Virus record (IMG/VR): IMGVR_UViG_3300025646_000284
Location: 1 to 27,010 of that record
DNA: 27,010 nt
Source of the DNA: a virus
Reading direction: 5' to 3' (one strand)
Part shown: positions 1 through 27,010 of the stretch, piece after piece
Layout of the letters: each line of letters starts with the position of its first letter
Position numbering within the stretch: the first letter of the stretch is position 1
The notes under the pieces: generated by a model
The model's input: only the letters and a program-made list of their open reading frames with translations
What the model was told of the DNA's origin: nothing
Database searches by the model: none
Translations under genes and position numbers: made by a program

Positions 1-26
1 TCTGTAAAATCAAAGTTAGAATCACT

Positions 27-275
27 ATGACCAAACATCCTGCGAACGATTGGGAATGGGAAGATACTGCTGAAGAGGCTTTTGTTCAGTGGTTTAATGA
101 TGACTATGGGAGTCCTTATTCCCTTCGTTCAGAGTGGTTCTTTGGTGATTGTAAAGTACAAGACGAGAACACATTAAAAGATCTCATGTACAAGTGGTTG
201 CATTCAGCCTTCCTGACGGGTTATAATACTGGGAGATGTTCTCCAAAACTTGACGATACGGGGTGTTATGACTAA
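27..275 (+). CDS. Small hypothetical protein, 82 aa
   Basis: Unknown function. The product is acidic and rich in aromatic residues (WEWED near residue 9, QWFNDDYG near 22, SEWFFGD near 35), with no signal peptide or membrane helix. It opens a run of same-strand genes, and its stop overlaps the ATG of the next gene, so the two are probably translationally coupled. There is no strong ribosome site before the ATG at 27. The promoter must lie upstream of the window. Confidence 0.7.
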   Translation: MTKHPANDWEWEDTAEEAFVQWFNDDYGSPYSLRSEWFFGDCKVQDENTLKDLMYKWLHSAFLTGYNTGRCSPKLDDTGCYD

Positions 276-456
276 CCACATAGACATCAACATACATCAA
301 CACAATTCTAATTGTTTGGTGTATTATGATATCAAAGTTGGTGAATGGACTTGTGATGGTGATGCTCTGGATATTCCAAGTGCTCTCAAACTGATACAAC
401 ACCATCTCAAGTGGGATTATCGTGATTATGAAAACGAAATGGAGAGAGATGACTGA
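268..456 (+). CDS. Small hypothetical protein, 62 aa
   Basis: Unknown function. A TTG at 250 is in frame, but the ATG at 268 overlaps the upstream stop by 8 bases like its neighbours, so I chose it. The product begins MTNHIDINIHQH and ends in a charged tail (RDYENEMERDD). It overlaps the next gene by the same ATG-to-TGA arrangement. No domain recognised. Confidence 0.6.
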   Translation: MTNHIDINIHQHNSNCLVYYDIKVGEWTCDGDALDIPSALKLIQHHLKWDYRDYENEMERDD

Positions 457-631
457 AGACATTCAAATGCCTAATGGAGACTTTCTAAAGAACTATCCCG
501 ATGTAACCCGTGTTGAAGTCATTACTGGCGAAGGACGAGAGTTCGTTCGTTATGAATGTTCTAATGTTCAGGTAAGTCTTCAAGATGACGGACAAACACT
601 TAAAGTATTTCTCTTTACTACTTATGAATGA
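449..631 (+). CDS. Small hypothetical protein, 60 aa
   Basis: Unknown function. The ATG at 449 is preceded by GGAGAG at 441-446 and overlaps the preceding TGA, which is why I prefer it over the GTG at 422. The sequence alternates hydrophobic and charged residues (RVEVITGEGREFVRYE), suggesting a small beta-rich fold. It is coupled to the following gene by an 8-base overlap. Confidence 0.6.
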   Translation: MTEDIQMPNGDFLKNYPDVTRVEVITGEGREFVRYECSNVQVSLQDDGQTLKVFLFTTYE

Positions 632-803
632 AGAGTACGGACACATTTCTGATGGATTTTTCCTTTCAGATGAAGAGATAGATGAACTCAGAAAATGTAA
701 AAAGGAACTTACTGAATATGGTAAAGAGAAATTGAAAAGGCTTGCACAGGAAGAAATTTTGAAGTATAATAGTGATCTAAAAAAACTTTCTGAAAATGAC
801 TGA
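624..803 (+). CDS. Small charged helical protein, 59 aa
   Basis: Unknown function. Starting at ATG 624 (overlapping the previous stop) gives a protein with a LSDEEIDELRKCKKEL segment and a Lys/Glu-rich helical C-terminus. An in-frame ATG at 585 would overlap the upstream gene by 47 bases and is less likely. The stop overlaps the next start as ATGACTGA. Confidence 0.6.
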   Translation: MNEEYGHISDGFFLSDEEIDELRKCKKELTEYGKEKLKRLAQEEILKYNSDLKKLSEND

Positions 804-1401
804 ACTAACCCATGAAGAGATGCTTGAAGAAGCTTCTAGGAGAGAAGAATCGAACATAGTAACTGCAGCTCAAAGATATTTTAAAAAAGTAGAAGAATCC
901 CTACAACGTAGATCAATTCAATCTGAAATTGAAAGTATTGGTGAATATTCCGACTTACTTGCAAAAACTAAGTCGGCAAAGTCTATTGAAAAATTGAATA
1001 AAACTCATAGACAAAATCTTGCTGCTATTAGTAAAGTGTATCTGGAAGAATATGAATTGGAATATGGAAAGATTCCAGATTATGAACGATGGACATTCAT
1101 GGAATCTTCATACTTCATCCCAGGCGAAGGTCACACAACTTGTTTGTTGATGACACAAGCTCATCCCCGTAATGATGGAGTAGATATTCAAGATAATGAA
1201 GTCCTTACTACTCAATTTGATCGTTCCATAAAAGAATTTTATAAAGAATTTGGTACATCATCTCTGTATAACCTTGGATTTCATAGTCGTGAAGCATACT
1301 TTCAAAAATATTTTGCGATGATTCCACACGCTATTGTTAAACTTAAAAACAAACCGTGTGATCTTACTTTCAAAATGACTTTCAACTACAATTTTCCCTA
1401 A
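796..1401 (+). CDS. Hypothetical protein, 201 aa
   Basis: Unknown function; the largest gene in the first 2 kb. The first ~85 residues are strongly charged and look helical (EEMLEEASRREESN and later IEKLNKTHRQN). The remainder is mixed, with aromatic residues and one short Cys-containing strand (HTTCLLMTQAHPR). There is no signal peptide or transmembrane helix. The start overlaps the upstream stop and the next gene begins on the base after its TAA, so it belongs to the same transcript. No catalytic motif recognised. Confidence 0.75.
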   Translation: MTELTHEEMLEEASRREESNIVTAAQRYFKKVEESLQRRSIQSEIESIGEYSDLLAKTKSAKSIEKLNKTHRQNLAAISKVYLEEYELEYGKIPDYERWTFMESSYFIPGEGHTTCLLMTQAHPRNDGVDIQDNEVLTTQFDRSIKEFYKEFGTSSLYNLGFHSREAYFQKYFAMIPHAIVKLKNKPCDLTFKMTFNYNFP

Positions 1402-1587
1402 ATGAGCCGTTTTACTGAAAACCCAGATGAGATCGTGCTGAAAGATGTGGAGATGTTTCACCTGGAAAGTATGAATGAACGCACACTTTGGTGTGGTGTT
1501 TATGGTAAAGATGGTAAAATCTATCACTTGAATATTTCTGCTGATGGTGATAAACTGAGATACTATTGGAGTGATGAAACGCCGTGA
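1402..1587 (+). CDS. Small hypothetical protein, 61 aa
   Basis: Unknown function. The ATG follows the preceding TAA directly. The C-terminal half (KDGKIYHLNISADGDKLRYYW) reads like a small beta sheet. Its TGA overlaps the GTG of the next gene (GTGA), indicating coupling. No family recognised. Confidence 0.65.
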   Translation: MSRFTENPDEIVLKDVEMFHLESMNERTLWCGVYGKDGKIYHLNISADGDKLRYYWSDETP

Positions 1588-1814
1588 CCTGGAAAGAATA
1601 CTGGCAAATGACCAAATGGGAATGGTTTTTTGAAGGTTTTCGTCATATTGAATATATCATTGATTGTCGTATCACAATGGATCATTTTGGATATGATGAC
1701 TTCTGGGAAGCATTATCATGGGGTTGGTGTTGCGAATACATTTACCCTTATGATGATCCTTATGATCCTCGTATTTCACCTGAACGCAAGTTAAGGTTAG
1801 GGAGGTGGACATAA
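1584..1814 (+). CDS. Aromatic-rich hypothetical protein, 76 aa, GTG start
   Basis: Unknown function. It starts at a GTG that overlaps the upstream TGA. The protein is unusually rich in Trp, Tyr and Phe (WKEYWQMTKWEWFFEGF, then DDFWEALSWGWCCEYIYPYDD). The following gene has a related Trp/Tyr-rich N-terminus (FWYWYRLVNHSGWRMDDHQRY), so the two may be diverged relatives or partners. It ends at TAA 1812-1814, sharing one base with the next start. Confidence 0.65.
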   Translation: MTWKEYWQMTKWEWFFEGFRHIEYIIDCRITMDHFGYDDFWEALSWGWCCEYIYPYDDPYDPRISPERKLRLGRWT

Positions 1815-2167
1815 TGGATTTCCCAGTGTTCTTAAATAAGTGGATCATCGGATTAAAACCGATTAAGTACACAATTTTCTGGTATTGGTATCGTCTAGTA
1901 AATCATTCTGGTTGGCGAATGGATGATCACCAACGATATTCTGACTTCTGGTTAAATCTTAATCATGGTTGGGATCATATGAATTATGTGCATAAGTTTG
2001 AAGAGTTCTGGGGTAAGGGTTCTTATCCACCAGAACGTATCGTATTACCAAAAGAAAACTTTGATGCTCTCGTAGAAAAATTAGAACTTCCTAGTGAAGC
2101 TACAATGGAGAGTGTCAGGAGACTTGCAAATCGTAAATCACCTTGGAACAAAGATTATGACCATTGA
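1814..2167 (+). CDS. Protein with DUF1778-like C-terminal segment, 117 aa
   Basis: The start at ATG 1814 has a strong GGAGGT ribosome site at 1801-1806, so I prefer it to the in-frame GTG at 1805. The N-terminal ~75 residues are Trp/Tyr-rich and unrecognised. The C-terminal ~40 residues (IVLPKENFDALVEKL, then ESVRRLANRKSPWN) resemble the conserved C-terminal stretch of DUF1778/TacA-type antitoxin-like proteins, in which a short amphipathic segment binds a partner. No toxin gene is recognisable beside it, so an antitoxin role is not supported. The similarity is from memory and needs a profile search. Confidence 0.7.
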   Translation: MDFPVFLNKWIIGLKPIKYTIFWYWYRLVNHSGWRMDDHQRYSDFWLNLNHGWDHMNYVHKFEEFWGKGSYPPERIVLPKENFDALVEKLELPSEATMESVRRLANRKSPWNKDYDH

Positions 2168-2345
2168 AGTAACAGAAAAGGGAGATGGATCATTTGATAT
2201 TTCTTGGGATGAAAATGATCCTGTTGAAAGTATCTTGAACACTTGGACGGAACAGGACTTTATTGATTGCATCAGGCAAGAGTGTGAGAGGACACTTGCG
2301 AGGCTGTCCACTGATGACGCCATAGGACTCACTGATGCGTCATAG
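2157..2345 (+). CDS. Small acidic phage protein, 62 aa
   Basis: Begins at ATG 2157, overlapping the upstream stop by 11 bases. The motif GSFDISWDENDP followed by WTEQDFIDCIRQECERTL looks like a conserved small phage protein with a beta hairpin and a C-terminal helix. Function unknown. It is followed by a 23-base gap before the next gene. Confidence 0.65.
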   Translation: MTIEVTEKGDGSFDISWDENDPVESILNTWTEQDFIDCIRQECERTLARLSTDDAIGLTDAS

Positions 2346-2368
2346 TAGCCAAGTAATCAATCAAACCC

Positions 2369-2752
2369 ATGGCAACTCGTTCTCGCATTGGTGTTCAACT
2401 CAAAGATGGTTCTGTTCTCTCGGTGTATTGTCACTGGGACGGCTATCCCGAGTGGAATGGTAAGAAACTGAAAGAACACTTCAACTCCTACGAACAAGCT
2501 GCAGAGTTGATTGATGGTGGTGACATCAGTTCTCTGTGGACTGATAAAGATTGGGAACAGAAAGAAATGGAATCCCGCACTCTGTATTATGCTGAGCGTG
2601 GTGAAACTGACACCGAACCTAATCTTGATAACTCCTTCCAAGCTTTCATCAGTGGTGTGAATGATTCTTGGGCGGATTATGCCTACCTCTTTGCCGATGG
2701 TGAGTGGAAGTGTTATACTCCTAAAGGTAATGAAGAACAAATCCCTGCGTGA
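2369..2752 (+). CDS. Conserved phage protein of the MATRSRIG / CHWDGYP family, 127 aa
   Basis: The N-terminus MATRSRIGVQLKDGS, then VYCHWDGYPEWNGKKLKEH near residues 19-37, marks a small protein family that I recognise from many unrelated phages and some plasmids, of normal length here. The EQAAELIDGGDISSL segment and the C-terminal beta-rich FADGEWKCYTP fit the same family. Its biochemical role is not known to me. It lies in the middle of the early-type small-gene run with the next gene two bases after its stop. Confidence 0.8.
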   Translation: MATRSRIGVQLKDGSVLSVYCHWDGYPEWNGKKLKEHFNSYEQAAELIDGGDISSLWTDKDWEQKEMESRTLYYAERGETDTEPNLDNSFQAFISGVNDSWADYAYLFADGEWKCYTPKGNEEQIPA

Positions 2753-2753
2753 T

Positions 2754-2894
2754 ATGAAAGACCTCATTCAAGTGAAGTATTACTTCAAAGAGTTTCCAAA
2801 CACTACTCTTTCAGTCTTCCTTAAGACTGAAGAACAAGTGGAGGCTTTCAAAGCCAAACACCCCGACTATGTTTATGTTGGAGAAACTAAATGA
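2754..2894 (+). CDS. Very small hypothetical protein, 46 aa
   Basis: Starts at ATG 2754 directly after the previous TGA. The product is MKDLIQVKYYFKEFP followed by a segment LKTEEQVEAFKAKHP and a short strand, consistent with a minimal alpha/beta fold. Function unknown. Confidence 0.55.
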   Translation: MKDLIQVKYYFKEFPNTTLSVFLKTEEQVEAFKAKHPDYVYVGETK

Positions 2895-2930
2895 CACAAG
2901 ACAATACTGTTCTCAACGCTTAAACAAGTG

Positions 2931-3308
2931 ATGAAATCTCTGTTTGTTGTTGTTTCGCTGGTGCTTACTGCACCAGCTTTTGCACAAACTCCACCCGCAC
3001 CAAAAACACCAAAAGTCTATAAGCCTTTTGTCTATGAAACTCCATGTCAATTAGAGACGGGTGGATCTATCTACGAGGATCTTTGTAAAGTTATTGAAAC
3101 TCGTGAACCTGGGGGTGCTCTTAGGACTCGTAACATTTTCTCTAATAAATGGAAATTAACTATCAAAGGACGATTTGATAAAGAGAAGGGATATATGACT
3201 TGGGACAGTCATAATAACTATGAATACAAATGGGAGTATAAATCTGCTGGAACTGGGTGGACTTATGTAATGCCTGGCGTACTTCTTGAGAATGTATCTT
3301 GGGACTGA
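2931..3308 (+). CDS. Secreted hypothetical protein with cleavable signal peptide, 125 aa
   Basis: Residues 1-19 form a typical Sec signal peptide: MK, a hydrophobic core FVVVSLVLTAPA and an AFA-Q cleavage site after residue 18. The mature protein starts with a Pro/Lys-rich linker (TPPAPKTPKVYKP) and then a compact domain with two Cys residues (CQLETGG, LCKVIE) that could form a disulfide in the periplasm. The end is rich in Tyr/Trp strands (YEYKWEYKS, GTGWTYVMPG). The function is unknown. A phage-encoded periplasmic protein could act on the envelope or on superinfection, but nothing here proves that. It closes the first gene run. Confidence 0.75.
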   Translation: MKSLFVVVSLVLTAPAFAQTPPAPKTPKVYKPFVYETPCQLETGGSIYEDLCKVIETREPGGALRTRNIFSNKWKLTIKGRFDKEKGYMTWDSHNNYEYKWEYKSAGTGWTYVMPGVLLENVSWD

Positions 3309-3362
3309 TAAGGATCTCTGATCATTAAGCCCCTTGACTCTCTCCCTAAGTTGGTTCATACT
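3309..3362 (+). promoter_or_regulatory. Type-2 promoter A
   Basis: TTGACT at 3334-3339, a 17-base spacer and CATACT at 3357-3362 form a good sigma-70-like promoter. The upstream sequence TAAGGATCTCTGATCA, followed by AAGCCCC, is shared almost exactly with promoters B and C (5670s and 6210s). It would start transcription near 3369, about 110 bases before the ATG at 3481. Confidence 0.65.
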
Positions 3363-3480
3363 AGCTTCAGAAGAGAACCCTCCCAGCGAAACCACCCGAC
3401 ATCGGGACAGGTCATGGGTAAGATCCTTCACATGCTGTAGGGGAGATCGGCACCCCCACCCAAACCAATTCACTTCACAC

Positions 3481-3627
3481 ATGAACGACGATTTCAACTA
3501 CGATTACATGACCGAGAACGATCTTTACGAATCCATGATGGAAACTGGTCCTGAAGATTGGCTTCCCTCTACTGGTATTCGTGAAGAGTTTGATGCTGAA
3601 ACGCTTGCTCTTTTGAGGAACTTCTGA
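3481..3627 (+). CDS. Small acidic hypothetical protein, 48 aa
   Basis: Unknown function. ATG 3481 begins a strongly acidic peptide (MNDDFNYDYMTENDLYESM, then EEFDAETLALLRNF). The frame is open upstream to 3334, but that stretch is the promoter and a GC-rich leader and does not look coding. The ~110-base leader contains short hairpins (CCCGACATCGGG near 3396; GGGG/CCCC near 3440). An acidic protein of this size could bind a host protein, but there is no direct evidence. Confidence 0.55.
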   Translation: MNDDFNYDYMTENDLYESMMETGPEDWLPSTGIREEFDAETLALLRNF

Positions 3628-3660
3628 TAAAATAGATTGGGTAATGGTTTAAGGGTTTAG

Positions 3661-4176
3661 ATGAAGGTTGTTGAGAGACACCGATACGATGGGGAAGAAA
3701 TCTTTGAGACTCGTTCTCTTAGGTTTCTTCCTTTTTCTTATGAACCCGCAGTGATTCATGCAATAAGTAGAATTATTGCTGACCAACTGACGCCTGATCT
3801 TCTCACCAAAAAGTACAGAGAAGAAAATGCAACCAACCCAATGTTTGGTCATTGTTACCATTCAACTCAGGCTTTGTTCTACCTGATGGACACGGATAAG
3901 TTAGTTCCTATGAGTGGAATTGACTATCGGAATGATACTCACTGGTGGTTACAAGATGGTGAAACTATCTACGATGTAACTGCGGATCAGTATTACTCTG
4001 TAGGACAAGTTCCTCCGTATGCAACAGGAAAGAAAACAGCTTGGTATGGTTGGAAACAACGACCACATCAAAGATCTCTCAAATTGATTATGAGAGTTCT
4101 TGATTCCATGAAGATTTCGTATTGTTACGAAACCCTCAAACGCCAGTCAGGGGCCTTGACAGAGTTCTTTGTCTGA
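3661..4176 (+). CDS. Hypothetical protein with Cys-His-Asp triad pattern, 171 aa
   Basis: Not recognised as a named family. In order, the sequence has GHCYHSTQALFYLM with Cys65, THWWLQ with His94, and ETIYDVTADQYY with Asp105. This Cys-His-Asp order, with Cys at a helix start and His in a strand, is the arrangement of papain-like and transglutaminase-like thiol enzymes. A peptidase, amidase or acyl-transfer role is therefore a reasonable inference. Around the triad are a charged N-terminus (ERHRYDGEEIFETRS) and a basic region (KQRPHQRSLKLIMR). No signal peptide. It precedes the nuclease gene by 95 bases and may share its transcript. Confidence 0.75.
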   Translation: MKVVERHRYDGEEIFETRSLRFLPFSYEPAVIHAISRIIADQLTPDLLTKKYREENATNPMFGHCYHSTQALFYLMDTDKLVPMSGIDYRNDTHWWLQDGETIYDVTADQYYSVGQVPPYATGKKTAWYGWKQRPHQRSLKLIMRVLDSMKISYCYETLKRQSGALTEFFV

Positions 4177-4271
4177 GTTACACTTAAAACATCAAAGAAA
4201 CGGACTAAATCCCAACTCTTAATTGAGACGGTCAAAACTCCAAATCTGAGATACCCATTCGCTTTTTTACT

Positions 4272-5651
4272 ATGAAAACAAACACAAAAACCTACACTCT
4301 CACTGTATCTAAACTGGCTTCTCTGCAACAGGACACCAAGATTTATCTTGATGAAGCCTTCCAGTCTAATACACGCTGGAGTACCCAGATGAATCAAGCA
4401 TACATTAAGTCTGTGCTTGAGGGTAAAGCAATCACCCCAGTTACCTTGGGGAGACTTACGGATCTTCTGAGTTCTATTGAACTTCATTATGGTCCCACTC
4501 ACTCTGATTATCAGTTTTTCAAAGATCTTTTGGATCAGGGTTTTGAATACATCACGATTGATGGTAATAATCGTGATAATTGTATTTGCAAGTTTCTGAA
4601 CAATGAGTTTCCTCTCGCCGAAGGGAAATACTTCATTGAACACAACAACATCCAGTACTTTGAAGCAACAAAGAATAGTAAGTATTTCAAGGACTTGGAT
4701 CCCGATGTTCGCAACTACATTGAGAACATCTCTATGAACACTTTGATGGTTTTGCAATCCGATCGTACAGGACTTGCTGAACTTTTTAGCAACATCAACC
4801 AGGGTCTTCCTCTCAACAATCAAGAGAAAAGGAACGCTATTCCTTGTCGTTTTGGTAATCTTGTTCGCAAACTCGTTCAGAGTCACATGAACTCTTTTGT
4901 GAACCTATACAACGCAAAAGCTATCAACCGTAGGCACCCAGATGAACTGGTTGTAACAATCGCAGTTCTTGTTTCTCATAATCTGAAAAATCTAGACAAA
5001 AATGCTCTAGATGATGCTTATGGGGATTCTACAGTTGAAGTCGTTTCTTTCAACAGAACTTCCGCGATTGTTGAACAACTTTCTAAGATTGTTGTGAACT
5101 ATGGTGCTGCTGGTTTTGACATTGGTGGAAAGAAAAACGCTAACCTGATCGACTTTGCAATGTTATTGAATTATCTCAATAACAACTCCATTGTGATTGA
5201 AGATTACAAAGGCTTCTATAATTGGTTTGTGGAAAGCCAATCAGAACGGATTGCTAATACTGACATTCTTTATTGGGGTAAAAAAGGAAACAATCCTCGC
5301 AGTTATGCAGGTCTTTTGAGAAGTTCTACCTCAAACTTCCTCCAAATCCGACTTGATAAACTGATTGATTCTATTTCTTCCGCACCCGACAATGTTTTGA
5401 CTTTCCGTGATAAAGATCGTAAGTATGATCCCAAGATCCGTTATAGTCTCTGGAAAGCCCAAGAAGGACGATGTGCATTGACTGGTGAACCTATTGATGC
5501 CCGCCACATTTATGATGGATCGGTTACTCACATTGACCACAAAGATCCTTGGTCAAAAGGTGGACAAACTACGGTGGAAAATGCACAACTAGTGTTTGCA
5601 AATGCAAACCTTCGTAAGGGTGCTCAACTCGTAGAAGTTACATCTCTTTGA
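4272..5651 (+). CDS. DUF262-like / HNH endonuclease fusion, 459 aa
   Basis: A two-part protein. The N-terminal half resembles DUF262 (ParB/Srx-type nucleotide-dependent DNase fold): DEAFQSNTRWSTQMNQAYIK near residue 28 and TIDGNNRDN with Asp97 and Arg101, the equivalent of the family's IDGxQR motif. The C-terminal ~50 residues are a canonical HNH nuclease: His420-Ile-Asp422-His423 (THIDHKDPWSKGG), Asn437 (VENAQLV) and the trailing ANANLRKG. Only one of the Cys residues often seen around HNH zinc sites is present (GRCALTGEP). GmrSD-type modification-dependent enzymes and several anti-phage proteins combine DUF262 with HNH, so cleavage of modified or foreign DNA is a reasonable inference. It is followed by a weak hairpin terminator and then by an unknown gene and a helicase. 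Confidence 0.85.
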   Translation: MKTNTKTYTLTVSKLASLQQDTKIYLDEAFQSNTRWSTQMNQAYIKSVLEGKAITPVTLGRLTDLLSSIELHYGPTHSDYQFFKDLLDQGFEYITIDGNNRDNCICKFLNNEFPLAEGKYFIEHNNIQYFEATKNSKYFKDLDPDVRNYIENISMNTLMVLQSDRTGLAELFSNINQGLPLNNQEKRNAIPCRFGNLVRKLVQSHMNSFVNLYNAKAINRRHPDELVVTIAVLVSHNLKNLDKNALDDAYGDSTVEVVSFNRTSAIVEQLSKIVVNYGAAGFDIGGKKNANLIDFAMLLNYLNNNSIVIEDYKGFYNWFVESQSERIANTDILYWGKKGNNPRSYAGLLRSSTSNFLQIRLDKLIDSISSAPDNVLTFRDKDRKYDPKIRYSLWKAQEGRCALTGEPIDARHIYDGSVTHIDHKDPWSKGGQTTVENAQLVFANANLRKGAQLVEVTSL

Positions 5652-5654
5652 GTA

Positions 5655-5676
5655 CCTTATCTAATTCATAAGGTTT
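5655..5676 (+). terminator. Weak hairpin terminator after the HNH gene
   Basis: CCTTAT (5655-5660) and ATAAGG (5668-5673) can form a 6-bp stem with a 7-base loop, followed by TTT. The stem is AT-rich and the T run is short, so it may terminate only partly. It lies three bases after the HNH gene and just before promoter B. Confidence 0.35.
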
Positions 5677-5692
5677 CCTGATCAAAAACCCC

Positions 5693-5721
5693 TTGACACC
5701 TCTATGGTCAGGGGGTATCCT
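5693..5721 (+). promoter_or_regulatory. Type-2 promoter B, near-consensus sigma-70
   Basis: TTGACA (5693-5698), exactly 17 bases, TATCCT (5716-5721). The upstream block TAAGGTTTCCTGATCA plus AACCCC matches promoters A and C. Predicted start near 5728, leaving a short leader without an obvious ribosome site before ATG 5745. Confidence 0.75.
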
Positions 5722-5744
5722 TATTCATGTAACCCAAACCAGTT

Positions 5745-6209
5745 ATGTACTGTCCTGCAACTCTCAAGCCCACTATCAACGGACTGAAAGAAAAGTATCC
5801 ACACTTCCGTGAATCTTGGACTACCTTTGTCAAAGATTCTATTATCAGAAAGGGGCTTGAACAACTTCCTAAAGGTGAAATCAAGTTGTTAGGTTTGAAA
5901 GATATTTGCAAAAAACAATGGAACTTTGAAAGTGATTGTGAATACGATGTTGTAGTGAAAGATCTTTCACGAAGATTTGGAGAAACTAAACAAAAGTATT
6001 ATGAAGAGTTTTCTCAAAAGTTTCCGAGAATGTTTTCCAAAATTATTCACAAACCTAGTATTGATGAGTTCACGGTAAAAACTTCTAAAAAAACTATGGA
6101 AAGATGTTATAGGGTATCCTTTGAAGCTTACGGGTGTTTCTTTGATCTTTCTGAAGAAAACATGGACGCACTGTTTGATTATGCAAAAAAACTTAACAGA
6201 TTGATCTAA
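5745..6209 (+). CDS. Hypothetical protein, 154 aa, own promoter
   Basis: Unknown function. A basic, mostly helical protein: KPTINGLKEKYPHFRESW, then LSRRFGETKQKYYEEFSQKFPRMFSKI, ending FDYAKKLNRLI. It has a segment LGLKDICKKQWNF and three further Cys residues but no paired CxxC. No membrane segment. It sits alone between the type-2 promoters B and C, between the nuclease and helicase genes, so it may work with them; a DNA- or RNA-binding partner is possible on charge alone. Confidence 0.75.
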   Translation: MYCPATLKPTINGLKEKYPHFRESWTTFVKDSIIRKGLEQLPKGEIKLLGLKDICKKQWNFESDCEYDVVVKDLSRRFGETKQKYYEEFSQKFPRMFSKIIHKPSIDEFTVKTSKKTMERCYRVSFEAYGCFFDLSEENMDALFDYAKKLNRLI

Positions 6210-6214
6210 TCCAT

Positions 6215-6268
6215 AAGGATCTCTGATCACAAAGCCCCTTGCCCTCCCTAGGGGGTAAGGAGTATTCT
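6215..6268 (+). promoter_or_regulatory. Type-2 promoter C
   Basis: TTGCCC (6239-6244), 18-base spacer, TATTCT (6263-6268), with the shared upstream block TAAGGATCTCTGATCA and AAGCCCC. The -35 is weaker than in copies A and B. The transcript would start near 6275, just before the helicase. Confidence 0.6.
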
Positions 6269-6290
6269 AGCTGTATTGAAACGCAATTTG

Positions 6291-7520
6291 ATGATTCCTC
6301 TTCTCCGTCCACATCAAGAACGTGCGGTTGATCTTATGCAACTGCATGAAAAAGGTCAGATCGTGGTCCCCACTGGTGGCGGGAAAACGATGAAGATGAT
6401 CCGCGATGCAATGATGCAACTTGAGTCTCAAGATGCAAAGACTATTGTTATCGTTGCACCACGCATCTTGCTCGCAGAACAATTATGTTCTGAGTTCCTA
6501 GAGTTTATCACCAACGCAAGTGTGATGCACATTCACTCTGGTGAAACTCATCACTTTAGTTCTACCAAACCCCAAGAGATTGTGGATTGGGTTGTGAACA
6601 CCAAAGGTCACAAGATGATCTTCACCACCTATAATTCTCTGGGTCGTCTGCAACAAACTCGTCTCCCCGTAGATACCATCTACTTCGACGAAGCTCACAA
6701 CTCTGTGCAACGTCACTTCTTCCCTGCAACTGAATACTTCAGTCAGGAAGCTGACCGTTGTTACTTCTTCACTGCGACTCCCAAACATTCTCTCGCAGTT
6801 GGTAAGCCTGGGATGAATGATGTAGAAGTTTATGGTCAGGTGATTTGTAATGTTCCTGCACCTGAACTTGTGGAAGGTGGTTACATCCTCCCTCCTAAAG
6901 TTATCGCAAAACAACTTCCTATGGTTGGTAAGGGTAAGATTCCCGCAGATCGGGATTGTACTAACTTGATTGAGACTCTGGATGAATGTGGTAAGGACAA
7001 AGTGTTGATCTGTGCGAAAGCTACCAAACAGATCTCTGCACTGATGTCCGAGACTGATTTCATCCAACAACTCCAAGATCGTGGGTTCTCTTATCTCTAC
7101 ATCACCGCAAAGACTGGTGCAATTATCAACGGTCAGAAGGTGAACCGTGAGGTATTCTTTGAGACCCTAAGTTCATGGGGTAAGGATGACAACAAGAAGT
7201 TTGTTGTGCTACATCACTCTATCCTCTCTGAGGGTATCAATGTCTCTGGACTTGAGGGTGTGATCTTTATGCGTTCGATGGACTACATTGGTATCTCTCA
7301 AACCATCGGCCGTGTGATTCGGATGCACCACAACGATGCAGCTCGTATCCGTAGTGGTGAACTGGTTCCTGGTGACGTTGACAACTATACCAAATCTTTT
7401 GGTCTGGTTGTTGTTCCCGTGTTCAACAAAGTTGGGATCTCTACTCACCAGAAGATCCAAGCTGTGGTGGATACGATCTTCCAACAAGGACAACCTGCAA
7501 TCAGTGTTGTCAAACGATGA
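6291..7520 (+). CDS. SF2 DEAH-box helicase, 409 aa
   Basis: ATP-dependent nucleic-acid helicase or translocase of superfamily 2. Motifs in order: a Q-like start LLRPHQERAVDLM, Walker A TGGGKT with Lys32, DEAH at 133-136, TATP at 161-164 (motif III), and QTIGRVIR at 337-344 with Arg341 and Arg344 (motif VI). The two RecA-like domains fill the protein, so it is a minimal helicase without an extra nuclease or zinc domain. I placed the start at ATG 6291 because the promoter -10 ends at 6268; an in-frame TTG at 6276 is the alternative. It could be a UvsW-like recombination helicase, or the motor of a defence or modification system with the DUF262-HNH protein upstream; the position favours neither firmly. 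Confidence 0.9.
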   Translation: MIPLLRPHQERAVDLMQLHEKGQIVVPTGGGKTMKMIRDAMMQLESQDAKTIVIVAPRILLAEQLCSEFLEFITNASVMHIHSGETHHFSSTKPQEIVDWVVNTKGHKMIFTTYNSLGRLQQTRLPVDTIYFDEAHNSVQRHFFPATEYFSQEADRCYFFTATPKHSLAVGKPGMNDVEVYGQVICNVPAPELVEGGYILPPKVIAKQLPMVGKGKIPADRDCTNLIETLDECGKDKVLICAKATKQISALMSETDFIQQLQDRGFSYLYITAKTGAIINGQKVNREVFFETLSSWGKDDNKKFVVLHHSILSEGINVSGLEGVIFMRSMDYIGISQTIGRVIRMHHNDAARIRSGELVPGDVDNYTKSFGLVVVPVFNKVGISTHQKIQAVVDTIFQQGQPAISVVKR

Positions 7521-7529
7521 CTATATATT

Positions 7530-7545
7530 TTACACATATTTGTAA
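7530..7545 (+). promoter_or_regulatory. Conserved inverted repeat before dioxygenase 1
   Basis: TTACA-CATATT-TGTAA is a 5-bp inverted repeat ending three bases before the ATG. The same sequence precedes the second dioxygenase (9217-9232), within a block from ATATTTTACAC to the start codon that is identical in both. It may be an operator or translational control site; it also overlaps AT-rich promoter-like sequence. Confidence 0.45.
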
Positions 7546-7548
7546 CAA

Positions 7549-8583
7549 ATGAAGACTAGATCATTAAAAAATTATAGAGCATCCGTTGGTGTTGAAGCTT
7601 ATGACATTGATTGGAATTGTCAAGAGGAGTTGTTAGAACTTGGAAGACTATGTGCGTCTCAGTGCATTGTTTTCTTAGAGGAAAACATCACAACAGAAAA
7701 CTTATTTAATGTGATGAGTAAGTGGGGCGATCCCAGTAGAGCTTTTACTCATGAATACATTGTAAATAAAAAACTAACAGGTAGGCACTGGAGGGAAATC
7801 CTTGTAAATCTTGCTTACGTTAGTAACGCAGCTGGCAAAAATCTGAGTCAAGGAATTGCATACGTTAGTTACAAAGAAAATGAGAAAGGAAAACCAGAAG
7901 GGATGTTCCAAAATGGAGAATTAAATTGGCACAGCGATCAATGCGCTCTAGATGATGGTCAAAGAATAATCGGTCTCAAGGGTGTTAGTGATACGGAAAA
8001 TAGCCAAACTCAGTTTCTCTGTACGCATGATGCTTACGAATCCTTAAGTTCTGACATGCAGAGTATGATCAAAGAACTTGTGGTGAAACATAGGTGGATT
8101 GATCATGTTATGGCTCCAGGATTGAGTGATATTCAATCATTATTAGCGCACTATAACATGGTCCCTCTTGATGGGATGGAAACTTCTTTGTATAGTGAAA
8201 CTGCTTCTGGTTTGCCTGGAATTAAACTACCCACCCATTCATTTGATGGTTTTGTCGGTATGCCAAGAGAAGAAAGTAATAGAATATTGATGGAGATTGG
8301 AGGGGTAATTTTCCAAGACAAGTATGTTTACACTCATGATTGGAACGATGGTCAAGTAGTTTTTATGGATCAAGAAATTACTCTTCATAAGAGACCAACA
8401 AACATTGAATCTGGTAATAAAAGAACAATGGCCAGATCAGTATTTTATGTCAACAAACTTTATGATTCTCCAAAGTCTAAAAAAGTTGAAAAGGTAAGGT
8501 ATAATGGATCTTTCTACGACATCGAAGACTTTGTTACACTTGTTGATGAAGACCGCAAACAAAGGTATTATGCAACCACTTGA
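7549..8583 (+). CDS. TauD/TfdA-type Fe(II)/2-oxoglutarate dioxygenase, paralogue 1, 344 aa
   Basis: Predicted non-haem iron oxygenase coupling oxidation of a small substrate to 2-oxoglutarate decarboxylation. The iron triad is visible: His128 and Asp130 in NWHSDQC, and His280 in ITLHKRP. Arg292 or Arg296 downstream is placed to bind 2-oxoglutarate. Length and order fit the TauD family. The substrate cannot be read from sequence. A second copy with the same residue numbering lies at 9236. The N-terminal 27 residues and the stretch 120-190 are nearly identical between copies, whereas residues 45-115 and the C-terminus differ. Leader and start are also shared, so both copies are probably regulated alike. 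Confidence 0.85.
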   Translation: MKTRSLKNYRASVGVEAYDIDWNCQEELLELGRLCASQCIVFLEENITTENLFNVMSKWGDPSRAFTHEYIVNKKLTGRHWREILVNLAYVSNAAGKNLSQGIAYVSYKENEKGKPEGMFQNGELNWHSDQCALDDGQRIIGLKGVSDTENSQTQFLCTHDAYESLSSDMQSMIKELVVKHRWIDHVMAPGLSDIQSLLAHYNMVPLDGMETSLYSETASGLPGIKLPTHSFDGFVGMPREESNRILMEIGGVIFQDKYVYTHDWNDGQVVFMDQEITLHKRPTNIESGNKRTMARSVFYVNKLYDSPKSKKVEKVRYNGSFYDIEDFVTLVDEDRKQRYYATT

Positions 8584-8653
8584 TGAGCTGCACACTAATC
8601 ATACCAAAACTCTTGTTAATCTGACATAGTGGCTTTGTTGAGCCCCAAACATT

Positions 8654-9202
8654 ATGGAAAAGTGGGAAGTCTACGCTGAAGGAACCTTCAATAACATGAG
8701 GGGGAACATTCACAACTGGAACCGATCATTTGATGACAAACGAAAGATCTCCCGTGACTTTTACTACGGGGTATTTGATGCAGGCAATCCCAATCCGTTG
8801 GGGTTGATCAGTGAACAAGCTCTGGAGAATCAACTCACAAAAAAGTATAGGCTAAACACCTGGGATCACTACCATTCTCCTCAATTTGTGGGTAGGATGA
8901 TTGCAGAAAATGCAGACAAGTATCTGGAGGATTATGAGGCGTTCAAGAGGATCTTCCTGGTCTGCACACAACAAATCTGTGTGACTAAAAAAGAGAATGA
9001 GAACCTCTCTTTTCTCACTGCACCTGATAAAGATGATTACAAAGTTCTTGTACCCACAAACCTAAAGTACAACCATCTCGGTATCAAACTGTATCAGAGA
9101 GAAGAGGGTAAAGTAAGGTGGAAGAACTCCTATCCCGTTGATACCAACATCCTTGACATTCCTGAAGATCTGTTAGAATACGAAAAAAAGTATCTAGTAT
9201 AA
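8654..9202 (+). CDS. Hypothetical protein between the dioxygenases, 182 aa
   Basis: Unknown function. The N-terminus is rich in Asn, Arg and aromatic residues (FNNMRGNIHNWNRSFDDKRK) and the middle has TWDHYHSPQFVGRMIAE and FLVCTQQICV, which may form a buried strand. No signal peptide or known motif. Codon use is less AT-rich than in the flanking dioxygenases, suggesting a different origin. Upstream (8584-8653) is a 70-base gap containing GCTGCACACTAATC, a likely remnant of the promoter cassette found after 13.7 kb. Confidence 0.7.
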   Translation: MEKWEVYAEGTFNNMRGNIHNWNRSFDDKRKISRDFYYGVFDAGNPNPLGLISEQALENQLTKKYRLNTWDHYHSPQFVGRMIAENADKYLEDYEAFKRIFLVCTQQICVTKKENENLSFLTAPDKDDYKVLVPTNLKYNHLGIKLYQREEGKVRWKNSYPVDTNILDIPEDLLEYEKKYLV

Positions 9203-9216
9203 AAAGACTACATATT

Positions 9217-9232
9217 TTACACATATTTGTAA
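9217..9232 (+). promoter_or_regulatory. Conserved inverted repeat before dioxygenase 2
   Basis: Same TTACA-CATATT-TGTAA element as at 7530-7545, again three bases before the ATG. It shows that the duplication included the leader. Confidence 0.45.
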
Positions 9233-9235
9233 CAA

Positions 9236-10282
9236 ATGAAGACTAAATCATTGCAAAATTATAGTGCATCTGTTGGTGTTGAAGCTTATGACATTGATTG
9301 GAATTGTGCAGAAGAACTCCTAGAATTAGGGAGGTTGTGTGCTTCTCAATGTGTAGTGTTTGTGAATGAAGAAGTGCCTATAGAAACACTTTATAAAACA
9401 ATGATGGAGTGGGGTGATGCTAGTAGAGCTTTCATTCATAATGCTGTCATTTCAAAACAACTTCAAGGTAGGCATTGGAGAGAAATCCTCTTAAACTTAG
9501 GTTACATCAATAGAGACATTGATGAAAAGTTTAAGGGTGCAATGAGTATGGTCAGTTATAAGAGGGATGAGAAAGATAGGCCAAAAGGTATTTTTCAAAA
9601 TGGAGAATTGAATTGGCACAGCGATCAATGTGCATTTGATGATGGTCAAAGAATAATCGGCCTTAAGAGTGTTAGTGATACCGAAAATAGCCAAACTCAG
9701 TTTCTTTGTACTCACGATGGCTATGAATCTCTAAGTTCCGACATGCAGAGTATGATTAAAGAACTTGTGGTGAAACATAGGTGGATTGATCACTCATTAG
9801 CTCCTGGGTTAAATCACTCTCAAACTTTATTGATCCACTACAACTCTGTGCCCATTGATGGAATGGAAACCAAATTTTATAGAGAAACTTGTACTGGTTT
9901 GTCTGGTATAAAACTTCCTGTGAATAGCTTCGATGGATTTGTGGGAATGTCTATGGAAGAGAGTAATAAAGTGATGGAGGAGATAAACAAGTCAGTTTAT
10001 AAGGAAGAATACGTTTATACACAAAATTGGAACGATGGTCAAGTAGTTTTTATGGATCAAGAAATTACTCTACATAGAAGACCAACAAACATAGAGGATG
10101 GTAACAAAAGAACTATGATGAGAGTCATTTCCTATCTCAATAAATTATTTGATAATGAACAGTCCAAGATACTTGATAAAATAAGGTATAATGGAGAATA
10201 CTATGATCAAACTGATTTTCTCAAGTTAGTTGATAACGATCGAAAAAGTAGATTTTTGTTAGAAACCACTGAAATTAAATGA
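9236..10282 (+). CDS. TauD/TfdA-type Fe(II)/2-oxoglutarate dioxygenase, paralogue 2, 348 aa
   Basis: Second copy of the dioxygenase. Iron ligands are His128, Asp130 and His280, at exactly the same residue numbers as in copy 1, so both are intact and probably active. The core around the HxD motif (NGELNWHSDQCAFDDGQRII and onward to KHRWIDH) is nearly identical to copy 1 at protein level and close at DNA level, while the flanking thirds have diverged. That suggests gene conversion or strong selection on the active site with altered substrate specificity. The stop overlaps the next gene as ATGA. Confidence 0.85.
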   Translation: MKTKSLQNYSASVGVEAYDIDWNCAEELLELGRLCASQCVVFVNEEVPIETLYKTMMEWGDASRAFIHNAVISKQLQGRHWREILLNLGYINRDIDEKFKGAMSMVSYKRDEKDRPKGIFQNGELNWHSDQCAFDDGQRIIGLKSVSDTENSQTQFLCTHDGYESLSSDMQSMIKELVVKHRWIDHSLAPGLNHSQTLLIHYNSVPIDGMETKFYRETCTGLSGIKLPVNSFDGFVGMSMEESNKVMEEINKSVYKEEYVYTQNWNDGQVVFMDQEITLHRRPTNIEDGNKRTMMRVISYLNKLFDNEQSKILDKIRYNGEYYDQTDFLKLVDNDRKSRFLLETTEIK

Positions 10283-10674
10283 TTTTTCCAAACGAAACTA
10301 TCCTCGATCCTGATAACGGGCCTAGTGGATTTGCTACACCAGACTTTACCATGGCTGCAGTTCCCTTTACAAGTTCTGGTGAGTATGTTCTGATTGTTGA
10401 TGGGAAACACCATGAGTATTGCAAAGATCGCAAGACTGCCGAGATTAAATTAGAACAACTCTGGAAGGCGACACGAAAAGGGCAGAAGGGTACTAAGACA
10501 CCTGTGCAGCCAAAATCGCAAAAAAAGGCGAAAACGCCTAGTGGCCGCAAGGGATCTCAAGGGTCAAAACCCAAGGCCACCAAGGGTTCCACCACCAAAC
10601 CCAAATCTAAGAGTGTGACAGTCAAGAAACCGCACACTCTTCACCCAAATCCCCTGCTTGACGCATTAAGTTAG
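10279..10674 (+). CDS. Protein with long Lys/Ser/Thr-rich basic tail, 131 aa
   Basis: Unknown function. Residues 1-75 form a small domain (GEYVLIVDGKHHEYCKDRK, then AEIKLEQLWKATRKG). From about residue 74 the protein is low-complexity and highly basic (KGQKGTKTPVQPKSQKK and similar repeats of K, G, S, T, P) up to VKKPHTLHPNP. Such histone-like tails bind nucleic acid nonspecifically, so a DNA-compacting or nucleoid-binding role is possible. It is coupled to the dioxygenase by a 4-base overlap. Confidence 0.7.
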   Translation: MIFPNETILDPDNGPSGFATPDFTMAAVPFTSSGEYVLIVDGKHHEYCKDRKTAEIKLEQLWKATRKGQKGTKTPVQPKSQKKAKTPSGRKGSQGSKPKATKGSTTKPKSKSVTVKKPHTLHPNPLLDALS

Positions 10675-10676
10675 CT

Positions 10677-10904
10677 ATGTTGGTAAAGACTATGACTACT
10701 AAAACAAAACGGGTTTCCGTTGTTCCCCTGTCCAGTAAAGCTAAGAACCGATTCCATAACATTATGGATCAGTTCCACATGTGTACTGTAGAACAAGAAA
10801 AGGTGATTGATGGTGTACCTCACCTCTTTCTAGTTTCTATGAACAAAATGTACTGTTTTTGGGTTCCTGTCAAGGGTAACGAACACTGGAAGATTGAACG
10901 GTGA
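10677..10904 (+). CDS. Small hypothetical protein, 75 aa
   Basis: Unknown function. ATG 10677 follows the previous TAG closely; a second in-frame ATG at 10692 is possible. A basic N-terminus (TTKTKRVSVVPLSSKAKNRF) is followed by a beta-rich part (PHLFLVSMNKMYCFWVPV). The stop overlaps the GTG of the next gene. Confidence 0.6.
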   Translation: MLVKTMTTKTKRVSVVPLSSKAKNRFHNIMDQFHMCTVEQEKVIDGVPHLFLVSMNKMYCFWVPVKGNEHWKIER

Positions 10905-11188
10905 CTATAGAACTCTTCCACAAAGCCCCAGACGGTTATCATTATGAACAAGAAAAAAACTTTAAGAGGAATGTTACTGCTATCTGGTTGCATCATCATC
11001 AGCGGTATGACTATAATCTCGGAAAACCTGTTAAAACCATCTGGGGATTTTACAACACCAAAACAAAACAATTCCACGCCCCAGTTAATAGTAGCACAGT
11101 GGGTAGTGTAGTACGAATTGAAGATACCAGACCATACACGGCTATGCCACTAAAACTTTCTCCTCTTGAGTCATTTTTTCATGATTAA
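10901..11188 (+). CDS. Hypothetical protein, 95 aa, GTG start
   Basis: Unknown function. GTG at 10901 overlaps the upstream TGA. Features: HKAPDGYHYEQEKN, a His cluster IWLHHHQRYDY, then KTIWGFYNTKTKQFHAPV. The His cluster might bind metal but there is no recognisable family. It overlaps the following start by 8 bases. Confidence 0.6.
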   Translation: MTIELFHKAPDGYHYEQEKNFKRNVTAIWLHHHQRYDYNLGKPVKTIWGFYNTKTKQFHAPVNSSTVGSVVRIEDTRPYTAMPLKLSPLESFFHD

Positions 11189-11357
11189 AACTAAGAAACA
11201 ACTCATCAAGTATCTAGAAAACTATCATGAATCCAGGTGTTCAGATCTTGCATCTGAAGGAAGAGATGCTGATGCTATGTCAATCTACGAAGAGATTGTT
11301 ATAGATGGGGAAGACCCCGATTCATACCTTTTTATTTCTCTCCACAAAGTATTATGA
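11181..11357 (+). CDS. Small acidic helical protein, 58 aa
   Basis: Unknown function. ATG 11181 overlaps the preceding stop; an in-frame TTG at 11166 is less likely. The product begins MIKTKKQLIKYLENYHESR and has an acidic centre (EGRDADAMSIYEEIVIDGEDPD). Coupled to the next gene by ATGA. Confidence 0.55.
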   Translation: MIKTKKQLIKYLENYHESRCSDLASEGRDADAMSIYEEIVIDGEDPDSYLFISLHKVL

Positions 11358-11737
11358 AGTACAAAGTTTCTTGGAGCTCTCCTCGTCAGGGTATCCAAAC
11401 CACCACTGTCGATGCACTCAATCCTTTCGCAGCTAGAGAACAGGTTGAGTCCATGTATGCACATCTTGACGGATTTAGTTTCATTTCAACCTCTCCAGTA
11501 TTTGAAGAGGAAGAGTACGAAAGTTCTTATGGTTCGGAACCATCTCGCAGTGAATCTGGTGGTGGGGATGATGACTTCAGTACGGTAATCGGTGGGGCAA
11601 GTTTCTTCTTGGCTGGGTGTGCAATTCTATGGGGATTGTTCACACTTCCATCAGGTATTGCTGCTATGGCCGTCGGTGGAGCTGTTGGTTGGATTGGGTG
11701 GAAAGTTGCTTGTTGGTTGAGTGACAGAGGTTGGTGA
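11354..11737 (+). CDS. Two-helix membrane protein, 127 aa
   Basis: Residues 1-50 form a soluble domain (KYKVSWSSPRQGIQT, then NPFAAREQVESMYAH). Residues 51-75 are an acidic Ser/Gly linker. Two hydrophobic segments follow at about 77-97 (FFLAGCAILWGLFTL) and 101-122 (AAMAVGGAVGWIGWKVACWL), with a short polar tail. It is probably an inner-membrane protein with its sensing or binding domain in the cytoplasm. The role is unknown; superinfection exclusion is one possibility for small phage membrane proteins but is only a guess. Confidence 0.7.
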   Translation: MKYKVSWSSPRQGIQTTTVDALNPFAAREQVESMYAHLDGFSFISTSPVFEEEEYESSYGSEPSRSESGGGDDDFSTVIGGASFFLAGCAILWGLFTLPSGIAAMAVGGAVGWIGWKVACWLSDRGW

Positions 11738-12117
11738 TGGATTATGTTACACCCACACATCAAGAGATTCTTGATGTTGTTCGACAATCGAACTTTATGG
11801 TATTTGTGGACAATCATAAAGTTTGTAAAACTCGAAAGTATGATGGCTATGTCATCACAAAAATAAATCATCTCAACCAATCTGGGAGGAACGAGTTTGT
11901 AATCTGTGCCGATGTTATTCAAACAAATTATACAGATTGGCAAGGTGAATTGAATCGTACTATTGCACATGAGGCTATTCATGTGTCACAGGCCTGCAAA
12001 TCCAATGATGGTTACATCAGACCTCTTGGATTTAGGGATGATGTTGAGAAAGAATCTTTTGCTGTTCAAGATCAACCTAGAGAGGTTCTTCGCATCATCA
12101 AAAAGTATTGTCTTTAA
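11737..12117 (+). CDS. Zinc metallopeptidase-like protein, 126 aa
   Basis: The motif AHEAIHVSQ gives a HExxH zinc site at His78, Glu79 and His82. Downstream, EKESFAVQDQ resembles the E-x-x-A/F-A-x-Q helix that supplies the third zinc ligand in minimal phage and bacterial zincins. Together these support a small zinc-dependent peptidase. No signal peptide, so it would act in the cytoplasm. The start at ATG 11737 overlaps the upstream stop (TGATG); a TTG at 11731 is in frame. It is the last gene before a new promoter at 12119. Confidence 0.75.
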   Translation: MDYVTPTHQEILDVVRQSNFMVFVDNHKVCKTRKYDGYVITKINHLNQSGRNEFVICADVIQTNYTDWQGELNRTIAHEAIHVSQACKSNDGYIRPLGFRDDVEKESFAVQDQPREVLRIIKKYCL

Positions 12118-12118
12118 C

Positions 12119-12147
12119 TTGACAAATCCAAACAAAACATTTACACT
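12119..12147 (+). promoter_or_regulatory. Sigma-70-like promoter
   Basis: TTGACA (12119-12124), a 17-base spacer and TACACT (12142-12147). AAAGGAG overlaps and follows the -10 region and is ~15-20 bases from ATG 12171. It begins a small operon of three genes ended by the terminator at 12788. Confidence 0.6.
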
Positions 12148-12170
12148 AAAGGAGTAGTTTAACACTGAAA

Positions 12171-12413
12171 ATGAAGTATCTCTATCTCGTTGATTATTGG
12201 GTTCCGTTTCCTTCTTCTGAGTATGGTGGCGTAGTTAGTGTCATCGCAGAGAATGATAATGAGTGTCACGATGTTCTCCTAGAATGGCGTGATGAATGTG
12301 AAGATTCTCACGATGGCCGAATCATGGAAAATGTATCCAGGTCTCTGCGATTTGCTCTGGATTCTATTCATGATGATGAGGAATCTCGCGTCGTTGATAG
12401 TTTCACCACATGA
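12171..12413 (+). CDS. Small protein of the MxLYxIxD-type family, 80 aa
   Basis: Unknown function. It resembles the protein at 23247: both begin M-(K)-x-L-Y-hydrophobic-V/I-x-D, have a V-V-x-V/I-A-E/A-x-x-x-x-x-C pattern and then a charged helix. They are probably paralogues. An acidic C-terminal half (EWRDECEDSHDGR, SIHDDEESR) follows. Stop overlaps the next ATG. Confidence 0.65.
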   Translation: MKYLYLVDYWVPFPSSEYGGVVSVIAENDNECHDVLLEWRDECEDSHDGRIMENVSRSLRFALDSIHDDEESRVVDSFTT

Positions 12414-12586
12414 TCAACTTTTGTGGAGATGAGTTCAGTACACTCTATCAAGCCGTAAGGTATTATCAAATCAATAAAACCACGACAGGTAGTAAAGAAT
12501 ACTGGAAATGTGATGAACTTTTGAAAAAACTTTTTCCACATTCTTCTATCAATGGTGTAGAACCAGCATTTAGAACTAATACATAA
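12410..12586 (+). CDS. Small hypothetical protein, 58 aa
   Basis: Unknown function. Coupled to the preceding gene by ATGA. The product begins MINFCGDEFSTLYQAVRYY and has a Lys-rich centre (YWKCDELLKKLFPH). Its coding sequence happens to contain one TTTTCCACA (12532-12540), the DnaA-box sequence clustered at 24.5-24.9 kb. No domain recognised. Confidence 0.55.
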   Translation: MINFCGDEFSTLYQAVRYYQINKTTTGSKEYWKCDELLKKLFPHSSINGVEPAFRTNT

Positions 12587-12606
12587 ATGATAGTTGATTT
12601 GTTAAA

Positions 12607-12777
12607 ATGACTGATTCAAACTTTTATGATCCTGAAAAAGCTCATAAACTGCATGTGCAAAAGTTAGAGACAATGAAAACTCTGATGAATAAAATTGCAG
12701 AGAATCCTGAGAGTGTAAAAGTAACTGACATAGAGAAAGCTATAAACTTTTCGAATAATACTGTGACAGGTCAATAA
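12607..12777 (+). CDS. Small helical protein, 56 aa
   Basis: Unknown function. Helical and charged (DPEKAHKLHVQKLETMKTLM, then ESVKVTDIEKAINFSNN). It is the last gene of the 12119 operon; its final codons lie inside a perfect palindrome (12762-12785), immediately before the terminator. Start ATG 12607 follows an AT-rich 20-base gap. Confidence 0.6.
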   Translation: MTDSNFYDPEKAHKLHVQKLETMKTLMNKIAENPESVKVTDIEKAINFSNNTVTGQ

Positions 12778-12785
12778 CTGTCACA
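12762..12785 (+). repeat. Perfect 8-bp palindrome with 8-base spacer
   Basis: TGTGACAG (12762-12769), eight bases, CTGTCACA (12778-12785). It has the same half-site and the same N8 spacing as the palindrome in the promoter cassettes after 13.7 kb and is the most symmetrical example, but there is no TATCTT box 28-29 bases downstream. Confidence 0.6.
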
Positions 12786-12787
12786 AG

Positions 12788-12812
12788 CCCCCCTTTACAG
12801 AGGGGTTTTTTT
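12788..12812 (+). terminator. Rho-independent terminator
   Basis: A CCCCT/AGGGG stem (12790-12794 and 12801-12805) with loop TTACAG, followed by seven T. A flanking CACAA/TTGTG pair can extend the base. It ends the operon started at 12119. Confidence 0.85.
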
Positions 12813-12828
12813 GTGTCATCATGGCTAT

Positions 12829-13743
12829 ATGAAAAACACTCACCTAGAACATCCCGAAGATTCTGCACTCCTGGGTAAGGAATCTGTGCAGGATACTATT
12901 AACTATCTGCGTAACTGTAAGGGTTCTTGCAGTGTGAAATACGATGGTGCTCCCGCTATTGTTTTCGGAACTAATCCTGAGAATGGTAAGAAGTTTGTTG
13001 GTACTAAAAGTGTATTCAACAAGGTAAAAGTTAAGATCAATTATACTCATGCCGACATTGAAAAGAATCACGGCACGAATCCTAAAGTCGCAGCGATTCT
13101 TCATACCTGCCTCGCTACGTTCCCGCAGTTTGATGGGATTTATCAGTGCGATTGGATTGGTTATGGTGGGCAAACATCTTTTACGCCTAATACTCTTACC
13201 TACGATTTTACTGCCGTTCCAGGTATTCTGGACGTTGATGTTGTTGTTGCTCCTCACACACATTATGTTGGAGATTCCATCAAGGAATTGGATGCAGTAT
13301 TTGGTGTCCCTAGTTATCTTTCTGGTCGTTTTCTTGGTATTCATTTTGTAGATGGAAATGCACAATTTACCTCCCGTCGTCGTAGAGTTGATTACATTCT
13401 TGGTCTTGCAAGTGTGGTTAGCAATTTTGTTAAATACCCTGATGCAAAAGAAGTAGCTGCACTCAAAGTTGCAGTCAATAAGTGTATCCGAGAGAATAGT
13501 CCCATTTCTAATGTTCTGAGTGGTAATCTCCTCCTGTTGTTTAACCTGTTGACTCAAGCAAAGATGTATCTCATGGAAGGAATTGAGATCACTGGTGATC
13601 AGGTTGATGCAAAGATTGATTTTGGTGTTGATTTTCTCCCTGGTCATGAGGGTTATGTCCATTGCAACGAATACGGTGCATTTAAGTTAGTTAATCGCCA
13701 GGTATTCTCCCACTATAATTTCACCTTACCCAAGGGTTGGTGA
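12829..13743 (+). CDS. Ligase-type nucleotidyltransferase (KYDG), 304 aa
   Basis: Contains the signature of covalent nucleotidyltransferases (DNA/RNA ligases and capping enzymes): motif I KYDGAPAIVFG with nucleotide-accepting Lys37; a motif III-like DGIYQCDWIGY near residue 103; EGYVHC (motif IV-like) and FKLVNR (motif V-like) near residues 270-290. This set and length match a family common in T4-like cyanophages, annotated as DUF6267 as I recall. Expected activity is an enzyme-adenylate intermediate sealing or modifying nucleic acid ends; the actual substrate is not known. I chose ATG 12829, just after the terminator, because the frame upstream is the terminator itself. The stop overlaps the first promoter cassette. 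Confidence 0.85.
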   Translation: MKNTHLEHPEDSALLGKESVQDTINYLRNCKGSCSVKYDGAPAIVFGTNPENGKKFVGTKSVFNKVKVKINYTHADIEKNHGTNPKVAAILHTCLATFPQFDGIYQCDWIGYGGQTSFTPNTLTYDFTAVPGILDVDVVVAPHTHYVGDSIKELDAVFGVPSYLSGRFLGIHFVDGNAQFTSRRRRVDYILGLASVVSNFVKYPDAKEVAALKVAVNKCIRENSPISNVLSGNLLLLFNLLTQAKMYLMEGIEITGDQVDAKIDFGVDFLPGHEGYVHCNEYGAFKLVNRQVFSHYNFTLPKGW

Positions 13744-13811
13744 CAGTTGAGAGACTGGCCACAGACCCTGCCAGAGGTCGCCTGTGATGGTATTCTAGCC
13801 ATGTTAAGAGG
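13740..13811 (+). promoter_or_regulatory. Promoter cassette 1 (type 1)
   Basis: Palindrome GTGACAG (13740-13746), N8, CTGGCCAC (13755-13762); -35 position CTGCCA; -10 TATTCT (13791-13796); ribosome site AAGAGG (13806-13811) for ATG 13819. The upstream gene's TGA is part of GTGACAG. Confidence 0.75.
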
Positions 13812-13818
13812 TTTCCGC

Positions 13819-14052
13819 ATGACTCACATCATCTCCGAACGCACCACGATGTCACAAGGTATGCCAATCACGGTCACTACGGTGAACGGAATGGATCGCG
13901 TTGAGATCAACAACAAACTGCACGAGATTGGTGACCAGTTGCTGAAACTCAAGATGGAACAACAGTATTATGTTGAGATGCGAAACCAGATTGATCGTCA
14001 GAATGAGATGATTGAAATGGGTGATCTGTTTGATCAACTGTTCGGAGGCTGA
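13819..14052 (+). CDS. Coiled-coil-like protein, 77 aa
   Basis: Start chosen at 13819 because AAGAGG from cassette 1 lies seven bases before it. The C-terminal half is a long charged helix (RVEINNKLHEIGDQLLKLKM, then QIDRQNEMIEMGDLFDQL), with hydrophobic residues spaced as in a coiled coil, so it probably dimerises. The N-terminus is polar (MTHIISERTTMSQ). Function unknown. Confidence 0.7.
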   Translation: MTHIISERTTMSQGMPITVTTVNGMDRVEINNKLHEIGDQLLKLKMEQQYYVEMRNQIDRQNEMIEMGDLFDQLFGG

Positions 14053-14055
14053 ATC

Positions 14056-14304
14056 TTGACTCGTACTCTTTTTGAACTTCGTAAATCTGTAGAGAATCTT
14101 ATTCAACAACAGGGTGGATCTGCACCTGTTGCTGCATGGATCTACACTAAAGAAGATGTAATGGACTATCCTGATGATGATGTTAATGTAACTGAATCTG
14201 TCGCATACAAGGTGATCGAAAATCTTGATGATTATGATCACATCTATACAGAAATCTTTGACTGTATTGAGGAAGAACTCCGCCAACTGAGTGTACTTAA
14301 ATGA
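14056..14304 (+). CDS. Acidic hypothetical protein, 82 aa, TTG start
   Basis: TTG at 14056 is the likely start: GGAGG at 14044-14048 is seven bases upstream and the next ATG would remove a third of the protein. The product is acidic (YPDDDVNVTE, NLDDYDHIYTEIFDCIEEEL) with a basic N-terminal helix (LFELRKSVENLIQQQ). Function unknown. ATGA overlap with the next gene. Confidence 0.65.
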   Translation: MTRTLFELRKSVENLIQQQGGSAPVAAWIYTKEDVMDYPDDDVNVTESVAYKVIENLDDYDHIYTEIFDCIEEELRQLSVLK

Positions 14305-14564
14305 CTTACTCTAATCTATCCAAAATCCGTCCCAAGTTGCGGACTCAAGGTAACATCACTGGCAACTTCGGTCGTCCTAAAAGTAAAGCAGGATCGACTC
14401 TGAATGATCTAGGTGTGACCAAAGCTGAAGTGGTTAAGTGTATGAATCAAGATGAGTATTTGAATCGACTTTGGTACGCATTTGATCACACTGATGATGA
14501 CAAACTGAAACAATTCGTTTATACTGAAATCAAGAAGATTCACATCCAACGAGGTACTTGGTGA
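14301..14564 (+). CDS. Hypothetical protein, 87 aa
   Basis: Unknown function. The N-terminus is basic and Gly-rich (SKIRPKLRTQGNITGNFGRP) and the C-terminal half is helical (EVVKCMNQDEYLNRLWYAF, KQFVYTEIKKIHIQRG). It could bind nucleic acid on charge, but no motif proves it. It shares its last base with the next ATG. Confidence 0.65.
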   Translation: MTYSNLSKIRPKLRTQGNITGNFGRPKSKAGSTLNDLGVTKAEVVKCMNQDEYLNRLWYAFDHTDDDKLKQFVYTEIKKIHIQRGTW

Positions 14565-14776
14565 TGAGCCGTTACAACTTTAGTGACAAGTCCTGGGGTT
14601 ACATTCTCGGAACACTTGCTGGTGTTCTGATTGTAGCTTTTCTTGCTCTCGCATTTCAATCTTGGTTGCTCGGACTGATCCTATCTTGGTTCGGAGTTAA
14701 TTTTAGTTTCTGGCAATGTTTTGCGATTGTGTTCCTCACAAACTCTATCCTTGGTGCTGCAAAGAGCAATAATTGA
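14564..14776 (+). CDS. Small membrane protein, two helices, 70 aa
   Basis: Two hydrophobic segments at about residues 12-40 (ILGTLAGVLIVAFLALAF and on) and 47-65 (FSFWQCFAIVFLTNSILG), with a short basic C-terminus. It is likely an inner-membrane or thylakoid-membrane hairpin. Start ATG 14564 overlaps the upstream TGA. Function unknown. Confidence 0.7.
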   Translation: MSRYNFSDKSWGYILGTLAGVLIVAFLALAFQSWLLGLILSWFGVNFSFWQCFAIVFLTNSILGAAKSNN

Positions 14777-14783
14777 TCTGAGT

Positions 14784-14856
14784 GTGACAGTCTGACGGCT
14801 GTCCACCAAACTCGCCAGAGTGGGCTCATCCTTGGTATCTTGGCCATGTTGAGAGG
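14784..14856 (+). promoter_or_regulatory. Promoter cassette 2 (type 1)
   Basis: GTGACAG (14784-14790), N8, CTGTCCAC (14799-14806); poor -35 TCGCCA; 18-base spacer; -10 TATCTT (14836-14841); GAGAGG (14851-14856) before ATG 14867. Confidence 0.8.
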
Positions 14857-14866
14857 AATCACACCG

Positions 14867-15031
14867 ATGCGAATTGATGTTAAGTGCCACGCAGCTCCGT
14901 GGGAGAACACTACAACTGACATGGATCGTGCATACGATCTCGCATACGATTTGAGCGAAGAATACCAGTGTGATGTTGACCTTCGTTACAACGAAACTGG
15001 TATCATTTTCCAAACTGTTTCTAACTACTGA
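14867..15031 (+). CDS. Small hypothetical protein, 54 aa
   Basis: Unknown function. Start set by cassette 2's GAGAGG; the in-frame ATG at 14846 is in the untranslated leader. The sequence includes MRIDVKCHAAPWENTT and an acidic helix (MDRAYDLAYDLSEEYQCD). No domain recognised. Confidence 0.6.
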   Translation: MRIDVKCHAAPWENTTTDMDRAYDLAYDLSEEYQCDVDLRYNETGIIFQTVSNY

Positions 15032-15034
15032 ATC

Positions 15035-15241
15035 ATGCAATTCCAAGTTACTGAAATTGAGTTTGACTTTACTGATGATCTTGATGATGAGGCTTTGGAT
15101 GTAGAAACTCAAGATGAGATCTATGATGAGGTTTTAGGTACAATCTGGGAAGCAGATGATGAAGATGACCTCGTAGAAGAAATCACCTGTGCAACAGGTT
15201 GGTGCATCAAATCCCTCGATTATCGTCACATTCTTAACTGA
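15035..15241 (+). CDS. Very acidic small protein, 68 aa
   Basis: Roughly a third of residues are Asp or Glu (EFDFTDDLDDEALDVE, then WEADDEDDLVEE), followed by a short C-terminus with two Cys (TCATGWCIKS). Such highly acidic phage proteins often mimic DNA or bind basic host factors, but no specific family is recognisable. It follows three bases after the previous stop. Confidence 0.6.
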   Translation: MQFQVTEIEFDFTDDLDDEALDVETQDEIYDEVLGTIWEADDEDDLVEEITCATGWCIKSLDYRHILN

Positions 15242-15246
15242 AACTC

Positions 15247-15420
15247 ATGACCGACCTTCGTTATTCTACTGGTGAGGAACTTGAACAGTTCCTGTATGAG
15301 AAATGCAGGGAAGATCCTGACTTGCTTGCAACAATCATCAGTGAGTATGTGTGCTCTTTGAGTGATAGTAAACTGGAAGAACTTGAGGACTTTCTAACTA
15401 ACAACTTCGGAGATGATTGA
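15247..15420 (+). CDS. Small acidic protein, 57 aa
   Basis: Unknown function. Begins MTDLRYSTGEELEQFLYEK and continues as an acidic helix (SDSKLEELEDFL). It shares its final A with the ATG of the following membrane peptide (TGATG), so the two are coupled. Confidence 0.6.
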   Translation: MTDLRYSTGEELEQFLYEKCREDPDLLATIISEYVCSLSDSKLEELEDFLTNNFGDD

Positions 15421-15518
15421 TGACAATTCTAGTTGGTTATCTTGCGGCACTTGCCCTTGCATTATTAATCAATTACACTCTTTGTTCTGTTAATCCGAGA
15501 GACGATGATCCTAGCTAG
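15420..15518 (+). CDS. Hydrophobic 32-aa peptide, possible detached signal sequence
   Basis: A peptide with a continuous hydrophobic stretch (ILVGYLAALALALLINY) and a short acidic tail (NPRDDDPS). It overlaps the RlpA-like gene by 14 bases in another frame. RlpA proteins are normally exported or lipid-anchored, and the next gene lacks a proper signal peptide. This peptide may once have been, or may by frameshifting still be, that signal. Otherwise it is an independent single-helix membrane peptide. Confidence 0.5.
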   Translation: MTILVGYLAALALALLINYTLCSVNPRDDDPS

Positions 15519-15810
15519 TTTGATGTGCGGCATTGCTACATACTATGGAGTTGGTGACGGCTTTCATGGGCAAATCACAGCAAACGGGACTCGGTTTGAT
15601 GCTTATAATCTTACTGCAGCTCATCCTTATTTGCCTATGGGTACGAAGCTAAGAGTCACTAATCAAGACAACTTGAAACAGGTGATTGTAAAGGTTAATG
15701 ATCGCGGGCCATATAGTCATGCAGACATTGATCTTTCGTATGGAGCTTTCAAGAGAATTGCTCCACCATCTAAGGGTAACACAGTTGTTTGTTACCGTGT
15801 GATCGGTTAG
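15505..15810 (+). CDS. RlpA-like double-psi beta-barrel protein, 101 aa
   Basis: Recognisable RlpA-family core: GIATYYGVGDGFHG, ANGTRFDAYNLTAAHPYLPMG, LRVTN, VNDRGPYSHADIDLSYGAF. Bacterial RlpA proteins act in the periplasm on peptidoglycan, some as lytic transglycosylases on denuded glycan strands. A phage copy could help wall penetration or lysis. The protein is just the domain; only about eight residues (MILASLMC) precede it, so no convincing signal peptide is fused to it. The hydrophobic peptide overlapping upstream may replace it. No SPOR domain. Confidence 0.8.
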   Translation: MILASLMCGIATYYGVGDGFHGQITANGTRFDAYNLTAAHPYLPMGTKLRVTNQDNLKQVIVKVNDRGPYSHADIDLSYGAFKRIAPPSKGNTVVCYRVIG

Positions 15811-15992
15811 GTAGAACAATAGATTTTTGACTGATTTGATTGCAGAGAACGATCTAATCCCCTACTGGGGCAAAATTGCAGAAAAATCATTGTTTGCTCA
15901 AACTCAAATCCATTGCCACAACAGGGATCTCAAAGAAAGACACCCGAGACCCTTTGAAGGATGGTGTGATCAGAGACAAACCGAAGCCCCTT
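15811..15992 (+). other. Stretch without a convincing gene
   Basis: Two overlapping frames are open from TTG codons (15827 and 15876), but neither has a ribosome site or a plausible composition, and both run into cassette 3. The stretch ends with TGATCA near 15968 and AAGCCCC at 15985-15990, the upstream elements of the type-2 promoters. Confidence 0.45.
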
Positions 15993-16065
15993 GTGACAAT
16001 CCGCAGACTGGACACCAATTCAACCAAAGGTGGCTCTAAGGATGTATCTTGGCTATGTTGAGAGG
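15993..16065 (+). promoter_or_regulatory. Promoter cassette 3 (type 1, hybrid)
   Basis: GTGACAA (15993-15999), N8, CTGGACAC (16008-16015), -10 TATCTT (16045-16050) with the usual 29-base gap, and GAGAGG (16060-16065). Unlike other copies it is preceded by the TGATCA and AGCCCCTTG elements of type-2 promoters. Confidence 0.7.
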
Positions 16066-16072
16066 TTTCCAA

Positions 16073-16297
16073 ATGACTTTCGTTGACGCACTGATTGCAT
16101 CTGGTTATGTTTTCGATGATGAAAACTTTGACGAGTGTTATGTAAAACATGATCCCGATGAGTGTGTGTTTCACTGTTATCAACAACACGAAGAAGATGG
16201 TCTTTGGAATTATGTTAAGATGACAGATGGACTTTTCGATGTCATCACCGAAGTAACATTTGATCCTAACGTCAACACTATCAAGGAGGGTTTCTGA
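16073..16297 (+). CDS. Acidic hypothetical protein, 74 aa
   Basis: Unknown function. Start follows GAGAGG of cassette 3 by seven bases. Sequence features: an N-terminal hydrophobic helix (FVDALIASGYVF), then acidic and Cys/His residues (DECYVKHDPDECVFHCYQQH) that might bind a metal. Shares one base with the next start. Confidence 0.65.
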   Translation: MTFVDALIASGYVFDDENFDECYVKHDPDECVFHCYQQHEEDGLWNYVKMTDGLFDVITEVTFDPNVNTIKEGF

Positions 16298-16563
16298 TGT
16301 CTGATTACATGGTCAAGATGGGTGCAAAACCTGAAACTTACGAAGACCATTGTCATAAAACAATGGGTAACATGATGACGGTTATTCGTTACCTTATGAA
16401 GGGTGAGAATGATCGTGCAAAGATGTGGATGGAGGAGTTACTTCTTCCTGGACTTGAAGAAGTTTATAAACTCCAAGATCCTAAGTATGGTGTAAGTTCC
16501 TTCTCTATGTTGTACCGTGAAGGTGAGTTTGACTGGGATCTAATCTGTTCTTCTCCTCTCTGA
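16297..16563 (+). CDS. Hypothetical helical protein, 88 aa
   Basis: ATG 16297 has an AAGGAGG ribosome site at 16283-16289. Largely helical with Met-rich stretches (HKTMGNMMTVIRYLMKGEN, AKMWMEELLLPGLEEVYKL). No known domain or membrane segment. Confidence 0.65.
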   Translation: MSDYMVKMGAKPETYEDHCHKTMGNMMTVIRYLMKGENDRAKMWMEELLLPGLEEVYKLQDPKYGVSSFSMLYREGEFDWDLICSSPL

Positions 16564-16587
16564 AAAAGAATCACTCTACAATCTCAA

Positions 16588-16797
16588 ATGAACTACACTG
16601 ACATCACAAAGCTTGAGAATTGTCCTGAGTGTGGAACTAACTGGGTTGATGCACCAATCCCCGAAAAGTATTGGGAAAACTATTCTCCTCCATACTTCTA
16701 TTCTCGTGTGATTGGTGTTGAGCTTCTGCATGAAGATAGAATCAACCACTGGCTTTGTCCCGATTGCAAACATCAATTCCCACGAAATCATGGATGA
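16588..16797 (+). CDS. Zinc-ribbon protein, 69 aa
   Basis: Two CxxC knuckles, C12-P-E-C15 and C57-P-D-C60, make a likely zinc ribbon with a 41-residue insert (including YWENYSPPYFYSR). Small phage zinc ribbons usually bind nucleic acid or a host protein such as RNA polymerase; the target cannot be inferred. The stop overlaps the next ATG by 8 bases. Confidence 0.75.
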   Translation: MNYTDITKLENCPECGTNWVDAPIPEKYWENYSPPYFYSRVIGVELLHEDRINHWLCPDCKHQFPRNHG

Positions 16798-16945
16798 CAA
16801 AACTAAGTTCATTCTCGCACTAATGCAGATTGAAAACATCAGCAACCTCATGAAAGATAATGAGTATGAGCGTTATTTGGTGTCGCATCTTATCCCGTTG
16901 GAAGTAGAAATTAAACGACAGCTGACCAACCTAAACCGACTCTAA
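16790..16945 (+). CDS. Small helical protein, 51 aa
   Basis: Unknown function. ATG 16790 overlaps the zinc-ribbon stop. Helical and charged (DDKTKFILALMQIENISNLM, ending EVEIKRQLTNLNRL). It is followed directly by a late-promoter-like sequence. Confidence 0.55.
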   Translation: MDDKTKFILALMQIENISNLMKDNEYERYLVSHLIPLEVEIKRQLTNLNRL

Positions 16946-16953
16946 TCTAAATA
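16946..16953 (+). promoter_or_regulatory. T4-type late promoter-like octamer TCTAAATA
   Basis: TCTAAATA followed by CTTAAAAAA resembles the T4 late promoter TATAAATA, used by a gp55-type sigma factor. It lies 21 bases before ATG 16974. The same pattern with CATAAATACTTTTTTAA occurs at 25948. Confidence 0.6.
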
Positions 16954-16973
16954 CTTAAAAAATTAGATTAGAC

Positions 16974-17531
16974 ATGAAAACTTTTAAGCAATTTTTGCAT
17001 GAAGCTACTCTCAATAAAATGATTAGAAACACGAGAGAAAGAGACACCGCAATGGTATCTCGTGATCGTGGATCTCAGTCAGAAAAAGAGAATCGTAGTG
17101 AAAGAAAATCGCTTGAAAAGAAACTCAGAAGAAAGGGTGTTGGATTCAGCAAAGTCGTTGGATCTTATGATGAAAAGGGTGAAGGAAAGCCCGAGACCGA
17201 AGTTTCATACCAACTCACAAGGAATCCGAAGAAACAATCTCGGAAAGGCTTTGAGAGAATGGTAAAGAACATCGGCAAAAAGAAGGGCCCATCTGGTGAA
17301 GCACAACATAGTGTCATTACCCAAAGAAAAGGTAAAGAAGCTAAACTTCATCCTACATCAGAAAAAGGAGATTCCTTCAAGATCGGTAAAGCCAAAGCGG
17401 GTAACAATCCAGATCAATCTATTGGACAAACTACCGCAGGTAAGGTAAGATCAGGTAAGAAGCCAAGTTCTAAACAAACTCAAACAAAACACAAACAAAA
17501 CAGAGCATTTCACTATTCTTCCGATGACTAA
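16974..17531 (+). CDS. Basic hydrophilic protein, probably late, 185 aa
   Basis: The MKTFKQFLHEA start is typical of many late proteins in T4-like cyanophages. The rest is extremely basic and hydrophilic, almost without hydrophobic core: RERDTAMVSRDRGSQSEKENR, KSLEKKLRRKGVGFS, RNPKKQSRKGFERMVKNIGKK, with a Lys/Ser/Gln-rich tail. It probably binds DNA or is an internal or scaffold-type virion protein, but there is no specific match. It has its own late promoter inside an otherwise early-type region. Confidence 0.7.
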   Translation: MKTFKQFLHEATLNKMIRNTRERDTAMVSRDRGSQSEKENRSERKSLEKKLRRKGVGFSKVVGSYDEKGEGKPETEVSYQLTRNPKKQSRKGFERMVKNIGKKKGPSGEAQHSVITQRKGKEAKLHPTSEKGDSFKIGKAKAGNNPDQSIGQTTAGKVRSGKKPSSKQTQTKHKQNRAFHYSSDD

Positions 17532-17700
17532 AGCATTCCCCTACGAACATTTTGTAGAAGAATCCACCAAAGTTGTGTGGGTCAACTATAACGGAAACGG
17601 CCAATTGGGTCGGTATGGTGTTCCTCATCTGGTCAACAAGTTCTATCCAGGCTATACCTATAAGTTCTGTTCCAAAGAGCAATTAAAGGAACTGGTGTGA
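17524..17700 (+). CDS. Small hypothetical protein, 58 aa
   Basis: Unknown function. ATG 17524 overlaps the preceding stop. Contains a beta-rich motif STKVVWVNYNGNGQLGRYG and a basic C-terminus (YKFCSKEQLKEL). Its TGA is part of the GTGACAG of promoter cassette 4. Confidence 0.6.
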   Translation: MTKAFPYEHFVEESTKVVWVNYNGNGQLGRYGVPHLVNKFYPGYTYKFCSKEQLKELV

Positions 17701-17768
17701 CAGTCCTACGGCTGTCCACTAAATCCGCCGAGGGGCCTGTGGCATGGTATCTTGGCTATGTTGAGAGG
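17697..17768 (+). promoter_or_regulatory. Promoter cassette 4 (type 1)
   Basis: GTGACAG (17697-17703), N8, CTGTCCAC (17712-17719), TAAAT, CCGCCG, 17 bases, TATCTT (17748-17753), GAGAGG (17763-17768). Drives 17777 onward. Confidence 0.8.
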
Positions 17769-17776
17769 TTTCCCCG

Positions 17777-17974
17777 ATGGTCTTCCACTACACAGCTGGT
17801 CACGGTAAGCAAGGCACTCTGACTCTTGTGCCTAGCATGTCTCTGACCAATCCTACCTACATTGCTGTTGCTGAAGTTGATGGCTGCACGATGGAGGTGT
17901 CCAATCCTCGGCCTCTGGATGAAGCTCTCGCCTGGGCTCGTCAGTATTGTGGTTCCTTCTGTCTCCTTCCCTGA
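17777..17974 (+). CDS. Small hypothetical protein, 65 aa
   Basis: Unknown function. ATG lies eight bases after GAGAGG of cassette 4. Beta-rich (GKQGTLTLVPSMSL, TYIAVAEVDGCTMEV) followed by one helix (DEALAWARQYCG) in the style of small phage proteins. No membrane segment. Confidence 0.65.
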   Translation: MVFHYTAGHGKQGTLTLVPSMSLTNPTYIAVAEVDGCTMEVSNPRPLDEALAWARQYCGSFCLLP

Positions 17975-17983
17975 GTTAATCAA

Positions 17984-18265
17984 ATGAGCAACTTTATCTG
18001 CGTTCAATTCGGTCACTCTAACACTTCTGACCAATGGTATAATGTTCCTACTGCACATTCCACTGCAAGAGCTGCAGAAAGGTACGGGCTTGATACTATG
18101 TGCATCGCAGGCCAATTTGGTTTCGTTGTTGTTGAAGTCCGAGACGATGAAGATGATTGGGACTTGCTAGAACATCGCTCAATGTTGCCCCCTAAAGGTT
18201 GGTGGGTTGGATGTTACAAAGGTCAAGTTGCTGTTAAGAAAATCCCTCAAAACGCACTGGTTTGA
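17984..18265 (+). CDS. MSNFICVQFG-type protein, paralogue of 18773, 93 aa
   Basis: Unknown function but clearly duplicated. It matches the protein at 18773 through MS(N/K)FIC(V/I), a central RAAERYG or RSAERWG, and CIAGQFGFVVVE or PIAGCFGFVIIE, followed by D/E and W residues. The two genes occupy the same relative place in two consecutive operons. Shares its last base with the next ATG. Confidence 0.7.
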   Translation: MSNFICVQFGHSNTSDQWYNVPTAHSTARAAERYGLDTMCIAGQFGFVVVEVRDDEDDWDLLEHRSMLPPKGWWVGCYKGQVAVKKIPQNALV

Positions 18266-18465
18266 TGAACTACCAAATTGATGATCGCCTCATCCGAATT
18301 ATTGACAGTCTCACACATGCTGTCAATGTTTGCTATGCGGTTGATGAGAGCTTAGATGACTACGAAAAGACCTACCCATTTGCTACTGGGTATTCCAGAT
18401 CTGCAATGGATGGTGCTATTGATGAGTTGAGTCGTATTGTATCTGAACTCCGCAAAGATCGTTGA
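18265..18465 (+). CDS. Small hypothetical protein, 66 aa
   Basis: Unknown function; it holds the same position after the MSNFIC-type gene as the 19054 protein does in the next operon, and both contain I-x-x-(L/F)-x-H-A-V-(N/D)-C/V near the N-terminus, so they may be diverged copies. An inverted repeat ATTGACAG-N11-CTGTCAAT lies inside the coding sequence near 18301-18327. Confidence 0.6.
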   Translation: MNYQIDDRLIRIIDSLTHAVNVCYAVDESLDDYEKTYPFATGYSRSAMDGAIDELSRIVSELRKDR

Positions 18466-18470
18466 CAATC

Positions 18471-18716
18471 ATGTACGAAACTCTTGAACAATTCCATTCT
18501 TATGTCCTCAGTTTCTACGGGGAGAATGGTATCTATGACATGCAAGCTACTGAAGACATGGTGATTGAAGCTACGCAGAAGTACATTACCTCTGGTGCAG
18601 ACTTCTGCGGTGATAGTTTTGATCGGGAGCATGTTCGTGACATTATGCTTAACGATTATGGGCTAAAGATGCCCCCAGTAAAGAGAAATTGTGACAGTCT
18701 TCGGGCTGTCCACTAA
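18471..18716 (+). CDS. Hypothetical protein ending inside promoter cassette 5, 81 aa
   Basis: Unknown function. I chose ATG 18471 over TTG 18462. Helical with LEQFHSYVLSFYGENG and MVIEATQKYITSG. The last nine residues (NCDSLRAVH) are encoded by the palindrome of cassette 5, and its TAA is the TAA of CCACTAAA, so the native C-terminus has apparently been replaced by the inserted cassette. Confidence 0.65.
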   Translation: MYETLEQFHSYVLSFYGENGIYDMQATEDMVIEATQKYITSGADFCGDSFDREHVRDIMLNDYGLKMPPVKRNCDSLRAVH

Positions 18717-18760
18717 ATCCGCCGATCGCAGCCAGGTTTGGTATCTTAGCCATGTTGAGA
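18691..18760 (+). promoter_or_regulatory. Promoter cassette 5 (type 1)
   Basis: GTGACAG (18691-18697), N8, CTGTCCAC (18706-18713), CCGCCG, 17 bases, TATCTT (18742-18747). The ribosome site is degenerate here (TTGAGACA instead of TTGAGAGG). Confidence 0.75.
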
Positions 18761-18772
18761 CAAACAACCGCA

Positions 18773-19051
18773 ATGAGCAAGTTTATCTGCATCACATTTG
18801 GCCCTCGCAATGATGAGCCTAACATGTTCTGGAATGAGCGTACTTGGTGGGACACGCAACGCTCAGCTGAACGATGGGGCACTCAATCTCTCCCCATCGC
18901 AGGATGTTTCGGTTTCGTTATCATTGAAGAGGGTGAAGATTGGTGGGATGTTGTTGATGAACTGGGAGCACCTGCAAACGCAGTGAGCATCTCTTGTGAT
19001 CGGCTTGGTACTTTTAGTGTTCAACCTGCACCTCAACTTCAACTGGTTTGA
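18773..19051 (+). CDS. MSKFICITFG-type protein, paralogue of 17984, 92 aa
   Basis: Second copy of the duplicated family (see 17984). Trp-rich insert (NMFWNERTWWDTQRSAERWG) and an acidic Trp segment (EEGEDWWDVVDE). Function unknown. The start at 18773 is downstream of cassette 5, in phase with the copy-1 start. Confidence 0.7.
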   Translation: MSKFICITFGPRNDEPNMFWNERTWWDTQRSAERWGTQSLPIAGCFGFVIIEEGEDWWDVVDELGAPANAVSISCDRLGTFSVQPAPQLQLV

Positions 19052-19053
19052 TT

Positions 19054-19248
19054 ATGACTACTGGTTACACTCTGAACCGAGTTGAGTTCACAAAGGACGA
19101 GGAAACTTGCATCCTTAAGTTTCTTCGACACGCTGTAGATTGTGGGTATCCGAGTGCCAATGAGCCATGGTACGATACGATTAACTCAATCTTCCGCAAG
19201 TATTACAACAGCGACATCAAAGAAGCTCAACCTTTCCAAACTCTCTGA
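19054..19248 (+). CDS. Small hypothetical protein, 64 aa
   Basis: Unknown function, likely diverged counterpart of the 18265 gene. ATG 19054 follows the previous stop by two bases; TTG 19048 is in frame. Mixed charged helix (FTKDEETCILKFLRHAVDCG). Confidence 0.6.
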   Translation: MTTGYTLNRVEFTKDEETCILKFLRHAVDCGYPSANEPWYDTINSIFRKYYNSDIKEAQPFQTL

Positions 19249-19255
19249 AACGATC

Positions 19256-19411
19256 ATGGTTCTGCACTTTTACGAAGGCCAATCCTACTCCTGGGAATAC
19301 TCCAACCGAAGCTATGATGATAGCGGATGTTGGGAAGATTACCTGTCTGCCGATGAGTACGAAGATGCTCTAGATCGTAAGCGATTTGAGCAATCAAATC
19401 GGGACTGGTAG
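19256..19411 (+). CDS. Small acidic aromatic protein, 51 aa
   Basis: Unknown function. ATG 19256 is seven bases after the previous stop. Rich in Tyr, Ser, Asp and Glu (SYSWEYSNRSYDDSGCWED, YLSADEYEDALDRKRF). It ends at TAG just before cassette 6. Confidence 0.55.
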   Translation: MVLHFYEGQSYSWEYSNRSYDDSGCWEDYLSADEYEDALDRKRFEQSNRDW

Positions 19412-19481
19412 GCCAATTCACTGGCTGCACACTAAATCCGCCAAGTGCGGCCAGTCTTGGTATCTTAGCCATGTTGAGAGG
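19410..19481 (+). promoter_or_regulatory. Promoter cassette 6 (type 1)
   Basis: Left half-site degenerate (AGGCCAA at 19410-19416), right half CTGCACAC (19425-19432), CCGCCA, 17 bases, TATCTT (19461-19466), GAGAGG (19476-19481). Confidence 0.7.
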
Positions 19482-19492
19482 AATCCACCCCA

Positions 19493-19660
19493 ATGTTCAA
19501 CGAAATCGCTGACCTTCCCGCTGAAATCTTTGAGATCTCCGATGCTGACCGCGAGGAAATGGCAAAAGTATTTGCTATGTCCGAGTGTGAATATGATCAG
19601 TATTGGAATGAAGAAGAAGAGGAAGAGCCTGGTTGGGATCTGTATGGTTTCTCCGACTGA
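19493..19660 (+). CDS. Small acidic protein, 55 aa
   Basis: Unknown function. Start placed after cassette 6's GAGAGG. Begins MFNEIADLPAEIFEISDADR and contains a run of Glu (YWNEEEEEEPGWDLYG). No domain recognised. Confidence 0.65.
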   Translation: MFNEIADLPAEIFEISDADREEMAKVFAMSECEYDQYWNEEEEEEPGWDLYGFSD

Positions 19661-19703
19661 TTAGTTCCGCTTTTTCTGCATTAAAACCTCCGCATTTCCT
19701 ACA

Positions 19704-19901
19704 ATGAACAACGACAATCTCGAACTGTTGATTGCTGATTGCTTTGAGTACATTTATGACCACGATGCCAAAGCTGGTGCGTATTGGTGCAATCAACTGT
19801 TCACCAAACAAGGTGACATCAAACGCCACATGATTAACGAGGCAACTCTACAACGTCTCGAAAGTGTTGCTGCTGATCTCTACGATTATCAGGAGGCTTG
19901 A
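19704..19901 (+). CDS. Small helical protein, 65 aa
   Basis: Unknown function. An acidic helix (NDNLELLIADCFEYIYDHDAK) is followed by GAYWCNQLFTKQGD and a second helix (EATLQRLESVAADLYDYQ). AGGAGG at its end (19891-19896) serves the next gene. Confidence 0.6.
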   Translation: MNNDNLELLIADCFEYIYDHDAKAGAYWCNQLFTKQGDIKRHMINEATLQRLESVAADLYDYQEA

Positions 19902-19902
19902 G

Positions 19903-20100
19903 ATGTTGACGAATGATGATTGGATTGAAGGCTTCAAACTCTTTTTGTTCATTTCTTTTGTCATTGGTGTTCTGATTCTTTATGCTCACGGCATGAAAGT
20001 TGAACACCAAAATTGTATTCAACACGGCGGCCAATGGGTACATGGAATTGGCTCAGATGGCGGTGTTGAGTATTACTGCATTGAACCAACTGGCTACTGA
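19903..20100 (+). CDS. Single-helix membrane protein, 65 aa
   Basis: ATG 19903 has AGGAGG seven bases upstream. Residues 10-28 (GFKLFLFISFVIGVLILYA) are a transmembrane helix. The C-terminal ~35 residues contain two Cys (NCIQHGG, YYCIEPTGY) and would lie in the periplasm or cytoplasm, possibly disulfide linked. Function unknown. Confidence 0.7.
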   Translation: MLTNDDWIEGFKLFLFISFVIGVLILYAHGMKVEHQNCIQHGGQWVHGIGSDGGVEYYCIEPTGY

Positions 20101-20131
20101 AACTAACACACAAACCACACACATTAAAACC

Positions 20132-20458
20132 ATGCAAATGACCAAATCTTTTCCTCCTGCTGATGACCTGATTGCAAAGCTGCAGGAGATTGACTATCCC
20201 AAACAACTGAATAGCTTCATGGACAAAGTTGATACGATCGTGGTGTGGATTGCCGCAATCGTTACTGTTCTCTGGGAAAAGTTCCAAACTATGAAGATCA
20301 CAACTCCCGACAAGATCTCACAACTCTTCTACTTTAACATTAACATGCGTGCTACTCAAGGTGATGAGATTGTGGGTCTGAGTGTAGGAAATCGTTACAT
20401 CGGTTTGTATAACGATTCCCTGAACTGGGGTGTTCTCGACGAGAACGGCTGCCTCTGA
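20132..20458 (+). CDS. Membrane-anchored protein, 108 aa
   Basis: Start at ATG 20132 (MQMTKSFPPADDL); sequence before that in the same frame is upstream gene in another phase. One hydrophobic helix at residues 34-48 (DTIVVWIAAIVTVLW) separates a charged N-terminus from a soluble C-terminal domain (QLFYFNINMRATQGDEIVG, then YNDSLNWGVLDENG). Function unknown. Confidence 0.65.
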   Translation: MQMTKSFPPADDLIAKLQEIDYPKQLNSFMDKVDTIVVWIAAIVTVLWEKFQTMKITTPDKISQLFYFNINMRATQGDEIVGLSVGNRYIGLYNDSLNWGVLDENGCL

Positions 20459-20632
20459 TAAGAGCAAACAACTAATTTCCTGCAATTCTGGCTGCATGGG
20501 CTGTCCTAGACTACCTTGCGGCCAGAATCAACGCTTTATCCGGTTTTCAGTTCTGTGGTGGCAATGAGTCTCACCGCTTCCAACTTGCGACTGCCTGGGG
20601 GCTGGTCGGATCCTACCAAACCTGGCGACCGT
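20459..20632 (+). other. Intergenic stretch with cassette remnants
   Basis: No convincing gene. TTCTGGCTGCATGG and GGGCTGTCC near 20485-20507 resemble the right half-site of the promoter cassettes, suggesting an older, decayed copy just before intact cassette 7. Confidence 0.4.
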
Positions 20633-20704
20633 GTGACAATCCGACGGCTGCACACTAAACCCGCCAAGGGGGCCCTGGCTTTGGTATCTTGGCCACATGG
20701 GAGG
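20633..20704 (+). promoter_or_regulatory. Promoter cassette 7 (type 1)
   Basis: GTGACAA (20633-20639), N8, CTGCACAC (20648-20655), CCGCCA, 18 bases, TATCTT (20685-20690), then CCACATGGGAGG. The GGGAGG (20699-20704) can pair with CCTCCC (20713-20718), hiding this ribosome site in a 6-bp hairpin. Confidence 0.7.
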
Positions 20705-20740
20705 AAATGAGACCTCCCGCAAACAATCGCTACTCAAACC

Positions 20741-21061
20741 ATGCGTAAGATCGAACGTCAAATGAACACCGCGATTGCCGAAGGTAAGAGCGAGTGGAAA
20801 CTGGACAATACTCGTGTGGTGACTGTTAATGAAGTCGCACATGTGTTCCTGCATGATAACAAGATTGCCGAGGTTGGTGAGGGTTTCATTGTACTGATGG
20901 ATGGCGGTTGGCAATCCAACACTACCAAAAGCCGTCTGAATGCTATTCTCGAAGGTAACGGATTGCCTGGTGAGCGTGTGTTTCAAAAGAACCACGTTTG
21001 GCAACTCCGTATGTCTGACGGAACTGTGATTCCCTTCTTCTCTGGTATGCGTCTGAACTGA
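20741..21061 (+). CDS. Hypothetical protein, 106 aa
   Basis: Unknown function. ATG 20741 has no ribosome site of its own; a 13-codon upstream frame (ATG 20707 to TAA 20748) overlaps it as ATGCGTAA and could couple its translation. Basic N-terminus (MRKIERQMNTAIAEGKSEW), beta-rich centre (RVVTVNEVAHVFLHDNKIAE) and FIVLMDGGWQSNTTK, typical of a small mixed fold. Shares its last base with the next ATG. Confidence 0.7.
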   Translation: MRKIERQMNTAIAEGKSEWKLDNTRVVTVNEVAHVFLHDNKIAEVGEGFIVLMDGGWQSNTTKSRLNAILEGNGLPGERVFQKNHVWQLRMSDGTVIPFFSGMRLN

Positions 21062-21219
21062 TGGCTAGACGCAAGTCGCTAACATTCAAGCCACCCAATA
21101 AAATGAAAACAATTGGCTTGGTCTTCATTGTAGCGTTCCTGGTATTTCCCCAGGTTCGCTACACTACGGGATCAATTCTTCACTCCACTGCTAACTTCAT
21201 TCAGAACACCGCAGAATGA
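21061..21219 (+). CDS. Small basic membrane peptide, 52 aa
   Basis: MARRKSLTFKPPNKMK is followed by one hydrophobic helix at residues 17-30 (IGLVFIVAFLVFP) and a polar tail. Orientation by charge: N-terminus inside. Function unknown. Confidence 0.6.
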   Translation: MARRKSLTFKPPNKMKTIGLVFIVAFLVFPQVRYTTGSILHSTANFIQNTAE

Positions 21220-21377
21220 AACACGGTAACACAGTTCGCATCATTGACCGACTCGGCTTGTTCCCTGAGACTAGAGGAAAAGCCCGTTATGTTACGGTCA
21301 AAACTTATGCTCATGCAATGGAGATTGTGGATGAGCAAAACAAACTCGGCAACAACGCTACACTTATCAACTGGTGA
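21216..21377 (+). CDS. Small hypothetical protein, 53 aa
   Basis: Unknown function. ATGA overlap with the previous gene. Sequence includes VRIIDRLGLFPETRGKARYV and an amphipathic helix (KTYAHAMEIVDEQNKLG). Basic overall. Confidence 0.55.
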   Translation: MKHGNTVRIIDRLGLFPETRGKARYVTVKTYAHAMEIVDEQNKLGNNATLINW

Positions 21378-21382
21378 TTGAC

Positions 21383-21565
21383 ATGGATTTTGATGAACGC
21401 ACGGGCACAGTTGTTGAAACTGAACACTACGAGCTTCCTCTTGACACTTATCTTGAGTTTGAGATGATTGCTGCTATTATGGAGTGTACGGTTGACTACC
21501 TTCTGGATGAGTTTTTCGTGGATGGACAGTTAGATCTACAGGATGTGCCGTGGGAAGAGAAGTAA
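21383..21565 (+). CDS. Very acidic small protein, 60 aa
   Basis: Unknown function. Either ATG 21383 or the overlapping GTG 21374 could start it. Nearly every fourth residue is acidic (MDFDERTGTVVETEHYELPL, then DEFFVDGQLDLQDVPWEE), with Met-rich MIAAIMECTVDYLL in the middle. Might mimic nucleic acid or bind a basic host protein. Confidence 0.55.
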   Translation: MDFDERTGTVVETEHYELPLDTYLEFEMIAAIMECTVDYLLDEFFVDGQLDLQDVPWEEK

Positions 21566-21569
21566 AATT

Positions 21570-21633
21570 GTGACAGTCTTCTGGCTGTCCACTAAATCCG
21601 CCGAAGGGGGCTCATCCTTGGTATCTTAGCCAC
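21570..21633 (+). promoter_or_regulatory. Promoter cassette 8 (type 1)
   Basis: GTGACAG (21570-21576), N8, CTGTCCAC (21585-21592), TAAAT, CCGCCG, 18 bases, TATCTT (21622-21627), then AGCCAC and ATG 21634. The predicted transcript start falls on or next to this ATG. Confidence 0.8.
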
Positions 21634-21957
21634 ATGAAAAACAACGAAACCCAAATGTCACTTTTCCGTCAAGGCTGGAAGGCCGAACAATACTTTGGCA
21701 GTGAGTTGACTGCTCATCACATGAACACCCGTTCGGTGTATCGTTTCAAGGAGAATGGCAATGTGAGCATCACTCACTCTGCAAAGTATGTTGAGAATGG
21801 AACTGTCGATGTGTTCGAGGTTTCTGTTCGTGAGGAGATCAATCCTCGTCACTCGGTTACTCAAACTGTTGAGACTTTCGACAACTGGCTTGATGCTTAC
21901 TACTGCGGTGTGGTTTGTGTCAACAACCTGAATCTTGATGCTATGATTATCAACTGA
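21634..21957 (+). CDS. Hypothetical protein, 107 aa, possibly leaderless
   Basis: Unknown function. The first ATG (21634) is only seven bases after the -10 box, so its mRNA may start at the AUG; the alternative ATG 21655 has no ribosome site. Beta-rich with EQYFGSELTAHHMNTRSVYR, NVSITHSAKYVENGTVDVFE and FDNWLDAYYCGVVCVNN. No domain recognised. Confidence 0.65.
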   Translation: MKNNETQMSLFRQGWKAEQYFGSELTAHHMNTRSVYRFKENGNVSITHSAKYVENGTVDVFEVSVREEINPRHSVTQTVETFDNWLDAYYCGVVCVNNLNLDAMIIN

Positions 21958-21960
21958 ATC

Positions 21961-22101
21961 ATGCGAATCGCACTTCTGATTGCTACACTTTCTCTCGGTC
22001 TTAAAGTTGGTCTTGCTGCTCATGCAACGGTCAATGAGTATCAAGAACAACGGGCTGATCAGTTCTGTCAAGTTGATCCTAACTACTGCACCGCAAAGTG
22101 A
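21961..22101 (+). CDS. Small exported peptide, 46 aa
   Basis: MRIALLIATLSLGLKVGLAAHA is a Sec signal peptide with a possible AHA cleavage site. The remaining ~25 residues are polar with two Cys (QFCQVDPNYCTAK). A tiny secreted peptide of this type could act in the periplasm. Shares its last base with the next ATG. Confidence 0.6.
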   Translation: MRIALLIATLSLGLKVGLAAHATVNEYQEQRADQFCQVDPNYCTAK

Positions 22102-22271
22102 TGCAAACCATCCGAATCCAAGTAGAAACCAACGACGGATGTCGTACCATTTGGTATGAACAATCTCGTGCAAAGAATGCTTGTGATAAGATTCACAATC
22201 GTGTTCTTGATCAACTCGCTGGATTGAATCTCAAACGAGTTGAAGTATCTCTGTCCCCAGCTACTATCTGA
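22101..22271 (+). CDS. Small basic protein, 56 aa
   Basis: Unknown function. Starts MQTIRIQVETNDGCRTIWYE, a strand-turn-strand, followed by a helix (SRAKNACDKIHNRVLDQL) and a final strand. No ribosome site beyond coupling to the previous stop. Confidence 0.6.
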   Translation: MQTIRIQVETNDGCRTIWYEQSRAKNACDKIHNRVLDQLAGLNLKRVEVSLSPATI

Positions 22272-22274
22272 ATC

Positions 22275-22484
22275 ATGAATCTCACCAACGAACAAATTGC
22301 TGCTCTCATCGAAGCGTATTCTGAGATGATTGTAGACGGAATGGACATGGATGATTTGATTACCTTTGCAGTCGAAACTTTGATTGCAGAGTATAACAAA
22401 TACACTCCTAATGAATTGCTGTCTGAGATCGAAGAGCTTTATGATAGTGAAGTTCTGAACGATTTGCTTGAGTCAGTGCAATAG
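22275..22484 (+). CDS. Acidic helical protein, 69 aa
   Basis: Unknown function. Amphipathic helices (EQIAALIEAYSEMIVDG, DLITFAVETLIAEYNKY, ELLSEIEELYDSEVLNDLL) throughout, resembling a small helical bundle. Acidic. Confidence 0.65.
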   Translation: MNLTNEQIAALIEAYSEMIVDGMDMDDLITFAVETLIAEYNKYTPNELLSEIEELYDSEVLNDLLESVQ

Positions 22485-22557
22485 CATTCGCTATTCGCAA
22501 ATAGAGAATGAGATGCGCTCTAAAGACACTCAAACATTCACTTTCTTTTCTTACATC

Positions 22558-22677
22558 ATGACCCGCAAAGAGTTCTTCATTCAAGTGCTCGATCAGTTCG
22601 CCACTAATGGTAACGAACTGCTGCAGATTCTGGATGACATCGAATCTGGCGAAGTTGAGTGCTTTCTTGAGGACTGA
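22558..22677 (+). CDS. Very small helical protein, 39 aa
   Basis: Unknown function. ATG 22558, preceded by CTTACATC, a leader also seen before 22727 (TTTTATC) and 25446 (CTACATC). Similar to the 22727 protein: MT(R/K), then a helix with N-G/E-x-x-L-L-Q/V-I/L-L-D. The in-frame region upstream is not convincing. Confidence 0.5.
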   Translation: MTRKEFFIQVLDQFATNGNELLQILDDIESGEVECFLED

Positions 22678-22726
22678 TTAACCTCTCTTTCTTTACACTT
22701 TCAACCACAAACTTTTCTCTTTTATC

Positions 22727-22915
22727 ATGACCAAAGAAACCGCAATCGGTATGCTCCGCACTGCTCAGAACGGTGCTCAAATGCTTGAGGTTCTTGACAC
22801 TCTGGCCGCTGATTCTGTCGGGTATGCTTATGCCGAATCTCCGATGATTGATGACATTCTGACTGGTGGCCAACACCGCAGCATTGCTGCTACGCTCGAA
22901 CCGATTGAGTTCTGA
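22727..22915 (+). CDS. Small protein related to 22558, 62 aa
   Basis: Unknown function. MTKETAIGMLRTAQNGAQML, then EVLDTLAADS, parallels MTRKEFFIQVLDQFATNGNE, then LLQILDDIESG, of the preceding gene, so they are probably a duplicated pair. The longer C-terminus (PMIDDILTGGQHRSIAATLE) is specific to this copy. It ends before a terminator hairpin. Confidence 0.6.
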   Translation: MTKETAIGMLRTAQNGAQMLEVLDTLAADSVGYAYAESPMIDDILTGGQHRSIAATLEPIEF

Positions 22916-22926
22916 TTGAGAACACT

Positions 22927-22948
22927 AGGGGGCTAACTGCCCCCTTTC
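22927..22948 (+). terminator. Hairpin terminator
   Basis: AGGGGGC (22927-22933), loop TAACT, GCCCCCT (22939-22945), then TTC. A strong 7-bp GC stem with a short T run; it could terminate transcription before cassette 9. Confidence 0.55.
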
Positions 22949-22958
22949 AAGTAGCAAT

Positions 22959-23035
22959 GTGCCACTGCAATGGCTGTCCACTAAATCCGCCGAAGGTGGC
23001 TCATCCTTGGTATCTTAGCCACATGAACAACGGAG
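22959..23035 (+). promoter_or_regulatory. Promoter cassette 9 (type 1)
   Basis: GTGCCAC (22959-22965), N8, CTGTCCAC (22974-22981), CCGCCG, 18 bases, TATCTT (23011-23016), leader with ATG 23023, and CGGAG (23031-23035) serving ATG 23044. Confidence 0.75.
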
Positions 23036-23043
23036 CAAACGCG

Positions 23044-23226
23044 ATGAAAGTCTACGCTGTGATCGGTGGTTGGGATTATGAAGGCGAATCGTTTGATTCT
23101 ATGCGTCTGTTTGACTGTTACTCTGCGGCTGAAAAGTATCAGAATCAGTTGACGGATGATGAGGGTTTTGATTATGCTCTGCTCAAGATTCGTCAGGTTG
23201 AAATGCAATCTGCAATCGTTGCTTAA
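23044..23226 (+). CDS. Small conserved-looking protein, 60 aa
   Basis: MKVYAVIGGWDYEGESFDSM then LFDCYSAAEKYQNQL is a pattern I associate with small phage proteins having a beta-beta-alpha fold; function unknown. ATG 23044 is preceded by GGAG at proper spacing, so the upstream ATG 23023 is probably not the start. Confidence 0.65.
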   Translation: MKVYAVIGGWDYEGESFDSMRLFDCYSAAEKYQNQLTDDEGFDYALLKIRQVEMQSAIVA

Positions 23227-23246
23227 TTAACACCAAAGGAAAAGCC

Positions 23247-23459
23247 ATGAATCTCTACATCATCAACGACATTCTCTCTGATTATACCTCTGGAATGGTT
23301 GTGATTGCTGCTGAATCGAAAGACATGTGCCGCGAGTTCTTTATCAAAGAGTTCGGCGATTATTATGTTGAAGAGTTCGACAAGTATGCTACGTTCACTG
23401 TCATCGAAGGGGTCAATCATCCTGCGGGTATTGTAGATTATGTTCACGGAGGAAGCTGA
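23247..23459 (+). CDS. Small protein of the MxLYxIxD-type family, 70 aa
   Basis: AAAGGAAA precedes the ATG. Paralogue of the 12171 protein (MNLYIINDILSDYTSGMVVI, then ESKDMCREFFIKEFGDYYVEEF). Function unknown. Its end contains GGAGG for the next gene, which overlaps it by one base. Confidence 0.6.
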   Translation: MNLYIINDILSDYTSGMVVIAAESKDMCREFFIKEFGDYYVEEFDKYATFTVIEGVNHPAGIVDYVHGGS

Positions 23460-23626
23460 TGACTGACGCAGAAAAGCTTTTCGCACTGACTGAGATTCTC
23501 AACGACGTGATTCACACTCTTGAGATGAAACAATACGACATTGAGGATGCTACTCTGTCTCATGAATGTGTGACGGATGCTGATAAGTTTCACCAACGAA
23601 TGATCGACATTCTTCACCATGACTGA
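23459..23626 (+). CDS. Small acidic helical protein, 55 aa
   Basis: Unknown function. MTDAEKLFALTEILNDVIHT then ECVTDADKFHQRMIDILHHD. Good ribosome site (GGAGG ending ~7 bases before the ATG). ATGACTGA overlap with the next gene. Confidence 0.6.
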   Translation: MTDAEKLFALTEILNDVIHTLEMKQYDIEDATLSHECVTDADKFHQRMIDILHHD

Positions 23627-23819
23627 TCACAATCTCCACGTTCAAATTGCTCAAACTCTCGAACAGTTACAAGACCTGAATCCTGATCTTTATGCGTTAC
23701 GCTATAGCGAACTGTACGCAAACAAAGGTGAAGCAGATCTTCAGGCTTGGACCGAAACAATGCTTCACCAGATTCAGAAAGATGTGGTAGAATTGCTGTA
23801 CCAAGAACTCCAAACGTAA
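23619..23819 (+). CDS. Small helical protein, 66 aa
   Basis: Unknown function. QIAQTLEQLQDLNPDLYALR then ADLQAWTETMLHQIQKDVVELL suggests two amphipathic helices. Shares one base with the next start. Confidence 0.6.
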   Translation: MTDHNLHVQIAQTLEQLQDLNPDLYALRYSELYANKGEADLQAWTETMLHQIQKDVVELLYQELQT

Positions 23820-23944
23820 TGAACCGAACCACACTTTTCCTCATCGCAATCGTCCCCATTAGTTTGCTCATTTTCGCAACAGTTCGGGACAGTTGTGCTA
23901 ATCCAAGTTACGCTGAATACTTCCAAGAAAAATGTCACAAATGA
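23819..23944 (+). CDS. Small exported or membrane peptide, 41 aa
   Basis: A basic start (MNRT) is followed by a hydrophobic core (LFLIAIVPISLLIFATV) and a polar tail with two Cys (DSCANPSYAEYFQEKC). It fits an N-in single-pass membrane peptide or a signal peptide with a short mature part. Coupled to the next gene by ATGA. Confidence 0.55.
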   Translation: MNRTTLFLIAIVPISLLIFATVRDSCANPSYAEYFQEKCHK

Positions 23945-24087
23945 ACACTAATTGGGTCGATGATCTTACACTCAAACAACAAGAAGATTGCTACAATGAG
24001 ATCGTCGATTATTTCACAAATGAAGTGCTCAAAGAGGTGTTATCAAAGTACAACAATTCTCTTGACTTAAACACTCAAATCGTATAA
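23941..24087 (+). CDS. Small acidic protein, 48 aa
   Basis: Unknown function. MNTNWVDDLTLKQQEDCYNE, then a helix EVLKEVLSKYNNSLDLN. Its last codons contain the promoter TTGACT.. at 24062. Confidence 0.55.
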   Translation: MNTNWVDDLTLKQQEDCYNEIVDYFTNEVLKEVLSKYNNSLDLNTQIV

Positions 24088-24090
24088 AAT
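24062..24090 (+). promoter_or_regulatory. Sigma-70-like promoter
   Basis: TTGACT (24062-24067), 17 bases, TAAAAT (24085-24090), with the overlapping TATAAA at 24083. AAAGGA at 24113-24118 lies nine bases before ATG 24128. It drives a two-gene operon next to the putative origin. Confidence 0.65.
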
Positions 24091-24127
24091 ACTCATGTAG
24101 TTTGTTACTCTCAAAGGACATCACACA

Positions 24128-24313
24128 ATGCAAACAATCAACGATAAAGTTACGCGCTACCGAGTTACTCTTGACTTCACAGTTGATGCTACAAATTGCG
24201 TAAGTCCTAAGGAATGGAAATGGCGTGAGCTTCTGGAACTCAAAGGTAACGAAAGTGTCAACGAGGTTTATGTAGAGAACCTCGGAGAATACAACACTCG
24301 GAGGAACAAATGA
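24128..24313 (+). CDS. Small hypothetical protein, 61 aa
   Basis: Unknown function. A strand (RYRVTLDFTVDATNC), a basic-aromatic helix (KEWKWRELLELKGNESV) and a short tail. First gene of the 24062 operon, coupled to the next by ATGA. Confidence 0.65.
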   Translation: MQTINDKVTRYRVTLDFTVDATNCVSPKEWKWRELLELKGNESVNEVYVENLGEYNTRRNK

Positions 24314-24435
24314 ACGATGAGCTTCAGGAGTTTTTCTATCAAGAGATGAACGATCAAAGTAACTACGAAGGGGATGTAATCGACTGGGATGATTGCTCTC
24401 AAGGGAGTGTAGATGCTGAGTCTTATGATCCATAA
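24310..24435 (+). CDS. Very acidic peptide, 41 aa
   Basis: Unknown function. MNDELQEFFYQEMNDQSNYE, then DVIDWDDCSQGSVDAE: about a third acidic. It is the last gene before the non-coding origin-like region. Confidence 0.55.
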   Translation: MNDELQEFFYQEMNDQSNYEGDVIDWDDCSQGSVDAESYDP

Positions 24436-24546
24436 TCGCTCACTGACGTTCGCTCCGTCTGACGACAGGCTCTCCACTGAAACAACACCTAGAGAGGAGT
24501 GGAGTTACATACTGTTAGTGCTCCGAGAGTTGCTAACAATGGGATT

Positions 24547-24637
24547 CGAAAGCTTTTCCACAGTGCTGTTGAAAAAGCTGTGGAAAAATAAGCTTTAAAA
24601 AAATGGCTAAAAAAACATAGCTGTGGAAAAGCTTTCG
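24547..24637 (+). repeat. 17-bp perfect inverted repeat around DnaA boxes
   Basis: CGAAAGCTTTTCCACAG at 24547-24563 and its exact reverse complement at 24621-24637, separated by 57 bases that contain a third TTTTCCACA (- strand) and the A-rich stretch. Each arm contains one DnaA-type box. Confidence 0.8.
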
Positions 24638-24812
24638 TTTGATAGGTGATGATGAAAAGGGGAAGGATTCGAGGTCTTTTGAGTGCTTAAAGCCCTCTGA
24701 AACCTTGTTATCTTAGCGTGCAGGCTATCACAAGACCGCATAAATGTCAACACACCCCCTACATAAATCTCAGAACCCACACAGTTTGCTACACATAAGG
24801 TCTCACAGTTCT

Positions 24813-24862
24813 TATAAGTTTTCCACAGCACTTGTGGAAAAAGTCTATAAGTTTTCCACAGC
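24813..24862 (+). repeat. 17-bp direct repeat with DnaA boxes
   Basis: TATAAGTTTTCCACAGC occurs at 24813-24829 and 24846-24862, 33 bases apart, about three helical turns. An oppositely oriented box (24833-24841) lies between them. Confidence 0.8.
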
Positions 24863-24896
24863 CTTATGAGCACTCTAAGACCCCACATCTCGGAGC

Positions 24897-24926
24897 TTGA
24901 CATAAGCCCTCTGAATGGCTTATAAT
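24897..24926 (+). promoter_or_regulatory. Near-consensus promoter without an ORF
   Basis: TTGACA (24897-24902), 18 bases, TATAAT (24921-24926): both hexamers are perfect consensus. Start near 24933. The next 190 bases contain no gene before 25124, only repeated TTAAGCTC and GCTC-TTT-GAGC, so the product may be a small RNA, a primer, or simply a long leader. Confidence 0.75.
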
Positions 24927-25043
24927 AACTCTGTGGGAGTGCATAAAGGGGCTGAGTGCTTAAGCTCTTTGAGCCGGCTTATGTTAAGCTCAAGCCACAA
25001 AGACTCATGAGCCTACCATAGAACCTTGACAATCGAGAGAATA

Positions 25044-25116
25044 GTGGACAGTTAAATAACCGTCTACAGATGATGCCAGAGGGAGCCAGGCCTGGTATCT
25101 TAGCCATGTTGAGAGG
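25044..25116 (+). promoter_or_regulatory. Promoter cassette 10 (type 1)
   Basis: Diverged palindrome GTGGACAG (25044-25051), N8, CCGTCTAC (25060-25067); ATGCCA -35, 17 bases, TATCTT (25096-25101), GAGAGG (25111-25116). The 28-base gap from palindrome to -10 is preserved although the half-sites differ. Confidence 0.65.
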
Positions 25117-25123
25117 AACACAC

Positions 25124-25402
25124 ATGACCAACACCCAAACCACTCAAGCTACCTACAACGGCTGGAGCAACTATGAGACCTGGAATGCTGCTCTGTGGAT
25201 TGGCAATGATGAGTTTCTGTATAACACTGCAAAGGCATGTGTTGAGTTCTGCAGTGATGACGAGACTCCTTGGGCTAAGTTTGTTCGTTGTATGACTGAG
25301 GGACAGATTGGTCGTCATTTGGTACAGACTCGTGACGGTGTTCGTTGGGATGATGAAGCAATCAATGAGGAGGAAATGATTGAGATGATGCAAGAGCTCT
25401 GA
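25124..25402 (+). CDS. Conserved YNGWSNYETWN-type phage protein, 92 aa
   Basis: The motif TYNGWSNYETWNAALWIGND near residues 10-29 identifies a small family (DUF7249-like) common in phages and plasmids. Its biochemical role is not known to me. The rest is helical with Cys (AKACVEFCSDD) and acidic (INEEEMIEMMQEL). Start selected by cassette 10's GAGAGG. Confidence 0.8.
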   Translation: MTNTQTTQATYNGWSNYETWNAALWIGNDEFLYNTAKACVEFCSDDETPWAKFVRCMTEGQIGRHLVQTRDGVRWDDEAINEEEMIEMMQEL

Positions 25403-25445
25403 GTCTTTCGTTAACACTTTCCATTCGTCCATTCGCTACTACATC

Positions 25446-25691
25446 ATGACCAACATTGACATCGCAAAGGCAAGCAAACTGGATCTCCTGATTGCTGACA
25501 CTCAAGGGCAGCTGAAGTACACTGTGCTCCCCACTCGTAAAGCTAAGAAGTCGGAACTGATCATGAGCCGCACAAATGGGGTTCGGACTAACACTAACCG
25601 TAAGGGTCAAGCGTATAGCGGTCATGCAGTAACTGCACAGAATGCTGTTGTTGAGGGCGGCCACTCGGCATACTTCAAGACCAGCGGCTGA
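25446..25691 (+). CDS. Small basic protein, 81 aa
   Basis: Unknown function. MTNIDIAKASKLDLLIADTQ, then a basic stretch (LPTRKAKKSELIMSRTNG, NTNRKGQAYSGH). Could bind nucleic acid; no motif recognised. Preceded by CTACTACATC as in other genes here. Confidence 0.65.
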   Translation: MTNIDIAKASKLDLLIADTQGQLKYTVLPTRKAKKSELIMSRTNGVRTNTNRKGQAYSGHAVTAQNAVVEGGHSAYFKTSG

Positions 25692-25947
25692 TAGAGTATG
25701 AGCAGCGTCCCCTCTGAGGCTTATGAGCACTTGGAGGGGACACAGCTATTCGTTACACGACAACGAAAAGCTTCTGCGTTCTTATGCTCGTTGTCTTCGT
25801 GCAGTTTGAGCAGTTATCTGTGCGGTCTTATGTATAGCGCGGGGGCGCGGTGGCCCCCTAAAAGAAAAAACGCTCACTACCCTAATCTATAACGACCCCA
25901 AAAAGCGCTCATAAAGCCTCATCGTATTCAAAATTTTTTTTGCCGGC
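25692..25947 (+). other. Non-coding stretch with hairpins
   Basis: A 64-codon frame from ATG 25698 has an atypical composition and I do not accept it. Visible structures: GTCCCCTC (25707-25714) with GAGGGGAC (25734-25741), and GGGGGC (25841-25846) with GCCCCC (25853-25858, loop GCGGTG). CTTATGAGCACT near 25720 is also present near 24863 in the origin-like region. It separates the accessory region from the late-type genes. Confidence 0.45.
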
Positions 25948-25955
25948 CATAAATA
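25948..25955 (+). promoter_or_regulatory. T4-type late promoter-like octamer CATAAATA
   Basis: CATAAATA followed by CTTTTTTAA, 20 bases before ATG 25975. It matches the form seen at 16946 and differs from the T4 consensus TATAAATA at one base. Confidence 0.65.
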
Positions 25956-25974
25956 CTTTTTTAAGTTCATTGAA

Positions 25975-26565
25975 ATGTATTATAAGAAACTTGATATTGA
26001 TGACTTTCAATCAATACAAAAAAAAGTGGTTGAATATATTACAAAATTTATCACTGATGATGTTAATGTATCTGAGGAAAAATTCTCTGAAAAAGTTTCT
26101 TTTAACTTTATATCTGATGAAGATCTGAGAAAATTTAAAGAAGATATTCCAGAGTTATTTGAATGTATTCGAAGAGAACTCGGAAGTGAAGTTCCATACA
26201 TGGCATACGTATACATTGATGAAGTAGAAGCACTTGCACTTCACACTGATGGAGACAATTCAATAAAAAGAAGAATTAGACTACATTGGCCAATATTAAA
26301 TGAAACAAGTGCAGAGACGGTGTATTACAAACGAAAAAAAGAAAATGTAGACTCAATACATCATGCATTTAAATCAGGCGTAAATGGACATCAGTATGAC
26401 CCAGATGATGTATATGAAGTTGATAGATATATTTTGGATGTTCCGACATTAAATAGTGTAAAAGAGATTCATGGAGTTGATGTAATTAGTGATAAACTAC
26501 CAAGAATCTTACTTACTATGAGATTATCAAACGAAGAAGAAATTTATCAAAAATATTTTAACTAA
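25975..26565 (+). CDS. 2OG-Fe(II) oxygenase-like protein, 196 aa
   Basis: It fits the cyanophage family of small Fe(II)/2-oxoglutarate oxygenase-like proteins: HTDG with His90 and Asp92, LHWPILNETSAETVYY where relatives have a NxPI-N-C strand, then His166 in EIHGV, and Arg177 (PRILLTMRL) 11 residues later, the usual 2-oxoglutarate site. All four residues are present, so it could be active. Substrate unknown. It is AT-richer than the accessory genes and lies behind a late promoter, so it is probably expressed late. It is not similar to the two TauD-type genes. Confidence 0.75.
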   Translation: MYYKKLDIDDFQSIQKKVVEYITKFITDDVNVSEEKFSEKVSFNFISDEDLRKFKEDIPELFECIRRELGSEVPYMAYVYIDEVEALALHTDGDNSIKRRIRLHWPILNETSAETVYYKRKKENVDSIHHAFKSGVNGHQYDPDDVYEVDRYILDVPTLNSVKEIHGVDVISDKLPRILLTMRLSNEEEIYQKYFN

Positions 26566-26566
26566 G

Positions 26567-27010
26567 ATGGAAATTAAAACGTTATCTTCAGTTCCAGGCA
26601 TACCTTTTAATGATATGCTTGAAAGTTTCTTTGATGATCATAAAGTAGATGAAGAGATTGAGTGTTATCAATTTGTATTTTGTCCATATGGTTATGGAAC
26701 AAGTTTTGATGACTTGTATAGGATTGATTTTAAAAGTCGTGTTGTAATTTTTAATATCATTGATACTATTATTGATAGTGCAGACAATACTGATATAGAA
26801 GGTCTAATACAATTTTGCAAAGATCATCCTGAACAAAATTTTATTATATCTTGTCCACATCTTGGATTTGCAAGGGAATTAGACCTTCCAAACTTGTATC
26901 TTGATACGTTTACTTGTTCAAGTTTTTCTGAGAGTTGGATTCATTGCGAAAAAGAGGATCTAACAAATAGATGGGTATCATTTAATTCAAATACCAAGTT
27001 ACATCGAGTA
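26567..27010 (+). CDS. Partial hypothetical protein (glycan-type family?), N-terminal 148 aa
   Basis: Runs off the window. It starts one base after the previous stop, so it belongs to the same late transcript. The visible end NRWVSFNSNTKLHRV resembles the F-x-x-x-N-x-x-x-R/K-x-H-R-V motif of a family found in marine phages beside glycan-modifying genes; this is from memory and only suggestive. Earlier: FCPYGYGTSFDDLYR and NFIISCPHLGFAREL. Confidence 0.55.
   Translation, partial: MEIKTLSSVPGIPFNDMLESFFDDHKVDEEIECYQFVFCPYGYGTSFDDLYRIDFKSRVVIFNIIDTIIDSADNTDIEGLIQFCKDHPEQNFIISCPHLGFARELDLPNLYLDTFTCSSFSESWIHCEKEDLTNRWVSFNSNTKLHRV

Follow-up and report, generated by a model that had tools for sequence, protein, structure and literature searches.

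Two oxygenase genes that lie one gene apart in a viral genome are, judging from their sequences, representatives of two old lineages of a single subfamily, carried largely by phages, of Fe(II)/2-oxoglutarate (2OG) oxygenases with the TauD fold. The sequence that we analyzed, hereafter the window, comprises positions 1–27,010 (27 kb) of IMG/VR virus record IMGVR_UViG_3300025646_000284, and we refer to the two genes as A and B and to the gene between them as MID. The best explanation of the locus as a whole, which we regard as probably correct, is that old lineages residing in two adjacent insertion slots were assembled into a pair through recombination, and that their products would hydroxylate acyl groups held on an acyl carrier protein (ACP).

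The locus and its two oxygenases

The best DNA matches of the window were short stretches of Synechococcus myoviruses, and its gene order (uvsW–MID–DN–DUF6267) resembles that of isolates such as S-SCSM2R. The locus comprises the following features.

6276..7520, + strand: UvsW-like helicase gene, left border of slot 1 (Pfam ResIII/DEAD, phrog_16; UvsW is annotated in the same neighbourhood of isolate S-SCSM2R)
7520..7548, + strand: leader of A, starting ACTAYATA and identical to the leader of B at 28 of 29 bases
7549..8583, + strand: oxygenase A, TauD fold, 344 amino acids (PF02668, 1.8e-15; clade assigned from the tree and diagnostic sites)
7903..8109, + strand: conserved core of A, codons 119–187, containing H128-x-D130 (from segment identity)
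8573..8629, + strand: remnant, out of frame, of a B-type oxygenase gene, covering its 3′ end (QPLDELHTNHTKTLVNLT, then a stop) and starting inside the end of A (recognized by its match to the 3′ terminus of the L031 oxygenase gene)
8654..9202, + strand: MID, the gene between both slots, 182 amino acids, no assigned function (orthologues elsewhere)
9207..9235, + strand: leader of B, starting ACTACATA (from comparison with the leader of A)
9236..10282, + strand: oxygenase B, TauD fold, B clade, 348 amino acids (PF02668, 2.3e-15; structure model)
9590..9796, + strand: conserved core of B, codons 119–187, containing H128-x-D130 (from segment identity)
10279..10674, + strand: DN (the name used here), right border gene of slot 2, whose ATG overlaps the stop of B

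Because two further IMG/VR contigs (L001 and L002) carry the same arrangement, with proteins 100% identical to these, it is not an isolated artefact of assembly. Orthologues of MID were found at 25 viral loci and in 17 Synechococcus phage records, and the protein matched no Pfam family above the cut-off. On the + strand of the window ACTAYATA occurs at 7520 and 9207 only, and since promoter and terminator scans gave scores no better than those of shuffles, we treat it as a conserved leader motif only. An Rfam search returned no match, and the PhyH family was absent from the window. A small gene at 25975–26565 of the window has a possible HxD motif, without a convincing family match; a relative with 28% identity lies ~8.5 kb from the tandem oxygenases of contig L024.

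A and B align without internal gaps and are 67% identical in amino acids and 71% in nucleotides. Wherever it could be measured, the description in the original prediction, which had been made from the letters of the window alone, was accurate: the iron ligands H128, D130 and H280 have the same numbers in both proteins, the leaders and first 27 codons are nearly identical (88.9% of nucleotides in the codons), the region around HxD is conserved (88.5% in codons 119–150 and 87.4% in codons 151–187, versus 59.6–60.5% in codons 28–60, 61–118 and 291–344), and the intervening gene differs in base composition (GC 41% and GC3 49% for MID, versus 35–37% and 30% for A and B). Missing from that description was an extra conserved block, codons 263–290 (88.1% nucleotide identity), in which the distal iron ligand H280 lies. 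Synonymous divergence was uneven along the genes, with pS of 0.35–0.6 in the conserved blocks and mostly 0.6–0.97 elsewhere, and identical synonymous codons were modestly clustered, with P = 0.0095 in a variance test and P = 0.30 in a test of the longest segment. Differences that are fixed or nearly fixed between the A and B clades were confined to regions outside the conserved blocks (67–73, 92–100, 200–213 and 299–314), with none in the core. This distribution makes the proposed diversification of substrate-binding parts plausible, and the substrates, or the positions acted on, may not be the same for A and B.

Both genes are intact and their proteins scored above the gathering cut-off of the PF02668 profile (58 and 57.6 bits for A and B, versus 27), and H128, D130, H280 and R292 align with H99, D101, H255 and R266 of E. 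coli TauD, which are the iron triad and the 2OG arginine. A structure model of B (pLDDT 93.6), built with 42 diverse sequences, has a double-stranded beta-helix fold that matches TauD, AtsK and AAD-1 with Z scores of 22–24 (up to 23.8, and 22.8 for E. coli TauD). One genotype, represented by two contigs (L105:3226–4290 and L106:8001–9065), encodes a family member with HxA (WHSAE) replacing HxD, as in the iron ligands of Fe/2OG halogenases; its gene lies between those for the ribonucleotide reductase small chain and glutaredoxin.

Two insertion slots around MID

In phages that have no oxygenase at this locus (L047 and L033), the helicase gene, MID and DN follow one another with nothing inserted, uvsW and MID each ending in a stop that overlaps the start of its successor. 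Oxygenase genes were found at either junction. A-type genes occupy slot 1, between uvsW and MID, in L009, L014, L015 and L017, and slot 2, between MID and DN, in L016; B-type genes occupy slot 1 in L004 and L031 and slot 2 in L006, whose contig ends inside the gene. Tandem copies also occur (A–B in L010 and B–B in L003), and both junctions were found filled, as in the window, in this phage only (three contigs). In isolate S-CAM9 a gene lying between UvsW and MID is annotated as a 2OG-Fe(II) oxygenase. The same junctions also hold other cargo, namely a small cupin-like gene, alone or accompanied by a 2OG-oxygenase-like gene (L032, L053 and L014; L040–L046), both kinds being assigned by motif reading, not by family search. 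In slot 2 of L040–L046 (L040:6547–7533) a cupin-like ORF and a 2OG-oxygenase-like ORF replace the TauD-type gene. Each oxygenase gene forms, with its leader, a compact cassette of ~1.1 kb located at one of two adjacent junctions in T4-like cyanophages. Slot 1 of L009 (9537–10000) contains an ORF that by eye resembles homing-endonuclease modular repeats, then an apparent duplicated end of the helicase gene, then the oxygenase; the ORF and the duplicated end are a possible trace of cassette mobility.

Slot 1 of the window retains part of another resident. The segment at 8573–8653 is identical at 76 of 81 nucleotides to the end of the B-clade oxygenase gene of L031. The match takes in the final 18 codons of that gene, its stop and intergenic DNA, is out of frame with A and contains five changes, of which three are synonymous. 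By the tree and by diagnostic sites, the body of gene A itself belongs to the A clade, and its first 27 codons are B-like. Given this B-type 3′ remnant, the B-like leader and the 27 B-like codons that follow it, we infer that the earlier occupant of slot 1 was a B-type gene, whose place an A-type body took by exchange. Such sharing of ends recurs, in that the A-type gene L010_1 has its leader and N-terminus in common with the B-type gene of L031 (96% nucleotide identity over 27 codons).

The order of events that we propose is that a B-type gene would first have occupied slot 1, that an A-type body would then have replaced it by way of the N-terminus, which is conserved, and of a short matching stretch at the 3′ end, and that the replacement would have left the B-like leader and N-terminus and the B-type remnant, the A–B pair having been assembled through recombination between phage variants. 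As for an origin of the pair by a single crossover inside MID, between a phage with A in slot 1 and a phage with B in slot 2, the two halves of MID showed no clear switch.

Origin of the pair and conservation of the core

In a tree of relatives gathered from IMG/VR (~50 distinct sequences), A and B fell into two separate clades, each with orthologues in other phages. The single-copy relatives that had seemed worth searching for proved to be common, most phages of the group carrying one gene, of either type A or type B. When the variable segments were analyzed separately, A grouped with its A-clade orthologues, and sisterhood of A and B was rejected (P-AU = 4e-53). Their adjacency, shared strand and common leader might suggest that one gene was recently duplicated in tandem in this lineage, MID then being inserted and the copies diversifying, much as the original prediction had offered as one of its two explanations. 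We consider this extremely improbable, because closer orthologues of both A and B exist in other phages, MID has the same genes on either side in phages that lack an oxygenase altogether, slot 1 contains a B-type remnant, and the flank tree contradicts it. Other oxygenase pairs (L003, L010, L024 and L094/L096) occupy separate parts of the tree, and wherever a pair is completely sequenced each copy has an intact triad. A collection of cellular genomes from 84,980 species contained one related locus only, L110 (NZ_VRZC01000077.1), on a contig of a Geminocystis MAG, and yielded no cellular source of the oxygenases. The L110 relative is 64% identical, and its contig, with coverage of ~2x, is possibly a phage contig.

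The other explanation on offer was gene conversion between the resident copies, actively keeping the active site and N-terminus alike as the rest diverged. The near-identity of the leaders is in keeping with it, as is the rank of the window pair, which was the closest of 63 A–B pairs in the core (0.879, versus a median of 0.797) and the closest of 49 in block 263–290, yet ranked 50, 40 and 35, below the median, in the variable segments. An outgroup-free analysis of diagnostic sites was misleading, B states in the core and at ~191–201 being mostly ancestral, and we used polarised sites instead: among sites with a derived B base, A shares five of five in the N-terminus and core versus five of 28 elsewhere (P = 0.001, uncorrected, in a test applied to 16 sequences). 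The next-best value (P = 0.013) belonged to L010_1, which is also the neighbour of a B copy. Clustering of synonymous identity points the same way, both here (P = 0.0095) and in the co-resident L003 pair (P = 0.001), whereas the co-resident L010 pair showed no excess. Against conversion, the blocks that are alike in A and B, codons 119–187 among them, are conserved in every member of the family, those of unrelated and single-copy phages included, so selection alone maintains the amino acids of the core, and conversion is not needed to maintain the active site. Synonymous sites were moreover near saturation in nearly all pairs (mostly 0.5–0.6 identical codons), and although the core tree favored A with B (UFB 84), monophyly of the A clade was not rejected in either the core (P-AU = 0.108) or the N-terminus (P-AU = 0.10). 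Active conversion of this kind strikes us as unlikely. Considerably more credible, if in our estimate still a little short of even, is that the core was never exchanged, with purifying selection on the Fe/2OG site and codon preference sufficing and with exchange limited to the leader and N-terminus. Family-wide conservation, the non-significant AU test and the longest-segment test (P = 0.30) all fit that account; the first-place ranks of the window pair in both conserved blocks, set against its below-median ranks elsewhere, and the polarised sites do not.

Weighing these results, we lean slightly toward some exchange in the core, old and partly overwritten. Core conservation is mostly a matter of family-wide purifying selection, with a modest signal of B-to-A exchange left over. 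The evidence that the two types exchanged sequence is good for the 5′ end (leader and ~27 codons) and for the 3′ side of slot 1, and suggestive for the core. In the recombinational history that we favor, the core would be kept mainly for its iron and 2OG site, with further local B-to-A exchange likely.

Acyl-carrier context and relation to known enzymes

In freshwater viromes, tauD has been read as a sulfur-scavenging auxiliary gene (PMC9469726). The Pfam TauD match and the similarity of fold to E. coli TauD would favor such a role in taurine use for A and B, but it appears highly unlikely here, given that their scores on the NCBIfam taurine dioxygenase model NF007104 (13.4 and 14.3 bits) fall short of its cut-off of 313 by ~300 bits. 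The positions that we take to contact taurine in TauD (H70, Y73, N95, V102, F104, F159 and F206) are replaced, the alignment near 70–73 being uncertain, whereas the catalytic residues are conserved. The genes that accompany family members, for ACP and an acyltransferase, also argue against taurine.

In diverged phages (L024, L026, L070, L076, L080 and L086) the oxygenase gene is followed by genes for a NeuD/LpxD-like hexapeptide acyltransferase and an ACP; the L024 operon contains two oxygenases, and in L011 the ACP is fused to the oxygenase. Three or more fatty-acid desaturase genes lie beside the oxygenase in L083 and L084 (three to four in tandem, at L083:2806–5248 and L084:3323–8008), and L084 also encodes KASIII and an acyltransferase. 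In L072–L074 the gene after the oxygenase joins an APS-kinase-like half to an NMN-adenylyltransferase-like half. Among isolates, ACP and ACPS are present in P-HM1 and P-HM2 (see also PMC3037559) and in MED4-213, which form one genus and whose oxygenase, a distant relative in PHROG 24590, is 24–27% identical, and in none of S-CREM1, S-SCSM2R, S-CAM9 and S-T4; no ACP was present in Mosig, a phage whose TauD relative is more distant. In the group to which the window belongs, five genotypes that carry only A have the region ~4 kb upstream covered, and all five have an acyltransferase gene there, versus two of 11 others (P = 0.005, weakening to P = 0.024 with the window counted as A). This association concerns the A type only; a comparison of genotypes with any oxygenase versus none gave P = 0.23. 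The L080 acyltransferase, used as a query, had no match in the collection of phage isolates.

The 27-kb window, a fragment of an incomplete genome, encodes neither an ACP nor an acyltransferase, and the 56–124-kb records of its closest relatives contain no ACP. The link to a carrier is therefore through the family, not through this phage, in whose group a host ACP would have to serve. With that proviso, the family context suggests hydroxylation of a carrier-bound acyl group, not of taurine. A and B would hydroxylate an acyl (or aminoacyl) group on ACP, supplied by the host here and by the phage in relatives; a NeuD/LpxD-like acyltransferase could then pass the acyl group to a sugar. A and B may have different substrates or act at different positions. 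More tentatively still, and with less than even confidence, we can imagine a phage pathway of carrier-dependent acyl hydroxylation and acyl transfer (oxygenase, ACP, LpxD/NeuD-like acyltransferase and sometimes desaturases and KASIII) whose product would be an acylated, modified sugar destined for the surface of the host or for the virion, the two oxygenases each acting at a different position; it would take in much of the 'tauD' of freshwater viromes, and the HxA member of L105 could even be a halogenase. If the subfamily acts on carrier-bound acyl groups, virome tauD counts (e.g., PMC9469726) would reflect surface or lipid chemistry made by phages.

A and B share with E. coli TauD, AtsK and AAD-1/RdpA (PF02668) the fold, the HxD...H triad and the 2OG arginine, but are only 13–22% identical to them and do not keep the substrate residues of TauD. 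A C-terminal helix (325–347) lies outside most structural alignments with TauD/TfdA members, and, unlike those, the present subfamily was found almost only in viral contigs. The 'taurine catabolism dioxygenase' of P-HM1 and P-HM2 (T4-GC447) belongs to the same PHROG as A and B (24590, 7e-25), although at 24–27% identity, in single copy and at another locus, near gp59. HctB and DdaC are carrier-dependent Fe/2OG enzymes (PMC6218459, PMC12451424), and A and B would likewise perform non-heme iron oxidation of a carrier-tethered group, a likeness in proposed logic only. Finally, 2OG-Fe(II) oxygenase genes are scattered through the genomes of T4-like cyanophages (PMC3037559, PMC9964418) and are, like A and B, sporadic, multiple and carried as cargo. 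The difference is that here they occupy, as interchangeable cassettes, a defined locus behind uvsW with two slots on either side of a single gene, which makes the locus a clear natural record of auxiliary-gene swapping between cyanophages with the regulatory ends kept.
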